IMG/VR virus record: IMGVR_UViG_3300040801_004034
Location: 124,001-188,000 of that record
DNA: 64,000 nucleotides
Strand: one strand, 5' to 3'
Source: a virus
In this document: positions 1 to 64,000 of the stretch, in pieces
Layout: every line of letters begins with the position of its first letter
Position numbering within the stretch: the first letter of the stretch is position 1
Position numbers and translations under genes: made by a program
The notes under the pieces: model-generated
Databases searched by the model: none
Told to the model about the DNA's origin: nothing
The model's input: the letters and a program-made list of their open reading frames with translations, nothing else

Positions 1-162
1 GATGATGATATTCTAGATTATAGACTCACACAACATTTTATTGAAACCAACAGTATCAATGGTGATGTGCGTGTTTTTGATTATGGTCAACACCATTTTG
101 GTTCTGAGAAATGTGTTAATGAAATTGTTGAGTACATAAATAACTATGTACCATGCGATTAA
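1..162 (+). CDS. C-terminal end of an unknown phage protein (partial)
   Basis: The frame is open from the first base of the window and stops with TAA, giving the last 53 residues (ending NNYVPCD) of a gene that begins outside. I recognise no family. The next gene starts inside its last codons (10-nt overlap), so the two are probably cotranslated. Confidence 0.6.
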   Translation, partial: DDDILDYRLTQHFIETNSINGDVRVFDYGQHHFGSEKCVNEIVEYINNYVPCD

Positions 163-752
163 ATTTTCAAGAGTTCTTTTGTGAATCATTTTCAAACCTT
201 TTCATTAACAAAGATGATGAAAAGCGTAGACAGTTAGCAGATCAAATCCATAGTATGGTGGGTGCATCATATCAGAAAGCTACTGGTCAGCAAAACTTAG
301 CTTTTGGTATGCAGTCTCCAGAAGCTATGCTTGAAACCATACCATTTTGGAAAATCGCAAAACGTGATGGACGTATAAGAGCAGTCATTCTTTATAAAGA
401 TAAGAATGGAAGAAAATCGATGGCAATTGCAACCGATAGTACTAAAGAAGGAAAAAATCTTCTCAAACAAATGCTGCATGATGACATGATACGAAATCGA
501 GCATACAGTGAAATTTCCGATCCATCACTTTCATTCAGAAAGAAAATTCTCCCAGCAAATTTATCAATTCAAGACATAGCTATACCATTTGAAGAAGTTC
601 AGAAGATGATGCCTAATATAACTAGACCACCACAAGATGATCCGCATGTTATAAAACATCCTGAACTTGAGCCATATTTCTATCAGAGAGAGTTCGGTGG
701 AGATCTAAAGACAAAAATAATGGTCGGTCAAATTGGTAATGAAATATCATAA
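153..752 (+). CDS. Hypothetical protein, 199 aa
   Basis: The ATG overlaps the end of the preceding gene. The predicted protein is soluble, with no signal peptide or membrane segment, and mixed alpha/beta in look (residues about 70-110 form a basic strand-rich stretch, RAVILYKDKNGRKSMAI). I do not recognise the family. It is the last protein gene before the RNA array, and a phage-type promoter starts two bases after its stop, so it probably ends an upstream operon. Confidence 0.75.
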   Translation: MRLNFQEFFCESFSNLFINKDDEKRRQLADQIHSMVGASYQKATGQQNLAFGMQSPEAMLETIPFWKIAKRDGRIRAVILYKDKNGRKSMAIATDSTKEGKNLLKQMLHDDMIRNRAYSEISDPSLSFRKKILPANLSIQDIAIPFEEVQKMMPNITRPPQDDPHVIKHPELEPYFYQREFGGDLKTKIMVGQIGNEIS

Positions 753-753
753 A

Positions 754-770
754 GGGAACTATCATATAAT
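754..770 (+). promoter_or_regulatory. Phage promoter, AGGAAC-type
   Basis: GGGAAC, five bases, then TATAAT. This is one of many copies of the AGGAAC-N5-TATAAT element in the window. It faces the noncoding stretch that begins the RNA array. Confidence 0.65.
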
Positions 771-836
771 AGAGACAGAAATACGTTCTTTATCAGAAAA
801 ATCAAAAATAGTTCAAAAAAAAATAGTTTAAAAAGA

Positions 837-853
837 AGGAACTATGATATACT
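837..853 (+). promoter_or_regulatory. Phage promoter, AGGAAC-type
   Basis: AGGAAC followed after five bases by TATACT. A second tandem copy 83 bp after the first, just upstream of the small-subunit-rRNA-like segment. Confidence 0.6.
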
Positions 854-859
854 TGGCAT

Positions 860-1019
860 AAGTAATAACAACGACAATGAATTTACATACACAATATAGC
901 TTTAACAAATGTGAGTCTGATATTAGACAATCACGCCCGATAGCGAATGTGCTGAATACAGGAGGTAGCGGGGATTGACCACGAGATAATTTTAAGTTCT
1001 GAAAAAGAACAATAATAGA
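860..1019 (+). rRNA. Small-subunit rRNA 5'-end-like segment
   Basis: No reading frame. Near 910 the sequence GAGTCTGAT, followed by CAATCACGC and CTGAATACAGG, lines up in order with the 5' end of bacterial 16S rRNA (GAGTTTGAT, GATTGAACGC, CCTAACACATGC in E. coli, recalled). The segment sits between two promoters and a terminator, as an independent RNA gene would. The homology is divergent and judged by eye; a covariance model is needed. Confidence 0.4.
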
Positions 1020-1023
1020 ATTG

Positions 1024-1056
1024 AACTCGGGTCAGAAAAAGGACACCGGGTTTTTT
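1024..1056 (+). terminator. Rho-independent terminator
   Basis: AACTCGG can pair with CCGGGTT across a 15-base loop (one G-U pair) and is followed by a run of T. It would end the short transcript started at the two promoters upstream. Confidence 0.65.
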
Positions 1057-1081
1057 AATGATTTTAAAGATAGACAAAAAT

Positions 1082-1098
1082 AGGAACACAGATATAAT
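1082..1098 (+). promoter_or_regulatory. Phage promoter before the main RNA array
   Basis: AGGAAC, five bases, TATAAT. It lies 26 bp after the terminator and faces the long run of RNA genes. Confidence 0.7.
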
Positions 1099-1109
1099 TT
1101 AAACATAAT

Positions 1110-1275
1110 TTAGTAAATGGCGCCTTGAGCCAAATAAAGAATCAAGGTTAGTACGTCCACTGTAAAAGCATCATGGGCACCTAAACCAATTATATAATTG
1201 AGAGAGGTGAAAGTAAGATTTATAAAATGGTGGCTGCACCAGTGAAGTTGAGATTTTTCTCCTTCTGGTGCAGCC
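1110..1275 (+). rRNA. Possible large-subunit rRNA domain II segment
   Basis: Noncoding and structured. GAGAGGTGAAAGTAAGAT near 1200 resembles the conserved GGGGGTGAAAGGCCAAT of E. coli 23S rRNA (about 800), and TGTAAAAGCATCA just upstream resembles the preceding TGTTGAAAAATTAGCGGATGA. The 3' part ends in an 11-bp hairpin (GGCTGCACCAG with CTGGTGCAGCC, 1231-1275). Tentative: it could simply be an unrelated structured RNA. Confidence 0.3.
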
Positions 1276-1376
1276 TTAACTTTCAGGAATATGGCAGCTG
1301 TTCGATTCAGTAACTCTTCGGAGATGTGGTGTTGTCAGATACGTTCAAAGTTAGACTCCTTGTATTCCTCAATTTT
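1276..1376 (+). rRNA. Large-subunit rRNA domain V segment (about 2500-2590)
   Basis: TATGGCagCTGTTCG lines up with the TATGGCTGTTCG of E. coli 23S domain V. The following GTTGTCAGATACGTTC resembles the A-loop and helix 93 stretch (GTCGTGAGACAGTTC). In E. coli coordinates this is the piece right after the one at 2782-2888. Alignment by eye from memory. Confidence 0.5.
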
Positions 1377-1380
1377 CAAA

Positions 1381-1452
1381 TCCTAGTCGTCTAGAAGCAG
1401 AGGACACCAGCCAGTTCGTGCTGGAAACGATAAGTTGCGATTATCCTAGGAC
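1381..1452 (+). tRNA. tRNA-like, Glu-type body (degenerate)
   Basis: TCCTAG pairs with CTAGGA at the ends. The D arm (CTAGAAGCAGAGGAC) resembles tRNA-Glu and the anticodon stem is CCAGC/GCTGG. The anticodon loop is 8 nt and contains TTC, and the T loop (GTTGCGA) is not canonical. It may be a decayed or unusual tRNA-Glu. Confidence 0.4.
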
Positions 1453-1550
1453 GTTTTAATCCATATAATCTAGGCAAGAGCTTGCAGGCTTATCATTTAG
1501 GTTATATGGCGCCAGATATATAGTAACTGCAATTACAAATATACCTGCGT

Positions 1551-1617
1551 TGTATCGGTCGGCTGGCGGAGACGCCCTCGTGAAGAGGGAGGTGATTGGT
1601 TCGATTCCAATATACAA
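1551..1617 (+). tRNA. tRNA-like gene, anticodon unclear
   Basis: It has a good T arm (ATTGG TTCGATT CCAAT) and a partial acceptor stem (TGTAT/ATACA). The anticodon arm can be folded two ways (loop containing GTGAA), so Phe or Ser cannot be decided. No CCA is encoded. Confidence 0.4.
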
Positions 1618-1710
1618 ATTCGATATTTATACCTATGCAAGTCATGTGTGAGTCATGGGGACGAAACATATAATAAACCACATGTCATGTATATGTTTCA
1701 AATTTTATAA

Positions 1711-1797
1711 GCCTAGGTGGCTCAGTTGGTCGACAGCGCCTGCTTTGTAAGCAGGATCCTACAGGACTCGTGGGTTCGAATCCCACCCTAGGCTCCA
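1711..1797 (+). tRNA. tRNA-Thr (TGT)
   Basis: Perfect acceptor GCCTAGG/CCTAGGC with discriminator T and encoded CCA. Anticodon stem CCTGC/GCAGG, loop TTTGTAA. The variable region is longer than usual for Thr. Confidence 0.9.
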
Positions 1798-1839
1798 TTT
1801 TGATTGTAGTTTTCGAGTTACGTTTGATTAAGTATTTAT

Positions 1840-2364
1840 ATGATAACATGTATGCAATGCAATAAATTGATTCCTAATCAGGAATCGATAGCTCATAAAT
1901 ATCAAAAACGTTTTTGTGATAGTTCTTGTAGTGCAAAATACAATAACACAAAACGTAAATATAAAAAACAACCAAAAAGCAAGTGTTTGAATTGCGATAA
2001 AGAAACAAAATATAGTACAACGAAGTTTTGTTCGCATCAATGTTCAGGAGATTTTAGAGCAAAACAAGCATATAAAACCAATATCGAAAAATATAAAGCT
2101 GGTGAATTAACAAATCGTAATCGTATATATTCATTTCTTGTTGAAGAATTTGGTAATATATGTAATATATGCCAGTTAGATGGTAACAATTGGAACGGTA
2201 AACCTATCAGATTATGGGTAGATCATATTGATGGGAATGCAACAAATAATTCACCATCGAATTTCAGACTGTTGTGTCCAAATTGCGAATCACAAACTGA
2301 TTTTTGTAGAGGTAAGAATTATGGAAATGGTAGATCATCAAGAGGTCTAAAACCATACGGGTAA
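1840..2364 (+). CDS. HNH homing endonuclease
   Basis: 174 aa, inserted in the tRNA array between tRNA-Thr and tRNA-Lys. The N-terminal half has four CxxC-type zinc knuckles. The C-terminal half carries the HNH core (VDHIDGNATNN, then NFRLLCPNCESQ), with CNIC and CPNC as the structural zinc pair. The start follows a TAAGTATTTATATG late-promoter-like stretch. Such free-standing endonucleases cut recipient DNA near their own insertion site and spread by repair. It does not resemble the other HNH genes here closely. Confidence 0.85.
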   Translation: MITCMQCNKLIPNQESIAHKYQKRFCDSSCSAKYNNTKRKYKKQPKSKCLNCDKETKYSTTKFCSHQCSGDFRAKQAYKTNIEKYKAGELTNRNRIYSFLVEEFGNICNICQLDGNNWNGKPIRLWVDHIDGNATNNSPSNFRLLCPNCESQTDFCRGKNYGNGRSSRGLKPYG

Positions 2365-2370
2365 TTTAAT

Positions 2371-2445
2371 GGATCTATAATATAACGGCTATTATCACCG
2401 GTTTTTACCCGGCTTATCCGGGTTCAAGTCCCGGTGGATCCACCA
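2371..2445 (+). tRNA. tRNA-Lys (TTT)
   Basis: Acceptor GGATCTA/TGGATCC, discriminator A, CCA encoded. Anticodon stem ACCGG/CCGGC with loop TTTTTAC; T arm CCGGG TTCAAGT CCCGG. Confidence 0.85.
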
Positions 2446-2449
2446 TTTA

Positions 2450-2698
2450 ACGTCCCTAGAATCACAGGTATAGGTGCGCCAATGCAAACTATGCGGCATT
2501 GGTCAGTAATGCAATGCACCTTTGATGTAGATTTGCGAGATACGAAGTAGGTGTTGATAGCAGATAGCATAGGCTGTAAACAACACTGAGATAGTTGATC
2601 GTGTAGGAGAATTGCCTAGGAGGGATGACCATCTACAGTTCGAAAGCCGGAAGTCTTGGGTGTTAGGCTTGACAATCGGAGAGACGATACAAATTTAA
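2450..2698 (+). rRNA. Small-subunit rRNA central-domain-like segment
   Basis: A 250-nt noncoding unit between two tRNAs. In order it shows matches to E. coli 16S rRNA 680-930 (recalled): GATTTGCGAGATACGAAG against GAAATGCGTAGAGATCTGGAG, GCTGTAAACAAC against GCCGTAAACGAT (790 region), GCCTAGGAGGGATGACC against GCCTGGGGAGTACGGCC, and CTTGACAATCGG against AATTGACGGGGG. Four matches in the right order argue against chance. Confidence 0.55.
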
Positions 2699-2699
2699 T

Positions 2700-2776
2700 G
2701 GGCGTGTAGTTCAAGTGGCAGAATACCGGATTTGCAATTCGGAGGTTTGGGATTTCGATTATCCCCACGTCCACCA
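2700..2776 (+). tRNA. tRNA-Ala (TGC)
   Basis: Acceptor GGGCGTG/CACGTCC carries the G3-U70 pair that identifies tRNA-Ala. Loop TTTGCAA on stem CCGGA/TTCGG gives anticodon TGC. CCA encoded. Confidence 0.9.
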
Positions 2777-2781
2777 TCTTA

Positions 2782-2888
2782 AAAATGATAACAGTATGGT
2801 CAGAACATAGCTATTCTAGATTAACTATGCAATGCACTTGAAGATTAGGACACTTCTTAAGTTATCGATAATGTATATCAGTCCTATA
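2782..2888 (+). rRNA. Large-subunit rRNA domain V segment (about 2447-2505)
   Basis: GATAACAG at 2787 is the invariant start of the peptidyl-transferase central-loop region (GATAACAGGCTGAT in E. coli). AATGCACTTGAAGATTAGG downstream aligns with TTTGGCACCTCGATGTCGG. The unit ends in the usual ACAATTTATG linker. Alignment by eye. Confidence 0.5.
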
Positions 2889-2895
2889 CAATTTA

Positions 2896-3014
2896 TGATC
2901 GAGGTCGTTATAATCGACTCACCAAAATAATGTAGAGTACTATATGTTATTGCGGGAAATAAAAGATATGTAATGAGCTATTGCACAGGGGTGAAAATCC
3001 TCCATCGATCACCA
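2896..3014 (+). tRNA. tRNA-like RNA with extra hairpin
   Basis: The ends TGATCGA/TCGATCA pair perfectly and are followed by CCA. The D-arm stem GTCG/CGAC is clear and the T arm has an aberrant loop (TGAAAAT). The middle is enlarged by a hairpin (AATAATGTAG with CTATATGTTATT), so no anticodon can be assigned. Confidence 0.4.
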
Positions 3015-3020
3015 TTTTAT

Positions 3021-3106
3021 GGGTACCTAAAGCTGTTCGGATACAGTAGCTTGACTGTAAATCAAGTCTCTTCGGGGGAGTGGTTCGAGTCCACAGGTAC
3101 CCACCA
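3021..3106 (+). tRNA. tRNA-Tyr (GTA)
   Basis: Perfect acceptor GGGTACC/GGTACCC, discriminator A, CCA. Stem CTTGA/TCAAG, loop CTGTAAA. A long variable arm (class II) is normal for bacterial tRNA-Tyr. Confidence 0.92.
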
Positions 3107-3111
3107 TTTAT

Positions 3112-3242
3112 ACATAGTAGCTTAATTGAGTTAGATGATCAAATGAGTCTGTGAGAGGTACCCAAAATCAGATAGTTTGATCATACTGATAAAGCGGCCG
3201 GCTAATAACCGGTATCGTTGTTGGTAGAAATCCAACTATTGT
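3112..3242 (+). tRNA. tRNA-like, Ile-type loop, with D-arm insertion
   Basis: Anticodon arm GCCGG CTAATAA CCGGT would read AAT (Ile codon ATT), unusual because bacteria normally use GAT. A hairpin (GATGATCAAA with TTTGATCAT) enlarges the D arm, and the T loop is TAGAAAT. No CCA is encoded. Possibly decayed or specialised. Confidence 0.4.
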
Positions 3243-3255
3243 ATAACAATTTTAT

Positions 3256-3365
3256 GTCGCAATTAGTGTAACGGTTAGCACGCCACCGCAAGGTGAGGAC
3301 AGCAGTTCGATTCTGCAAAGCTTGGAGGTCCTTGAAGGAAGATCGGTTCAAATCCGATAGCGACT
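3256..3365 (+). tRNA. tRNA-like unit with two T-arm-like hairpins
   Basis: Ends GTCGC/GCGAC pair. It contains a D-arm-like segment, then one T-arm-like hairpin (GCAG TTCGATT CTGC) and a second, better one (ATCGG TTCAAAT CCGAT). It looks like a composite of two tRNAs. Anticodon not assignable. Confidence 0.4.
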
Positions 3366-3374
3366 CATTTTTAT

Positions 3375-3450
3375 TGTAGGGAGGGATGCTGGTATCCCCG
3401 TGAGTCTCATAAGCTCACTGACGCGGGTTCGATTCCCGCCCCCGCACCCA
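3375..3450 (+). tRNA. tRNA-Met-type (CAT)
   Basis: Stem TGAGT/GCTCA with loop CTCATAA; T arm CGGG TTCGATT CCCG. The acceptor TGTAGGG/CCCCGCA has one mismatch. CCA encoded. It could be elongator Met or a lysidine-modified Ile tRNA. Confidence 0.75.
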
Positions 3451-3452
3451 TT

Positions 3453-3546
3453 TTACTGAAGGTCGGCACACTGATATGCCAATGCCGTCTGCAGCGGTTA
3501 GTCAAAATTGGTCTCTAACCAGGAGTTGATAAGATCACTTCAGTAA
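3453..3546 (+). rRNA. Large-subunit rRNA domain V segment (about 2230-2330)
   Basis: The unit is closed by a perfect 9-bp helix (TTACTGAAG with CTTCAGTAA). GAAGGTCGGC and GGTTAGTCAAAATTGG align in order with GAAGGTTGGC and GGTTAGTGCAATGGC of E. coli 23S domain V, the P-loop region. It is followed by the AACAATTTTAT linker. Confidence 0.5.
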
Positions 3547-3558
3547 CAATTTTATAAT

Positions 3559-3634
3559 GGTCTCATGGTCCAACGGCTTAAGATATTCGACTGTCTCTCG
3601 AATGATGAGGGTTCGATTCCCTCTGGGATCGCCA
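3559..3634 (+). tRNA. tRNA-Asp (GTC)
   Basis: Acceptor GGTCTCA/TGGGATC, discriminator G (Asp identity), CCA. Stem TTCGA/TCGAA, loop CTGTCTC. Confidence 0.9.
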
Positions 3635-3639
3635 TTTAA

Positions 3640-3716
3640 TTGACCAGAGGAGAATAGTGAAACTCGTTCGACAGTTTATCGAAAAATAGTGGGTTTGAAT
3701 CCCATTGGTTGAGCCA
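3640..3716 (+). tRNA. tRNA-Asn (GTT), unusual loop
   Basis: Acceptor TTGACCA/TGGTTGA, discriminator G, CCA. Stem TTCGA/TCGAA with loop CAGTTTA reads GTT but has A instead of the near-universal T at position 33. Confidence 0.7.
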
Positions 3717-3723
3717 TTTATAT

Positions 3724-3798
3724 GCCGCTATGTTGTAAAGGATGCATTTCTTCCCTGTCAAGGTTGAGGTACGAGTTCAAATCTCGTTAGTGGCGCCA
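3724..3798 (+). tRNA. tRNA-Asp (GTC), second gene
   Basis: Acceptor GCCGCTA/TAGTGGC, discriminator G, CCA. Loop CTGTCAA reads GTC; the anticodon stem CTTCC/GGTTG has two mismatches. Confidence 0.8.
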
Positions 3799-3799
3799 C

Positions 3800-3916
3800 G
3801 GGTCCTTAGCTCAAATGGTTAGAGCAACCGACTCTTTCAAATTATATGATAATATTTCTATTGTATGATTTGGAATAATCGGTAGGTTGGGAGTTCGATC
3901 CTCCCAGGACCCACCA
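3800..3916 (+). tRNA. tRNA-Lys (CTT) with about 40-nt anticodon-loop insertion
   Basis: The body matches bacterial tRNA-Lys: perfect acceptor GGGTCCT/AGGACCC, D arm TAGCTC...GAGC, anticodon stem ACCGA/TCGGT, canonical T arm, CCA. The loop is 47 nt instead of 7. Removing about 40 nt after CTCTT restores CTCTTAA (anticodon CTT). The insertion folds into a hairpin (TCAAATTATATGATA with TATTGTATGATTTG). Either an intron to be spliced or a permanently enlarged loop. A normal tRNA-Lys(CTT) is encoded at 6670. Confidence 0.8.
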
Positions 3917-3961
3917 TTTTCGATATGTTAGGGTACCGATAATATTTGAATAAATATTAAT

Positions 3962-4636
3962 ATGGAATATATTACCATTATTTGCAAAAATTGCGAACAA
4001 GAACATCGATACCCTAAACGTCATTATATTCAAAGACAGAAAACAGGAAGACCGCATAAGATATATTGTTCAAGACATTGTGCTGATATCGGTAAATCGG
4101 TCAAATACGAAAAAAGACATTGTGTTGTATGTAAAGATGAATTTAATTGTAAATCAAATTTAAAAACAAAATGTTGTAGTCGTAAATGTGCTGATAATTT
4201 ACATAATCCTAAAAAGAAATGTGGCAAATGTAAAAAACCTGATTGTAATAATATTACCAGTAATCATCGAAAAGTATTATGTGATATATGTATTGGTGAA
4301 GGTAGATCATATTATAAAGCATATAATTACATGTTACCAGATGAGCTTCCTCTTTATAAAGTTATAAAACAAAGAGGTTCAAATAAATTTGATGTAGTTA
4401 GATCATGGGCTCGTAAAAAAATGATCAACAGTGGTGTAGAATTAAAATGCGATGTTTGTGATTATGATATTCATGTTGAAGCAGCACATATTAAACCTTT
4501 AAGTACATTTTCACCAGATACACTCATTTCAGAAGTTAACTCATTTGATAACTTAAGATTGATGTGCCGTAATCATCATTGGGAGCTTGACCATGGGGTA
4601 TTAAAAGAAAAAATTTCATCGCCGCGAAGCTCTTAG
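3962..4636 (+). CDS. HNH homing endonuclease
   Basis: 224 aa with several CxxC zinc knuckles in the first 110 residues. The C-terminal HNH domain has CDVC, AAHIKPLS, NLRLMCRNHHWELDHG. The ATG follows TAAATATTAAT (late-promoter-like). Its stop codon TAG lies inside the following tRNA-like gene, so the element is fitted against the 5' end of a tRNA, as are two other endonuclease genes in the array. Confidence 0.85.
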   Translation: MEYITIICKNCEQEHRYPKRHYIQRQKTGRPHKIYCSRHCADIGKSVKYEKRHCVVCKDEFNCKSNLKTKCCSRKCADNLHNPKKKCGKCKKPDCNNITSNHRKVLCDICIGEGRSYYKAYNYMLPDELPLYKVIKQRGSNKFDVVRSWARKKMINSGVELKCDVCDYDIHVEAAHIKPLSTFSPDTLISEVNSFDNLRLMCRNHHWELDHGVLKEKISSPRSS

Positions 4637-4709
4637 TAGAGCAGTTGGATTTATATCCCAATGTCTAGATAAGAAACAGGAAGGGGAGCGTAACCCCTCG
4701 CGGCGACCA
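4620..4709 (+). tRNA. tRNA-like gene, anticodon uncertain
   Basis: Perfect acceptor CGCCGCG/CGCGGCG, discriminator A, CCA; D arm GCTC/GAGC with a short loop. The anticodon arm (GTTGG...CCAAT) has a 9-nt loop that could show TAT. The T loop AGCGTAA is unusual and the variable arm is long. Its 5' part overlaps the end of the HNH gene. Confidence 0.5.
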
Positions 4710-4732
4710 TTTACATTTTTCAATTTTATATA

Positions 4733-4827
4733 TCGTGGAGTGCCCGAGTTGGTTTAAGGGATCCGGCTTGGAACCGGATGAATTGGCCCGTTGTCTGTTC
4801 CGTGGGTTCGAATCCCACCTCCGCGAC
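4733..4827 (+). tRNA. Class II tRNA, Ser-like body
   Basis: Acceptor TCGTGGA/TCCGCGA, Ser-like D arm, long variable arm, canonical T arm GTGGG TTCGAAT CCCAC. The loop CTTGGAA on stem TCCGG/CCGGA literally reads TGG (Pro), while body type and context fit Ser(GGA). No CCA encoded. Confidence 0.65.
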
Positions 4828-4836
4828 ATTTTATAT

Positions 4837-4922
4837 GGAGGTTAGCGTCAAGGCGACAAACGGGTGTTGAATACCCGGCCGGGTTTAATAGCTCGAGGGT
4901 TCAATTCCTTTAGCCTCCGCCA
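4837..4922 (+). tRNA. tRNA-Ser (TGA)
   Basis: Acceptor GGAGGTT/AGCCTCC, discriminator G, CCA. Stem CGGGT/ACCCG, loop GTTGAAT, long variable arm. Confidence 0.88.
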
Positions 4923-4929
4923 CTTCCCA

Positions 4930-5005
4930 TCCCTGGGAAGCTCATACGGAAGAGCACACGGTCGATAACCGTGAGGTAGTCGGTTCGAATCCGATTACTA
5001 CAGCC
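4930..5005 (+). tRNA. tRNA-Ile-like (GAT), poor acceptor
   Basis: Anticodon arm CACGG TCGATAA CCGTG reads GAT, with C at position 33. The T arm is canonical (TCGG TTCGAAT CCGA). The acceptor strands do not pair well, so this copy may be decaying. Confidence 0.5.
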
Positions 5006-5012
5006 CTTTCAT

Positions 5013-5089
5013 CCCTAGGTAGCTTAGCGGTTTAAAGCATCCGGTTGATAACCGGAAGACCGAGAGTTCAAATCTCTCCTCAGGGACCA
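5013..5089 (+). tRNA. tRNA-Ile (GAT)
   Basis: Stem TCCGG/CCGGA, loop TTGATAA; T arm GAGAG TTCAAAT CTCTC; acceptor CCCTAGG/CTCAGGG with one mismatch; discriminator A, CCA. Confidence 0.88.
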
Positions 5090-5095
5090 CTTTAT

Positions 5096-5180
5096 TCTGA
5101 CGTAGCCGAGCTGGTAGCAGGCGACAGACTGTTAATCTGTAGGAGAAATCCCGTCGGTGGTTCGAGCCCACCCGTCAGAG
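5096..5180 (+). tRNA. tRNA with GTT anticodon, long variable arm
   Basis: Perfect acceptor TCTGACG/CGTCAGA, discriminator G, no CCA. Stem ACAGA/TCTGT, loop CTGTTAA (Asn). The long variable arm (AGGAGAAATCCC) is a class II feature not expected for Asn. Confidence 0.8.
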
Positions 5181-5191
5181 CTTTATTTTAT

Positions 5192-5269
5192 TCCGTCTGG
5201 GCTGGCATAGTGTTAAGCGGCAGGCTGTTAACCTGTTTAAGTGTGGGGCGGTACCACAAGACGGAGCCA
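5192..5269 (+). tRNA. tRNA-Asn (GTT)
   Basis: Perfect acceptor TCCGTCT/AGACGGA, discriminator G, CCA. Stem GCAGG/CCTGT, loop CTGTTAA. The T loop GGCGGTA is not canonical. Confidence 0.75.
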
Positions 5270-5358
5270 TTTGCGGTCCCCGGCTTGACTAGAAACGAGC
5301 TCGCAGTCTCTTCCAGGGTCTTCTGCGTTATCAAAAGGATTAAGACCCTACCACTTTA
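5270..5358 (+). rRNA. Large-subunit rRNA domain V segment (about 2325-2440)
   Basis: GGCTTGACTAGAAACGAGC aligns with AGCTTGACTGCGAGCG, and AGGGTC...ATCAAAAGG with AGGGCCATCGCTCAACGGATAAAAGG of E. coli 23S domain V (recalled). It sits in rRNA order between the pieces at 3453 and 2782. Its 3' end can pair AGGGTCTT with AAGACCCT. Confidence 0.45.
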
Positions 5359-5361
5359 TAT

Positions 5362-5437
5362 CTCCTAGCATGCTGTTGGAAGCACAGTGATTCTTACAAA
5401 ATCGCTCTCGTAAGTTCGATTCTTACCTAGGAGACCA
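5362..5437 (+). tRNA. tRNA-Val (TAC)
   Basis: Perfect acceptor CTCCTAG/CTAGGAG, discriminator A, CCA. Stem TGATT/AATCG, loop CTTACAA; T arm GTAAG TTCGATT CTTAC. Confidence 0.85.
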
Positions 5438-5443
5438 TTTTAA

Positions 5444-5520
5444 CGGGAATATGGTGTAACAGGTGCGCACGCTCGACTGAAGATCCTGAGGTTCTGGTTC
5501 GATTCCAGATATTCCCGCCA
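5444..5520 (+). tRNA. tRNA-Phe (GAA), probable
   Basis: Perfect acceptor GGGAATA/TATTCCC, discriminator G, CCA. Loop CTGAAGA reads GAA; the 3' side of the anticodon stem is irregular. T arm TCTGG TTCGATT CCAGA. Confidence 0.7.
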
Positions 5521-5521
5521 T

Positions 5522-5606
5522 TTTAACGTTTAACATGTGAGGAGCATGACTTAATTGGTACGTGAGGAGCATGAACAAATAAACAAATACATGGTCACAA
5601 TTTTAT
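5522..5606 (+). repeat. Degenerate unit with 13-bp direct repeat
   Basis: GTGAGGAGCATGA occurs twice, 21 bp apart, inside a unit whose ends (TGTGA/TCACA) can pair. It probably represents a damaged RNA gene. No anticodon arm is recognisable. Confidence 0.45.
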
Positions 5607-5778
5607 GAGGGGGTATCCTAGTGGTAAGGGACAGACTCTGTCGTATATGAATTAGTTTGGAAGCGTACGGTAGTACATTCTAATTTCATATTATGGCAAC
5701 CTGTTGTTGACGAAAGCAAAACAAAGCGCTTTGTTTTGTGGGAGACGTTGAAGGTTCGATTCCTTTTCCCGCTCGCCA
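5607..5778 (+). tRNA. tRNA with large internal insertion
   Basis: Ends GAGGGGG/CCCGCTC pair (one mismatch), discriminator G, CCA, and T arm GAAGG TTCGATT CCTTT, but the gene spans 172 nt. The centre holds an insertion with a long hairpin (ATATGAATTAG with CTAATTTCATAT), and near the variable region a 10-bp hairpin (CAAAACAAAG with CTTTGTTTTG). Anticodon not readable without knowing the insert ends. Confidence 0.55.
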
Positions 5779-5782
5779 TTTT

Positions 5783-5930
5783 TATTCTGACAATGCTAAG
5801 CTGATCTTTTTAAGGGACTGTACTGCTGGTATGATCTGTTACAACTATCGCTTGAAGGTATACATTCTTGCCCTGTGACAAGTTCAACATTGGTCAACGT
5901 GGTAGCTCCTCGTTGTTTACAGATATTTTA
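5783..5930 (+). rRNA. Possible large-subunit rRNA domain IV-V junction segment
   Basis: The unit CTGACAATG...CATTGGTCA can close on itself. ACAATGCTAAGCTGAT resembles ACGAATGGCGTAATGAT, and TGAAGGTATACATTC resembles TGAAGATGCAGTGTACC of E. coli 23S about 1930-2030. Weaker than the other matches. Confidence 0.3.
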
Positions 5931-5934
5931 TAAT

Positions 5935-6011
5935 GCATCACTAGTGTTTAACGGCTAGCACGTGAGTCTTCCAAACTTGAAGTAAGGGTTCAAGTCCCTT
6001 GTGATGCACCA
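5935..6011 (+). tRNA. tRNA-Gly (TCC)
   Basis: Perfect acceptor GCATCAC/GTGATGC, discriminator A, CCA. Stem TGAGT/ACTTG, loop CTTCCAA. Confidence 0.88.
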
Positions 6012-6014
6012 TTT

Positions 6015-6125
6015 TATTTGTTGTGTATCAACTATCGACGGCAGCCAGTGAGCAGCCGGTTACAATGGGTCACTACCACGTAGCGAAAAGATCGTCACTT
6101 ATATCATAGCTGGTACAACATAACA
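6015..6125 (+). rRNA. Small-subunit 530-loop-like RNA, copy A
   Basis: GTGAGCAGCCGGTTACAA lines up with the 530 loop (GTGCCAGCAGCCGCGGTAA), and AGCGAAAAGATCGTCACTT with AGCGTTAATCGGAATTACT downstream. A related unit at about 8003 shares GACGGC, AGTGAGC, GCCGGT and GCGAAAAG...GTCACTTAT. The stretch also resembles 23S about 425-480 (ATAGTGAACCAGTACC, GCGAAAAG), so the assignment is not settled. The ends pair (TTGTTGTGTA with TACAACATAACAA). Confidence 0.45.
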
Positions 6126-6131
6126 ATAATC

Positions 6132-6203
6132 GCACTGTAGTGTAAGGCTAACACGCTCCAATCAAGAGGGAGTAATTCGGTATAGGACCCGATGGTGCAC
6201 CCA
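6132..6203 (+). tRNA. tRNA-like, loop reading CAA
   Basis: Acceptor GCACTGT/ATGGTGC with 3' ACCCA. The stem around CTCC/GGGAG leaves loop ATCAAGA (CAA, Leu), but there is no class II variable arm and the T loop is TATAGGA. Identity doubtful. Confidence 0.45.
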
Positions 6204-6215
6204 TTTATATTTTAT

Positions 6216-6291
6216 GGCGCCATCGTCTAAAGGTCAGGACAATACCCTTTCAAGGTAGAAATCGAGAGTTCAAGTCTCCGTGGCGTCACCA
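6216..6291 (+). tRNA. tRNA-Glu (TTC)
   Basis: Acceptor GGCGCCA/TGGCGTC, discriminator A, CCA; D arm CGTCTAAAGGTCAGGAC as in bacterial tRNA-Glu; loop CTTTCAA. Confidence 0.92.
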
Positions 6292-6297
6292 TTTTAT

Positions 6298-6373
6298 GCC
6301 TCATCGGACTATATAGTAGCGCAGCATTACTGCAGTGATGATGAAATCGGTGTGACTCCGATATGGGGCTCCA
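6298..6373 (+). tRNA. tRNA-Cys-like (GCA)
   Basis: Acceptor GCCTCAT/ATGGGGC, discriminator T (Cys identity), CCA. Anticodon arm CATTA...TGATG shows CTGCAG (GCA), with one base fewer than usual in the loop. The T loop is TGTGACT. A canonical tRNA-Cys is at 9471. Confidence 0.6.
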
Positions 6374-6375
6374 TT

Positions 6376-6460
6376 TTACCAGGCAGAAATGTTCACAACG
6401 GAGATACAAGCGCGAATACGATCAATGCGGTGTCCGCTTCACCTGACCTGGTAATTAATT
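6376..6460 (+). rRNA. Possible large-subunit rRNA domain II segment (about 860-980)
   Basis: Ends ACCAGG/CCTGGT pair. GGCAGAAATGTTC resembles GGTAGAGCACTGTTTC, and GCGAATACGATCAATG resembles GCGAATACCGGAGAATG of E. coli 23S. Followed by the TAATTTTAT linker. Tentative. Confidence 0.35.
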
Positions 6461-6462
6461 TT

Positions 6463-6663
6463 ATTAACAAACTAAAGTATCCATTACAAATTGGATCAAC
6501 ATTATATCCTAAAGGTACGGTTGTTGAGGTGCTAATGCACAACGATAAACGCATTACAAATGTGTTTCCAAACATGCAACATAACCCTGAATCAACACAA
6601 GTAGCAATCATGCTACCAGGGAGAGAGAAACCAACAATACATGTTGCAAAAGGTAATGAATAA
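6463..6663 (+). CDS. Small hypothetical protein, start uncertain
   Basis: The frame from about 6463 to the TAA at 6661 has clear coding character (KLKYPLQIGSTLYPKG, then VFPNMQHNPESTQ). No ATG or GTG stands at a sensible place: the frame is open back into the tRNA-Cys-like gene, and the first codon after the TTTT linker is ATT. The start may be ATT or the first ATG at 6535. Unknown family. Confidence 0.5.
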   Translation: MNKLKYPLQIGSTLYPKGTVVEVLMHNDKRITNVFPNMQHNPESTQVAIMLPGREKPTIHVAKGNE

Positions 6664-6669
6664 TTTTAT

Positions 6670-6746
6670 GGGGATGAAGCTTATTAGGAAAAGCGGCTGG
6701 CTCTTAACCAGTAGTCTTGTCGGTTCGAATCCGATTATCCCTACCA
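6670..6746 (+). tRNA. tRNA-Lys (CTT)
   Basis: Acceptor GGGGATG/TATCCCT, discriminator A, CCA; stem GCTGG/CCAGT, loop CTCTTAA; T arm TCGG TTCGAAT CCGA. Uninterrupted counterpart of the insertion-bearing gene at 3800. Confidence 0.9.
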
Positions 6747-6749
6747 TTT

Positions 6750-6866
6750 AGTATACTGCTCCTTGCCTTGTAAAGCAAATGGCATCTCCTATGACTAATG
6801 ATACAATACAGCGGTTCGAAACGCAAAATTGGTGACCGATTAGGGATGAATTCCTCCGTGTAGGAA
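6750..6866 (+). rRNA. Small-subunit rRNA segment (about 930-990), possible
   Basis: Ends GCTCCTT/AAGGAGC pair. ACAGCGGTTCGAAACGCAAAA aligns with TTCGATGCAACGCGAAGAA of 16S. A T-arm-like hairpin (TTCCT...AGGAA) lies near the 3' end. Moderate to weak. Confidence 0.35.
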
Positions 6867-6931
6867 GGAGCTTAAATTTATATAAACTACGGAAAAGTAA
6901 GTAAACCTGCAATGAGAATATAAATATTATC

Positions 6932-7540
6932 ATGAGATATTTCATGTATAAAACAACTAATTTAAAAAATGGTAAAATATACATCGGTGTGCACAGGACC
7001 AAAAATGTAGATGATGGTTATTTAGGTTCAGGTGTTATGATAAAACGTTCAATCCTTAAATATGGTAAACAATGTTTTAAAAAAGAAATATTGCAAGAAT
7101 TTGAGTCGGTATCAGCAATGTATGATGCTGAAAGAAATACAGTTACAACTGAATTTATTAACAGGCCTGATGTTTACAATCTTAGAGTTGGTGGTTGGGG
7201 TGGAAAAATCACTGAACAAACACGCCAAAAAATATCAAAAGCTTTATTAGGAAAGAAAAAAACAGACCAGATGAAAGAAAAACTTAGAAACGCTCGAACA
7301 GGTACAAAATTAAAGGAATCCACAAAAAACAAGATTCAAAATTCGAGAAACGAAAACAAAGACAGTCGAGATCAAATATGGTGTACACTTTTTGATGAAT
7401 GGAAAAATAGCGGTTTGAGTAAAAATGAATTTATAAAAAAAGCAGGTTATCATAGCACAACAACAGCAACATATAATTGGGTTAGGCTAGGATTACAGCC
7501 TGCTAAAGAAAGAATAAAAAGAAAAATTAAGACCTCTTAG
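6932..7540 (+). CDS. GIY-YIG homing endonuclease
   Basis: 202 aa. The N-terminal GIY-YIG domain has MYKTTNLKNGKIYIG, the conserved Arg in GVHRTK, a GSG turn and YNLRVGGWGG. NUMOD3-like DNA-binding repeats follow (TRQKISKALLGKKKT) with a helical C-terminus. The start follows TATAAATATTATC, a T4-like late promoter. Its stop TAG is formed inside tRNA-Arg (GACCTCTTAG), so the gene abuts and overlaps a tRNA 5' end. Confidence 0.88.
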   Translation: MRYFMYKTTNLKNGKIYIGVHRTKNVDDGYLGSGVMIKRSILKYGKQCFKKEILQEFESVSAMYDAERNTVTTEFINRPDVYNLRVGGWGGKITEQTRQKISKALLGKKKTDQMKEKLRNARTGTKLKESTKNKIQNSRNENKDSRDQIWCTLFDEWKNSGLSKNEFIKKAGYHSTTTATYNWVRLGLQPAKERIKRKIKTS

Positions 7541-7606
7541 CTCAGAGGACAGAGCAGCAGCCTACGAAGTTGCGTTGTCGGGAGTTCGAATCTCTCAGAG
7601 GTCACC
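7531..7606 (+). tRNA. tRNA-Arg (ACG)
   Basis: Perfect acceptor GACCTCT/AGAGGTC, discriminator A, CCA; stem GCAGC/GTTGC, loop CTACGAA. A34 must be deaminated to inosine to read all CGN codons it normally serves. Confidence 0.92.
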
Positions 7607-7614
7607 ATTTTTAT

Positions 7615-7690
7615 TGTCCCGTGTGTGTAACGGATAGCACGACTGACTTTGAATCAGTAGGTCCAGGTTCGATTCCTGGTGGAGCTGCCA
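7615..7690 (+). tRNA. tRNA-Gln (TTG)
   Basis: Stem ACTGA/TCAGT, loop CTTTGAA; T arm CCAGG TTCGATT CCTGG; discriminator G, CCA. The acceptor strands pair poorly. Confidence 0.78.
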
Positions 7691-7695
7691 TTTAT

Positions 7696-7787
7696 TGCAG
7701 GGTAGTGTAATCCGGTAACATGTCGGGCTCATAACCCGAAGAAGCACTTCGAGTGTGTTGTAGGTTCAAATCCTTCCCCTGCCTCCA
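7696..7787 (+). tRNA. Initiator-type tRNA-fMet (CAT)
   Basis: Acceptor TGCAGGG/CCCTGCC with a T1-C72 mismatch and three G-C pairs closing the anticodon stem (TCGGG CTCATAA CCCGA). These are the two hallmarks of bacterial initiator tRNA. It has an enlarged variable region (GCACTTCGAGTG). CCA encoded. Confidence 0.85.
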
Positions 7788-7788
7788 T

Positions 7789-7866
7789 TTTCTGATATTG
7801 TAATATTGACGTGTTACAATTGATGTATGATTGCCATATGGATAATAGCTGCGTCAACAGTTATAT
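7789..7866 (+). rRNA. Small-subunit rRNA segment (about 1220-1320)
   Basis: GACGTGTTACAATTG aligns with CACGTGCTACAATGG of 16S. TATGAAGTATCGCTGAT, running into the next tRNA, aligns with CATGAAGTCGGAATCGCTAGT. Two adjacent conserved blocks in the right order. Confidence 0.5.
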
Positions 7867-7867
7867 G

Positions 7868-7945
7868 AAGTATCGCTGATATAGTGTAATTGGTAACACA
7901 GCCTCCTAACACGAGGCGGATATAGGTTCGAGTCCTGTTTTCATA
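7868..7945 (+). tRNA. tRNA-Val (AAC), probable
   Basis: Clear anticodon arm GCCTC CTAACAC GAGGC and canonical T arm ATAGG TTCGAGT CCTGT. The acceptor is not clean because the 5' strand seems merged with the rRNA-like sequence upstream (ATATGAA can pair with TTTCATAT after the T arm). Confidence 0.6.
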
Positions 7946-7946
7946 T

Positions 7947-8167
7947 TGCAATCGTTAATTTATAGATAATTGATACGGAGTAGTTGAACGAAAAAGTATC
8001 ATTTATTTGCTGTTGACGGCTAGTGAGCCGGTATAAACACCTAACCAGTGTAAATGCGAAAAGTTGGTCACTTATTATTAACGGTAAAACGGGTGCGTTG
8101 CAACCCCTTAACGAGTAATGTCGAAGTGTTTCTTCAAAAGCGGAGGGCTGATAAAGCGTGACACATT
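7947..8167 (+). rRNA. Small-subunit-like segments, including 530-like copy B
   Basis: TGATACGGAGTAGTTGAAC near 7970 resembles GCCACGGTGAATACGTTC (16S about 1345). From 8003 the sequence repeats the copy A unit at 6015: GACGGCTAGTGAGCCGGTA, then GCGAAAAGTTGGTCACTTAT. In copy B the loop AGTG of the CGGCT/AGCCG hairpin can pair with the downstream CACT. 16S 530 loop or 23S 425-480 both remain possible. Confidence 0.4.
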
Positions 8168-8292
8168 TATGGGGCTAGTGGTCAGATGAAAAAAATCATC
8201 AGATGGTAAAACTAAGCCGGACAGGACAGCTCATGATAAGTAGTCTGAGTATACGACGTATCGTGTCGGTGAAAATCCAACCTACCCCACCA
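8168..8292 (+). ncRNA. Structured RNA with tRNA-like 3' end
   Basis: Starts TGGGG and ends CCCCA CCA, with a T-arm-like GTCGG TGAAAAT CCAAC. GTCTGAGTATACGACGTATCG resembles the sequence at about 19325 and 23S GTCTGAATATGGGGGGACC. Two hairpin insertions (GATG/CATC) enlarge the 5' half. Possibly a tRNA-rRNA composite. Confidence 0.35.
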
Positions 8293-8309
8293 TTTGATTA
8301 AATATTATT

Positions 8310-8753
8310 ATGATATTGACATCATCACAGTTATACAAAAAAGTTCAGGACGAATTCCATAATGCTGGTGTATATTTAACAGATGTTAGTTATGTAACAC
8401 CTGACCGTAATTGGTTACAAGGTAAATTTTATTCTACATTTCGTAGAAACTTAACACAAAACAAACTTTATCAGTGGAGAACATATCATGATTGTGATAA
8501 TAAAGCAAATAAATATTGGCAGTTCGCATGTGATTGTCATGCATTAACGATGATGTTAAGAGAGAAGCAAGGTAAACAAATTTATGAAGGTATTGCTGTT
8601 GGTGTTTTCTTTTTTAAACAAGAGACCCGATTTGGTCATGCAGTTAATTTTGCAGTCACTGAAAAAGGTATCGAGTTCATCGAACCGCAGAACGGTAGAT
8701 TTATAACTTTAACACAAGATGAAAAGGATACAGCATGGTACGCAATTTTTTAA
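8310..8753 (+). CDS. Possible cysteine-peptidase-like late protein
   Basis: 147 aa, started after TTAAATATTATT (late-type promoter). A Cys-rich segment (FACDCHALTMM), then FGHAVNFAV and IEFIEPQNG, form a Cys...His...Asn/Asp order like papain-fold or transglutaminase-like peptidases. That is only a resemblance. It is followed with overlap by a lipoprotein and a membrane protein, so a lysis or cell-wall role is plausible. Confidence 0.7.
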   Translation: MILTSSQLYKKVQDEFHNAGVYLTDVSYVTPDRNWLQGKFYSTFRRNLTQNKLYQWRTYHDCDNKANKYWQFACDCHALTMMLREKQGKQIYEGIAVGVFFFKQETRFGHAVNFAVTEKGIEFIEPQNGRFITLTQDEKDTAWYAIF

Positions 8754-8899
8754 TTTTTATAATAGTTTGTACAATAACATTAGGTGCATTGGTAGGGTGT
8801 AAAACGACTGAACAACACACCACAACAGATGATGTTGATTACTCAGCAACTCCATATGATTTCAAACCTGATGTTGTAATAGAAGCAGAATATGAATAG
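8735..8899 (+). CDS. Small lipoprotein (spanin-like), 54 aa
   Basis: The ATG lies inside the end of the preceding gene. An N-terminal hydrophobic stretch ends in the lipobox LGALVGC, so the mature protein would be an acylated, about 33-residue acidic peptide. Size, lipobox and position before a membrane protein resemble outer-membrane spanins; function inferred from context only. Confidence 0.65.
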   Translation: MVRNFLIFIIVCTITLGALVGCKTTEQHTTTDDVDYSATPYDFKPDVVIEAEYE

Positions 8900-9284
8900 A
8901 CAAAAACCATTTCAATCTAAGAAGTTTATTGCACTTACAGTTGGTGCGACATTCACAACCTTATTTACTTTAATCGGGCTAATTATAATTGCATTAGTAC
9001 CAGTTGCATCAAGTGCGGTTGTTAATTTGATGACCGTTAGTTTAGCATCAATTAACGGCGTTATTGGTTTATATGCAGTTGGTCAATCTGCTGTTGACTG
9101 GAAGGTAAATTCAACCCATAATACGTCGCAAGAAAATAAGATCGTCGAACAAAGAAAGAAGCTTATTCTTGAAGCTAAAGATCGTGAGATGAAATATGAT
9201 GGTATCGATGATGGTATTGATTGGGATTTAGTAGATGAAAGTGATATACAAGGTGATGGTATTGATATCACAATAAACAAATAA
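8892..9284 (+). CDS. Membrane protein, possibly holin
   Basis: 130 aa; starts within the lipoprotein gene (8-nt overlap). Two hydrophobic segments (about residues 12-35 and 40-65) are followed by a charged, coil-like tail with repeats of DGIDDGID. Together with its neighbours it forms a compact cassette that would suit lysis. No holin family was recognised. Confidence 0.7.
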   Translation: MNRQKPFQSKKFIALTVGATFTTLFTLIGLIIIALVPVASSAVVNLMTVSLASINGVIGLYAVGQSAVDWKVNSTHNTSQENKIVEQRKKLILEAKDREMKYDGIDDGIDWDLVDESDIQGDGIDITINK

Positions 9285-9292
9285 TTTTATAT

Positions 9293-9369
9293 CGGGATAT
9301 GGCGTAGTCTGGCATCGCGCTCCGTTTGGGACGGAGAGACCGGGGGTTCGAATCCCTCTATCCCGACCA
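9293..9369 (+). tRNA. tRNA-Pro (TGG)
   Basis: Perfect acceptor CGGGATA/TATCCCG, discriminator A, CCA; stem CTCCG/CGGAG, loop TTTGGGA. Confidence 0.92.
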
Positions 9370-9371
9370 TT

Positions 9372-9468
9372 TACTAAAAAATCGTAACAGGTTTACAAAC
9401 TGAACCGGCCTGGCAAATCAGTTTTCCGCATGAGTTTTAATTCGATTTCTCGTGCAACAATTTTTATA
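9372..9468 (+). rRNA. Small-subunit rRNA 3'-end-like segment
   Basis: AATCGTAACAGGTTTAC matches the decoding-region block GTCGTAACAAGGTAACC of 16S, followed by GAACCGGCCTGGC where 16S has GGAACCTGCGG. Ends AAATCG/CGATTT pair. No anti-Shine-Dalgarno CCTCC is visible. Confidence 0.45.
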
Positions 9469-9470
9469 AT

Positions 9471-9546
9471 GCCTAGGTGGTAGAGCGGCTATACGGCTGT
9501 CTGCAAAACAGCGTCGACGTGAGTTCAAATCTCACCCTAGGCTCCA
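9471..9546 (+). tRNA. tRNA-Cys (GCA)
   Basis: Perfect acceptor GCCTAGG/CCTAGGC, discriminator T, CCA; stem GCTGT/ACAGC, loop CTGCAAA. Confidence 0.92.
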
Positions 9547-9551
9547 TTTAT

Positions 9552-9625
9552 GGGCTGTTAGTTGAGCGGTGCAACGCTTTCCTGATTAGAGAGAGACCCA
9601 GGTTCGAGTCCTGGACGGCCTACCA
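9552..9625 (+). tRNA. tRNA-Ile (GAT)
   Basis: Acceptor GGGCTGT/ACGGCCT, discriminator A, CCA; stem CTTTC/GAGAG, loop CTGATTA. Confidence 0.9.
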
Positions 9626-9630
9626 TTTAT

Positions 9631-9706
9631 GGCTCTATGGTGTAAAGGATTAACATAATTGCCTTCTAAGCTATTGCTCTGGGTTCGAGTCCCAGTGGAG
9701 CTACCA
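9631..9706 (+). tRNA. tRNA-Arg (TCT)
   Basis: Acceptor GGCTCTA/TGGAGCT, discriminator A, CCA; stem ATTGC/GCTAT, loop CTTCTAA. Confidence 0.9.
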
Positions 9707-9708
9707 TT

Positions 9709-9850
9709 TTACAATCAAGGCGCATCCTAATATAGCTATAAGGGTCCCGCGCCAAAAAAGTCGGACATGTATACCTCTGGCGACCGACCAATGTTTGGAA
9801 GAAACTGCTTCGGGCTCGATACCTGAATGAGCGGTTCTCGATTGTAATTA
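9709..9850 (+). rRNA. Small-subunit rRNA 5'-domain-like segment (about 240-350)
   Basis: Closed by TACAATC/GATTGTA. ACCTCTGGCGACCGACC resembles ACCTAGGCGACGATCC, and GACCAATGTTTGGAAGAAAC resembles GACCAGCCACACTGGAACTGAGAC of 16S, in the same order. Confidence 0.4.
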
Positions 9851-9856
9851 ATTTAT

Positions 9857-9932
9857 TGCTCTGTGGTGTAGTGGAATATCACGCTAGGATCTGACCCTAG
9901 AAATCTCAGTTCGATTCTGAGCAGAGCTGCCA
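9857..9932 (+). tRNA. tRNA-Gln (CTG)
   Basis: Stem CTAGG/CCTAG, loop ATCTGAC; acceptor TGCTCTG/CAGAGCT with an unpaired first position, as is usual for tRNA-Gln; discriminator G, CCA. Confidence 0.88.
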
Positions 9933-9938
9933 TTTTAT

Positions 9939-10012
9939 TGGTTCATGGTGTAATGGTAGCACACGATCTTTTGGTGGTCGTTGTGGGGGTTCAAATCCCT
10001 CTGAACCTGGCA
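9939..10012 (+). tRNA. tRNA-Gln (TTG)
   Basis: Stem CGATC/GGTCG, loop TTTTGGT; acceptor TGGTTCA/TGAACCT with weak first pair; discriminator G followed by GCA, not CCA, so the phage CCA-adding enzyme may be needed. Confidence 0.82.
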
Positions 10013-10016
10013 TTTA

Positions 10017-10033
10017 AGGAACAACTGTATAAT
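10017..10033 (+). promoter_or_regulatory. AGGAAC-type promoter
   Basis: AGGAAC, five bases, TATAAT, ending six bases before the ATG of the following gene. Confidence 0.75.
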
Positions 10034-10039
10034 CTGGTT

Positions 10040-10273
10040 ATGAGAGAATTTAAAATGTTATCGAGAGTAGAGCTAGAGAAGATGCCAAAACATCGAATTA
10101 AAGCTTATCGACAGACAGTTTACAAACAGATAAACAGAAATGTTGTAAAATATGTTTGTTGTGAAATCTGTAAAGAAAGATATCGACCTGATGAAATCAT
10201 AGATAAGCAAAAACATGAAGAATTGCATGCATATCTTGATGTGGTGAATACAATCTTTGAAAGCAAAGGTTAA
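10040..10273 (+). CDS. Small zinc-finger-like protein, 77 aa
   Basis: Start chosen as the ATG just after the promoter. A basic N-terminal helix is followed by CCEICKERYRPDEI and KHEELH, giving a C-x2-C...H-x4-H pattern of a single zinc finger. Probably nucleic-acid binding. Lies between tRNA-Gln and an rRNA-like unit. Confidence 0.75.
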   Translation: MREFKMLSRVELEKMPKHRIKAYRQTVYKQINRNVVKYVCCEICKERYRPDEIIDKQKHEELHAYLDVVNTIFESKG

Positions 10274-10279
10274 TTTCCG

Positions 10280-10462
10280 TGGTGTTATGACTTATGACCA
10301 CGCTAAAAAACATTAGTCCGGGCTCCGAAACGCCGAGTACGATAGAAGGGATGCGTTTCGTTGATGGTGTACGTAAACCCAGCTGGACCTGGCCAGCGAC
10401 ATAGCAGGCATGCTATAATCAAAACTGAGATGCGTGAAAAACATTTCTTTCCAGGAAAAATT
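10280..10462 (+). rRNA. Large-subunit rRNA domain VI segment (sarcin-ricin region)
   Basis: GGGCTCCGAAACGCCGAGTACGATAGAAGG aligns (split: GGGCTCC, then GAGTACGATAG) with GGGCTGCTCCTAGTACGAGAGGACC of E. coli 23S. TTGATGGTGTACG aligns with ATCACTGGTGTTCG, and CGTGAAAAACATTTC with TGCTGAAAGCATCT further on. The universally conserved tetraloop GAGA reads GATA here. A hairpin CGAAACGC/GCGTTTCG encloses the loop. Confidence 0.55.
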
Positions 10463-10468
10463 TATTAA

Positions 10469-10542
10469 TGCCGGATGAGACTAATTGGGATGTCTGTTAG
10501 AGATAGAATCTAACGATGCGGGTTCGAATCCTGCTCCGCCAT
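10469..10542 (+). tRNA. tRNA-like, loop GATAGAA
   Basis: Acceptor TGCCGGA/TCCGCCA with one mismatch, canonical T arm GCGGG TTCGAAT CCTGC. Stem TTAGA/TCTAA with loop GATAGAA would read TAG (Leu), with A at position 33 and no class II arm. No CCA. Confidence 0.5.
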
Positions 10543-10548
10543 CTATTT

Positions 10549-10777
10549 ATGATATCAGAAAAAAACGAAAAAGAAAATAAGTCGACTTGCAGAGATTAAT
10601 GCAGCTGCATCAATGATACCAGTTGGTGAAGAATTACGCAATGAGAGACAAAAGATTGTTAATCAATTGAAAGGTAAAAAGCTGATTAAGCTCGAAAAGC
10701 ATGGTAATTTCAGTTTTATTGGTGATTATAAAGAAGAATTAACACAACATTACGTTGATTTTTATAAAAATTTTTAA
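10549..10777 (+). pseudogene. Small gene broken by a frameshift in an A-rich tract
   Basis: From ATG 10549 the frame reads MISEKNEKENK and then stops at TAA 10597. The continuation lies in another frame: ISRLAEINAAASMIPVG, ending FYKNF and TAA at 10775. A single-base change in the A-runs at 10559-10580 would join them into an about 75-residue protein. Alternatively translation starts at ATG 10613, giving 54 aa. Sequencing error in a homopolymer is an obvious explanation. Confidence 0.5.
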
Positions 10778-10778
10778 T

Positions 10779-10840
10779 GGGCGGTTCGCATAGCGGCTAT
10801 TGCACCTCTTTTACAAGGAGGCACCTCGTGAGTTCGATAG
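10779..10840 (+). tRNA. Truncated tRNA-Val (TAC) fragment
   Basis: 5' acceptor strand, D arm, anticodon arm CCTCT TTTACAA GGAGG and the first half of the T arm (GAGTTCGA) are present. The sequence then breaks into TTTTTTGATTAAATAATTGT and the ATG of an HNH gene. The T-stem 3' half and acceptor are missing, so the insertion of the endonuclease gene appears to have cut this tRNA. Confidence 0.6.
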
Positions 10841-10860
10841 TTTTTTGATTAAATAATTGT

Positions 10861-11520
10861 ATGAACTACCAAAACATATACAATTCTCTAATTCAAAAAC
10901 GATTAAAAGAACCTGCCACAGGTTACACAGAAAAGCATCATATCATTCCAAAATCTTTGGGCGGCTCAGATGATCTATCCAATTTGGTAGTTCTAAGCGG
11001 AAGAGAACACTGGGTTGCCCATTTACTTTTATACAAGATTCATAAATGTTCTAAAATGGCTCATGCTTGTAATATGATGTCAATGAGATGTAATGAACGT
11101 GGTATTCCGAAGATACGAAATAGTAGAATGTATCAAATGATTAGAACTATCTGCATCGAAAACATGCGATTTGATATGAGTATAAAACAGAAAGGTGATA
11201 AAAACTCTCAATATGGTACTATATGGATTTGTAATAAAAAATTACAACAGAATAGAAAGATTTCAAAAGATGAACAAATACCAAATGGATGGATAAAAGG
11301 TCGCAACAAATGGGTACCAAAATGGCGACCGACACCTGGAAAAACATATACACGTAACAAAAAATACACCAAAACATGTAAAACATGTCAAGGTATGTTT
11401 AAAACAACACTTTCATCACAAACATTTTGTTCAAAAACATGTATAAGACCAACCGACACAGCTCGTAACAACATGTCAACTGCTCAAAAGAAAAGATTTT
11501 CAAATGCTCGCGTCGCATAG
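10861..11520 (+). CDS. HNH homing endonuclease
   Basis: 219 aa. N-terminal HNH motif KHHIIPKSLGG, then NLVVLSGREHWVAHLLL; a basic middle region; a C-terminal pair of CxxC knuckles (CKTCQGMF, FCSKTC). It is related to the HNH gene at 52353 (same MNY start, HHIIPKS motif and REH.xAHLLL). A TTAAATAATTGT promoter precedes it. The final codons and stop TAG lie within the next tRNA-Val. Confidence 0.88.
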   Translation: MNYQNIYNSLIQKRLKEPATGYTEKHHIIPKSLGGSDDLSNLVVLSGREHWVAHLLLYKIHKCSKMAHACNMMSMRCNERGIPKIRNSRMYQMIRTICIENMRFDMSIKQKGDKNSQYGTIWICNKKLQQNRKISKDEQIPNGWIKGRNKWVPKWRPTPGKTYTRNKKYTKTCKTCQGMFKTTLSSQTFCSKTCIRPTDTARNNMSTAQKKRFSNARVA

Positions 11521-11591
11521 TGGCTAGTGCACCTCCTTTACACGGAGAGCTCCTGAAAAGGTCGCAGGTTCGAGTCCTGCCGCGAGTACCA
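11506..11591 (+). tRNA. tRNA-Val (TAC)
   Basis: Acceptor GCTCGCG/CGCGAGT, discriminator A, CCA; anticodon arm CTCC TTTACAC GGAG; extended variable region. Its 5' end overlaps the last codons of the HNH gene. Same anticodon as the truncated tRNA on the other side of that gene. Confidence 0.88.
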
Positions 11592-11595
11592 TTTG

Positions 11596-11686
11596 TACTC
11601 GGGCTTAAACATAGCACCCTTCTACGGGCTGGTCCTGAAACATTGTAGATATATGCAGTGGGTGAGTAAAAATCTCACTGAGTAGA
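11596..11686 (+). tRNA. tRNA-like RNA, degenerate
   Basis: Acceptor TACTCGG/CTGAGTA and a T arm GTGAG TAAAAAT CTCAC without the TTC signature. The central part does not give a clear anticodon arm. Confidence 0.4.
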
Positions 11687-11695
11687 CATTTTATC

Positions 11696-11778
11696 TGTTG
11701 AAGCGTTCGAATCGTGTTCTGCAGGGTTGATATCACTGCAACCTTTGAGATTAATTACCTCTGTGGAAAGGCAACAGA
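11696..11778 (+). rRNA. Small-subunit rRNA segment (about 1060-1110)
   Basis: Ends CTGTTG/CAACAG pair. ATCGTGTTCTGCAGGGTTGA and CTGCAACC align with CTCGTGTTGTGAAATGTTGGGTTAAG and CCGCAACG of 16S. Confidence 0.45.
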
Positions 11779-11788
11779 CATTTTATAT

Positions 11789-11876
11789 GGGGGTGTGGCG
11801 AAATTGGTAGCACGCGGTAGCCTTAGAAGCTATTAGGAGAAATCCTGTGAGGGTTCGACCCCCTCTGCCCCTACCA
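11789..11876 (+). tRNA. tRNA-Leu (TAG)
   Basis: Acceptor GGGGGTG/TGCCCCT, Leu D arm GGCGAAATTGGTAGCACGC, stem GTAGC/GCTAT, loop CTTAGAA, class II variable arm, CCA. Confidence 0.94.
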
Positions 11877-11888
11877 TTTGATTATATC

Positions 11889-11905
11889 AGGAACACATGT
11901 ATAAT
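11889..11905 (+). promoter_or_regulatory. AGGAAC-type promoter
   Basis: AGGAAC-N5-TATAAT, five bases before the next ATG. Confidence 0.78.
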
Positions 11906-11910
11906 AACGT

Positions 11911-18513: not shown

Positions 18514-18541
18514 TTGATACCAGAGGAAACGTTGTTATAAT
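18514..18541 (+). promoter_or_regulatory. Tandem promoter 3 with -35 box
   Basis: TTGATA, 16 bp, TATAAT, with AGGAAA in the spacer; a host sigma70-type promoter combined with the phage element. Confidence 0.75.
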
Positions 18542-18584
18542 AGGGTTATATTATTAATTCGATTATAATTATTTTCTAAATTGG

Positions 18585-18612
18585 TTGACATCAAAAGGAA
18601 CAGTGTTATAAT
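18585..18612 (+). promoter_or_regulatory. Tandem promoter 4 with consensus -35
   Basis: TTGACA, 16 bp, TATAAT, with AGGAAC between. The closest to sigma70 consensus in the window, as expected for a strong stable-RNA promoter. Confidence 0.8.
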
Positions 18613-18639
18613 AAGAGAGTAATTTTAGTTCTTTAACAG

Positions 18640-19484
18640 TTTAATAGATGGCGGTTTGGCGTCACTAGATAAAGCATCGTAAGGTGTTGAAAGCATATAG
18701 GTCTTAATATATGCGCTATGCAAATAGTCATCCATTCATTCCAAAGTTCTCATTGGCGAAAGTTGATGAGCATCAGTCCATTCTGGTGTGAAAGAACATA
18801 TTGAGGGTTATAAGTGTACCTAGGCCAACGGTGAAGGTATACGGAAATTAGTAGTTTCCTGTGACCATACTAACTCAGTACTTCCTTAGAATAAATACTA
18901 ACTCAGTACTTCCTTAGAATAAACGGTAGATATCGTGTCAGAGTTTAGCAGACGATGGCTGATTATCATTACAAACGGGCGAGAGTTCGTGAAGTAGCCT
19001 CCAAACTTCCGCTAGAAGAGGAGATCGGAGCGTGTTGTATTTCGTAGTTCAAAAGACCGCGAAGCGACAGGACATGCACGCTCTATAAGACACAAAGAAT
19101 ATAGATCAATGGTAGATCAATTGTATATAGAACAATATGTTGAAGGTTCAAGTCCTCCTTTTCATTAACACGAAAAAGCAAAAGCCATGTCCTTACGTTG
19201 TAGAAAATAGTCTAATACTATACACGAAAGTGAATATAGTGCTTGTGAACTCGCAAGGGGATCAAGTTTAGCGATACAAGTAATCAAGTTTTGAGAGTAA
19301 GCTCCTCACTTCTGATGAAAATATGCTGAGTATATAACGTACCATAGTAGAAATGCTACTACTTTAAAAAAGCGACTATTGTAACATACTATTTAAAAAG
19401 TAGTGGATAAGTTTTTAACCGATATAGGGTACGGAAACGAAAGTGTTACTGAAAAAGGTATAATCTCAGCCTCGGGAATTTATT
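18640..19484 (+). rRNA. Large-subunit rRNA domain I-like RNA
   Basis: No coding frame across 840 nt. From about 18810 it follows 23S from its 5' end (E. coli, recalled): AAGTGTAC...ACGGTGAAGG (AAGCGTACACGGTGGATG), GTCAGAG...GACGATGGCTGAT (GTCAGAGGCGATGAAGGACGTGCTAAT), AGAAGAGGAGATC (AGGAAAAGAAATC), ACCGCGAAGCGACAGG (GCGGCGAGCGAACGGG), CTGAGTAT...ACCATAG...GCTA (CTGAATAT...ACCATCC...GCTA), ACCGATA and ACTGAAAAAGG (AGTGAAAAAGA). Bases 18660-18780 before the 5' end are unassigned. It lies between strong promoters and a terminator. Confidence 0.55.
18868..18925 (+). repeat. 29-bp tandem duplication inside the rRNA-like gene
   Basis: The sequence beginning ACTAACTCAGTACTTCC and ending GAATAAAT occurs twice in tandem, each copy able to form a small stem (CTAA...TTAG). 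Probably a recent expansion in a peripheral helix. Confidence 0.85.
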
Positions 19485-19515
19485 AAGCTCATCGTTTAGC
19501 GGCGGTGAGCTTTTC
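19485..19515 (+). terminator. Rho-independent terminator
   Basis: AAGCTCATCG pairs with CGGTGAGCTT, followed by TT and CC; ends the domain I-like RNA just before the next promoter. Confidence 0.8.
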
Positions 19516-19521
19516 CATGTC

Positions 19522-19538
19522 AGGAACTACAGTATAAT
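19522..19538 (+). promoter_or_regulatory. AGGAAC-type promoter
   Basis: AGGAAC-N5-TATAAT, six bases before the ATG of the lipoprotein gene. Confidence 0.78.
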
Positions 19539-19544
19539 CTGAAT

Positions 19545-19964
19545 ATGGGAAATCTAATGCCAGCACTTCTAATAGCATTTGCTATACTATACACAACCGG
19601 TTGCTTGACAACTGATGATATTCTTAATTCCAATACATACTCATACAGCGGTGCATTACAGATGAACCGAACGTACACAGGTGTTATCATTCAGGAGCGA
19701 ACAGTGCATGCTGATACAATCATCGGTCCGAAAATTAGAAGCCAAGAATTGGTAATCAAAGTGACACAACAGGGTTCGAGACCACTTTATCACCATGAGC
19801 TTGTTACTATCATTCAAAAAGATCAACCTGAAATCTCAACTGGGGATGAAGTGTTTATTATAACAGCATATAGGTATGGCAAACCAAAAGTGGTTGTTTC
19901 ACCATATTATAGAGAGTCACCGAGTAAAGTAAACTATCGGCTCATTGAAGCTACAGGGATTTGA
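19545..19964 (+). CDS. Phage lipoprotein, 139 aa
   Basis: Signal peptide LMPALLIAFAILY ends in lipobox YTTGC, so Cys 20 is the likely acylated residue. The mature part is beta-rich (TYTGVIIQERTV, ELVIKVTQQG, VFIITAYRYG), like a small OB or SH3-like barrel. In size and form it resembles phage or enterobacterial surface lipoproteins such as SlyB/Rcs-type, but I cannot assign a family. A surface or superinfection role is possible. Confidence 0.75.
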   Translation: MGNLMPALLIAFAILYTTGCLTTDDILNSNTYSYSGALQMNRTYTGVIIQERTVHADTIIGPKIRSQELVIKVTQQGSRPLYHHELVTIIQKDQPEISTGDEVFIITAYRYGKPKVVVSPYYRESPSKVNYRLIEATGI

Positions 19965-19979
19965 ACTAAATAACTGTAT

Positions 19980-20252
19980 ATGGTAATTAAAAAATACAGC
20001 GCCAGTTGGTGCGGACCTTGTAAAGCATACAGTCCAATTTTTGAAAAAGTAAAAAACAAAATATCCAGACATCGAATTTGAGACTGTAGATATCGAAAAG
20101 CAAGAAAATATTAAACAAGCTCAGGAATACGGTATTAAATCTATCCAACCACTATTATTGAAATGAATAATGTAGTTTTAGCACAAGAAGACGGAGTACT
20201 TTCAGAGCATGAACTTGATCAGCTTATAGCTAAATTTTACCATAAATTCTGA
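19980..20252 (+). pseudogene. Thioredoxin with two frameshifts
   Basis: Starts [19 protein letters not shown] with the thioredoxin active site WCGPC. The frame is lost in an A-run near 20051-20062, continues one frame over ([14 protein letters not shown]), and shifts again near 20144-20146 into PTIIIEMNNVVLAQEDG with the cis-Pro, ending at TGA. Restoring one base at each site gives a normal about 90-residue thioredoxin. Both sites are homopolymer-type (A-run, CC), so sequencing error is as likely as decay. Confidence 0.75.
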
Positions 20253-20264
20253 TTTATCATTAAT

Positions 20265-20489
20265 ATGAAAACCTGTACTGTACGAACACTAAATATAGAC
20301 ATAGTGTCGGACTTCACAAAGAGTATTCTGTATAAGCTTTACCTACTCGAAAAAGAGGAAATAGAGAAGCTAAAGTGGATTGAGTCTGAAAAAGTAGGTC
20401 AAAATATTGGTAATAATAAAGCTGTTCTAATCTGGATTCGTCGGTACAGAGCTGATTGGTTCAAATCAATTAAAGATGATTTAGATTAA
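20265..20489 (+). CDS. Hypothetical protein, 74 aa
   Basis: Helical, charged protein (LYLLEKEEIEKLKWIESEKV). No family recognised. Tail-to-tail with the baseplate gene, overlapping it by four bases. Confidence 0.7.
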   Translation: MKTCTVRTLNIDIVSDFTKSILYKLYLLEKEEIEKLKWIESEKVGQNIGNNKAVLIWIRRYRADWFKSIKDDLD

Positions 20490-22726
20490 CCTTTGTACTC
20501 ATTAACTACTGGATCAGCTGTTGATCTAGCACTGAGATTAAGTTCTTTAGCATCAGTACGAACCTCAGCATTTGTCGCTTTAAGATCAAGTGGTAGATTA
20601 GGAAAAATATGAGCATGTTCGTATGCTTGTACAAGATTTGGTTCACTTGTGACAACAGTGATTGTACCTGTTGATGGTTTTACTGCACCGTCATTATCTA
20701 ATGTAAAGTCGCTTCCTAGTGTTGCTGTAAATGAAACACCACCTACCAATTCACCGAATAACTGAGTTATATTAGTTCGCTGCCATTCAAGCGGAGCAGT
20801 AACATGTTGTAGATATGTTTCCCCCTCGATCATTATACCACCACCGACGACAACATTACCACCAACTCCGAGATTATTTTCAACTAAGATTTGACGCTGG
20901 CGTTTTGAACGTAATCTCAGAATCTCACCAGATATGTTTACGGTATTAGCATCAATATTCACTTCATTTTCAGAACCGATATTGACTTGTTCCCCAGCTA
21001 TATTCGTAATCGTACCAGTAATATTAGTTGGTCCGTATGATTTGAGGTTCAAACCACCAGCTCCGACCATTACGTTATAACGGTTGCAAACATTTAAAGT
21101 GTAATTACCACCAGGCATATCTTGAACATGTACATACTCTACAAGAGGTGATGCAGCTCTACTTTGATATACAACGCTATCATCAACAAGGACTTCATTA
21201 GGTGTTAATTTACCAATATTGTCAAGTCGAATACTACCAAAATCGTTCATGAGCATCCCGATTGTTTCCATCTTATGCTTTGTAATTTCGATAATTTCAC
21301 TCCCGCCAATACCCATTTTACGTTCAATTTCTGCAAGTTCGACGATCTTACTATTTATAATAGCTGTTAATTCATCTTTTTTAGTTTCAACTTCCCAAGC
21401 ACCGTCTTGTGTTGAAGGACTAAGCCCGCTGTTTAATAATAACCCAGATTGTGTCTCCCAATCACCTGTTATAGATGCATTTGCTGCATTACCTATTGAA
21501 TCAACAGCATCAACAAGATCAACATCATCCTTTACTGTATTGTTTCTTATCTGTACAGCTGGTACACTAAGTGAATTGTTTAAATTTAGACTTAAATATA
21601 CATCACTCAACACATTAAAATCTGCAAAAGTACCTGATCTAGTTTGCTGTACACTATTGCGTTTAAGAATAACGTTACCGCTCCCATCTTTAACAGAATT
21701 ATCTACTGCTCGTCTGATTTCAAACAACTGTTTGTTGTCTTGAATACCTGAAACAATATCTCTCCACTGTTCAAAATATTCAGCATTTAGATTACCAACT
21801 TTGGTATACTTGTCTCTCTGTACAATTTCGTCAAGATTCTTACCTGTAAATTCGTTTCTGAATCCTTGTACTGTAGAATAACTATCGTTTTGAATAAGTG
21901 ATTGTTTGTTATTTGATGCAAATTCTGTACTTGTATGGTTATTCATTTCATTGAATGAACCACTACTTTGTGTAAGCTTTACACTCTCCTTGAGATCAGT
22001 ATTACATATTTCAAATGCTCCACCTTTTTGATTTATCAAATATTTGTTTCGGTATGTTTCGACATTATGATCTGGCTCAGTAATACCACTACCATAATTT
22101 TCAAACTTGCCAGGGTAATCAATATCATCATAGACACCAGCCCAATCACTTTTACCAAACGATGCTCCCATTATAACAGGAAATTGCGGATCACCTTCTC
22201 TGAAGAATACAAAAACGTGTGCACCTACAGCAGGTATACCAAACGCACCTTTTGCTCTATTAGAGTATGTAGATGGTTTATACATATAACTGTATGGGTT
22301 TTTGTTATTTACTCTTTCATCATTAGCAAACGCATCTTTCGGTCTGTTAAAACTTTTTTCATAAACTTCACCAGGTGCTTGACCTACTGGTTCACCAGAC
22401 GCAGATTTAAAATTTGTTTGGGTATTTGAATCGGAAATGCTACCATATAAACTACGATTATTAAATCGCGCACTTGCATTTTCACTTGTAAGCGGCATAC
22501 ATGTTTCACTCCATGGTAAAATTTGTTTCAGTGTGTTTAATATTGGTGTTAAATCACTATCAATATTCAAACCAGTGAATTTAAATTTTTTGTTTGTGTT
22601 ATCCTTCACCCAGTCTGTATAGACAGCACTAGCTATATGAGGTACAAACACTTTCACGCGTCCTCGTTTTTCCGGGTCGTTATTTTGTACTACTATACCT
22701 GTGTATATGCTGTTGTATTCTTTCAT
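20486..22726 (-). CDS. Baseplate central spike, gp5-like
   Basis: 746 aa. The N-terminus has the gp5/VgrG OB-fold opening YTGIVVQNNDPEKRGRVKVF, and KGAFGIPAVGAHVFVFF plus DPQFPVIMGASFG about residues 165-195. The C-terminal half is rich in short repeats (NITGTITNIAG, VNIGSENEVNIDANTVNI) typical of a triple beta-helix spike. I see no T4-type lysozyme domain. It would form the membrane-piercing tip of the contractile tail. Overlaps the following + strand gene's end; cotranscribed with 22727. Confidence 0.85.
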   Translation of the reverse strand: MKEYNSIYTGIVVQNNDPEKRGRVKVFVPHIASAVYTDWVKDNTNKKFKFTGLNIDSDLTPILNTLKQILPWSETCMPLTSENASARFNNRSLYGSISDSNTQTNFKSASGEPVGQAPGEVYEKSFNRPKDAFANDERVNNKNPYSYMYKPSTYSNRAKGAFGIPAVGAHVFVFFREGDPQFPVIMGASFGKSDWAGVYDDIDYPGKFENYGSGITEPDHNVETYRNKYLINQKGGAFEICNTDLKESVKLTQSSGSFNEMNNHTSTEFASNNKQSLIQNDSYSTVQGFRNEFTGKNLDEIVQRDKYTKVGNLNAEYFEQWRDIVSGIQDNKQLFEIRRAVDNSVKDGSGNVILKRNSVQQTRSGTFADFNVLSDVYLSLNLNNSLSVPAVQIRNNTVKDDVDLVDAVDSIGNAANASITGDWETQSGLLLNSGLSPSTQDGAWEVETKKDELTAIINSKIVELAEIERKMGIGGSEIIEITKHKMETIGMLMNDFGSIRLDNIGKLTPNEVLVDDSVVYQSRAASPLVEYVHVQDMPGGNYTLNVCNRYNVMVGAGGLNLKSYGPTNITGTITNIAGEQVNIGSENEVNIDANTVNISGEILRLRSKRQRQILVENNLGVGGNVVVGGGIMIEGETYLQHVTAPLEWQRTNITQLFGELVGGVSFTATLGSDFTLDNDGAVKPSTGTITVVTSEPNLVQAYEHAHIFPNLPLDLKATNAEVRTDAKELNLSARSTADPVVNEYKG

Positions 22727-23419
22727 TTAAATAATCTGATTCAATTCGTATAATTTTTGCGACGCAAGGTCTGTACCTGTATCGATGTTTAAAATAGTGG
22801 TATCAACATCGTTAATGAGTTGTTGTTGGGATGACCCTAAATTCGTTTGACTTACGTTATTTACAATTTCGTTAACACTTTCGTCCACGACATCATTCAT
22901 GATATCATTAACATAACTTGTTTTTAGAGCAGGGTTTGTTGTTATATCACGTACACGAACATTTGATATTTGTGATATTTTTTCACTTTGCTTTCTAAGT
23001 GAACTATTTATTAACGAACTTGACTCGACCTGTTCAGGTATTTGTTCTTGGAATGAATCAATTTCTGATTGTAACGAACTTGTAATATTCGTTGATACAT
23101 CTTTTATCTGCGACGCAACATTTGTGTAATTTGAAAGCTTACTCTGTATTGTATCTTGAGCTTGCTGAGTTATCGATCCAACAAAGCCATCCACATTAAA
23201 ATCTGTAACTTTATCATATACATTTACAACACCTTGCTTTATATCTACTATTGTATCAATACTAAAGTTGATTGTATTACGGATTTGGTCTTTAATTGCG
23301 GTTATAGTATTCTCAGCAATAGTTGTTTTAGCATCCACATCTAAGTTCTCAATTTTTGACGGAATCGCTTTATTGAGTTCAGCTGTTACACTATCTGGTT
23401 GTGGTATATTATACGCCAT
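22727..23419 (-). CDS. Probable tail or baseplate-associated coiled-coil protein
   Basis: About 230 aa, starting MAYNIPQPDSVTAELNKAIP. The ATG chosen follows TTAAATAATGATATAC, a late-type promoter; an in-frame ATG nine bases earlier overlaps the promoter. Low-complexity, Ser/Asn/Gln-rich helical sequence without Cys. It directly precedes the spike gene, so a baseplate role is likely, but I know no homologue. Confidence 0.72.
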   Translation of the reverse strand: MAYNIPQPDSVTAELNKAIPSKIENLDVDAKTTIAENTITAIKDQIRNTINFSIDTIVDIKQGVVNVYDKVTDFNVDGFVGSITQQAQDTIQSKLSNYTNVASQIKDVSTNITSSLQSEIDSFQEQIPEQVESSSLINSSLRKQSEKISQISNVRVRDITTNPALKTSYVNDIMNDVVDESVNEIVNNVSQTNLGSSQQQLINDVDTTILNIDTGTDLASQKLYELNQII

Positions 23420-23470
23420 GTATATCATTATTTAACTGGACATACAGGATTTACAAACTATAATAACCAT

Positions 23471-24259
23471 ATGCTTATATCACACGAAAGTCCGCTCTGT
23501 ATGTTAAACGAATCAAGAACATACAACGATTACGAATATTGTCTAGTACATCTTACCGAACAATATCCTGAATATTACCAGTTCTTTAAAGATAGTCTTG
23601 CTGAAGGGAGAGAAGTCCTTTTAGACAATAGTATTTTTGAATTAGGTGAGTCATTTGACCCTGTTAAGTATGCTGAAGTTATTAATGAACTTAAGCCAAC
23701 ATTTTATATTGTACCAGATGTTCTCGAAAAAGGATATGAATCGATGATCAGTTTTGATAAGTTCATGAAAGCAAATCCTGAACTACCTGGTTTGAGTATT
23801 GGTGTTGTTCAAGGAAAGACATACGATGAATTAGTAGACTGCTATAAATACATGTCAGAAAATGCTGACTACATTGCAATTAGTTTCGACTATTCATACT
23901 ACGTTGCTAGTGGAATCGGTAAGACAAAGCTTGAACGTTGGTGTAATGGTCGGGTAAAGTTTATTAACGATTTGATTAAAGACGGTGTTTGGAATTACCG
24001 TAAACCAACTCATCTACTTGGATGTAGCTTAGCTAAGGAATTTGCACAATATGATCATATTAAAAATATCAGATCTGTTGATACATCTAACCCTGTTGTT
24101 GCTGGTATTCATGGTTTACGATATGTGCATGGAATCGGATTACAAGAAAAACCAAGTATTAAACTTGCTGACTTGATTGAACATGAAGTGTCGGATACAG
24201 AATTGGAACACATCTATCATAACACTAAAGAATTCAGAAATATAGCAAATGGTTATTAG
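23471..24259 (+). CDS. TGT-like (DpdA/queuine transglycosylase-like) protein
   Basis: 262 aa, TIM-barrel look. Segments LLDNSIFELGES, FYIVPDVLEKGYES, AISFDYSYY and LLGCSLAKEF resemble the phage and bacterial tRNA-guanine-transglycosylase-like family, in which DNA-directed members are called DpdA. With QueF two genes downstream it may insert a 7-deazaguanine base into phage DNA (or tRNA). The ATG was chosen after TATAAT; longer starts have no support. Next gene overlaps by 11 nt. Confidence 0.7.
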   Translation: MLISHESPLCMLNESRTYNDYEYCLVHLTEQYPEYYQFFKDSLAEGREVLLDNSIFELGESFDPVKYAEVINELKPTFYIVPDVLEKGYESMISFDKFMKANPELPGLSIGVVQGKTYDELVDCYKYMSENADYIAISFDYSYYVASGIGKTKLERWCNGRVKFINDLIKDGVWNYRKPTHLLGCSLAKEFAQYDHIKNIRSVDTSNPVVAGIHGLRYVHGIGLQEKPSIKLADLIEHEVSDTELEHIYHNTKEFRNIANGY

Positions 24260-24824
24260 TTTTACGGGCGCACAATCGACAGGGAAATCTACATTGTTAA
24301 ATGCAATGCAGGGTGATGAAAAGTATAAAGACTGGGTCTTTGTACCTGAAATAACTCGTCAGATAAAGGATAAATATGGTGTTGATATCAATGAGCAAGG
24401 TAATGTTGAAACACAAATACTGATACTTAACGAACATATCAATAACTGGTATAACACTGTTGGTTCTGAAAAGAACGTTGTGATGGATAGATGCATCTTA
24501 GATGGACTCGTTTATACAACATATATGCATCTAAGCAGAAAACGTAATCGAACAAAAGAGTTCAGAACTCTTGTTTCATACGCAGAACTACTTGTTAACA
24601 CATATGCATCCAATGTTGATGTAATATTTTATACCGAACCTGATATACCATTAGTTGATGATGGTGTCAGGTCTGTTAATAAGAGCTTTAGACGTCGTAT
24701 AATTAAAATGTTCGAAGAAGCATTTGATCATTTCGAGCTTGAAAATGTAGTAAGGCTCAAAGGTTCAGTTGATGAACGAATGGAAACAATAAATAACACA
24801 ATAACAAAATTACAAAATGGATAA
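24249..24824 (+). CDS. P-loop kinase, NadR/AAA_28-like
   Basis: 191 aa. Walker A GAQSTGKST at residues 7-15, then VFVPEITRQI and VVMDRCILDGLVY (Walker B-like) as in the NadR-type nucleoside kinase family. Sits between the TGT-like and QueF genes with overlaps on both sides. It may phosphorylate a nucleoside or NAD precursor; whether it serves the deazaguanine pathway is open. Confidence 0.78.
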   Translation: MVISFTGAQSTGKSTLLNAMQGDEKYKDWVFVPEITRQIKDKYGVDINEQGNVETQILILNEHINNWYNTVGSEKNVVMDRCILDGLVYTTYMHLSRKRNRTKEFRTLVSYAELLVNTYASNVDVIFYTEPDIPLVDDGVRSVNKSFRRRIIKMFEEAFDHFELENVVRLKGSVDERMETINNTITKLQNG

Positions 24825-25725
24825 CTCAAACATATCAGTTCACCTCGGACAAACATCGCAGTATAAAAGTACATACGATCCAACCTTGCTTGTAAGAGAG
24901 CCGAGACAAAATAACCGAACATACCTTGGTATTAAAGATGATGATCTACCTTTTGTGGGTAGTGATACATGGAATGCATATGAGTGTTCATTCCTTCTTG
25001 ATTCAGGATTACCAGTAACTGGTGTTCTCAAAATTGTTTATCCTTGTAGCAGCAAATATATTGTTGAGAGTAAGAGTATTAAGTTGTATCTTAACTCATT
25101 TAATATGCAGAAAAGCGGTAAAACCCGGCATACAGCTATATCATCGTTTGAACATAAAGTATCTGTTGATTTGAGCGAATTGCTTGAAACAGATGTTAAT
25201 GTTAAATTTTTAATGGCAGGTGAGTGTTGTGAAATGAACGGCCCGACAGACGAGTGGGGATTAGAAACATTTGTTTGTCTTGAAGATATAGTAGGGAACA
25301 TTCCTGATGTTGATGTTTATGAAGAAAGCCCTGACTTGCTCGAGGGTGAAATTCTGGATGAGACTATTGAACAATGGTATCGATCTGAACTACTCAAAAG
25401 CAATTGTCGTGTAACGAGTCAACCAGACTGGGGTGATGTTTTTATCTATTACAAAGGTAAATGCAAGATCGATGAAGAAGCTCTACTACGCTACATCGTA
25501 TCATTCAGAGATGAGTGCCACTTTCATGAAGAGATCTGTGAATGCATCTATCAGAGACTATGGGATACATTCGAACCAGAAGAATTGTCAGTGATGTGTT
25601 TATACGCTCGGAGAGGCGGGATTGATATCAATCCGATCAGATGCTCTAGTCAGGAAGTGTATGATGAATTTGGTGGTGAACTCAGAGATGTAAATACATC
25701 TCATGTAAAGACAGCTAAGCAATAA
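24817..25725 (+). CDS. queF: QueF, NADPH-dependent preQ0 reductase
   Basis: 302 aa, the long (E. coli-type) form. The signature ESKSIKLYLNSFN marks the N-terminal tunnel fold, and LLKSNCRVTSQPDWGDV holds the catalytic Cys in the C-terminal one. CHFHEEICE completes the substrate site. It reduces 7-cyano-7-deazaguanine to preQ1. QueC/D/E are not in the window, so preQ0 may come from the host or genes elsewhere. A strong terminator follows. Confidence 0.93.
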   Translation: MDNSNISVHLGQTSQYKSTYDPTLLVREPRQNNRTYLGIKDDDLPFVGSDTWNAYECSFLLDSGLPVTGVLKIVYPCSSKYIVESKSIKLYLNSFNMQKSGKTRHTAISSFEHKVSVDLSELLETDVNVKFLMAGECCEMNGPTDEWGLETFVCLEDIVGNIPDVDVYEESPDLLEGEILDETIEQWYRSELLKSNCRVTSQPDWGDVFIYYKGKCKIDEEALLRYIVSFRDECHFHEEICECIYQRLWDTFEPEELSVMCLYARRGGIDINPIRCSSQEVYDEFGGELRDVNTSHVKTAKQ

Positions 25726-25733
25726 TTACAAAC

Positions 25734-25764
25734 AAAGACCGCTGCTTTTTGTAGCGGTCTTTTC
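25734..25764 (+). terminator. Rho-independent terminator after queF
   Basis: Perfect 10-bp stem AAAGACCGCT/AGCGGTCTTT followed by T. Confidence 0.88.
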
Positions 25765-25781
25765 CTGTCTGAAGTTATAGA

Positions 25782-25815
25782 CAATAAAAGAGGTGACCCT
25801 TTCGAGTCACCTCTT
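25782..25815 (-). terminator. Rho-independent terminator after the capsid gene
   Basis: Perfect stem AAGAGGTGAC/GTCACCTCTT; read on the minus strand it is followed by TTTTATTG. Faces the queF terminator. Confidence 0.85.
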
Positions 25816-25845
25816 GATTTTAATTCATTGATTCCGAAACTTGGT

Positions 25846-27342
25846 TTAACCGAAGTACACGCTATCGCTAGCTGGTGTAAACGCTTGACCAAGACCTGCA
25901 ACAACCACAACGTGGTAGTAGAGGTTTGCCCCGAAGATATTGTCAACAACTCCATAACGAGTAAGCATACCAACACGTGGTGCAAAATCGTTAGGACCCA
26001 TTGTACGTTGAACCATCACAGGGATGTATGGGCAGTAAATGATACCAGTGTCGTAAAACTCTGGACCCTTGTAGCCAAGTAACGCGTATTCTGGAGCACC
26101 TGAATTTGAGTTGCTAAGGTCGTTTCCAACATAGCCACCTTCTGTACGAGTGTCACGGTATACGTTAAAACGACCACCAAGATTACCGATCTTTGCCACA
26201 CCAACTGGTTGTGTATTAACACTACCTTGTACATTTACCCACTGGAATTCAGGGAGCATTTCTAAGATAGCGCAAACACGTGGAGTAGCAACGATGAAGT
26301 TAGCAGCACCACGGCGATTTCTCACTGCGATACGATTTGCTTCGATGATAAGCTTCTGGTAGAAGTCACGATTACGTTCAACTAACCAACGACCGTCAGC
26401 AGATGCCGGACTCCATACAGAGTATCCATTTCCTGCACCGGCTTCAATAGCAACTTGAATCATACGCATAAGCATTTCACGGTCGATTTCGGCCTGAATT
26501 TCGTACGACATAGCGTTTGTCAATTCAGTATCGATATCGATACCATTCATGTTCATAAGGTCTTGTTCAAGTTCTACCGACCAGCGTGCGCCAAGACGAC
26601 GTGTACCTGCTTCAACAGCTGTCTTTTCAAAAGAAACTTCCATTGTAGGAATGTTACCAGTGATTTCAAACTGATTAAGCAATGCAGCAACACCGTTATC
26701 GCGTGCGTTCGTAGCACCAATGCTTTGACCTTCGATAGTCGCACCAGATAGGTAAGACGATGATGTACCTGTATATCCTGTGTTAAGATATTGGTAACCA
26801 GCTTCTTTTTCTGCAGCCGCTGCGAGAGCAGCTGCTTGACCTGTTGGTGAATTACCAGCAGTAGCACGATTGTTATCGATACCATTACCAAGTGTTTCAC
26901 CGCTGTAGCGGTAACGTAGAGCAAATGCAAGACCTACTGGTCCTGCCATCGGTTGAACACCGACGAGTTCGTTAGTTATAAGTTCGGGAAAAGTACGGCG
27001 AATCATTGGAATCAAGATCTTTGGAAGACGTGCATCACCTGCAGCATATTGGTCAGTACCTGGGGTACCACCAACGTTACCTGCGTAACCAAAGTTGTTA
27101 CCAACTGCACCACCAGATCCAGCTGTGTTAGCAACACCTGAAGGTGTGTAACCTGGACCGGCTTCTTGAATGCAGTAGGCTTCTTGGTTTTCAAGTAGCA
27201 TAGCTGTGTTAAGGCGAGTATGTGCGTCTTCGATCGGAGCTACATTCTTTGAAGTGTAATCCAATACAGGACCCCACTTCTCAACAAGTAACTTCGCTCT
27301 TGATTCATTAATATAAGCTTGAGTAGGACTAATTCTATTCAT
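25846..27342 (-). CDS. Major capsid protein, T4 gp23-like
   Basis: 498 aa. Recognisable gp23 segments: NELVGVQPMAGPVGLAFALR, GTRRLGARWSVELEQDL, EIQAEIDREMLMRMI, NFIVATPRVCAIL, GPEFYDTGIIYCPYIP and RVGMLTRYGVV. The ATG chosen gives MNRISPTQAYINE, with the polar N-terminal part that would be removed by the gp21 protease. The longer frame upstream lacks a proper start. A purine-rich AAAAGGAAAAAACG precedes it. Last gene of the head operon, followed by a terminator. Confidence 0.95.
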   Translation of the reverse strand: MNRISPTQAYINESRAKLLVEKWGPVLDYTSKNVAPIEDAHTRLNTAMLLENQEAYCIQEAGPGYTPSGVANTAGSGGAVGNNFGYAGNVGGTPGTDQYAAGDARLPKILIPMIRRTFPELITNELVGVQPMAGPVGLAFALRYRYSGETLGNGIDNNRATAGNSPTGQAAALAAAAEKEAGYQYLNTGYTGTSSSYLSGATIEGQSIGATNARDNGVAALLNQFEITGNIPTMEVSFEKTAVEAGTRRLGARWSVELEQDLMNMNGIDIDTELTNAMSYEIQAEIDREMLMRMIQVAIEAGAGNGYSVWSPASADGRWLVERNRDFYQKLIIEANRIAVRNRRGAANFIVATPRVCAILEMLPEFQWVNVQGSVNTQPVGVAKIGNLGGRFNVYRDTRTEGGYVGNDLSNSNSGAPEYALLGYKGPEFYDTGIIYCPYIPVMVQRTMGPNDFAPRVGMLTRYGVVDNIFGANLYYHVVVVAGLGQAFTPASDSVYFG

Positions 27343-27441
27343 AATTTTTCGTTTTTTCCTTTTATTCGACCCCAAAGAGTTAGTGTATAACTCTAGGTAA
27401 CTCAGGATAACCTAAATATTTCTTCTTGCGAAAATTGGTTA

Positions 27442-28332
27442 TTAGTACTTAGATAGTTCTGATAGATAACTTGCTGGCACTGTATTTTCAGAAACTAACT
27501 CTTGCTTAGCAGGTTGTTTCTTCTCAGTGATCACACGATCTACCTTTTCCTTAGTACTGAAAGCTTCTGTTTTGAGCTCCTCAAGTCTGTCCACTTCTTT
27601 TTTCTTAAAGAGCTTTACAGTATAGTCGAAGTTTTCTGTGATAAAGTTATAATCCTTATCTGCGAATGCCTTCTTCACATATGTTTTCGCTCTTTCATCA
27701 AGTTTGGCAACTCTCTCTTCCAAGAATAATCTCTTTTTAAGATCATCATTCTCTTTCAATATTTGCGCATTCTTTTTGCGAACAGACTCAAGCTCATTTG
27801 AAGCTTCACTTATTTGTTTTTGACCATCTTTTACAGCTTCTTTAATAGCTTCTTTTTCAAGAGCACTATCAACTGCAAGGTGATGTCTAAGACCTTCTAA
27901 AATTTTAGCTGCTTTCTTATTCTTCACAGCTTCTTGAATATCAGCTGATGGAATTTTATTTTCGATATAAACATCGATAAATTCAGAAATTGATTCAACA
28001 AGATCGCCTTTGAAAAGCTTTGCATCTTCGTTGATTGCTTTTTCGTAACGAGAAACAACAAGTTTAAGTTTTGCTGTTCTATCTTTGTCGATAGCTTCAA
28101 CAACATTCTTAAGTTTCTTACTATGATCAGTATCAATAGCTTCAATAACTTGCTTTAACTTCTTTGTATAAAGTTCGTCTTGTTCGTTAAGAGCTTTTTC
28201 GACATGAATTTGAACACGATCTTTTACACGATCTTCAAATGCTTCTTCGATTTGGTTAAGTACATTTTCATCGAGAGCACCGTCTGTTGCTTCGCTTAAA
28301 GTCTTTTTGATATCTTGTTTTTTGTTACCCAT
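27442..28332 (-). CDS. Prohead core scaffold, gp22-like
   Basis: 296 aa, almost wholly alpha-helical and charged, with coiled-coil repeats (KKLKQVIEAIDTDHSKKLK, then KKNAQILKENDDLKKRL). Position between protease and capsid genes, size and composition match T4 gp22. It shapes the prohead and is degraded by the protease. Confidence 0.85.
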   Translation of the reverse strand: MGNKKQDIKKTLSEATDGALDENVLNQIEEAFEDRVKDRVQIHVEKALNEQDELYTKKLKQVIEAIDTDHSKKLKNVVEAIDKDRTAKLKLVVSRYEKAINEDAKLFKGDLVESISEFIDVYIENKIPSADIQEAVKNKKAAKILEGLRHHLAVDSALEKEAIKEAVKDGQKQISEASNELESVRKKNAQILKENDDLKKRLFLEERVAKLDERAKTYVKKAFADKDYNFITENFDYTVKLFKKKEVDRLEELKTEAFSTKEKVDRVITEKKQPAKQELVSENTVPASYLSELSKY

Positions 28333-28334
28333 GA

Positions 28335-28484
28335 TTAAAATAATTTACGTTTATTATTACTTATGATCTGACGAGCTATTTTCCTATCAACAACCGTTTT
28401 TAAATTTTTGCTTGCAGCTTGATAGTTTTTCTCGTTCACGTTTTTAATGAACTCAATAATCTGCTTTTGTTGTGTCGTTGCCAT
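28335..28484 (-). CDS. Small basic prohead core protein, 49 aa
   Basis: Begins MATTQQKQIIEFIKNVNEKN and ends NNKRKLF; basic and helical. A late-type TAAATAATTAAAA precedes the ATG. T4 has small core proteins (gp67, gp68) in this cluster, so a similar role is inferred from position. The stop almost touches the scaffold start. Confidence 0.7.
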   Translation of the reverse strand: MATTQQKQIIEFIKNVNEKNYQAASKNLKTVVDRKIARQIISNNKRKLF

Positions 28485-28528
28485 TTTTAATTATTTATAG
28501 TATGTTATTGTTTTTTCTGATAAAAATA

Positions 28529-29197
28529 TTAAAGTGTTTTCAAAAACTGAATAATATTTTCTGTTAAATACTCTTTTGTGTGCTTTTTCGGTAGTGTAAT
28601 TAAACCATTCTCAAATTTATCATATGCTTCTTCAAATTGACCATATTTGTTTAGAACGTATTGCTTTGATTCAAGAATACCATTAACGAATGCATTTGAA
28701 AAGGATGGATCAGCTACACAATCGATTGCTACAAGTTTAAAATCCTTTACACGGTTGATACCTTCTTGACCAGATTCTGGAATAAGTTGCCCAAGTGCTC
28801 TTGAACTCATACCAACACGAACACCATCATTAATAAGCGATCTAACAACGAGACCTTTTGGTGTTGAGAGAACTTTACTCTTACCAATGAAAACATTACC
28901 TTCTTGTGTAAGCTCTGTTACAACGTGACATGCTCTTTCAAGATCAACTTCTGCTGATGTTGGGTGGTTCAGTTCCCCACAAGCGCGACCAGTCATAACC
29001 ATCTCCTTATTATAACGAGCAATTTCAGTTACCATCTCGTTAAGTGTATAGATTCTGTTATTCTTATTAACACCTTCAGCCATCATGTATGGACCTTTGA
29101 TGAAAAAGTTTCTTTCGTCTTTACCGTTTTTATCTTCAACGATATACTCGAATTCTTGTTCAGGAGCGGATTTTTCTACTATAAGATGATGACTCAT
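28529..29197 (-). CDS. Prohead protease, gp21-like
   Basis: 222 aa. The catalytic His lies in GELNHPTSAEV and the Ser in GMSSRALGQL, as in the T4 gp21 (U9) serine proteases. Matures the prohead by cleaving scaffold and capsid N-termini. Start follows GATAAATAATTGTA, a late promoter. Confidence 0.93.
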   Translation of the reverse strand: MSHHLIVEKSAPEQEFEYIVEDKNGKDERNFFIKGPYMMAEGVNKNNRIYTLNEMVTEIARYNKEMVMTGRACGELNHPTSAEVDLERACHVVTELTQEGNVFIGKSKVLSTPKGLVVRSLINDGVRVGMSSRALGQLIPESGQEGINRVKDFKLVAIDCVADPSFSNAFVNGILESKQYVLNKYGQFEEAYDKFENGLITLPKKHTKEYLTENIIQFLKTL

Positions 29198-29219
29198 TAC
29201 AATTATTTATCGTTCCCTT

Positions 29220-29675
29220 TCAAATATTTAACTCTTTTTCTGTAAGAACTACAAATTTAAACCCATTTCTCTTACACCATTCATCAGCATACTTCCATTT
29301 AGCTTGGTTTCTCAACCATTCAGACTGTTCATATATAATAGTGCTTTTCTTTTTACGTTTACTTGGTGTTGGTGGTTTGGTCTGGCTACTTGGTTTGATT
29401 TCAACTAAAAATTTGACGAGTTTCCCTTGCTTATCTTCAAATAGAATATACCCATCAACATAGTACTTGTGCATTTTGTTGTCTAAAGGACTTATATACG
29501 GTATAATAAAGCACTCGTTATTCCATTGTTTAACAAATGGGTTATGATCACACCATCTGAAAAATTTTAACTCAAAACTTGATCTATAAAACGGTGTATT
29601 TTCCCCATTATATTTTTTACCATTTTTTGGTATGTACGGACCTTGTTTATACTTTTTCTTATGTTTATAGTTCAT
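29220..29675 (-). CDS. Head-completion protein, T4 gp4 family
   Basis: 151 aa. FYRSSFELKFFRWCDHNP, then WNNECFIIPYISPLD and KFLVEIKPSSQTKPP match gp4 (TnsA-like nuclease fold, catalytic E/D-x-K in VEIKP). In T4 it completes DNA-filled heads. A basic N-terminus (MNYKHKKKYKQG). Confidence 0.9.
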   Translation of the reverse strand: MNYKHKKKYKQGPYIPKNGKKYNGENTPFYRSSFELKFFRWCDHNPFVKQWNNECFIIPYISPLDNKMHKYYVDGYILFEDKQGKLVKFLVEIKPSSQTKPPTPSKRKKKSTIIYEQSEWLRNQAKWKYADEWCKRNGFKFVVLTEKELNI

Positions 29676-29703
29676 CTTTAATGTTATTTAGATAAATACT
29701 TAG

Positions 29704-30441
29704 ATGCAGTCGTTTAGTAAATTTTATGAGAACTATTTTCAATACAGTGAAGAATTGAACCCGAAGGTATGGGACGGGTTCACAATTAAACCAAACATTA
29801 GAGAAAAGCTTATTGTAATAGCAAAAGATTTTTATGATTCTCTGGAGCTAGATGCAAAATTTACCGACATACAATTGACCGGTTCATTATCAAATTTTAA
29901 TTATACACAATATTCTGATTTCGATTTACATATACTTCTTGATTTTAAAGATATAAATGATGATGAAGGTCTGGTTAAACAAGCATTAGATGGTAAGCGT
30001 TTTATATGGAATAGTAGACATAACATAATGATTCAAGGGTATGAAGTTGAAGTTTATTTACAGGACAACAGCGAGCCGCATATTGCTTCAGGTCTTTACT
30101 CATTGTTAAATGATAAATGGTTAGTTAAACCAACATATGACCCTCCTCATGTTGATGAACGAGATGTAAGTAAAAAAGCTCGTGAGTATGAGAAACTTAT
30201 TGATCAACTCGTTAGTAAAGTTGAAAGCGCACCTCTTGGTGATCCTATAAATGAAGAATACTATGAATATGGTAAACGTATAAAAGATCGTATTCAAAAG
30301 ATGAGAAAGAGTGGTCTTGCTACAGGTGGTGAGTTTAGCGTAGAAAATCTCGCATTTAAACAGCTTCGTAATAGCAAATCTATCCAAGATCTTATCGATG
30401 CAACAAATACAGCATACGATAAAATATATAGCGAAGGTTAG
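29704..30441 (+). CDS. Nucleotidyltransferase-fold protein
   Basis: 245 aa, opposite in direction to its neighbours, preceded by GATAAATACTTAG. TGSLSNFNYTQYSDFDLHIL is the GS...DxD motif of the polymerase-beta-type nucleotidyltransferases, and VEVYLQDN supplies a third acidic residue. Related phage proteins of unknown substrate exist. Distantly resembles the protein at 61838 in fold only. Confidence 0.75.
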   Translation: MQSFSKFYENYFQYSEELNPKVWDGFTIKPNIREKLIVIAKDFYDSLELDAKFTDIQLTGSLSNFNYTQYSDFDLHILLDFKDINDDEGLVKQALDGKRFIWNSRHNIMIQGYEVEVYLQDNSEPHIASGLYSLLNDKWLVKPTYDPPHVDERDVSKKAREYEKLIDQLVSKVESAPLGDPINEEYYEYGKRIKDRIQKMRKSGLATGGEFSVENLAFKQLRNSKSIQDLIDATNTAYDKIYSEG

Positions 30442-31457
30442 TTCGAAATTTTGTTAATGAAGTCTGTGTAATCTTTATCTATTATAACGATGTAGTCATA
30501 TTGTGATTTTTTTGCAGCATCGAATTTTTCTGCTCGAGTGCGCTTGAAAGTGTATAACGATTTTATTTCAACCTGTAAATTAAATTTCGGGATGAAAAAA
30601 TCAGGATAATAAAATCTTTCTTTATTATCTGCAATATACTGTATTCTCGGAGCATCATACTCTATTTCAGTTTCATTTAAAATGTTATTATAAAAAATGA
30701 AATCTAAAAAATGATCTTCATATCCTTGAACAAATATGATCTTACCGCTCGGTAGAGTGTATTTTTTCGATCTATAACTGCGGTTCAACTTATTACGGAG
30801 ATTTGTCTCATCTTTATTTCTCATCTGTATTGAAAGTCTCTTACTACGAATCGTAACACCATTATCGGTGAGTGTTTTTCTTATATAGTACACACTTACA
30901 TCATATTTTACTTTAAGTTCACCAATAGATAAACCATTATTGTAATCACATATAATGATATCCTTTTTTGCTTTACTTTTTACTAACGATTGTTTCCGTT
31001 TTTTCTGTAATATGATTCCGTGTAATTTTAAAACTGATCTTACACCAGATGTTGGTATATCGTAAACTTTTGCAACATCAGCTATTACAGATCGTTGATT
31101 ATAAATCGATAACGCAGCTTCATATTCGGTATACAATTTATAGTATTTTTCATTTTTAATAATGCTTCTATTCAGATTTTGGACTGGGATACCACGCTCA
31201 TCTAATAACTTCATGAAATATGATTTTGAAAATCCATATTTATTTAAAGTTGCTGACAGAATAGGGTAGTCTTGATAATACTGAATAGCTTCCTCAATTA
31301 AATGATCGCGTTTTTTATTACCATAAACAGGAATACCGTGGTTATGCATGATTTTCAAAACTGTTGCCTCAGCTATACTAAAATCATTAGCCACACTTAA
31401 TGCACATTTTCGAATCTTATATGCGTCTATTATATCACTTTCTGTTTGTCTATTCAT
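30438..31457 (-). CDS. Homing endonuclease, EDxHD/Vsr-like, with repeated HTH domains
   Basis: 339 aa. Residues 1-220 contain about five helix-turn-helix-like repeats (SVANDFSIAEATVLKIMHNH, DVAKVYDIPTSGVRSVLKLH, ELKVKYDVSVYYIRKTL). The C-terminal nuclease has QGYEDHFLDFI, then YYPDFFIPKFNLQVEIKS, a PD-(D/E)xK core of the I-Bth0305I/Vsr kind. Inserted between head genes gp4 and gp13, with its own TAAATAAATAACTATA promoter. Confidence 0.82.
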   Translation of the reverse strand: MNRQTESDIIDAYKIRKCALSVANDFSIAEATVLKIMHNHGIPVYGNKKRDHLIEEAIQYYQDYPILSATLNKYGFSKSYFMKLLDERGIPVQNLNRSIIKNEKYYKLYTEYEAALSIYNQRSVIADVAKVYDIPTSGVRSVLKLHGIILQKKRKQSLVKSKAKKDIIICDYNNGLSIGELKVKYDVSVYYIRKTLTDNGVTIRSKRLSIQMRNKDETNLRNKLNRSYRSKKYTLPSGKIIFVQGYEDHFLDFIFYNNILNETEIEYDAPRIQYIADNKERFYYPDFFIPKFNLQVEIKSLYTFKRTRAEKFDAAKKSQYDYIVIIDKDYTDFINKISN

Positions 31458-31503
31458 TATAGTTATTTATTTAAACAACTACAAAAAACAACGTCGTGAA
31501 GCA

Positions 31504-32748
31504 TCAACCTAACATAGTGTTCAATGCACCGCTTGTATAAATATTGTGTATAATATTATATATTGGTATTAATGCTGCTGCCCAAGCTCCCACAAAAAAG
31601 ACAGGTGGAGCTGCGTCCCCATACCCGCCTTCTTGGATATTCTGTTCTAGCGCTTTCTTCTCGTCAAGACCTTGTGTCATTAGATCGGTAGAGTTTAACG
31701 TTCCACCACCAAACAATGTGATGTTACCATACTTGCCTCGTACGCTTGCTACAGTCATCTTCGTTAAAGCAAGTGCATAGTTATACACCCATTGCTCTTT
31801 TATAACATCTCTGATAGGTCTTTCAACATAACAGCTTATAACTCCGTAGAATCTACTTGCAGATGTACCACTGTTTCGTGGTTGCGGATACATTCTAAGC
31901 AATTGTGTTCTTGGATCGAACGTATAGCTACGATTAATTGCAAGCATTTTCTCACGAGTTTCCATCCACTCTTTCATTGTATACCAACTTACTAAGTCGA
32001 AACCGTAATTACCCATTGAATAACTGAAGTATGTTTGCTGTGCTAATGTTTGTTCAATAGTAAAGAGAGTGTTAATACCATTTGATGAACCTTCTTCAAA
32101 GTTAATTACATCGATTACCTTTCTATAATCCATCAAGTCGTAATCAAATGAATTCATGAATCTGTTTCGGTTACCTTCCTTTGTACCTTTAATAGTAAAC
32201 CCTTTTGGTGTTTGAGCTACAAAGTATTGAGCTAATGCTGAATTAGATTCAACAACTGTGTTGTAAATTTCGGTCAGTAAAAGCTGATACTCAAATACAC
32301 CATCTGAAAGTGGTGATGATAATGATGAGACACTTGTAAAATAAGAACCAGGTATTGCACTTGTACATACATACGTTGTATCTAATGATATCGTATCAGG
32401 TTCATCAGCATATGTAGAAAAATCTTTACTCTCTGTTTTAAATTGAACTTGTTCTGTAAATGTATCGCTATTTTGAAGAGTGAAAAGATGGTCTAATCTC
32501 ACACCTTTATTCTTTTCATATAAATCACTATCAAATACCAGATATTCTTGTGTGTATCCAGCATACTTTGTGAACCATTCGACAGCAATACTAATATTTT
32601 CGTATAGAGAATCCCGATGAATTTCAATGTTTATGAACGGGTAGCCTAATGATCTAAGTATGCGTTCAGCCAGATCGTTATATGATTCGATTTTGTTGTT
32701 TAAATTGGTTGACTGAAAAGCTGATACCGGTTGTATTTCACATGCCAT
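31504..32748 (-). CDS. Neck protein, T4 gp13-like
   Basis: 414 aa, longer than T4 gp13 (309). LGYPFINIEIHRDSLYENI and AVEWFTKYAGY, QEYLVFD match the start of gp13; a central SMGNYGFDLVSWYTMKEW and YNYALALTKMTVASVRGKYG follow. Joins head and tail. Start preceded by GATTAAATATTTTA. Confidence 0.83.
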   Translation of the reverse strand: MACEIQPVSAFQSTNLNNKIESYNDLAERILRSLGYPFINIEIHRDSLYENISIAVEWFTKYAGYTQEYLVFDSDLYEKNKGVRLDHLFTLQNSDTFTEQVQFKTESKDFSTYADEPDTISLDTTYVCTSAIPGSYFTSVSSLSSPLSDGVFEYQLLLTEIYNTVVESNSALAQYFVAQTPKGFTIKGTKEGNRNRFMNSFDYDLMDYRKVIDVINFEEGSSNGINTLFTIEQTLAQQTYFSYSMGNYGFDLVSWYTMKEWMETREKMLAINRSYTFDPRTQLLRMYPQPRNSGTSASRFYGVISCYVERPIRDVIKEQWVYNYALALTKMTVASVRGKYGNITLFGGGTLNSTDLMTQGLDEKKALEQNIQEGGYGDAAPPVFFVGAWAAALIPIYNIIHNIYTSGALNTMLG

Positions 32749-32832
32749 TAAAATATTTAATCAAACAAAAATATTGTTATATAGGTCTAAAAAATATACT
32801 AAACACATTACTTGTTTTTATAAGTATTGACA

Positions 32833-33519
32833 ATGGAACAACTAAGAAATTCTTCTACACCTTTTAAGGTAGTACTATCATTAGTATTAGCAGTTATAAC
32901 AGCGAGCGGAGGCTGGTTAGCTGCTTACTATAATTATCAAGCGCAACTTTCACACCAACGAGCTGAAATTGAAGTTGCAGCGCTCGAAATGGGTAAGGTA
33001 CAAAAAAATCTATCTTTTGGTGAATATTTAGCTGATTGGGACGAGACAGAATTGATGATAGCTGACTTGATTGATAGCACAAATATAAGCCGGTTTCTTT
33101 TAATGAAAGCATGGAATGGTTCAGTTGATCCAAAGTGGTCAACTGCTACATTTCAGATAAGAGAAAGCAATCAAAAAGTATTTAATTATGTTCATGTCGA
33201 TTTAGATGCTGATTATGTTAATAGATTGCGTGAAATTATGATCAATGAGTACGCTGTTTTATACACTGATAACTTACCGAATTCACTAATAAAATCAATT
33301 TATATGAATGAAAATGTCGGTAGTGCACTATGGGCAATGATCGGTCAAAGAGAAGAACCTGGTGGTCATGTTGTACACACATATGTATCATTTGCAACAC
33401 AAAATGGTGATATACTAGATGAAAATACAATTACACAAGCACGTTTAGTTGTGAGCAGAATCAAAGCAAATGCAGCAGAGTATAGACGCGTTCATGGTTA
33501 CTCACCATATTCAGATTAA
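32833..33519 (+). CDS. Membrane-anchored protein, 228 aa
   Basis: A single N-terminal membrane helix (VVLSLVLAVITASGGWLAAYY) and a soluble domain that ends VVSRIKANAAEYRRVHGYSP. The soluble part has a GAF- or PAS-like pattern, but I cannot assign it. ATG chosen because TATAAGTATTGACA (late promoter) lies directly upstream. First of four + strand late genes set within the minus-strand head module. Confidence 0.72.
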   Translation: MEQLRNSSTPFKVVLSLVLAVITASGGWLAAYYNYQAQLSHQRAEIEVAALEMGKVQKNLSFGEYLADWDETELMIADLIDSTNISRFLLMKAWNGSVDPKWSTATFQIRESNQKVFNYVHVDLDADYVNRLREIMINEYAVLYTDNLPNSLIKSIYMNENVGSALWAMIGQREEPGGHVVHTYVSFATQNGDILDENTITQARLVVSRIKANAAEYRRVHGYSPYSD

Positions 33520-33532
33520 ACATAAATAATGT

Positions 33533-34021
33533 ATGCCCTGGATATCGTCAGAAATTCATTATGAACGAGTAAATATCAAGAAGAAAACGATCTTTGGTTG
33601 GAGACGTAAATTAGGATATCGTTTAACAAAAGATCTCAGATATAAAGCTGGTGATGGTGTTTTTTATGTTTTAAAACGTGGTTATATTTGGGACGGCCCA
33701 TCATACCCAAATTGGCTTAGTTGGATTATAGGTGATAAAACAACGGATGGTGCATTAGCTGCATCAGCATTCCATGACATTCATAATAAGATACCAGCTC
33801 GTTATGTTACATATAACAGTGATAAATCACAAAAAATGTATTATGTAACAATGTCTATTAAAGATGGTGCTGCATTTTATGATAAACTGCTTGATGAATG
33901 GCCGGATAGTAACCAAACAGTGAAAGGATGGCAATCCAACACACAACGATTTGGTTTAATAGTTTTTCAGCCAATATATCGTCTGTTGAATGATAATGAA
34001 GATTGGCTACTGGATGAATAA
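33533..34021 (+). CDS. DUF1353-like protein
   Basis: 162 aa. RGYIWDGPSYPNWLSWIIGD and GALAASAFHDIHN match the DUF1353 pattern (WDG, then HD). Function of the family is unknown; often found in phage late regions. ATG preceded by CATAAATAATGT. Confidence 0.75.
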   Translation: MPWISSEIHYERVNIKKKTIFGWRRKLGYRLTKDLRYKAGDGVFYVLKRGYIWDGPSYPNWLSWIIGDKTTDGALAASAFHDIHNKIPARYVTYNSDKSQKMYYVTMSIKDGAAFYDKLLDEWPDSNQTVKGWQSNTQRFGLIVFQPIYRLLNDNEDWLLDE

Positions 34022-34029
34022 ATAATTAT

Positions 34030-34227
34030 ATGAGCATGTTAAGAAAAATAAAACGTTTTTTCAATCTTCCGATCGTTGAATGGGTTGAAAACACACAAAA
34101 AAATACAAGTAATGAAGCTGATGAATATCTTTATATTTTTTCACCAACTGAAGGTGACCTTATGTTAACAATCGGAGATGTTAAAGCAGCTAAAAAGCTC
34201 GCAAGTAAAAATAACGAGGATAAATAA
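34030..34227 (+). CDS. Small hypothetical protein, 65 aa
   Basis: Begins MSMLRKIKRFFNLPIVEWV; promoter TAAATAATTAT directly before the ATG. Amphipathic N-terminus, possibly membrane-associated. Unknown. Confidence 0.65.
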   Translation: MSMLRKIKRFFNLPIVEWVENTQKNTSNEADEYLYIFSPTEGDLMLTIGDVKAAKKLASKNNEDK

Positions 34228-34231
34228 TATT

Positions 34232-34390
34232 ATGCCATTACATACAACACTAGTACCACCTGCATCAGGTGGAAGCATGACAACGGGTTATCTAGAAGAT
34301 TTCATGAACACCACGGTAACTGCAGCTTCAGGGACTTTGATTCAAGTACTTGACGCAAGTGGTCGTCTTCTTCTTGTATGGTCTGATTAA
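34232..34390 (+). CDS. Small late protein, 52 aa
   Basis: MPLHTTLVPPASGGSMTTGY, then LIQVLDASGRLLLV. The ATG follows GATAAATAATATT. The sequence looks like a small structural or head-decoration-type peptide, but this is only an impression. Confidence 0.6.
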   Translation: MPLHTTLVPPASGGSMTTGYLEDFMNTTVTAASGTLIQVLDASGRLLLVWSD

Positions 34391-34394
34391 ACCT

Positions 34395-36158
34395 TTAAGC
34401 TACTGGCTCTTCTGGCACCGGTTCACCAACCGGTGTCTCCGGCTCTACTGGTATATCTTCAGTACCCCCTGCATCAGCTGGAGCTCCTCCGAAGTCAGGG
34501 ATTCCGCCACCTCCTCCGCCGAGGTCCGCTCCGCCGAGATCACCTTCTGCTCCTTCAACACCTTGCTCCATATTTTCTCTCCAGTCAGGACCACCTGCAG
34601 TAATTTGTGCAATTTCCCAATCAGTTTCAGCATCTTTACGACGTGCATGTCTATTAGCTTTAATACGGTCATCATCCCAACCAAGATAAAGCTTTTGTGC
34701 AAATGTTGGTGATATACTTTCATTACCAGCAATAGCATTAAAGTTGTCCATTCGTAGAGACAATTTCTGACTTTCACGCATTTCGTAAAAGTTAGTCGGT
34801 ACATTCATTGTAATATCAATGTTATGCGCTTTGATATCAAATTTCTTATCTAGCTTTTTAAGCTTAAGATGAGCAATAAATCCGTTTTTAAGACCGTTAG
34901 CAAACTGCTGCTGTAATCTGATAATAAAATTAGCAAATCTAAGTTCTTGTCTTAAGATTTCATTACCATCAGAAAAACCTTGTTCTGGGTTTATACGAGT
35001 ACCTGGCACTTTAAGTGCTTTGTAAAGCTTTTCGACGAAGTAAAGCAAGTCTGTAAGCTCACCGAGGTTTTGACCACCTTCAAGTTGTGTAACGGATGTA
35101 CCTTCACTACCAGTACGCTTTGCGAACCAGAAACTATCTAGCATACTTTGAGGATTGAATTTTTGTACTTGACCTTCTTGATTCGTGTCAAACGTCTTTT
35201 TGCTCCAATACTGCTGAATTAATTTACGGAGATAAGCTTCTGCTTTTGGTGGCGGAAGGTTACCGGTATCAACATTGAATACTAGACGTTCTGGTGCACG
35301 AACTAGACGATAGATTACAATAGAATCTTCAATAAGAGACAGCTGTCTATATGCACGTCTACCGTTTTCAATATGCGGCATTCTAAACGTCTTATCGTGA
35401 TTCCAAACACCAGAGTGTACATATGTAATTTGATTTTCTTCCATCGGAATCAAATCGTATCCGACAACCTTTTCAGGCTTCTGTGGATCAAAGATTGGTT
35501 TACGTAAAATATACCCTTTGATCATCATGTTTTGAATATTATCAAAAATAGGATCAATCAACTCACATGGTAATGTTACAGCACCTAAAATACCTTCATC
35601 TATATGATTGTTATGAATGATGTGTTCAAAATAAACTTCCCCTTCAATTAACAACTGTCTGAAATACTCGAACCCTTTCTTCTCTAACTCGAAATGATCT
35701 ACATATTTTTGAAATTCTTCTTTAAGTAAAGTTTCATATTCTGAATCGATTTCAGTATTTTTAATTTTAAGATAAGCTACACGACCTTCATCATCAAGGT
35801 TAACACACTCATCGCAAATTTCATCTAGTGCTGTTGCAACTTCAGCAAAGGCAGCCATAACTCTATACTCAGATAATCTACCACCTTTATTCTCATCGAT
35901 ATTAGAATAAACAAGCTGCGCATAATCACCATCTCTTGAAATAGCTGCTGCTCCTTGTTCATTATACCCGTTGTTATAAAATATACTATTCTTAGCTAGT
36001 GCTTCATTGCGATCCATGCCCAATTGCTGGAAAGCTGGGTATTTTGGATTCAGGTTGCCGAACACATTATCAAAGTCTACCGGTTGATATGGTAGTTTGT
36101 TTGTTAAATTCTTGAATAGGTCAGATTTAAAGAATCCTTTTTTATCGTCTTGAGCCAT
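34395..36158 (-). CDS. Portal protein, gp20-like
   Basis: 587 aa. IDENKGGRLSEYRVMAAFAE, IYRLVRAPERLVFNVD, GTRINPEQGFSDGNEILRQE and MRESQKLSLRMDNFN match T4-type gp20. The C-terminal 70 residues are Gly/Pro/Glu-rich and disordered, longer than in T4. Forms the dodecameric DNA channel of the head. Start follows TTAAATAATTACA. Confidence 0.93.
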   Translation of the reverse strand: MAQDDKKGFFKSDLFKNLTNKLPYQPVDFDNVFGNLNPKYPAFQQLGMDRNEALAKNSIFYNNGYNEQGAAAISRDGDYAQLVYSNIDENKGGRLSEYRVMAAFAEVATALDEICDECVNLDDEGRVAYLKIKNTEIDSEYETLLKEEFQKYVDHFELEKKGFEYFRQLLIEGEVYFEHIIHNNHIDEGILGAVTLPCELIDPIFDNIQNMMIKGYILRKPIFDPQKPEKVVGYDLIPMEENQITYVHSGVWNHDKTFRMPHIENGRRAYRQLSLIEDSIVIYRLVRAPERLVFNVDTGNLPPPKAEAYLRKLIQQYWSKKTFDTNQEGQVQKFNPQSMLDSFWFAKRTGSEGTSVTQLEGGQNLGELTDLLYFVEKLYKALKVPGTRINPEQGFSDGNEILRQELRFANFIIRLQQQFANGLKNGFIAHLKLKKLDKKFDIKAHNIDITMNVPTNFYEMRESQKLSLRMDNFNAIAGNESISPTFAQKLYLGWDDDRIKANRHARRKDAETDWEIAQITAGGPDWRENMEQGVEGAEGDLGGADLGGGGGGIPDFGGAPADAGGTEDIPVEPETPVGEPVPEEPVA

Positions 36159-36200
36159 TGTAATTATTTAATTGTAACCACTGTTTTAATCAATACTATG

Positions 36201-37376
36201 TTATAGATCGTATGATATATAGTTACCAGAGAGGTCAGTTATAACCTGATCGAGATAAGTCACAATACCGATACCACTGTCTAACATCATAATATTCGTA
36301 TCACCAGCACTGAAAGATTGTGTATTTAGCGTGTAACTACTATCTGTGTATCCAGCATCATTAATTGTAACAAACACCACATCAAATGACGATGCTGCAC
36401 TTAATGATGGCAAGTCAAACATCAAAATATTATCATTTAAAACTGTCGGTATAATCTCTTGACCTGAAACCGGTGCTTGTTGAGATGTGAATCCTGATAC
36501 CGTTTTAACACTAGAGTACACATCCGGGTTATTCGATGATAATAATACAGTTTCAACATGATTGAAACCATACCCTTCAAGAGTTATATTACCTGTTGTA
36601 CCGTATGCTAATGGTAATCTAGTGAAAAGCTGTCGTTGACCGTAGTATATGCTTGTTATTTCAGGTGCACCGCTCAATACACGACGACTAATATCACCAG
36701 TATCAAGATCAGCTGATGTAATTAGATTAACATCGTAAAAGTTTTGTCTTATATTATGAATTTCACCTACTGGATCAGCTGTATCTTTAAACAACCATCC
36801 TTTAAGAGTGAAGTTCGTTTCAGAAACAACTCTATCCTTTTTTGATGAATCTCTATTTAGTTCATGCGTCGTTGATATATCACCGCTCCACAACACCGTT
36901 GTTCGAATTTCCTGTATGTTTGGAAGTTTAAATTGTATTGGCACCGGCCAACTTATAATAACATACGGGTCACAAAAAGGTATGAAATTCGATATAATCT
37001 GATCCATATCAGTATCATAACGCGACATAATTGCCATCGATATCTCAATATTTACCGGTACAGGGGCTTTAATATGTGAATGACTTGCTGCTTCAGTTAA
37101 ATCACTAAAGTACCCGCCGTCGATCTTATTACGTTGTCTGACGCTATCACGTTTTAACCCAGTCATATTAACACTCACAACCGGTAATGTAAGTGTTTTA
37201 TTCTCATTAACAATGTCGTGCATCACACGTTCTTTCGGTGCATACACGTATCTTACACTGATTCGATCTTGTTCAGAACGATTTTTGTTATAGCGACCAA
37301 TAACTATATCATCGAACGCAGCACAAAACTGCGTGATAATATCTGAAATTTCAAAATAGAATGGACGGGACTTCAC
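36201..37376 (-). CDS. Tail sheath stabiliser/tail terminator, gp15-like
   Basis: 391 aa against 272 in T4. The N-terminal 230 residues match gp15: DRISVRYVYAPKERVMHDI, LPVVSVNMTGL, NIEISMAIMSRYDTDMDQII, NFIPFCDPYV. The extra C-terminal 150 residues form an Ig/IPT-like beta domain (GNITLEGYGFNHVETVLLSS), perhaps an exposed decoration. Confidence 0.85.
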   Translation of the reverse strand: MKSRPFYFEISDIITQFCAAFDDIVIGRYNKNRSEQDRISVRYVYAPKERVMHDIVNENKTLTLPVVSVNMTGLKRDSVRQRNKIDGGYFSDLTEAASHSHIKAPVPVNIEISMAIMSRYDTDMDQIISNFIPFCDPYVIISWPVPIQFKLPNIQEIRTTVLWSGDISTTHELNRDSSKKDRVVSETNFTLKGWLFKDTADPVGEIHNIRQNFYDVNLITSADLDTGDISRRVLSGAPEITSIYYGQRQLFTRLPLAYGTTGNITLEGYGFNHVETVLLSSNNPDVYSSVKTVSGFTSQQAPVSGQEIIPTVLNDNILMFDLPSLSAASSFDVVFVTINDAGYTDSSYTLNTQSFSAGDTNIMMLDSGIGIVTYLDQVITDLSGNYISYDL

Positions 37377-37384
37377 ACAATTAT

Positions 37385-37849
37385 TTAATCAACTTCCCAC
37401 GGGAAGTGAATCCAACTAGTGCCTGCATTTCCGCAGTGATATGTTTTAATATCAAATGTTGTATCATCACGTCTTAACAATGAGCAATATGTTACATTTA
37501 TTTGAGGGTAAAATGTGGATAAAAATACAGAAACTTTTCTGAATGTTTCTCCGGAATCATTAATATCATCCACAACAATAACATTTTTAAACATGTCTAA
37601 TTGCGGTGTCTGTTTAATACACCCAGCACCATCTCTCAAGCTAACTGAGAAATTAACGAGTTCATTACAACCGAACTTGTATGCTAACATAGTGGCAGGA
37701 ATTAAGCCGCCTCTACCTATTCCGATAACACAGTCAGTTTCAATCTCGTCAACTTTAAGTTGATTATGTAAATCAGTGATGTAATGATCTACATATTCCC
37801 ATGGTAAAGAAAACTTATCATGCGGTTTTTCAGTTTTAAATAAATGCAT
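37385..37849 (-). CDS. Phosphoribosyltransferase
   Basis: 154 aa. PRPP-binding signature VIVVDDINDSGETF, with GIGRGGLIPATMLA upstream, as in purine (hypoxanthine/xanthine) phosphoribosyltransferases. Probably purine salvage; specificity not readable. Nine bases upstream of gp15 in the same direction. Confidence 0.85.
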   Translation of the reverse strand: MHLFKTEKPHDKFSLPWEYVDHYITDLHNQLKVDEIETDCVIGIGRGGLIPATMLAYKFGCNELVNFSVSLRDGAGCIKQTPQLDMFKNVIVVDDINDSGETFRKVSVFLSTFYPQINVTYCSLLRRDDTTFDIKTYHCGNAGTSWIHFPWEVD

Positions 37850-37876
37850 ACTCTAAATTATGGAGTAAAGATACAC

Positions 37877-38251
37877 TTAATCCATGTATGCATCATATGT
37901 ATTTTTAAAGTGTTTTAATAAAGACAGCTTATCATCAACTGCATAAACACCATTATCAAGCATACGCTTAATATCTTCAACACATCTTCGCATCAAATTT
38001 TCCAACTGTTCTAATCTCATTGAACCGTACCCTGGTACAAGAATTTCACTACTGTCGGAAATTTCTGATTCCTGCTCTACACCTGTACTTGCACTGTATG
38101 GTGATCCTTCCACTTTACCTTTACCTTGGAGACCAGGAAAAGCACTGGATGGTCCTTGACTATGAGGTGCATATTGACTATTTTGTCTTGTTTGATTGTA
38201 TGCACCAGGATAATTTTCCATGATTAATTCGTTATCGCTCTTTTCGATCAT
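37877..38251 (-). CDS. Hypothetical, disordered N-terminus
   Basis: 124 aa. The first 60 residues are Gln/Ser/Gly/Pro-rich, the last 50 helical (LENLMRRCVEDIKRMLDNG). A second ATG (MENYPGAYN) could be the start. No family known; may be a minor virion protein. Confidence 0.65.
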   Translation of the reverse strand: MIEKSDNELIMENYPGAYNQTRQNSQYAPHSQGPSSAFPGLQGKGKVEGSPYSASTGVEQESEISDSSEILVPGYGSMRLEQLENLMRRCVEDIKRMLDNGVYAVDDKLSLLKHFKNTYDAYMD

Positions 38252-38262
38252 ATCATTACTTA

Positions 38263-38712
38263 TTAGAAAAAGTCATCTAATCTTGATGCAATTTTTTCCC
38301 ATTCTTTACATTCATGTTCATATTTGTTATTTGCATATTTATCATGATCAATATCATCATTAGAGTCCGGAACGTAATCGACTACATCTCTTACAGGTGC
38401 TCTATCAATGTTGCATTGTATCCAGTGTTTAAATTCATGTACAATAGTCTGTATAACGAACTGTCGCTTTGTACGGAACACTCGAGCACCATAAAATTCG
38501 TCCCCAATCTGAATCTCGTTTGTACCCCATATATACCCAGAAACTGGTCCTGGTACGACAGAAATACTCAACGTATAAAACCAAATTTTAGTTGTTCTCT
38601 TATGATGATTAGCAAGAAATGATAGACAATTTTCTAAACGATGCTTCTTAATTCCGTATTCCTTTAGAAGTTTTCTAAACTTTGCATCATATTCTATCGA
38701 AATAACTATCAC
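38263..38712 (-). CDS. Putative zinc metallopeptidase-like protein
   Basis: 149 aa. IQTIVHEFKHWIQ carries an HExxH motif (HEFKH), and HECKEWE a further His/Glu pair. Resembles small SprT- or M48-type phage peptidases; no other signature. Confidence 0.72.
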   Translation of the reverse strand: MIVISIEYDAKFRKLLKEYGIKKHRLENCLSFLANHHKRTTKIWFYTLSISVVPGPVSGYIWGTNEIQIGDEFYGARVFRTKRQFVIQTIVHEFKHWIQCNIDRAPVRDVVDYVPDSNDDIDHDKYANNKYEHECKEWEKIASRLDDFF

Positions 38713-39107
38713 AGACTTTCAGTTCTATTTTCTTTTAAAACATCGATAAGTGTTCTGAATGATTTTCTTCCTGCTTCTTCAGCAGCTTCTTTACTTTCAA
38801 ACCCGAAATTGTACTTATCAGGGGGATATTGTTCTTTCTCAGATTCTGTTTCGTCTTTTACTGTATCGACTTTAAGGTATTTGAATGCCCATTGAGCACC
38901 TGCTATAAATGCCTTGTGAGCTTCCGTGGTAAACATGTCACCATCTTCAACCTTATCCATGCCGTTTTCTTCGCTATACTCATCTATGCCATAGCACATA
39001 GCGGTCCAATCATCAATAAAAAGATCTCCTTTTTTATAACACTCCTTACGACACTCTTCCCAGATTCGTATAAATCGTTCATCTGTAATTGGCTTCATAT
39101 TTTCCAT
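38709..39107 (-). CDS. Hypothetical protein, 132 aa
   Basis: Acidic, with EAHKAFIAGAQWAFKYL in the middle, a motif-like segment common in short phage proteins of unknown role. The ATG follows TATAATAGAGTT. Overlaps the next gene by 4 nt. Confidence 0.68.
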   Translation of the reverse strand: MENMKPITDERFIRIWEECRKECYKKGDLFIDDWTAMCYGIDEYSEENGMDKVEDGDMFTTEAHKAFIAGAQWAFKYLKVDTVKDETESEKEQYPPDKYNFGFESKEAAEEAGRKSFRTLIDVLKENRTESL

Positions 39108-39132
39108 AACTCTATTATAATATATTTTTATA

Positions 39133-39735
39133 TTATGTCCACATTTGCTTACGATTTCTGATAATCCAGCTCATGTAAAATTCTTCTTGTTTGTTTAGCT
39201 TTTCTTCAAGCTTATCATGGTGACTATAGCATTCTTCATATGAAAACTTAGATGGTTTCAATTTCTTTAATGATAGTTGATCGTCAATTTTACATGGTTC
39301 ATCTTCCCATTCAAGTGGTCCAGCTTTATTCGTTGCAGCTGTGAGTGCATCATCTATTTGTTTCTGTAATTTCGGTCGGCGAACCTTCACAAAATCATAA
39401 CAATCTGTAAGTTCTTTTGCAAACTTCTTATGATCATCACAATCATCATATGCGACCCGTTCAAAACATTCTTCACCTTCTACGAAATGAATAACACAAC
39501 CGAATAAAAATTCCTCGATAAGATAATCTTTATCATGCCATTCATATTTCGGAATGTATGTTCGTACCCAACGTTGTGGTGACTTGAAGAACTGCTTAAT
39601 GTAATCAAGCCAGTTCATTCGATATCGGGGTAGAATGAATCCCCACACATCATCAACGAAGAAGTCGTAAACATCATATACGAATTTCGGAAGATTATAC
39701 ATCCTCCATTCCATTTTGAATTTAAAATCGTTCAT
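39133..39735 (-). CDS. Hypothetical protein, 200 aa
   Basis: Begins MNDFKFKMEWRMYNLPKFVY. Rich in aromatic residues and Lys/Asp; HDKDYLIEEFLFGCVIHFVE in the centre. Proteins of this kind are common in large myophages and uncharacterised. Confidence 0.7.
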   Translation of the reverse strand: MNDFKFKMEWRMYNLPKFVYDVYDFFVDDVWGFILPRYRMNWLDYIKQFFKSPQRWVRTYIPKYEWHDKDYLIEEFLFGCVIHFVEGEECFERVAYDDCDDHKKFAKELTDCYDFVKVRRPKLQKQIDDALTAATNKAGPLEWEDEPCKIDDQLSLKKLKPSKFSYEECYSHHDKLEEKLNKQEEFYMSWIIRNRKQMWT

Positions 39736-39998
39736 TATGTTATTGGTTCAATTTCAAAACATTCGAGCCTTTGAAACAATTCGTTTTGTGATACAACCGT
39801 GATACCTTTTCCAGACAAGCTGAAAACATAAACATATAATGCGTGTATACCTCTGCTTCCAACAGTACGTTTGAATTCACATGTAAAGTAGATACAATCA
39901 CCTTCTTTAATATCACAAAAACCATAAGCTGTTGTTTTCTTTTTGATTGCAGTTACCCTATACTGGCCTGATTGAAATGGTATTGTTAATTCTTCCAT
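39735..39998 (-). CDS. Hypothetical protein, 87 aa
   Basis: MEELTIPFQSGQYRVTAIKK; beta-rich. Start taken at ATG 39998 (TTTTATATGG); an upstream TTG is also possible. Unknown. Confidence 0.62.
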   Translation of the reverse strand: MEELTIPFQSGQYRVTAIKKKTTAYGFCDIKEGDCIYFTCEFKRTVGSRGIHALYVYVFSLSGKGITVVSQNELFQRLECFEIEPIT

Positions 39999-40019
39999 AT
40001 AAAAGGTGAGGTTCAAGAA

Positions 40020-40222
40020 CCGAAGTTCAACGAAAAGTTTCGCTGCTAAGTTTTTTGTTTTACGATTTTCGTTTTACAGTTTACAGAAGCTAAATTTTGT
40101 ATTTTAGATGTCGATATCTGTATATATACGAAGTCCGATTGGACCAGTTCATCAAGTCTCCGAAGAGAGTATGATAAGTGCTACTTGCTTTTCATACCCG
40201 CCCGATTCTATCCCCTCATAAA
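40020..40222. other. Noncoding gap
   Basis: About 200 bases with no convincing gene on either strand. AT-rich, with a GC-richer stretch (CATACCCGCCCGATTC) that could fold as RNA on the minus strand. I see no defined element. Confidence 0.4.
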
Positions 40223-40666
40223 CTAAATTGATGTTGTTGCGTTGAAATCATCGACCTCGTCTTGAAGATCATTGATCTCTTCTTTGATCACTTGCAATCT
40301 TGCGTCAACATCATCTTGGGTAACAAAAGCTTCAAACACATCATATTCTTCAGGTGCATCGCGCGTGAATCGAGATTTACTAAACTTACCTTCTTTTGTG
40401 TCGAGGCATTCGAAAAAGCCTAGCTGTCCTTTGAGTTCAGCCATTCTGATCAGCTTAACTGCAATTGGTGCAGTTGCAACTTGAATTGCAGCCTTGAGAC
40501 TAATCAGTTGAGCAAGTTTATCATCAAGTTGAACGAACGACTCACTAACTTTAGTATGATTAAACTTATCTTCAAGCTGTGAATTCTCACGGTTAATGAT
40601 AGATTTAACTGTGTTGATCTCACCTACAAGGCGATTTTTAACTTTTAATGCTTTGCTTAATTTCAT
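40223..40666 (-). CDS. Hypothetical coiled-coil protein, 147 aa
   Basis: Helical with heptad-like repeats at both ends (MKLSKALKVKNRLVGEINTV; VIKEEINDLQDEVDDF). An AGGAAC-N5-TATAAT promoter (40673-40689) lies seven bases before the ATG. Unknown. Confidence 0.72.
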   Translation of the reverse strand: MKLSKALKVKNRLVGEINTVKSIINRENSQLEDKFNHTKVSESFVQLDDKLAQLISLKAAIQVATAPIAVKLIRMAELKGQLGFFECLDTKEGKFSKSRFTRDAPEEYDVFEAFVTQDDVDARLQVIKEEINDLQDEVDDFNATTSI

Positions 40667-40672
40667 AGTTGT

Positions 40673-40689
40673 ATTATATCGTTGTTCCT
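40673..40689 (-). promoter_or_regulatory. AGGAAC-type promoter (minus strand)
   Basis: Reverse complement reads AGGAACAACGATATAAT. Same element as on the + strand. Confidence 0.75.
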
Positions 40690-40690
40690 A

Positions 40691-40792
40691 TTATTTTTTA
40701 CCCTTTTCGTAAATTTCTTTCATTGTTCTTTTACATCCCACACAGTATGTTTTACACCTGCTTAGTTCACATTTTCGAATGCACTGTTTCAT
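40691..40792 (-). CDS. DUF1289-type small protein, 33 aa
   Basis: Four-Cys pattern CIRKCELSRCKTYCVGC followed by KRTMKEI, which is the DUF1289 signature (CxGCxRTxxEI). Probably a metal-binding domain of unknown role. Overlaps the stop of the upstream gene (ATGA). Confidence 0.75.
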   Translation of the reverse strand: MKQCIRKCELSRCKTYCVGCKRTMKEIYEKGKK

Positions 40793-41085
40793 ACATGTCT
40801 ATCCCAGAATATTCCACCTAACCATAGAAAGATGCATGAACGAGCTGTTTTTCTAATACGGAATTGATTTCTCGATACACGCTCGGTTGAACTTGGCGGG
40901 AATTTATCGCGAGTTATTTCAAAATTATTCCAAAATATCAGCGGAAGAATTTCCATCCCCGCTTCGATATTACCTTTACTGGTATAGAAATTAGCAACTG
41001 CAGTATTGCGGTTCTTCCAACCATAAAACTCGAACAATTCAATCTCGATAAATCTACCAGACTTCGTTGTAATATTCCACTTCAT
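40789..41085 (-). CDS. Hypothetical protein, 98 aa
   Basis: MKWNITTKSGRFIEIELFEF; beta-rich N-terminus, Arg-rich centre. Directly follows 41086. Unknown. Confidence 0.65.
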   Translation of the reverse strand: MKWNITTKSGRFIEIELFEFYGWKNRNTAVANFYTSKGNIEAGMEILPLIFWNNFEITRDKFPPSSTERVSRNQFRIRKTARSCIFLWLGGIFWDRHV

Positions 41086-41535
41086 TTACTCTGCTTCTTT
41101 TACCATAGCATCAAAGTCAATTGCATTAACAGCATTAACGATGATTACAGGTTCTTTCGTCTTTACACTGATATCTCGTTCAGTAAGAAGCTTTCTCTTT
41201 ACGTCTCCCATAGCGTTAGCAATGGTCTCCACTGGAATCTTCATGCCTTTACGTGTGAGATTGTGTTCAGCTGCTGCTTCTTTAATGCGTTTCACAACAT
41301 CAACATGCGGAACACTTTCAGGCGTCTGAACAATATACATTGGAATTTCAGCAATGTTTTCATCTTCACTCAATGCAACAATTACGAATTGCTTCGGCTC
41401 TTTTGGGAGAGGCGGCTCTTTTGCTGCTTCTTGTTCAGCTTCTGCTTTGCTGATAATTTCTGCTCGTGTCGGCAAGTCGAGTTGCGGATAATCTGCTAGG
41501 ACGCTTTCGAATATTTCTTTGTCTATTTTTTTCAT
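41086..41535 (-). CDS. Hypothetical protein, 149 aa
   Basis: Glu/Ala/Pro-rich linker (EQEAAKEPPLPKEPK) joins a short N-terminal helix to a C-terminal alpha/beta part. Upstream GGAACAGTGTTACAAT resembles the phage promoter. Unknown function. Confidence 0.68.
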   Translation of the reverse strand: MKKIDKEIFESVLADYPQLDLPTRAEIISKAEAEQEAAKEPPLPKEPKQFVIVALSEDENIAEIPMYIVQTPESVPHVDVVKRIKEAAAEHNLTRKGMKIPVETIANAMGDVKRKLLTERDISVKTKEPVIIVNAVNAIDFDAMVKEAE

Positions 41536-41584
41536 AAATTCTAAATGATTGTAACACTGTTCCTTCTTGAATAAATAATAAAAT

Positions 41585-42898
41585 ATGACAATTACAAAAT
41601 TTAGTCAGCTCGTAAAGCTCGTAAATGAAGAGTTTTACAAAGATGGTGATACATTAAAGTTTACAACAGATTCAAACGATGATAATGTATTGAAATTTAC
41701 TGATTCTTTAACAACAGTTAAAGGTGATAATTCAACATTTATAAGAAACAGGGGATTATCTCAAGGTAATTGGCATAGAGTGTATTATGGGTATGATGTT
41801 GTGGACGATACCGATATGAGAAAAAGTGTTATGAGAATACCGAAGACATTTACATCGGGTTCAGCTGATCCAAAATCATACGATTCAAACATAAATACAA
41901 CACATTATGATTATGATGCATTTACTGATAAGGAATATCAAATGTTAATAGATAGAGCAATTGATGGGTTCGTATCAAAACCATACACAGCTAAGACGCA
42001 TTATAATTTAATTGTGTATCCGAGTAGTAGATCACCTCATGTTATGGATATTGTACAGTCAATTCAAAATAAAATTGGTTATGAATTACCAGCTATAGAA
42101 CACAAAAAAATTCCTAATACAACAACAGGTTGGAAACAAATATTTGGATTAAATGACCCAGATAACAGTAAAAATATTGTCAATACGCTGTACAATAAAA
42201 TCTTCGGAGATGCTAATCATTCCAGTAATGTAGCAGCTACTGCAAAAACAGAAATAAATGATGCTGCAAATGCGGTAATGACAAACCATAAAAGCAATGA
42301 CGATAAATACATTTCAGTTGCAACTCATTTACGCGGTGCAGGTGAGCCGGTTTTAATACAACAAATAATCGATGCGTTAAACCAAAATGGGTTCTTCGAA
42401 AAATTTCCAGGTGCTAAACAACCTAAGCTAGGTGGTCATTTAGATCAATATGCAACTAATTCTGTATTCAGACAAGAAAGACTGAACAAAAAGCTTGGTG
42501 AGGATCAGCTTAATATTTTATTTGTGGATGATAATATTAATACAGGGGATACGTATAAGCAGTTACAAGCTGTAATTACAAAATCGCCTGATCAGCATTG
42601 GGATTTCTTTTACCTTATTAAAAAGGAAAGTTATGGAAATACAGAAGGTGATATTGGTACTGGGGAAATCGAACAGCTTGAATCACAAAAAGTTAGTATT
42701 TCAAAAACGATTTCCGATCTCAACCTTAGGCTCAAAAAATTGAACGATGTTGAAAATTTCTCTTCTATGGACCTTGGTTTGAGCGATATGAGACGAGAAA
42801 AGGAGCAAAAGGAAAAGACAAATCAGTTAGAATCACTTACAAACCAGCTTGCTGAACTTGAAAAGAAGATCAAGCAACTAAGCTGGCAGAGGGAATAG
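41585..42898 (+). CDS. Phosphoribosyltransferase-like late protein with coiled-coil tail
   Basis: 437 aa. The PRPP-loop-like motif LNILFVDDNINTGDTYK lies near residue 315; a coiled coil (residues about 350-435) ends the protein. Preceded by GAATAAATAATAAAAT, a late-type promoter, and opposite to its neighbours, so probably expressed late. Whether it is an enzyme or a virion protein with a PRTase fold is unclear. Confidence 0.75.
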   Translation: MTITKFSQLVKLVNEEFYKDGDTLKFTTDSNDDNVLKFTDSLTTVKGDNSTFIRNRGLSQGNWHRVYYGYDVVDDTDMRKSVMRIPKTFTSGSADPKSYDSNINTTHYDYDAFTDKEYQMLIDRAIDGFVSKPYTAKTHYNLIVYPSSRSPHVMDIVQSIQNKIGYELPAIEHKKIPNTTTGWKQIFGLNDPDNSKNIVNTLYNKIFGDANHSSNVAATAKTEINDAANAVMTNHKSNDDKYISVATHLRGAGEPVLIQQIIDALNQNGFFEKFPGAKQPKLGGHLDQYATNSVFRQERLNKKLGEDQLNILFVDDNINTGDTYKQLQAVITKSPDQHWDFFYLIKKESYGNTEGDIGTGEIEQLESQKVSISKTISDLNLRLKKLNDVENFSSMDLGLSDMRREKEQKEKTNQLESLTNQLAELEKKIKQLSWQRE

Positions 42899-42899
42899 T

Positions 42900-43049
42900 T
42901 TAATCCCAATTCCAGGTTTCATAATACAAATCATCAACCTCGAACTCATCCCAGAATTCTTTACCGCATGTAGGACAGGTACCATATAATGTCTTCCAAT
43001 GACCAGGTTTATTAGGATATCCGGTCATACCACTTGTTCTAACCTTCAT
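42900..43049 (-). CDS. Zinc-ribbon protein, possibly joined by amber readthrough
   Basis: From ATG 43049: MKVRTSGMTGYPNKPGHWKT, then CPTCGKEFWDEFEV, 49 aa with one CxxC. The frame is open upstream for 11 more codons (with Tyr-Cys-Gly-His, a likely first zinc half-site) back to the TAG that ends the gene at 43080, and is in frame with that gene. Reading through the TAG would give one 128-residue protein with a complete C-x-H...CxxC ribbon. Confidence 0.65.
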   Translation of the reverse strand: MKVRTSGMTGYPNKPGHWKTLYGTCPTCGKEFWDEFEVDDLYYETWNWD

Positions 43050-43079
43050 TTTAAGATCTTTATGTCCGCAATAATCGTT

Positions 43080-43286
43080 CTAGATCGTTTCAATTTCCTG
43101 TACGACTTGTTGCTGAACCTTCTTGATTAGATCTTGTTTATCATTTGTGGTATTAATTTGTAGTTGCAAGTAAAAATGATCTTGTTTACGGTGATCTACC
43201 GTAAACTTATCTTCCATCAAAGCATTCACATTTTTGACATGCACAAACCCTGTCTCTGAGATAGTTCTCCAATCAAATTTTCTCAT
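43080..43286 (-). CDS. Hypothetical protein, 68 aa, ends in TAG
   Basis: MRKFDWRTISETGFVHVKNV, ending VQQQVVQEIETI. Its ATG overlaps the thyA stop (GTATGAG). The TAG stop is followed in frame by the zinc-ribbon part (see 42900). Unknown. Confidence 0.68.
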   Translation of the reverse strand: MRKFDWRTISETGFVHVKNVNALMEDKFTVDHRKQDHFYLQLQINTTNDKQDLIKKVQQQVVQEIETI

Positions 43287-44161
43287 ACTGCAACCTCCGC
43301 CTTGATTGTACCCTGATGATTGTAATCGACGAGCTTCGAGTCTGAAAACTCCCAATCAAATACACTTGTAAAATTATCTGTCTGAAGCGTAGGCAACGCA
43401 AGCGGGCTACGTGACAGCTGTTCTCTTGCTTGTTCCACATGGTTCTCATACAGGTGTAAATCAGCTAGTGAACCACTTAGAACACCTGGTTTGAGACCTG
43501 CTTCTTTTGCTAGCAAATCTAGTAGCAAAGCATACGATGCAAGATTGAATGGTACCCCAAGGAATGTATCACAACTGCGCTGCGTCCAAACAAGGTCGAG
43601 ATATTCACCACGCTTCATAACTTGCCAAGAAAAATGACACCATGCAAGTGCTGTATGATCTAGACCGAGAGGATTCCAAGCAGTACAGACCATTCGACGA
43701 CATTCAGGATTGTTATGAAGTCGATAAACAATACTTTTTAATTGGTCAACACTTTGATGACCTTCATTACCGTAATGTCTTGCAGATGGATCATGAAAAT
43801 CTCTCCAACTAGCTCCATAAATACATGGACCGAGATCGTCTTCGGCTTTCATTTTAGCTTTAGTTTCATCATCGTTACCATATAGTACTTTATCTGGGTT
43901 ACACCATTCATCCCAAATCTTACATCCACGATCTTGAAACCATTTCTTAGATGTAACACCTTTAATGAACCCCTCGAGCTCAACCGCCATTGTTTTAAAT
44001 GCAAGACGTTTTGTTGTAAGTGCCGGAAATCCTAAACTCATATCATGTTGAATCATACGAGGTGGGATTTTATAAGTAGCTACACCGGTACGGTTTTGCT
44101 GAATGACATCTGTATCAAGAAGGTCTTGAAGAATTTGTAGGTATTGTGTTTCTGCGTTCAT
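43283..44161 (-). CDS. thyA: Thymidylate synthase
   Basis: 292 aa. Folate-dependent conversion of dUMP to dTMP. Catalytic Cys in ALAWCHFSWQV; QRSCDTFLGVPFNLASYALL and DLHLYENHVEQ are family signatures; RTGVATYKIP near the start binds phosphate. Start set at MNAETQYLQ, one base before the upstream stop. Boosts dTTP for phage DNA. Confidence 0.95.
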   Translation of the reverse strand: MNAETQYLQILQDLLDTDVIQQNRTGVATYKIPPRMIQHDMSLGFPALTTKRLAFKTMAVELEGFIKGVTSKKWFQDRGCKIWDEWCNPDKVLYGNDDETKAKMKAEDDLGPCIYGASWRDFHDPSARHYGNEGHQSVDQLKSIVYRLHNNPECRRMVCTAWNPLGLDHTALAWCHFSWQVMKRGEYLDLVWTQRSCDTFLGVPFNLASYALLLDLLAKEAGLKPGVLSGSLADLHLYENHVEQAREQLSRSPLALPTLQTDNFTSVFDWEFSDSKLVDYNHQGTIKAEVAV

Positions 44162-44162
44162 A

Positions 44163-44630
44163 TTAATCTTTAAAGTGTTCACGTACGGTATTTTCCATAA
44201 TCTGCTTTAGCTGACTATCGATATTGAACCGTTTGCTGTTGATATCCAAACTGGTGCGGATATTACCGTTTTTATTTCGTTGCGTAGCTGCTTTCCAGTC
44301 TGCAAGCATCTCGAGCAAATCGAGGAGTGTCATGTCATTAACACCATTCTCCCAGTGTTCAGGGTGGTGCCGGTTCTTTGCATAGTGGTTGTCAATAGCA
44401 GGTTGTACCTGCTTGAGAAGCTCATCATACTCAGGAGAACCATATTCTGTCTTAGCTAGTTCAGGAGTCTTTTCAGCAAAGATTGCTAGCTCCGGATCAA
44501 CAAACTTACTATCATCATGCTTTTGACCACGATCAATCAGATCATGTACAAACAAATTCAGATTCATTTGTACTTGACGGACATGTTTATGCGTCTCGTT
44601 CAGACAGTTTAATGTTTTATTATTGCTCAT
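44163..44630 (-). CDS. DUF5662-like protein
   Basis: 155 aa. RGQKHDDSKFVDPELAIF and NRHHPEHWENG, then MTLLDLLEMLADWKAA match the phage DUF5662 pattern, a His/Asp-rich helical protein of unknown role that looks like an HD-type metal site. Confidence 0.75.
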   Translation of the reverse strand: MSNNKTLNCLNETHKHVRQVQMNLNLFVHDLIDRGQKHDDSKFVDPELAIFAEKTPELAKTEYGSPEYDELLKQVQPAIDNHYAKNRHHPEHWENGVNDMTLLDLLEMLADWKAATQRNKNGNIRTSLDINSKRFNIDSQLKQIMENTVREHFKD

Positions 44631-44636
44631 ATTGTT

Positions 44637-44816
44637 TCATTCCTTCCGGTTTTGTATCCGACGACGGATAGCAGCTTCAATTCCGTCTTGTTCATCTGTT
44701 AACATTGCTTTAGCGTTATGTAAGATACTTTCAATATCATTTTCATCAAACCATTCTCTATCAACATCTAACCAACCAAGAATGTATTCTGCAATTTCAA
44801 ATTTAGTAAATTTCAT
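44637..44816 (-). CDS. Hypothetical protein, 59 aa
   Basis: MKFTKFEIAEYILGWLDVDR; acidic and helical. ATG overlaps the stop of the upstream gene. Unknown. Confidence 0.65.
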   Translation of the reverse strand: MKFTKFEIAEYILGWLDVDREWFDENDIESILHNAKAMLTDEQDGIEAAIRRRIQNRKE

Positions 44817-45091
44817 TTTGTCTTACGATACATATCTGGATGATCCTTTTTATATTGTTCGAATTCCTCCTTTGTCATGTTCCATGGATCTGTTGGATCA
44901 GGAGCAAGATGATCAAGAATTTCTTCCGGGGAGTCACCGATCATGTAATACGGAATTGTACGATCACAAAGATTGTCTTCCTTACCTCCTTCGTCTTCTT
45001 GTTTGAGTCGAGCTCGAGCATGACGGCGAAGCATCTTTTTATCGTTCATGTCATCCCGCTCAATAAGAGATCCGCGCTTGAATTTATCCAT
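44813..45091 (-). CDS. Hypothetical protein, 92 aa
   Basis: Charged, ends DPWNMTKEEFEQYKKDHPDM. An AGGAAC-type promoter (45097-45113) is five bases upstream. Unknown. Confidence 0.68.
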   Translation of the reverse strand: MDKFKRGSLIERDDMNDKKMLRRHARARLKQEDEGGKEDNLCDRTIPYYMIGDSPEEILDHLAPDPTDPWNMTKEEFEQYKKDHPDMYRKTK

Positions 45092-45096
45092 ACTGT

Positions 45097-45113
45097 ATTA
45101 TAGAAGTGTTCCT
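45097..45113 (-). promoter_or_regulatory. AGGAAC-type promoter (minus strand)
   Basis: Reverse complement AGGAACACTTCTATAAT, inside the end of the ligase gene. Confidence 0.75.
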
Positions 45114-46227
45114 ACAGATCTTCACGCCCAATGTCAACCATAACCGGAAAACGTGGAATACCATCTGGTGTAAGGTTCTGATATCGAATTGTAGCAAGCT
45201 TACCAATGTATTTGTCTTTGTTAACAAGCAGCTCGGTAAACAATTCATCATTACCACGACCACTAGCTCCAAATTCTTTACCATCTTTTGTTTGACAAAT
45301 CAACCGACCCATCATACCTGCACGTCGCCCATTACCTGGTGTGATATCAAGCACTAAAAATTCATCATCATCGAATGCTTTATACTTCTGCAAATGTTTT
45401 GTACGTGTGAAAATATACGGCTCGCTCGGATTCTTCAACATGATACCTTCATACCCATCCTCGATATAACTTGCATGAGCTTCTTCAATTGTTTCAATTG
45501 TCGGCTCGTACATAATATTCTCAACAATCTTAATCATTGAATCAATACCTGCAACTTCCATATGAAGAAACTCTTGACGTTCAATTGTGGTCATATCAGG
45601 TCGATCTGAATCAAACATATCGAATACATGAAACTGTAACTTGCTTGCTGCTTCAGCTAAGTCAGCTGATGTAGGTTTCTTTTTACGTGTTAAACTGATT
45701 ATTTTGTTGAAATCAGTATTGTATTCATGATTATAAATTTCACCATCAAGACGTACTGTTGGAAACTTCTCAAAGAAGCTTCCGAGCGCATCAAACAAAT
45801 GACCAAGTGTGAAGTATGGTTTATTATTACGACTTACTGCTTCATTTTTGTCAATGATACACCGTAACCCGTCCAGCTTTGGGGAGATAAATACATGCTT
45901 CTCAAGATGCTTAGGTTGATATTTCTGTGCTAGGGTAGGACTAAAGTTTGTCTGTGTATCATCTGGCACATCATCAACATTTTCAACATACCCTTTATTT
46001 ACATGGTCATCCCACTGCTTTTGTGCGCGTTCCATCGCAACTGTTTGAGGAGTCTTTTCGTTTGCTTTACCAAAGTTATTTCCTTTAGCATAGGTCGGTG
46101 TACTCGTTGTCGTTTTTCCACCTACCTGACCATACTCGGTCCAGAAATGATCATCTTCCCAGAACATTGTCCAGTGCTGAATACTTCCGTTTTTATTGCG
46201 TTTAAATAGCGTTGGTAAATTTTGCAT
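45112..46227 (-). CDS. ATP-dependent DNA ligase
   Basis: 371 aa. N-terminal WGR-like segment (HWTMFWEDDHFWTEYGQVGG), then the adenylation domain with lysine motif SPKLDGLRC near residue 118, DGEIY, DGYEGIMLKNP and KYKAFDDDEFLVLD, then an OB domain. Seals nicks in DNA. An AGGAACTGTAATACAAT promoter precedes the start. Confidence 0.9.
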   Translation of the reverse strand: MQNLPTLFKRNKNGSIQHWTMFWEDDHFWTEYGQVGGKTTTSTPTYAKGNNFGKANEKTPQTVAMERAQKQWDDHVNKGYVENVDDVPDDTQTNFSPTLAQKYQPKHLEKHVFISPKLDGLRCIIDKNEAVSRNNKPYFTLGHLFDALGSFFEKFPTVRLDGEIYNHEYNTDFNKIISLTRKKKPTSADLAEAASKLQFHVFDMFDSDRPDMTTIERQEFLHMEVAGIDSMIKIVENIMYEPTIETIEEAHASYIEDGYEGIMLKNPSEPYIFTRTKHLQKYKAFDDDEFLVLDITPGNGRRAGMMGRLICQTKDGKEFGASGRGNDELFTELLVNKDKYIGKLATIRYQNLTPDGIPRFPVMVDIGREDL

Positions 46228-46243
46228 AATGATATATATTGTA

Positions 46244-47188
46244 TTACAGTTCCTTTGGTGCATGGACTTTTTCTAATCCATGACCTTTTGTCTTTTTAAT
46301 TTTGTCTTTGTTTTTGTTCATCCAGTCTTGAACATACCAAAGTTGACCGCATCCACCGCCAATATCATCTTGACCGGCTGGATTGAAAACACGGACGTTG
46401 TAACCTGCTTGTAACATCTTGGATGAAAAATCTTGTGCTAACTTCCGTTGCCGTTCATTTGCTGTGGCAATATTTTCATCGCGTTCACAAATAACTGATA
46501 TTGTTGACTGCCAGATTGACGGATCGAAATGTTTGACTAATCGATCAACATCTTCCTGTGAATCATTTTTATCATGAACACAATAATTAAAGAATGGTTT
46601 TCTACCACAAGCTTTATACCATTCAACACCGGTTTCAGAAATCTGTTTTAGCGTCATTGTAGGGCTTGGAATTAACTTCTTTCTAGCTTCATCTGTCGAT
46701 TCATGAACTGAAAACTGTAACCCGATGGTTTGGATCCATTTAGAGATTTTATTCAACTCCTCGAAAGCTTTTATTCCGCCGATTGGAGCTGATGTTGAAA
46801 TCAGAAGTGAAGCTGTAGGATACATTGCATAAAGCGTACCGAGTGCTTTTGATAACTCATTAAAATTCAACATTGGTTCACCCATTGACATAAACATGAT
46901 TTGCAGCTTATCGATATCATTCGGATTACAATCGATCTCATTTTCCAACAAGTGTATTGATTGTGATGCAATCTCTTCACCTGTGAACGATCTTACGAAG
47001 TAGTCACCGGCGCCACAAAACCGACACCCTACCGGACAACCAGATTGTGTAGAACAACAGATAACTGTTCGATCTTTGTATGTCGGATACTTATACAATA
47101 CCGATTCTGCAACACCATTGTCCTGAGTGTAAACATACTTGTTTACATTTTCATCACTAGATGTTATTTTTTTAATATTATCCCACAT
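46244..47188 (-). CDS. RlmN/Cfr-like radical SAM methyltransferase
   Basis: 314 aa. CxxxCxxC at Cys 51, 55 and 58 (SGCPVGCRFCGAG) binds the 4Fe-4S cluster. A Cys at 44-45 (VICCSTQ) and the late GGGCGQL Cys correspond to the two extra catalytic Cys of RlmN, and MSMGEPMLNF to its GEP motif. RlmN methylates A2503 of 23S rRNA and A37 of some tRNAs; here the target could be phage or host RNA. Clearly shorter than RlmN (384 aa) at the N-terminus. Confidence 0.83.
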   Translation of the reverse strand: MWDNIKKITSSDENVNKYVYTQDNGVAESVLYKYPTYKDRTVICCSTQSGCPVGCRFCGAGDYFVRSFTGEEIASQSIHLLENEIDCNPNDIDKLQIMFMSMGEPMLNFNELSKALGTLYAMYPTASLLISTSAPIGGIKAFEELNKISKWIQTIGLQFSVHESTDEARKKLIPSPTMTLKQISETGVEWYKACGRKPFFNYCVHDKNDSQEDVDRLVKHFDPSIWQSTISVICERDENIATANERQRKLAQDFSSKMLQAGYNVRVFNPAGQDDIGGGCGQLWYVQDWMNKNKDKIKKTKGHGLEKVHAPKEL

Positions 47189-47200
47189 ACCGGTATTATA

Positions 47201-47785
47201 TTACAGTTCCAAAATCTTTTTCGATGTCGGTACCCAATCAGGATCAGTTTTCAACTTCATTGAGACTTTACGAAACAAATCAGCTGTTGAACCTTGCATT
47301 GTTGTTGGTACCGTATCTTGAACGGTCGAAAGACCAAAACTCTCAATCACACTAATGTAAGGTTTCTGTTCACCTTTCCAGTTCGTTGTAACACCAGCAA
47401 CTCGTACTGCTGGAAATTCACGGCCTATCCAATCATTACGAATATGTGGCTGAACAACAATTGCTGTTCGCATGTATAGTGAGCTGCCGCATCGACCAGG
47501 GTAGGATATAATTTGTCCTCGTTCAATCGGTTTACTGTATAAATCTGTAATATTATTAATAATTGCTTTTTTTGTTAAAAATTCTACTGCTTCTTCCATT
47601 GTTAGAACCTTTGCATTTTTACCTTTTGGTCTTTGCATTGATTCAATTTTTTCTTGTTCGTTATTATAAAGACATCCTGAGCAAGTCCAACCCCCGAACA
47701 TGCCGGGAGGGCATGAACCTCTTCCCTTCGAACATTTTTCAATGTTACCCTCCCGGCAGATACCACCTTGGTGTAAATAAACCAT
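47201..47785 (-). CDS. Cys-rich hypothetical protein, 194 aa
   Basis: First 45 residues hold six Cys (GGICREGNIEKC, GRGSCPP, CSGCLYN), perhaps a zinc or iron-sulfur site; the rest is alpha/beta with no known motif. Adjacent to the RlmN-like gene (12-nt gap), so a shared function is possible. Confidence 0.7.
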   Translation of the reverse strand: MVYLHQGGICREGNIEKCSKGRGSCPPGMFGGWTCSGCLYNNEQEKIESMQRPKGKNAKVLTMEEAVEFLTKKAIINNITDLYSKPIERGQIISYPGRCGSSLYMRTAIVVQPHIRNDWIGREFPAVRVAGVTTNWKGEQKPYISVIESFGLSTVQDTVPTTMQGSTADLFRKVSMKLKTDPDWVPTSKKILEL

Positions 47786-48091
47786 TTACATAAACCAAGT
47801 TATAACCCAACCAAAAAGCAATGCAAAAGCAGGCTTTAATACAGCAACCACAATACTAAAAATTATCTTTTCTTCTGACGTACGAGTATCTTCCGGTTCG
47901 TTACCGGAATAACCTTTAGTTAGATAATTTATAATTATCGCAATTCCGACTGCTACCGGGATTGTTAATGATGCAATACCAAATGTAGAAACGATAAACC
48001 ATTCCCATAAGATGGTTAATGCGTATCCGCTCCAGATTATACCGAGCGGTGTAATTAGTAATGCAATTACTGCTAGTGCTATTGTTTTCAT
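47786..48091 (-). CDS. Small membrane protein, 101 aa
   Basis: Three hydrophobic segments (IALAVIALLITPLGIIW, IASLTIPVAVGIAIII, IIFSIVVAVLKPAFALLFG). Unknown function. Confidence 0.7.
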   Translation of the reverse strand: MKTIALAVIALLITPLGIIWSGYALTILWEWFIVSTFGIASLTIPVAVGIAIIINYLTKGYSGNEPEDTRTSEEKIIFSIVVAVLKPAFALLFGWVITWFM

Positions 48092-48100
48092 ATTTTTGTT

Positions 48101-48832
48101 TTATTGCTTTGTAGTGGGCATTAACCACATGTTATTGTTTGAGAAAACTTGCTCCTTGATCATGCTGTAGTATTCAAGCCGTGACAAGGTCAACATAGTA
48201 TCAGCCTTGAAACACTTGAACAATTCCTCACGGATACGCTCTTGTGAAACGTTCTTTAGACCACTTACGAACTCCATGTAGATCATGCAGCGATGAATAT
48301 CCTGATGTAGGTTGAATCCCTTGGTGATTGAAAACCTGAAGTAGCGTAACATACGAAGGTAATCTTCCTTGATTCGATCTTCAGCATTTCCAACTGCACG
48401 GATAAGCTTCATATTAAGGTCATCCACCCCATGAAAAGGATCGATAATAGTACCATCAGCAAGATCAATAGCAATTGCATTTACAGTTGCGTCACGACGA
48501 GCAAGGTCATCTTCGATACAATCAGCAATGTGGGTTACATCAGGCCGACGACCATCACTGTATTCACCATCCTTACGAGCAAGAGCAACATCAACTGCAC
48601 CGAGTCCAGGAATGTTGCATCGTAGAGTCAAAAACCCTTCAGTTGCAAGAAAGACCTCACCACCGATATCTTCAACAGCCTTCACCATGTCAGCAAAGGT
48701 AGGAGCTACCATACACAAATCCAAGTCCTTAGGCTTGCTATTTGCGTCGATCAACTTATCACGTACCCACCCACCAACGATGTACGTTGGGAAGGGTAGC
48801 TTAATGTTAGGAATGTCTAATACTGCTTGCAT
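48101..48832 (-). CDS. cca: CCA tRNA nucleotidyltransferase
   Basis: 243 aa. PTYIVGGWVRDKLIDANSK and KDLDLC form the catalytic head (GG...DxD); RRDATVNAIAIDL, IDPFHGVDDL and DYLRMLRYFRFS are neck motifs of class II CCA-adding enzymes and poly(A) polymerases. Shorter than cellular enzymes, lacking most of the tail. It would complete the tRNAs of the array that lack an encoded CCA, and the tmRNA. An AGGAAC-type promoter precedes it. Confidence 0.92.
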   Translation of the reverse strand: MQAVLDIPNIKLPFPTYIVGGWVRDKLIDANSKPKDLDLCMVAPTFADMVKAVEDIGGEVFLATEGFLTLRCNIPGLGAVDVALARKDGEYSDGRRPDVTHIADCIEDDLARRDATVNAIAIDLADGTIIDPFHGVDDLNMKLIRAVGNAEDRIKEDYLRMLRYFRFSITKGFNLHQDIHRCMIYMEFVSGLKNVSQERIREELFKCFKADTMLTLSRLEYYSMIKEQVFSNNNMWLMPTTKQ

Positions 48833-48853
48833 ATGGTAATTATATGATTGTTC

Positions 48854-49225
48854 CTATCCGAAATACGGTTCGCTTTTTTTACTGAAAGGGTGCATTGCAT
48901 CCCAATGTTTTTTATATGCTTCAGGATCTTTTTTCTTCATACGTTCTACTTCTTCAGCATATCGCTTCAACGGACGATTTGCAATCTCATTGAATTCATC
49001 CTGTGTAATGTTATTGAGATTGATTTCAATATTTCGTAACTCAGGGCATCCAGTCTGCTCACCGCCAAACCGACGCTGTTCAGCACCTTCAGGGCTGAGA
49101 TCGATCCCGTATTTGCAGTCACATGTTGAAGGTTCTTTTTCGAACATCATACCGTCATAACTACATTTCGTGCGGCGAAGCAGATGGATGTATTTTCTGA
49201 GTGTTTCTATGTCTGTTGTAAACAT
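48854..49225 (-). CDS. Hypothetical protein, 123 aa
   Basis: MFTTDIETLRKYIHLLRRTK, two Cys clusters (CSYDG, STCDCKYG) and a helical C-terminus. Start chosen at the ATG after TATAATATT. Unknown. Confidence 0.68.
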   Translation of the reverse strand: MFTTDIETLRKYIHLLRRTKCSYDGMMFEKEPSTCDCKYGIDLSPEGAEQRRFGGEQTGCPELRNIEINLNNITQDEFNEIANRPLKRYAEEVERMKKKDPEAYKKHWDAMHPFSKKSEPYFG

Positions 49226-49229
49226 AATA

Positions 49230-49913
49230 TTATAGCGGATTCTGAGTATCCTTACCGTGATGATCTGGAGCACTTCCATTTTGCTTATCCATGAACTTTC
49301 TCAGATCAGCAAAGTTGATCGGGTAATCATTCTCTTCAACGCTAACTTCGTAGCACTTCATCTTGGAATTCTTGTAAAGACGTCCGAGTTCAGACTTAAC
49401 GAGAGTTCCATGAACATGACTGTAAAGCATGTAAGACCCTCCGCCTTGACCATTCCAACTCAACACTGGGTAATGACTCAAGCACACAGCTTGACCATTG
49501 ACAAATGCTTCGAAGTAGTTTGGAGTAAACACAACTTGCTTACCCCCGAGATCGAGAACATTTTCATCAACACCGCTAAAGCTTTGATGCCAACCCGCAT
49601 AGTGATTACCAGCAGGTAGGTAAAGAGTCTTGAAGCTCAATCGGTTCAGCAATTCTTCGAATGCTTCCTTCCCACCTGCGCCGAACATAGTATCACCAAG
49701 TAGGAAACCAACAGTATTCTCATTAGCTACTTCGTTCCAACGTTGGATCAAAGTCTCTCTATGATCAAGAACGGAATCAAATCCGCGCATCTTCCATAGC
49801 GGTACCTTCCACTTTGGATCATGATTAGCATGCAAGCATCCCCAGAACAGAACTTCCTTAGGATCTGCCTTAACCTTAACTGGCTTGTAAAATAAATCTT
49901 TTAAATTCGACAT
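49230..49913 (-). CDS. Calcineurin-like metallophosphoesterase
   Basis: About 227 aa. FWGCLHANHD (D-x-H variant), LLGDTMFG, PAGNHYAGW, LSHYPVLSW and SHVHGT form the two-metal site. Phage members may act on nucleic-acid ends, proteins or cyclic nucleotides; substrate unknown. AGGAAC promoter (49920-49936) six bases before ATG. Confidence 0.82.
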   Translation of the reverse strand: MSNLKDLFYKPVKVKADPKEVLFWGCLHANHDPKWKVPLWKMRGFDSVLDHRETLIQRWNEVANENTVGFLLGDTMFGAGGKEAFEELLNRLSFKTLYLPAGNHYAGWHQSFSGVDENVLDLGGKQVVFTPNYFEAFVNGQAVCLSHYPVLSWNGQGGGSYMLYSHVHGTLVKSELGRLYKNSKMKCYEVSVEENDYPINFADLRKFMDKQNGSAPDHHGKDTQNPL

Positions 49914-49919
49914 ATGCGT

Positions 49920-49936
49920 ATTATAAATGTGTTCCT
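49920..49936 (-). promoter_or_regulatory. AGGAAC-type promoter (minus strand)
   Basis: Reverse complement AGGAACACATTTATAAT, identical to the one before the CTA tRNA. Confidence 0.78.
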
Positions 49937-50361
49937 GTTGCAAGTTGAACATAAAATGGTACAAGAGCAATAAGCGTTACTGCGTGAATAAGCTGATCGA
50001 TTCCAATTGTATTCCAAAATGCTTTATATTGATCACGTTGCCAGAATCGAGCTGTAAGTCTACTTGTACACCAATCTGTTGCAAAATGTGTTACAAAAAT
50101 ATAAAAATATATTAACATATGAAACGAAAATGATCCCCAAAATCCCATATTAGGCAGCTCTGTTACAAAGCAAAGCGGCATCAAGATAAAAAGAAAAATC
50201 ATCATGAATACAGTCCCTGTATAAATCGTAACGTGATCTAACATAACCCTGTTATCTGAGATTTTTTGTGTACCTATTTTTCTACTCTGAAGTAGAAAAT
50301 CTCCGATATAATGCCCACTAAGTAAGACAGCTATAAAATAAATTGTAATATATTCAATCAT
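49921..50361 (-). CDS. DUF3307 membrane protein
   Basis: 146 aa, four membrane helices. GHYIGDFLLQSRKIG and THFATDWCTSR, then GIDQLIHAVT fit the DUF3307 family, of unknown function. GGAG six bases before the ATG is a real Shine-Dalgarno. Confidence 0.78.
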   Translation of the reverse strand: MIEYITIYFIAVLLSGHYIGDFLLQSRKIGTQKISDNRVMLDHVTIYTGTVFMMIFLFILMPLCFVTELPNMGFWGSFSFHMLIYFYIFVTHFATDWCTSRLTARFWQRDQYKAFWNTIGIDQLIHAVTLIALVPFYVQLATGTHL

Positions 50362-50497
50362 AATCTTCTCCAATTCCAACTGTTCGATGTGCATATCTCT
50401 CACCGCAAGAATATTCAGCGAGCTCTGAACTGCATAGAGATAATGTTCCGTCCTTCACTCTCTGAAAAAACAGATCGATCTCTAATTCCTCAATCAT
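50354..50497 (-). CDS. Hypothetical protein, 47 aa
   Basis: MIEELEIDLFFQRVKDGTLS, then CGERYAHRTVG. Overlaps both neighbours by a few bases, a translational-coupling layout. Unknown. Confidence 0.6.
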   Translation of the reverse strand: MIEELEIDLFFQRVKDGTLSLCSSELAEYSCGERYAHRTVGIGEDYD

Positions 50498-51326
50498 GGT
50501 CTTCGAGATCGATGTAAATTTTGTCGTTGAACCATGACCAATCTTGTTTAAAGACTGGCGTCTCGTTATCAATGTACCATTTTGTTCTGACAGGTACCTC
50601 ACCGATTTTAATATCTGGATGCATATCAGGAAATGCTACTGTTTCAAATTTCTTATAACAAGACGAACCATGCTGTTTGGTAACTGGTAGTTCATACCAA
50701 TCAGCGTCATCATCTTCATTTGACATTAACATCTCTTTAAGCTTAGCTGTATTCTTACCTTGTAACTCTTTATGTGAGTAATAAGCTCGAGCTTGCATCT
50801 GAACACTGTTTTTTGCAGCATCTTGCATTCTCCACCACAAGCAGTTTAAAACTTCATAACGTTGTGATAGTGGAAACACACGAGCATCGAATTGAGCTTG
50901 TTTCATTACCATTGCATCAGCTACAGCAGTTTCATCTAACTGATTACCATAATCAGGTGTTATAGCACGAACCATTCGCAACTGATTAAACTTACTTGTT
51001 GCAAGACTTGCAGCAACACTTGTGATCTTTTGGATGTTTCCGCCAAACCAGATATCAGCTTCACGGCTCATCAGGTCAGTAAACACGATTGTGATATCAT
51101 CTGATTGTGTATAACCAAACTGCGCACCCTGGATATTCTCACAAAGAAACTTCATCGTCTCTTGCATATCTTCGATCATACCTTCATCGAATGGTCGATC
51201 CAACCCTTTTGTATAGGTATGAAATGCTTTACCATCGATGCGTAGCACGTAATATTGTTTTGGTGAAAGATATGTACGAGTGATATTCTCGTAACCTTTC
51301 ATGCGATCTCCTAATTCATCACTCAT
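50490..51326 (-). CDS. Thg1-like tRNA 3'-5' polymerase
   Basis: 278 aa. YYVLRIDGKAFHTYTKGLDR and GYTQSDDITIVF are the metal-binding and catalytic motifs of the tRNA-His guanylyltransferase family. These enzymes add G-1 to tRNA-His or repair tRNA 5' ends, building in the 3'-5' direction. Fits the phage tRNA-His at 15447, which lacks an encoded G-1. A promoter (AGGAACAACGATATTAT) is just upstream. Confidence 0.92.
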   Translation of the reverse strand: MSDELGDRMKGYENITRTYLSPKQYYVLRIDGKAFHTYTKGLDRPFDEGMIEDMQETMKFLCENIQGAQFGYTQSDDITIVFTDLMSREADIWFGGNIQKITSVAASLATSKFNQLRMVRAITPDYGNQLDETAVADAMVMKQAQFDARVFPLSQRYEVLNCLWWRMQDAAKNSVQMQARAYYSHKELQGKNTAKLKEMLMSNEDDDADWYELPVTKQHGSSCYKKFETVAFPDMHPDIKIGEVPVRTKWYIDNETPVFKQDWSWFNDKIYIDLEDHD

Positions 51327-51352
51327 GTTGTTATAATATCGTTGTTCCTATT

Positions 51353-51490
51353 TTACCAACAAAACCATCCGCCGCATTTATTACATTTAACACCACCACG
51401 TGGTTGTGCTTGGATATCATGATCACATTCTGTATCAGCATCCCAAAGTTCATCTAATTCTGAGACGTTTTCTTTTATTTCATCACCCAT
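51353..51490 (-). CDS. Zinc-ribbon mini-protein, 45 aa
   Basis: ECDHDIQAQPRGGVKCNKCG has the C-x-H...CxxC arrangement of a short zinc ribbon. ATG overlaps the kinase stop (TAATG). Confidence 0.7.
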   Translation of the reverse strand: MGDEIKENVSELDELWDADTECDHDIQAQPRGGVKCNKCGGWFCW

Positions 51491-51906
51491 TACAGCTTAA
51501 TGTTATTGAGGATCTTCTCCTTTTGCTTTGCAACTACCTCAGCAGGTACCCCATGTACGTTTTCACTCCCATGCAAGTTCTGAACAACATAGCTCACAAC
51601 TACATAACCATGCTTTTCAGCAAGTTCGATATACGGCTTACGTTCTTTACCTGTTGTATTGGTGTTGTCAACAATGATACATGCAGTTCTTTTCAACATA
51701 TTCAGCTCGACCTGATCTTTGCACCAAGCATGAGCTTGGCCGAGTTTACTCGGATCGAAATCATAACCATCACCCCAGAATAAATCAGCACTACATATTT
51801 CACAATCTGGGTGCAAAGTTTCGATGAACTTGCTAAAGGTAGACTTACCGCTGCCTGACGCTCCGACAGGCAGGATAAGTACTTTGTTTTGAATTAATGG
51901 ATTCAT
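51490..51906 (-). CDS. P-loop kinase, polynucleotide-kinase-like (AAA_33)
   Basis: 138 aa. Walker A GASGSGKST at residues 17-25, AWCKDQVELNMLKR and IIVDNTNTTGKERKPY as in the 5'-kinase domain of T4 Pnkp and N4BP2-like proteins. No phosphatase domain. Adjacent to Thg1 and near two RNA ligases, so RNA 5'-end phosphorylation during repair is a sensible guess. Confidence 0.8.
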   Translation of the reverse strand: MNPLIQNKVLILPVGASGSGKSTFSKFIETLHPDCEICSADLFWGDGYDFDPSKLGQAHAWCKDQVELNMLKRTACIIVDNTNTTGKERKPYIELAEKHGYVVVSYVVQNLHGSENVHGVPAEVVAKQKEKILNNIKL

Positions 51907-51929
51907 ATAGCTATTATGTTAATGTTCCT

Positions 51930-52130
51930 TTACTTGCTTACTCGCTCACGAATTTCTGCAAGAGAATGCTCGATCAAAAGCTCCATAAGGTCATCAGAAC
52001 TTTGAATCCTAGCTTCAATAACCTCTGTTGGCTCGTTATGGTAAATTGCTCCGGCAGCAACATGTACCTCACCACCACTGAATACATGGCGATTGAAATT
52101 AATATGCTTGTTTTTTTCTAGTTTAATCAT
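51930..52130 (-). CDS. Short protein like the PRPP-synthetase N-terminus
   Basis: 66 aa. FNRHVFSGGEVHVAAGAIY and IEARIQSSDDLMELLIEHSL resemble the first 70 residues of phage ribose-phosphate pyrophosphokinases, but the PRPP and ATP sites are absent. Either a remnant or a protein that kept only the N-terminal fold. Confidence 0.6.
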   Translation of the reverse strand: MIKLEKNKHINFNRHVFSGGEVHVAAGAIYHNEPTEVIEARIQSSDDLMELLIEHSLAEIRERVSK

Positions 52131-52141
52131 AATTGTTTTGT

Positions 52142-52348
52142 CTATTTAAATTGTGTATCCATGTTGATATTAAACGAACGGAAAACATAGTATAGTGATC
52201 CGATGTAAAATATCACCCAAGTACTCCATGTTGCAAAAACGAAACTATTCCAAGGTAGTTCATATATCACACCTGTAGACCACAGGGTAGCAAAAAACAT
52301 CAATATGGAAATGAATTTATGTTTATGTTTTAAAAATCGTCGTATCAT
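52142..52348 (-). CDS. Small membrane protein, 68 aa
   Basis: Two hydrophobic segments (FISILMFFATLWSTGVIY; FVFATWSTWVIFYIGSLYY). AGGAAC promoter just upstream (52357-52374). Unknown. Confidence 0.68.
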   Translation of the reverse strand: MIRRFLKHKHKFISILMFFATLWSTGVIYELPWNSFVFATWSTWVIFYIGSLYYVFRSFNINMDTQFK

Positions 52349-52352
52349 ATGT

Positions 52353-53135
52353 TTATATTACTGTTGTTCCTTTTTTACATCTACCTTTGAACCACCCGTT
52401 TGGTATTTCAGTTTTGGTTAAATCAACTTGTTTCATTGTTACACCATTGGTAATCCAATTTGTTCCTTTCTTCGCTTCACTCATTCTTTTTCTTGTACTA
52501 GTCTTTTTTGCAATACCTTTCTGTTTTATGCTTATTTTACGTTTAACATCATCAGGACGCTGTTTACCATAATGACCATTATTCGCGCCTTTATTTTTAC
52601 CTTTCATGCTTTGTGAGATTTTTCTACAATGATCTTTAGAAAATTTCTTGCCTTTGTTAGTACCGGTTCGACCAATATTTGTTTCACTTATTCTTTTTTT
52701 ATGTCTTTCAGTCATTCCTCTCACCCAACCTTCAGGTATATTTTTCAGTTTACACCATTTTTCATTATTACCATCGTTTATTAATACTAAACCATCACGT
52801 GCATGTTTCATACTTTCTCGCCATCGAACCCTGTAATACTCAAACATTCTTGATGATGTAATACGACCTACACCGTTAATACCAGTTTTAAAAAAAGATA
52901 AAGCGGATAGAGCTCTTAACATTTTATAATACTCAACAGAGCCTTTTATTTGCATTTTTACTAGTAGTAAATGCGCAATAAAATGTTCTCTCGGAGATAA
53001 TAAAACTATATTACTATGTTTATTATCTCCACCAATACTTTTTGGTATAATATGATGTCTTTCAGCATGGCATGATGTTGATGGATCTGATTTGCGTTTT
53101 TTGACAAGTGATTTGTAAACAGTATGATAATTCAT
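52353..53135 (-). CDS. HNH homing endonuclease
   Basis: 260 aa. AERHHIIPKSIGGDNKHSNI and LSPREHFIAHLLLVKM form the HNH core; NUMOD3-like repeats (HKKRISETNIGRTG, CRKISQSMKGKNKG) follow. A relative of the gene at 10861, inserted here among RNA-metabolism genes, between a membrane-protein gene and an RNA ligase. Confidence 0.87.
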   Translation of the reverse strand: MNYHTVYKSLVKKRKSDPSTSCHAERHHIIPKSIGGDNKHSNIVLLSPREHFIAHLLLVKMQIKGSVEYYKMLRALSALSFFKTGINGVGRITSSRMFEYYRVRWRESMKHARDGLVLINDGNNEKWCKLKNIPEGWVRGMTERHKKRISETNIGRTGTNKGKKFSKDHCRKISQSMKGKNKGANNGHYGKQRPDDVKRKISIKQKGIAKKTSTRKRMSEAKKGTNWITNGVTMKQVDLTKTEIPNGWFKGRCKKGTTVI

Positions 53136-53149
53136 ACTATTATTTATAT

Positions 53150-54160
53150 TCAGCTTTCGGTATACTGGTAATTGATCGTTTTGAAGCTTAGATCTTTGTT
53201 AAGTCGTTCACTATAAAGATGATTGCGAAGTCTCCATACAAGCCCTTCAGCAGTTGCACCATTAGCATACTTCACTTTCTTCGCTTCTTCGACAAGATCA
53301 TCAGCTGTTTCCCATTTGAATGGACCTTCATAGTAAAGATCAACCATAGGAATACCAAGCGTAGTGCAGATTTGAACTGATTCATTCCAGTCGCAAAGAA
53401 TACGACGATCAAGCTTCCAAACATTGAACACCCGGGCGTCAACACCTTTAAGCTTTTCTGGATTCTTTTGAATACCTTCACCTACAAGCTCCAACTGGAG
53501 ACCAATACCCACAGGTAGCTTCTCTTTAAGGTTGTACTTGAATACAGGTTGCCAATATTTGCTGTTTCCTGATTCTTTGATTTCGAGATTACGAGAGCAA
53601 ACTTTGAAACCGTCTTCGGCATGATTAACGATAGTTACAGAACTACCATCATGCTTAACAGTTGCAACAACATCTCGCCCTTTCATCATTTCGATAATAT
53701 CAGGCATATTCTCAAGACGTTCTTCATCGGTCTTTGGTACAAGATGTGTCGGAAACGACCCAGCTACGTCACCACTTTCATACGATACAGGTTTTTCGTA
53801 TTTCTCAACACCGAGATATTCACCCACATCAGTATCAATCAAATCATTCGGGTCGACATCATAATAGCTTGCTGGGAGATATTTCATAAGCTCACCAAGA
53901 GGCATAATTAGTCCATTGCTGTATTCACCACGAAGCTTGATAATATTAATCCTGAACTTCTTATTTTCTAGGAAGCTGAATTCTGGTTTATCTTTCGGCG
54001 CAATAGTATCGACCGGGATATAAACGACGAGATCATCCACTTTGAAATCAACTGCGCTAATTACACGCCAGCTGAGACCATACATCTTAAAGATGGTGAG
54101 TGAATCTGCATTTGGATGCTCAATAACATCCGAGATTTTTTGTATTGTTGCTAGTTTCAT
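53150..54160 (-). CDS. RNA ligase, DRB0094 type (Rnl5)
   Basis: 336 aa. N-terminal OB-like domain (residues 1-110: HPNADSLTIFKMYGLSWRVI) and a nucleotidyltransferase domain with lysine motif VKHDGSS at Lys 169, LELVGEGIQKNP (motif IIIa-like), EGLVWR and LSFKTIN (motif V). Family members join 5'-phosphate to 3'-OH RNA ends in duplex-like contexts. Second RNA ligase beside the one at 54501. Confidence 0.9.
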   Translation of the reverse strand: MKLATIQKISDVIEHPNADSLTIFKMYGLSWRVISAVDFKVDDLVVYIPVDTIAPKDKPEFSFLENKKFRINIIKLRGEYSNGLIMPLGELMKYLPASYYDVDPNDLIDTDVGEYLGVEKYEKPVSYESGDVAGSFPTHLVPKTDEERLENMPDIIEMMKGRDVVATVKHDGSSVTIVNHAEDGFKVCSRNLEIKESGNSKYWQPVFKYNLKEKLPVGIGLQLELVGEGIQKNPEKLKGVDARVFNVWKLDRRILCDWNESVQICTTLGIPMVDLYYEGPFKWETADDLVEEAKKVKYANGATAEGLVWRLRNHLYSERLNKDLSFKTINYQYTES

Positions 54161-54169
54161 ATTATATTT

Positions 54170-54511
54170 TTATTTTTGTTTCTTGTAGTTAACAAAGTCT
54201 CTACGTAAAACATTTCCAGTTTTTTGAAAATTTCTGATGAACATTAAGTTGTAGTTTTTTAGACTCTTCTGTTTATCGTAATACCCGAATACCTTTGCAT
54301 TAAATTTTACAACATCACCTGAACGGAATTTAAAGCCAGCAGGTGCAGTGATCCAAACATGATCTGCAACATCAATATCTTTATGTATCACGTCTTTAAT
54401 CAAAAGATAATGACCACCGATCTTGCGTGGATTAATTGTTTGTATAGTTGCAGTTACTTCGATCAATTGACCTTTGAACTGCTCCATTGCTTCTCTGAAT
54501 TTACTTTTCAT
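54170..54511 (-). CDS. OB-fold-like protein, 113 aa
   Basis: LIEVTATIQTINPRKIGGHY, DHVWITAPAGFKFRSGD, VVKFNAKVFGY: beta-barrel pattern with basic C-terminus. Lies between and overlaps an RNA ligase gene, so may bind RNA. Unassigned. Confidence 0.7.
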   Translation of the reverse strand: MKSKFREAMEQFKGQLIEVTATIQTINPRKIGGHYLLIKDVIHKDIDVADHVWITAPAGFKFRSGDVVKFNAKVFGYYDKQKSLKNYNLMFIRNFQKTGNVLRRDFVNYKKQK

Positions 54512-55598
54512 CCAATACTGATTTGATTATTTTTTTGATTGTTTGGTTTGGTATTTCCATTCCTTTACGTTTCTTAAATGCAACATCTTTCCATGGATTT
54601 CTGTACGTCATTTGCATTAAGAACGCAAAATCCTTATCCGAAAGATTTTTGTGCATTTGTGCATATTCATCGATTTTGTTGATTGAAACATCAACAGATT
54701 TTTTAACTTCATCTAGATTTTGAACAAGTTCCTCAACCATGCACCAGCATTCATAATCAAATGTGTTTTTGATATATTTTTTAAATGCTTTGAATGATGG
54801 AAAATCCTGATCAGCATAAAGATTAAGAATATTCTTTTCAGTTGCATTTGATTTAAACGAATGTAACTTGAGATACTCTGCTGATTTTACTTTCCATAAA
54901 TCATTACCTTGGTATATGACACAACCTTCAATACCAGATGCTTTTTCGATCGTAGATAGAAGTTCGCTCAGGTCATTGAACTCATATTTCTTCGGACGTG
55001 GCACAAGCATCTCCATTGCAAATGAATCAAGCATTACCTGAGATTCTAGCTCGTATGTATTCTTGTTAATTGCTCCGATCAGATACAAATCGATTTCGGG
55101 GTAGTCCAAAACAATCCGCTGATTAGGTGTTACAATTTCGAAAAGTAATGATAAATGAGTATGGTTCTGCATCCAAGGACGGATGTTATAGTACTTGTCA
55201 AGAGCAACATCGAAATCAGCGCTATTGTCTAAAGTAACGTAGCTTTCAGTACCTCTGGTACGAACGTTGAACATGTTCTCACATGCATCGACAATCATTA
55301 ACGAGCCATCCTCTTTAGATACAATTCTCGAATCTAACAGATCAGTTGGAGGCGGAAAGTTACCAGGGTTTTCACCAAAATTAACGAACTTAGGAAAGCC
55401 GCAGCTTAAGGGCTGAAAATCTGACTTACGGTAAATAAGTGAGCGTAAAAATTTATTTTCCTGCGTCCATTCGACACTAGGCAGACCTGGAGTAATTAAA
55501 CATGCCTCATCGCCAAAGAATGTAATATCTCTTTGTATAAATTCCTCGATTGGTACACTTTTGAGTGCAGCCTCTACGCGTTTTTGTGCTAAGTTCAT
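54501..55598 (-). CDS. RNA ligase 1, T4 Rnl1 type
   Basis: 365 aa (T4: 374). Adenylation motif SKEDGSL with Lys 95, LLFEIVTPNQRIVLDY (motif III), IEGCVIY (IV), LWKVKSAEYLKLH (V). In T4 this enzyme re-joins tRNA cut in the anticodon loop by host PrrC. With a kinase-like protein and an insertion-bearing tRNA-Lys in the same genome, tRNA repair or splicing is a natural role. Confidence 0.92.
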   Translation of the reverse strand: MNLAQKRVEAALKSVPIEEFIQRDITFFGDEACLITPGLPSVEWTQENKFLRSLIYRKSDFQPLSCGFPKFVNFGENPGNFPPPTDLLDSRIVSKEDGSLMIVDACENMFNVRTRGTESYVTLDNSADFDVALDKYYNIRPWMQNHTHLSLLFEIVTPNQRIVLDYPEIDLYLIGAINKNTYELESQVMLDSFAMEMLVPRPKKYEFNDLSELLSTIEKASGIEGCVIYQGNDLWKVKSAEYLKLHSFKSNATEKNILNLYADQDFPSFKAFKKYIKNTFDYECWCMVEELVQNLDEVKKSVDVSINKIDEYAQMHKNLSDKDFAFLMQMTYRNPWKDVAFKKRKGMEIPNQTIKKIIKSVLDEK

Positions 55599-55888
55599 AC
55601 TAACTCCAAGCTATAATTTGCTCCCCGTTTATTGAATTTGAACACCCCTTTAACAACCCCGTTAACCATATGCGGTACAACCTTTTCAAACTCTGCTAAT
55701 CTGAATGTGTATACAGTTCCACGAACACCAACATGTTTAAATTTGAAGTTACATGCTGATCGACCTCGATTTGCTCCCACAAATTCAAGCTCAGCTGGAA
55801 AGGGTCCAGGAATCTCAAGCATTTCATACCCGCCATAACTTTCATAGGTTAAGTATTCGTTTTTTTCTTTGTTGTATGGTACTTTCAT
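55595..55888 (-). CDS. Hypothetical protein, 97 aa
   Basis: LEFVGANRGRSACNFKFKHV; beta-rich. Its stop overlaps the ligase start. Unknown. Confidence 0.68.
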   Translation of the reverse strand: MKVPYNKEKNEYLTYESYGGYEMLEIPGPFPAELEFVGANRGRSACNFKFKHVGVRGTVYTFRLAEFEKVVPHMVNGVVKGVFKFNKRGANYSLELV

Positions 55889-55889
55889 A

Positions 55890-56222
55890 TTATTTTTTTC
55901 TAATTGGAATTAATGGTACTGGTGATGCTTTACAATCACATGAGAAATCTTTTGTTTTGTCAAATTCTTTTTTACAAACCGTACATTGCCAAATGTTCCA
56001 ATGTATTTTGCGTTCGTATTTTTCTTCTAATAATGCCTCTGATGGCCACTTTGGTGGATCAACTTGACTTTTTGGTGGAATATAACTACCTGTTCGAACA
56101 GGTTCATTATGACAATCGCATGGACATTTATGATTTTTACGAATCTTTACAAATATCCACAAAGCTATCGGCAATAAAGCAACAGCAATTGGACTACAAC
56201 TTGAACATGCTAAAACGATCAT
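55890..56222 (-). CDS. Membrane-anchored Cys-rich protein, 110 aa
   Basis: N-terminal membrane helix (SPIAVALLPIALWIFVKI), then CPCDCH and CTVC...CDCK, a possible zinc site facing the cytoplasm. Unknown. Confidence 0.68.
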   Translation of the reverse strand: MIVLACSSCSPIAVALLPIALWIFVKIRKNHKCPCDCHNEPVRTGSYIPPKSQVDPPKWPSEALLEEKYERKIHWNIWQCTVCKKEFDKTKDFSCDCKASPVPLIPIRKK

Positions 56223-56431
56223 ACTTCTTTAAATTCAATTTCAAATGTTGCAAGGCTATATTTTTCACCCGGTAAATTGCGACGAATGTTTACTAAATCA
56301 TATTCAGCTTCCTCTTTATCTGATTTGAGATGTTTAAGCGGAACGGTTGGTGAAAAATATCCTCCCATTCGATGCGAGCAATAGTAAAACCCATCACAAT
56401 CACGTTTGATGCAATACTGTTTAATAATCAT
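56219..56431 (-). CDS. Hypothetical protein, 70 aa
   Basis: MIIKQYCIKRDCDGFYYCSH; Cys-rich start, charged end. AGGAAC-type promoter upstream (AGGAACATCATTATTAT). Unknown. Confidence 0.65.
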   Translation of the reverse strand: MIIKQYCIKRDCDGFYYCSHRMGGYFSPTVPLKHLKSDKEEAEYDLVNIRRNLPGEKYSLATFEIEFKEV

Positions 56432-56455
56432 ACAGCAATAATAATGATGTTCCTT

Positions 56456-57265
56456 TTATTGGAATTGTGTGTCGTGACTTAAAAAATGTTGTGTAATAAC
56501 ACCATTTTGTATAATTGCATAGCTCATTTGCATACAGTCAATACAGTAGTTTTTTAAACCAATCCCATTTTTCTTTTCTCGTTTGATTTTACTGTTAATT
56601 GTAGTATGACCAACAACTTGTCTTACTTCATCAAGGGGCACGAATTCATAATTCCAATCAAGCCAAACAGGGCTCCCAACATCGCTCAGACCCATCCGAC
56701 ATGCACCGACATCCCATATCCAATGACCAGCTTCAAACATAAAATGATGTTTTGTTTTATCCCAGTCATCACTCAAACGTTGGATATTATCCAGTTCGCT
56801 CATGAATGGTTTAAAATGTGATGTGTGAAATCCTGCATGTGAAACAACAATATCATCACCGATTTGTGTACAAAGCTTTAGCGATTCAACCCATTTTGGA
56901 TCGATATCCTTATTAAAAGTTTTTGCTTTACTTTTTGACCAACCAGAGCAAAAATAGTCTGAATTTGATTTAGTGTTGATATAGTTTTTATTATATGATG
57001 CTAAGTATGCAACATCATGATTACCAACATGCCAAATAGCGCGATCACCAAATTCTTCAAACCGTTCTCTGATCCATTCACATGTTGCACCAACACCATA
57101 TATAATTGCTCCGTCTGGTGTTCTGAATGTATCGAAATAGTCACCGTTAAAGATTACAATCTCCCAATCACGTTCAGCTTCTAATACGAGGTCAGCAAAG
57201 CCACCAATGTTTTGGTGTATGTCCGGAATTACTAGTACTTTTGTTTCTTTTGATATTTTTCTCAT
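56456..57265 (-). CDS. Metallophosphoesterase, PPP-like
   Basis: 269 aa. LVIPDIHQNIG, IFNGDYFD, WHVGNHDVA, VVSHAGFH and VVGHTTI make up the full calcineurin-type site, closest to phage lambda-type protein phosphatases and bis-tetraphosphatase-like enzymes. Substrate unknown. The upstream gene overlaps its start by about 70 bases. Confidence 0.87.
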   Translation of the reverse strand: MRKISKETKVLVIPDIHQNIGGFADLVLEAERDWEIVIFNGDYFDTFRTPDGAIIYGVGATCEWIRERFEEFGDRAIWHVGNHDVAYLASYNKNYINTKSNSDYFCSGWSKSKAKTFNKDIDPKWVESLKLCTQIGDDIVVSHAGFHTSHFKPFMSELDNIQRLSDDWDKTKHHFMFEAGHWIWDVGACRMGLSDVGSPVWLDWNYEFVPLDEVRQVVGHTTINSKIKREKKNGIGLKNYCIDCMQMSYAIIQNGVITQHFLSHDTQFQ

Positions 57266-57386
57266 TTTCTTTTAATCTCTCAATAAGTTGTTCGTCAATT
57301 TCTGCAGTTATTGTTCTCTGCATATCTTCTCGTGCTTCATCATCATTAAAGACAATACGCAACACTTCAAGACTATTATCTTCCAT
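57192..57386 (-). CDS. Hypothetical protein, 64 aa
   Basis: MEDNSLEVLRIVFNDDEARE, acidic helix then a basic end. The last 25 codons overlap the phosphoesterase gene in another frame, an unusually long overlap; the C-terminal part may be non-functional. Confidence 0.55.
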   Translation of the reverse strand: MEDNSLEVLRIVFNDDEAREDMQRTITAEIDEQLIERLKENEKNIKRNKSTSNSGHTPKHWWLC

Positions 57387-57410
57387 TCACTTATTATACA
57401 TTAACAACCA

Positions 57411-57626
57411 CTAATTTCCAGTAATTTTAATACTATGAAAGCTGTTCATTGATCTAGTAAACCCCTTTTCATCCCGTGCAAGAAACGCAGCAGTAGGGGC
57501 ATGCCATTCAACAACACCTACAAAGATTGGATTCTTATAATCGTTACGCACTTCGCAGGTAATTTTATCACCTGCGCATACTTCTTGACCATTATCAGCA
57601 AATATTCCAGTTTGTTTATATTTCAT
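57411..57626 (-). CDS. YopX-like small protein, 71 aa
   Basis: IFADNGQEVCAGDKITCEVR and GVVEWHAPTAAFLARDEKG follow the pattern of YopX-like phage proteins (D-x-G-x-x-V..GD, then a W/G strand). Function unknown. Confidence 0.68.
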   Translation of the reverse strand: MKYKQTGIFADNGQEVCAGDKITCEVRNDYKNPIFVGVVEWHAPTAAFLARDEKGFTRSMNSFHSIKITGN

Positions 57627-57994
57627 GATTGGTGCTGAAAGCTATGCAGGTAACATTCTATATTCCTTTTACCTACTGGGTTCATACTATGACACATCCA
57701 ATCTGATGTTAAATCAATATTTTTGTTCATGCAGAATTTTACTAACCACTTTGCACAATCATAACCTGTCTTCTCGAGATCTCCATTCGCATTATCACCT
57801 GCAGCATAATGAACATCAGCTAGATCATGATCGAATGAGATAAAGTCTGGAAGTTCATTATATAAAATGAAGTGATCACTGATAGTTTTTACAAACTCAT
57901 CATAATTACGGACAATTGTCCATGTACCAACATCTGGCAATTTCACATGGGTTGTGAATTGCGGGCTTCGTATATCATCTAAAAATAAGTTCAT
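57623..57994 (-). CDS. Cyclic-phosphate-processing receiver-like protein
   Basis: 123 aa. MNLFLDDIRSP, TWTIVRNYDEF, ISFDHDLADVH, GYDCAKWLV and HSMNPVGKRNIECYL match the small receiver-like family predicted to process cyclic phosphates at RNA ends. That fits the RNA ligases and kinase-like protein nearby; the role is a prediction for the family too. Confidence 0.78.
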   Translation of the reverse strand: MNLFLDDIRSPQFTTHVKLPDVGTWTIVRNYDEFVKTISDHFILYNELPDFISFDHDLADVHYAAGDNANGDLEKTGYDCAKWLVKFCMNKNIDLTSDWMCHSMNPVGKRNIECYLHSFQHQS

Positions 57995-58308
57995 TGCATA
58001 ACCTCAATTATATAACATGAGTTCATAGTATTCAACACAGTTTCTGTTTTATTATCTTGTGGTACAATCTTTGTAACTGGAGACGATGTAAACAGACCAA
58101 GCGATTCAACACCATTGCGTTCTTCCCGTAGCACCCAAATAGATTTACCAACTTCAACATCCATTAATAATATACCTTTGATGGAATATTCAACCGGTAC
58201 ACCATTAAATCTAGCTCCATCAACTTCTGATAAAGTGTCATTTTCGGTGTAATTTTCATCACTGATATGTTTCTTTTTATAAAGTTTAACTGTTTGTAAT
58301 TTTTTCAT
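57991..58308 (-). CDS. Hypothetical protein, 105 aa
   Basis: GILLMDVEVGKSIWVLREER, TSSPVTKIVPQD: a beta-barrel-like protein of the kind often found in phage accessory regions. Four-base overlaps on both sides. Confidence 0.7.
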   Translation of the reverse strand: MKKLQTVKLYKKKHISDENYTENDTLSEVDGARFNGVPVEYSIKGILLMDVEVGKSIWVLREERNGVESLGLFTSSPVTKIVPQDNKTETVLNTMNSCYIIEVMQ

Positions 58309-58691
58309 ATTTTTCTAAGTTCGTTGTTAAAACACTCCCATGCTACTGCTGAATTGATCGCAGCTCTGAGTGTAGGTCTCTTTTCCCCTTCACCAACCGA
58401 AACACCAAACATATCACGTTGTTCAGAACCTGCTTCCTCCAAAAAATCCAAGCGTTGTGTATCATTCAACGAATATCGAGCATAGTGCTCATCACGTAAA
58501 ATAGTCGCTCGTTCTTTTGTTTCAAATGGTCCGATAACTTTGTAATTATGCGTCGGGTCCATGTAATAGAAACCAACTGTGGTGAAACCTGCACTTATTT
58601 CAAGATCAGTGGGATCATCACAGTTTATCAATTCAAGTATTTCACTATAATTGCTGTTTATACTTCTTGTTCTATGTTGGTTAACTTCCAT
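58305..58691 (-). CDS. Hypothetical protein, 128 aa
   Basis: DTQRLDFLEEAG and PTLRAAINSAV resemble short phage proteins that contain a TDxxRLDFLE start-like module (compare TDKQRMDWL at 12258). Unknown. Confidence 0.68.
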   Translation of the reverse strand: MEVNQHRTRSINSNYSEILELINCDDPTDLEISAGFTTVGFYYMDPTHNYKVIGPFETKERATILRDEHYARYSLNDTQRLDFLEEAGSEQRDMFGVSVGEGEKRPTLRAAINSAVAWECFNNELRKI

Positions 58692-59191
58692 TACTTTGTT
58701 ATTATTTCGTATTCTGTTAAGTCTGTAAACCCCATCCTACCGTAACAACGTTTAGTATATGCTTTACCACCATCCACAGATGTCTCACCACAGACACATG
58801 TTACAAAATCATGTTGATGTTTTGATTCGATTATTGTATGACATACATTACATTCAACTTTGTTATGTAAGATCTCTTTTCGGGTTGTTTCACAATAAAG
58901 AACAATTTTGTTAATATCATCTTTTTTGACAGCTTTACGGATTTGTACACAGGTTTTATGAATAGATTTTGCTTCTTGAAATTGTTTCTTTGTAAGAAGC
59001 TTCTTTTCCGGTGCAAGAGTAGCATACTCAATAAGTGATATATGGTTGATATAGTTTATAGTATCTTCGGTAACACCATATCTGAGACTCAAACTAAGCT
59101 GTTTAAACAAAAATATAGCATCATCAACAACTTTTGATATTGTCTCTACATATTGCTTGTCATAAAGCTGTTTAATTGAATTGCTCATCAC
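58691..59191 (-). CDS. Zinc-binding hypothetical protein, 166 aa
   Basis: Helical N-terminal 100 residues; C-terminal ECNVCHTIIESKHQHDFVTC, then VCGETSVDGGKAYTKRCYG, a zinc ribbon followed by a conserved SVDGG-type end seen in phage proteins. Function unknown. Confidence 0.72.
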   Translation of the reverse strand: MMSNSIKQLYDKQYVETISKVVDDAIFLFKQLSLSLRYGVTEDTINYINHISLIEYATLAPEKKLLTKKQFQEAKSIHKTCVQIRKAVKKDDINKIVLYCETTRKEILHNKVECNVCHTIIESKHQHDFVTCVCGETSVDGGKAYTKRCYGRMGFTDLTEYEIITK

Positions 59192-59400
59192 TTAATTATA
59201 AACGTGTGCCTGGTCTCGACAAACTGTATGATTTTGTAATATTCATTCAAATCTTTATTCGGGTTGAGATGAATGCTCCTACCTATACCAGTTTTTAATG
59301 CACCCATCGCCATGCCTGGTGATTTATATGTAACTCTACCTTTGTATGACTGTATTAGCTCATCATTAGCTAAATTAACAATTGCATATCTAGTCTTCAT
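59188..59400 (-). CDS. Hypothetical protein, 70 aa
   Basis: MKTRYAIVNLANDELIQSYK. Start at ATG 59400, overlapping the previous stop. Unknown. Confidence 0.65.
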   Translation of the reverse strand: MKTRYAIVNLANDELIQSYKGRVTYKSPGMAMGALKTGIGRSIHLNPNKDLNEYYKIIQFVETRHTFIIK

Positions 59401-59605
59401 GATTGAAATCAAATGATTTGTTCATCCCTGCTACATAACCATGAATGTAATCATCATTGATACCTAGAGCTTGAAAGTATGTTGCCTCAATACCAACCTC
59501 TTGGAGTAGAAGTTGTTTACTCCTCACTTCTGAATGTATACAGAGCCATAGTGCTGACCCTAAAAATGCAATTACTGCAATTATAACTTTTGTTTCTGTA
59601 TTCAT
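59390..59605 (-). CDS. Small membrane-anchored protein, 71 aa
   Basis: N-terminal membrane helix (KVIIAVIAFLGSALWLCI), then a soluble tail with DDYIHGYVAGMNKSFD. Unknown. It follows the denV stop closely. Confidence 0.68.
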   Translation of the reverse strand: MNTETKVIIAVIAFLGSALWLCIHSEVRSKQLLLQEVGIEATYFQALGINDDYIHGYVAGMNKSFDFNHED

Positions 59606-59606
59606 A

Positions 59607-60026
59607 TTATTTTCCGTTTGTTAATTCATCAACGACATTACGTAATTTACTACGTTTTACAATGCGAGCCATGTTTAAATAGTGATCTTCCGGGCTTGGT
59701 TGCCAATTATTATACCATACATCTGGTAAACTACAAGCAGATCCTAAGATTTTTTCATATTGCTCATGATTAAGATTGTAGTTTCTGTGTATGAGTTCAT
59801 GATAAATTGTAAAATACCGTCTTGATAACCACTGTAACTTATTGTAAAAGAATTTGTTATGGCCTGTATTAAGACAATACTGCTCAGGTATGTCAACATC
59901 TTCTACTGTTTTACCTTTTTCGATAAGCTTTCTTACCGCGGTAAAGATGCGAGGCAGTTCTTTATATTCTGCCATCAAATGTTTATTTGTAAGATACCCG
60001 GGTGATATTGTATTAATCCTCGTCAT
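59607..60026 (-). CDS. denV: Endonuclease V, pyrimidine-dimer glycosylase
   Basis: 139 aa (T4: 138). MTRINTISPGYLTNKHLMAE and YKELPRIFTAVRKLIEKG match T4 DenV, including Thr2 (the nucleophile after Met removal) and the catalytic Glu in HLMAEYKELPR; FFYNKLQWLSRRY follows. Repairs UV damage by base excision. Confidence 0.94.
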   Translation of the reverse strand: MTRINTISPGYLTNKHLMAEYKELPRIFTAVRKLIEKGKTVEDVDIPEQYCLNTGHNKFFYNKLQWLSRRYFTIYHELIHRNYNLNHEQYEKILGSACSLPDVWYNNWQPSPEDHYLNMARIVKRSKLRNVVDELTNGK

Positions 60027-60246
60027 CTAATTTAAGCATATCTTCAGGTTTAAATGGCCAGCATGGACCATGCTGCGGGTATTGTTTTTCATTTTCGCGC
60101 GCACAGTGCCAGCAAGGCTTCTCCCAATATCTATAAAAATCTAGTTCTCCTGAACCGAATGTCAACCCGGTCCAGTCTTCATCATTATGGATACCACTGC
60201 TTACTTTACAGTTGCCTGGATCAATACACTGTGTTTGCTCACCCAT
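60013..60246 (-). CDS. Hypothetical Cys/His-containing protein, 77 aa
   Basis: MGEQTQCIDPGNCKVSSGIH, later KPCWHCARENEK, HGPCWPF. Likely zinc-binding. The stop lies inside the start of denV and the ATG overlaps the upstream stop. Confidence 0.65.
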   Translation of the reverse strand: MGEQTQCIDPGNCKVSSGIHNDEDWTGLTFGSGELDFYRYWEKPCWHCARENEKQYPQHGPCWPFKPEDMLKLDDED

Positions 60247-60509
60247 TAAAAGAACATCATGCAGATGTTGAATAGAATAACCAGCGTACCTGCTGTAACA
60301 ATAACTGCTACAAGAGCAACTGGCCATGGCATATTTGCATCTGGATTCTCTTGCATGATTTGCAACAGCTTATCGAATGAATGATCGGTCCAAACAGTAA
60401 GTGCTGGGATCAGTCCGAGAATAATTGTAAAAATTGATACGATGACCAATAATTCAATTAGTGTATAACCTTGGCAGGCTTTCAGTTACGCTTTATCCTT
60501 TAGTTTCAT
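60246..60509 (-). pseudogene. Prepilin-like small membrane protein with in-frame TAA
   Basis: From ATG 60509 (overlapping the upstream stop as ATGA) the frame reads MKLKDKA, TAA, then LKACQGYTLIELLVIVSIF, the class III prepilin signal (G, Y, T, L, I, E), with a second membrane helix near the end (VALVAVIVTAGTLVILF). Without readthrough, translation could begin at CTG 60485, which has AAAGGA ten bases upstream. A type IV pilin-like N-terminus in a phage is unexpected. Confidence 0.6.
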
Positions 60510-60841
60510 ATTGTTTTATGTTTTTGTAGAGCATTTTTAATTTGCTCTTGTTCTTGTTTGAGTTTCTCTTGACGAGCTTTCAGTCTTGAAATTTCTTCTT
60601 GTTGTTCACGTTCTTTACGGCGTTCATTCAGATCTAACATTTCAGATCGTGGGTCTATACGTCGACGCTCTACTGTTTCATATTCGATGATAACAAACTC
60701 GAGCTGTTGAAGGCGGCTTCTATTAAACGCATCAGCAGCTTTGACAGCACCCGTGAGTGATTTCCATTGTTTACCGCGGTTATTGATACCATAATCGCCG
60801 AGAAATTTTTCAGTTTTTATATCTTGAACTTTATAAATCAT
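60506..60841 (-). CDS. Hypothetical protein with coiled-coil C-terminus, 111 aa
   Basis: FLGDYGINNRGKQWKSLTGA, then a highly charged helix (KEREQQEEISRLKARQEKLK). An AGGAAC-type promoter lies seven bases before the ATG. Unknown. Confidence 0.7.
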   Translation of the reverse strand: MIYKVQDIKTEKFLGDYGINNRGKQWKSLTGAVKAADAFNRSRLQQLEFVIIEYETVERRRIDPRSEMLDLNERRKEREQQEEISRLKARQEKLKQEQEQIKNALQKHKTI

Positions 60842-60853
60842 AACAGTATTGTA

Positions 60854-61132
60854 TCAATGTTCCTGTTTTAGAATTATACTACCTTTACCCAAATCTTTAA
60901 ACGCCCAATCATATGGTACCGTAACTGTAAATTCTGTTACAACTTTCGGTATATCCTTACCAGAGAACATTTTATCATATAAATGCTTACGAGTAAACAT
61001 TCGTTTCGTTTTAATGTTCAACAGGTTAACCCCTTTAGGTGTAGATCGAATACACAAAAATACACTATCTGGTCTACCATATAGGCAGTATAAGTGTCCG
61101 ATCTTCAATTTTATGTATTTAATCCGTATCAT
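60854..61132 (-). CDS. Hypothetical protein, 92 aa
   Basis: Basic, beta-rich (KYIKLKIGHLYCLYG; VVTEFTVTVPYDWAF). Unknown. Overlaps the upstream membrane-protein gene by 14 nt. Confidence 0.65.
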   Translation of the reverse strand: MIRIKYIKLKIGHLYCLYGRPDSVFLCIRSTPKGVNLLNIKTKRMFTRKHLYDKMFSGKDIPKVVTEFTVTVPYDWAFKDLGKGSIILKQEH

Positions 61133-61445
61133 TTTTATCTATATCTTTAGCAATAGCTTCAACAATAAAATCATACACAAATTTTGTCGCTTCTTGTTGT
61201 TCTTTATAGAATAGTAATCTTGTTATAATAACTGAAATCAGCAATGTAAAAAATGTAAATACAAAGGCAATGCAAAAAATAGTGAAACTACTGAGAACCT
61301 CTATAACAGAATAACCATATGTAATACCCAAAAAAAGTTGAAATATATATACAGGCCATATTACAAGATCAGGATTCGTTTCAATCCACTCACCACAGAA
61401 CGTATAAAATGTTCTGTCATTAATTTCTATTCTCGTACGTGCCAT
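61119..61445 (-). CDS. Membrane protein, 108 aa
   Basis: Two membrane helices (VIWPVYIFQLFLGITYG; FTIFCIAFVFTFFTLLISVII) and an acidic tail. ATG overlaps the stop of the interrupted gene upstream (TAATG). Confidence 0.7.
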   Translation of the reverse strand: MARTRIEINDRTFYTFCGEWIETNPDLVIWPVYIFQLFLGITYGYSVIEVLSSFTIFCIAFVFTFFTLLISVIITRLLFYKEQQEATKFVYDFIVEAIAKDIDKNDTD

Positions 61446-61678
61446 TACTTACGAAATCTATCTAGATATTCATCAAATGTTTGATCATGCGCATGGTTAT
61501 AAACATAATCAAAAAGAAATTCATTTGCATCTTCTGCATTAGTGAACTGTTCATCGAATCCATCCTCAGATAGTTGCGCATATAATTTATCGAAATATTC
61601 AGTCCGAACCTTTTCAAGTTCACCAATGAATGTTTTTACTCAATAGATTTCGTCTTCCCATTTACCTTTAATTTCCAT
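61445..61678 (-). pseudogene. Small gene interrupted by a single TGA
   Basis: ATG 61678 opens MEIKGKWEDEIY, then TGA (61640-61642), then 64 intact codons beginning VKTFIGELEKVRTEYF to TAA, whose last base overlaps the next gene's ATG. No good start codon exists after the TGA. One nonsense mutation, an opal readthrough or a sequencing error would each explain it. Confidence 0.55.
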
Positions 61679-61682
61679 ACTA

Positions 61683-61838
61683 TTATTCTGTTTCTTGTTC
61701 ATCATAAAATGTTTCTAAGATTTTCACGCTTGAAGCTGAGAAGTTGAGTTGTTCATAGATAAACTCTTCACAAGCTTCAACCATCTCAGCTTCTGTTTCA
61801 TAACCATCCATGCAAAGTTCTATTAAAAATTTAGGCAT
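61683..61838 (-). CDS. Hypothetical protein, 51 aa
   Basis: MPKFLIELCMDGYETEAEMV, acidic. One-base overlap with the gene upstream. Unknown. Confidence 0.65.
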   Translation of the reverse strand: MPKFLIELCMDGYETEAEMVEACEEFIYEQLNFSASSVKILETFYDEQETE

Positions 61839-62899
61839 TATACGTCGTCATATTCAGGGTTAACTTTCATATCTTGTTTGTACTCATCAAATACATCAAG
61901 AACATCTTCATGCAAACGTTCAACTGTATGATAATTAACAAATTCGAAATAACTTTTGTTATCGATAAATTCGTCCTTGTAATATTGGATGAAATTACCT
62001 AGCTCTTTACCTTCCAAGCCAGTGATTTTCGAAATATCCCCACCGCTGAACTTCTTATTGGCGCGATCTCTTACATAAACATAGTTATATGCATCATCGA
62101 CTTGCTTATAGAATGTATCAGGCTCCTTATTCAACTTACGTTCAGCATGTCGAATTGGGTCCCAAACAGGACTAGTTGCAGTATATTTCTTCTTATTGTT
62201 GATGAAATCTGCTAAGAATCTTTTAAACATAGGACGGTGTGTATCACGCTTGCGACTCTTTCGATTTTCACTATCAGCTTCAGTCACACCTTGCCAGATG
62301 TAATCGCTACTAAGTAGAAAATCCATTACTACCTCTTCAGGAAGTTCGATATTCGAAAACAGACCTTTAAGTTCATCGCTATTATAACCAAGCACAGTGA
62401 GTGCTTCAGTAAAGTCGTTTGTCAAAAGCAACTTATTACCTTCAGGTAGCTTATACCACAGACCATCATGACCAAACATGTAACCGAGACTACGTGCAAC
62501 CCGACCTAGGATCATACCAAAGTCACCAAAGCTTAGATAATTGCAATAGAACTCTTTCGTATCAGTTGTTGCGAAGATCAGATCGATTTGAAGCAAGTTA
62601 TCCCAAAGCATGCTATAAACATTATGATTTGAGATGATAACACCAGCTTTCGGTTCATTGACTGAGATGTTTTTAAGCGTAGTCATCATATTGGTAACAC
62701 GCTCATATTCACTACCACTTGCTGGTGGTACACAAACGATATCGATATCACCGAAGTCTTCTTTACCAGCAATATCTGCAGGAATTGTATAGTCGATATC
62801 ATACTTTGCAAGCATTTCACCCACTTCTTTACAAGCAGCACGATAGTATTCTGGTGATACCCTTACTGCTCCGAATTCTTTTAATGCGTTTCCACCCAT
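61838..62899 (-). CDS. Nucleotidyltransferase-fold protein
   Basis: 353 aa. MGGNALKEFGAVR start, then KEDFGDIDIVCVPP (DxD) and LLQIDLIFAT (third acidic residue) place it in the polymerase-beta nucleotidyltransferase superfamily. The remaining 230 residues are helical and basic. Related proteins occur in many large phages; substrate unknown, RNA-end or tRNA modification possible given the genome. Confidence 0.78.
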   Translation of the reverse strand: MGGNALKEFGAVRVSPEYYRAACKEVGEMLAKYDIDYTIPADIAGKEDFGDIDIVCVPPASGSEYERVTNMMTTLKNISVNEPKAGVIISNHNVYSMLWDNLLQIDLIFATTDTKEFYCNYLSFGDFGMILGRVARSLGYMFGHDGLWYKLPEGNKLLLTNDFTEALTVLGYNSDELKGLFSNIELPEEVVMDFLLSSDYIWQGVTEADSENRKSRKRDTHRPMFKRFLADFINNKKKYTATSPVWDPIRHAERKLNKEPDTFYKQVDDAYNYVYVRDRANKKFSGGDISKITGLEGKELGNFIQYYKDEFIDNKSYFEFVNYHTVERLHEDVLDVFDEYKQDMKVNPEYDDV

Positions 62900-62905
62900 G
62901 ATGTT

Positions 62906-63163
62906 TTATTTTAGTTTTTCGTAATAATTGAGAGATATGATCTCCCGACCATAACCTTCCTTTTCTAGAAGGTCATTATAATACTGTTCCTGCTCTTCAA
63001 GCTCAGCCAAGCTGTCTGATGTGATAACTAAACGACCGGTTGATGTTGTTTGTTTAAACACTTCATATTGTCGTTCTTCATACGGTCTTGACCATTCAAT
63101 ACTAAGAATGTATTGCTTATTCTTGTATCTAGGTCCTGGCGGATAGTGTCGTTCCTGCTTCAT
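62906..63163 (-). CDS. Hypothetical protein, 85 aa
   Basis: MKQERHYPPGPRYKNKQYIL; ends with a helix LAELEEQEQYYNDLLEKEG. Start chosen at ATG 63163, still overlapping the next gene's end by 35 nt. Unknown. Confidence 0.6.
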   Translation of the reverse strand: MKQERHYPPGPRYKNKQYILSIEWSRPYEERQYEVFKQTTSTGRLVITSDSLAELEEQEQYYNDLLEKEGYGREIISLNYYEKLK

Positions 63164-63464
63164 CTGTATATTTGTTGGTGTATACATGTGCAACGAATGA
63201 TCCCTCATTAACGAGAACCGTCTTAAGGTATTCTGTTACCATTGTTTTACCACCATCATCTGTAGACGATTTAGGTGGAACGGCATCGCCAGTCATTACA
63301 ACATGGTAGATATCCATACGGGTTTCCTTTTCGTCATCATCAACTTCATACCATACACAGATGTCAGCATACTGTGCATCAATATGCATAAACTTTGATC
63401 CAACAGGTACTTCAAGTTCAGCGATTAAACTTACAGGGAGTGAGTATTTATATATTCGTTTCAT
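63129..63464 (-). CDS. DUF7352-like small protein, 111 aa
   Basis: MKRIYKYSLPVSLIAELEVP, GSKFMHIDAQYADICVWYEV: a compact beta protein of a type very common in phages, where each strand alternates with charged turns. Function unknown. Confidence 0.7.
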   Translation of the reverse strand: MKRIYKYSLPVSLIAELEVPVGSKFMHIDAQYADICVWYEVDDDEKETRMDIYHVVMTGDAVPPKSSTDDGGKTMVTEYLKTVLVNEGSFVAHVYTNKYTDEAGTTLSART

Positions 63465-63479
63465 AATTCTATTATAGTA

Positions 63480-63740
63480 TCAGTCTGATGTCCAATCAAC
63501 TGTATCATCCAAAGGGTCAAACATTAGCACCCAACCTAAAAAGTCTTCTTCAATTCGTCGTGGTGAACCATAGCTAACCCAATGCTTGGGACCGCAGTAA
63601 TTTTCAACGTAATAACCTGGTTCGAGATCACCTCGTTTGTATTTAGTCCACTTAACTGTTACAGCACAAGCAGTTAGAGATTCTTTATGAACTGCAAGAT
63701 ATATACCTTCTCTTAGTAATGGATTAGTTGTTAGTTTCAT
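63480..63740 (-). CDS. Hypothetical protein, 86 aa
   Basis: MKLTTNPLLREGIYLAVHKE, GYYVENYCGPKHWVSYG. Unknown. Confidence 0.65.
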   Translation of the reverse strand: MKLTTNPLLREGIYLAVHKESLTACAVTVKWTKYKRGDLEPGYYVENYCGPKHWVSYGSPRRIEEDFLGWVLMFDPLDDTVDWTSD

Positions 63741-63744
63741 AATT

Positions 63745-64000
63745 TTAGTCTGTTATAAATGTTGGAGAGAACTCTTTATATTCTCTGAGTGCAATTTCAC
63801 TTACACCTTCTACAATCTTCTTCTTGTCGCATGCATAGAGACCAGAGCAGCTAAATGCACCGACTTCTAAAACATATGGTTTCATACCAGCATCAAGACA
63901 TACATCAAGAATCCATACTGAACACGGATTGTAATCAGTTGTATCAGCCAGCACACGATCAACGAATGCATTCAAATGCCCTGGAGCTTCTTTTCTATTT
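63745..64000 (-). CDS. C-terminal part of an ATP-grasp (R2K-like) protein, partial
   Basis: Open from the window edge to the stop. GHLNAFVDRVLADTTDYNPC, VWILDVCLDAG and KPYVLEVGAFSCSGLYACD follow the C-terminal pattern of phage R2K-type ATP-grasp proteins (E-x-N/G...SGxY..D). The N-terminus lies beyond base 64000. Confidence 0.68.
   Translation of the reverse strand, partial: NRKEAPGHLNAFVDRVLADTTDYNPCSVWILDVCLDAGMKPYVLEVGAFSCSGLYACDKKKIVEGVSEIALREYKEFSPTFITD

Follow-up and report, generated by a model that had tools for sequence, protein, structure and literature searches.

On the minus strand of the window, the 64,000-base stretch that was analysed here (bases 124001-188000 of a 221,292-base virus record), a small gene begins with an ATG that shares bases with the stop codon of the thymidylate synthase gene (43283-44182). 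It has a strong Shine-Dalgarno-like pairing at its start and runs for 68 codons to a TAG, as a first-pass annotation of this DNA had described without naming a strand. The same frame then continues to a TAA, over 59 sense codons rather than the 60 first counted. A Cys-Gly-His lies between the TAG and the next ATG and a CPTC lies beyond that ATG, both as previously noted (Table 1). There is no start codon 5' of the Cys-Gly-His in the frame after the TAG, and the first in-frame start is the ATG at 43049. A single frameshift at the TAG provides no way onward, with stops met within about a dozen codons.

Table 1. Positions in the window of the parts of the interrupted gene and of other features discussed in the text.
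Feature	Position	Strand	Remark
N-terminal part, 68 codons (MRKFDW...QEIETI)	43083..43286	minus	from ATG 43286
In-frame TAG	43080..43082	minus	next base A
Ten codons NDYCGHKDLK, TAG to next start	43050..43079	minus	Cys-Gly-His at 43070-43062
C-terminal remainder, 49 codons (MKVRTSGM...GTCPTCGKEF...NWD)	42903..43049	minus	from internal ATG 43049; CPTC at 42977-42966
TAA closing the extended frame	42900..42902	minus	1 nt from end of convergent gene 41585-42898
tRNA, anticodon CUA, encoded CCA; candidate amber suppressor	14150..14226	plus	called by ARAGORN
Promoter-like motif GGAAC-N5-TATAAT just 5' of tRNA(CUA)	14122..14137	plus	
Promoter-like motif, example	14122-14145	plus	
Promoter-like motif, example	48854-48828	minus	
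69-aa ORF	14143-14352	plus	traverses the CUA tRNA gene
GOLLD RNA	19025-19472	plus	
tRNA-like sequence, anticodon AUA	19094-19167		called inside GOLLD RNA
141-aa ORF and CCA-adding enzyme	48101-49279	minus	TAG at 48856
RNA-repair-type cluster	48101-55598	minus	

The source phage is a large T4-like myovirus with the standard code. Its record contains genes for the major head protein, portal, tail-sheath stabiliser, DNA ligase and RNA ligase, together with about 40 tRNA genes, a tmRNA and a GOLLD RNA, inside which a tRNA-like sequence was called. A promoter-like motif, GGAAC-N5/6-TATAAT, occurs 46 times in the whole record, mostly just 5' of a start. The start codon (or tRNA) sits 5-6 bases past the TATAAT, a distance so short that nearly leaderless transcripts would be expected. 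The Shine-Dalgarno signal at gene starts is not above random, so this phage hardly uses one, and we therefore dropped the missing Shine-Dalgarno sequence at the internal ATG as evidence.

The frame after the TAG is clearly coding. On a score in bits derived from codon usage trained on the window's longer genes, the 59 codons reach +17.1, of which the part from the internal ATG onward gives +13.8; per 59 codons, genes average +11.8, and wrong frames stay below +6.5 in 99% of pieces. The 68-codon N-terminal part scores +9.8. The ten codons between the TAG and the ATG score +2.5, a value reached by 46% of genic but only 7% of intergenic open stretches. Leaving out the extended frame opens a gap of 181 nt to the convergent gene. 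Among the record's 23 convergent pairs, 19 either overlap or are separated by at most 13 nt. The coding score, the ten-codon score and the fit to the convergent gene all exceed chance.

The Cys-Gly-His (codons 4-6 after the TAG) and the CPTC, which could form two zinc half-sites, are 28 residues apart. Given that no start precedes the Cys, a protein with both half-sites requires reading of the TAG, and only then do the two share one chain. The fragment started at the internal ATG has no Cys outside the CPTC, and hence no partner half-site for it. A C-x(1-3)-[CH] half-site arises by chance in 1.7% of genic and 4.5% of intergenic open ten-codon stretches, so that a chance Cys-Gly-His is a possible but poorer explanation. 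The parallel drawn earlier with a mini-ribbon at 51353 holds in part. A 45-aa mini-ribbon with CDH-x11-CNKC does exist, its gene ending at 51353, but its spacing is 11 rather than 28, and it is a loose analogue only.

In structure models, a zinc ribbon follows directly on the TAG; being weak, the models have a supporting role only. Zinc-ribbon families matched only below threshold (Lar family, E 0.079; MqsA-type, E 0.13; TRASH, E 0.13). An unrelaxed AlphaFold2 model of codons 50-128, made without relatives (mean pLDDT 65), predicts a helix that spans the TAG position and then three ribbon-like strands, with the CPTC between the last two. The full-length model (pLDDT 43) was too poor for a structure search. 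The best Foldseek matches of the post-TAG model were NrdR zinc ribbons, and these were weak (E 0.42, probability 0.77). With VIA-align 2, the zinc ribbons of NrdR, RNA polymerase I (chain I) and ZPR1 were found at Z 2.5-3.1, in alignments that begin near the TAG position; the comparison with NrdR gave a Z of about 3 and an rmsd of 2.4-2.8 over 43-45 residues, and unrelated proteins rank equally high. The top VIA-align rows (YpeB, topoisomerase I and others) are such unrelated proteins, with Z under 4, and were set aside. The post-TAG domain would share with the N-terminal zinc ribbon of NrdR a weak resemblance in fold and a similar layout of two half-sites. It differs in having no sequence match, a Cys-x-His as its first half-site, no ATP-cone and a model of low confidence.

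No homologue of the whole frame or of either half, fused or split, was found in phage records, IMG/VR or prokaryote genomes, where the scans of IMG/VR and of genomes rely on exact matches to short peptides and would miss distant relatives. Searches of PHROGs, Pfam, NCBIfam and PDB sequences with the whole frame and its halves returned nothing real, and the gene was absent from the neighbourhoods of the DUF5662, ligase and thymidylate synthase relatives in related phage records. Three matches were judged to be chance: one in L018 has different residues and stops in the frame, one in Xanthomonas phage PhiXhv-16 falls in the middle of a 434-aa protein without a ribbon, and one in Synechococcus phage S-WAM1 also lacks a ribbon.

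The CTA tRNA that had been invoked for readthrough is convincing. The tRNA(CUA) gene has a well-formed fold and, like many starts, a promoter-like motif just 5' of it; the ARAGORN label tRNA-Pyl reflects its anticodon only. Sinorhizobium phage phiM12 has an ochre-reading tRNA that is a close relative among phage records (84.7% over 59 nt), and the two CUA tRNAs of Xanthomonas phage XacN1 share the body of the tRNA described here. All four have in common the arm GCC(T/C)T(C/T)TAAAAC, and a C31 x A39 mismatch in the anticodon stem is apparently kept in each while other stem positions vary. Judging from these resemblances, the tRNA belongs to a group of nonsense-reading tRNAs found in other phages, possibly a dedicated lineage. 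A pattern scan of IMG/VR for its anticodon arm returned nothing. The other tRNAs of the array do not allow its amino acid identity to be inferred (best match tRNA-Gly, 66%). A 69-aa ORF starts at the ATG right past the promoter-like motif and traverses the tRNA gene.

Across the record, TAG behaves as an ordinary stop. The stops of 295 coding-like ORFs are TAA in 194, TGA in 52 and TAG in 49 cases (TAG about 17%). Coding resumes in the same frame past a stop in 41 cases in the 221-kb record (TAA 30, TGA 6, TAG 5), so same-frame adjacency alone is not unusual. The lengths and coding scores of the extensions are alike for all three stops, and there is no excess of in-frame coding continuation after TAG relative to TAA or TGA across the record. 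The gene studied here is the only clearly interrupted domain found in the record, and its stop is TAG; no gene comparably interrupted by TAA or TGA was found. At record position 19489 a TAA divides another frame, but this has the appearance of an antisense shadow of a repetitive gene and was discarded. Another amber codon once proposed for readthrough, at 48856, is better explained by an ordinary pair, a 141-aa ORF and a CCA-adding enzyme, which we regard as two genes because GGAAC-N5-TATAAT stands a few bases 5' of the ATG of the enzyme.

Several readings of the locus compete, and the likelihoods that we attach to them are our own judgement and were not computed. The sequence speaks for a single zinc-ribbon gene whose domain border carries an amber codon, and as the best single reading we tentatively favour a suppressible amber codon. 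We counted in its favour the coding signal flanking the TAG on either side, the exact fit to the convergent gene and the kinship of the tRNA with suppressor tRNAs; against it stand the lack of a homologue with a fusion or a kept TAG, the lack of TAG excess, and the weak structure matches. The original readthrough proposal survives in its local elements (a coding frame, no start before the Cys-x-His, a tRNA(CUA) in the genome), but not as part of any genome-wide pattern. At the other extreme, it is highly improbable that the whole phage, or its later genes, read TAG as an amino acid (code 15 or similar), with this gene being one of many. The tRNA(CUA) would fit such recoding, and about half of the phages predicted to use code 15 carry one (PMC11210395). 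However, the pattern of code 15, in which many conserved genes have in-frame TAG and TAG is avoided as a terminator, was not found: under table 11 the genes for the major head protein, portal, ligase and thymidylate synthase are all intact, and no release factor gene was found in the record. Given the stop counts, the equal extensions and the lack of an excess of interrupted genes, there is no genome-wide recoding; the counts contradict it, and only an incipient stage would be possible.

The main rival holds that a normal 128-codon zinc-ribbon gene was hit by a recent nonsense mutation, such that the C-terminal part has ceased to be produced, or is restored only incidentally through the tRNA(CUA). 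We consider this a somewhat less probable but serious alternative; as no relatives were found for comparison, a recent inactivating mutation is almost as likely as a leaky amber codon. Codon usage is good in both halves and no other lesion is present, as a very young change would predict; the TAG is kept in no relative, and the phage might do without a small accessory gene. That the stop is TAG calls for no particular explanation, as about 28% of random nonsense changes in the genome give TAG. On the other hand, the phage has a tRNA that reads exactly this stop, the TAG sits just at the domain border, and nothing comparable with TAA or TGA was found in the record. A variant of this rival, a minority allele or a consensus error in the metagenome assembly, is less likely. 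Against an assembly error stands a second contig that is 99.985% identical over 13.4 kb in another part of the window but stops short of the TAG. It is unlikely, in our view, that the locus holds two genes, the 68-residue protein and a 49-residue protein from the ATG at 43049, made perhaps by reinitiation, with the Cys-Gly-His being fortuitous. Same-frame neighbours with short gaps are common in the record, the plain context of the internal ATG is no objection in a phage of this kind, and 2-5% of ten-codon stretches contain a Cys/His pair by chance. Yet two genes would leave the coding-like character of the ten-codon gap to be explained and the CPTC without a second half-site, and the promoter-like motif found at many starts is missing from the internal ATG, whose gap is the longest of the five TAG pairs.

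If the amber codon is suppressible, the region 43286-42900 would be one gene in the thymidylate synthase operon with a product of about 128 residues, in which a 68-residue N-terminal part is followed by a small C-terminal zinc ribbon, with the TAG at the border. In this scenario, most ribosomes in infected cells would stop at the TAG and yield the 68-residue form, and the remainder would insert an amino acid via the phage tRNA(CUA) and yield the form with the ribbon, whose ligands would be Cys73-x-His75 ... Cys104-x-x-Cys107. This presumes that the tRNA(CUA) is charged and reads this TAG, that zinc is bound and that the long form is functional. With 49 of 295 genes ending in TAG, strong suppression would lengthen many proteins, the median extension being 8 codons. 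A further idea, which we hold to be doubtful, is that the phage employs its tRNA(CUA) to switch the product of a single gene in the thymidylate synthase operon. Ribosomes that terminate at the TAG would give the short protein, and suppression as the tRNA accumulates would add the ribbon. If true, the suppressor tRNAs of standard-code phages for which no use is known would have a natural target here.

From the perspective of known systems, one close likeness is to XacN1, also a large myovirus with a big tRNA set, the standard code and sequence-related tRNA(CUA) genes (PMC5852040). Its authors simulated readthrough for 18 amber-ending genes in silico without identifying a target (PMC5852040), whereas the present phage offers one candidate target and does not use TAG rarely. 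In crAss-like phages a phage-borne suppressor tRNA likewise occurs with an amber codon inside a gene, but many conserved late genes have in-frame TAG, with recoding of TAG or TGA (PMC7886860, PMC9523058). In the present phage, one small gene beside thymidylate synthase is affected, and TAG still ends many genes. Suppressors without reassignment were suggested to be a possible early stage of code change (PMC7886860), and this phage resembles such a stage, with the suppressor preceding reassignment. Work on in-frame stops in prokaryotic genes (PMC7918605) describes a similar situation, a single stop inside an otherwise intact gene; there, relatives and selection estimates were available, while no relatives of the gene described here were found. 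Several standard-code phages carry nonsense-suppressor tRNAs without known targets. A single gene of such a phage whose domain becomes complete only across a TAG would provide a concrete, testable target for the suppressor tRNA, or alternatively may represent an early step toward recoding as in crAss-like phages (PMC7886860).

The genome with its roughly 40 tRNA genes also has an RNA-repair-type cluster, which includes the CCA-adding enzyme, a tRNA-His guanylyltransferase and two RNA ligases.
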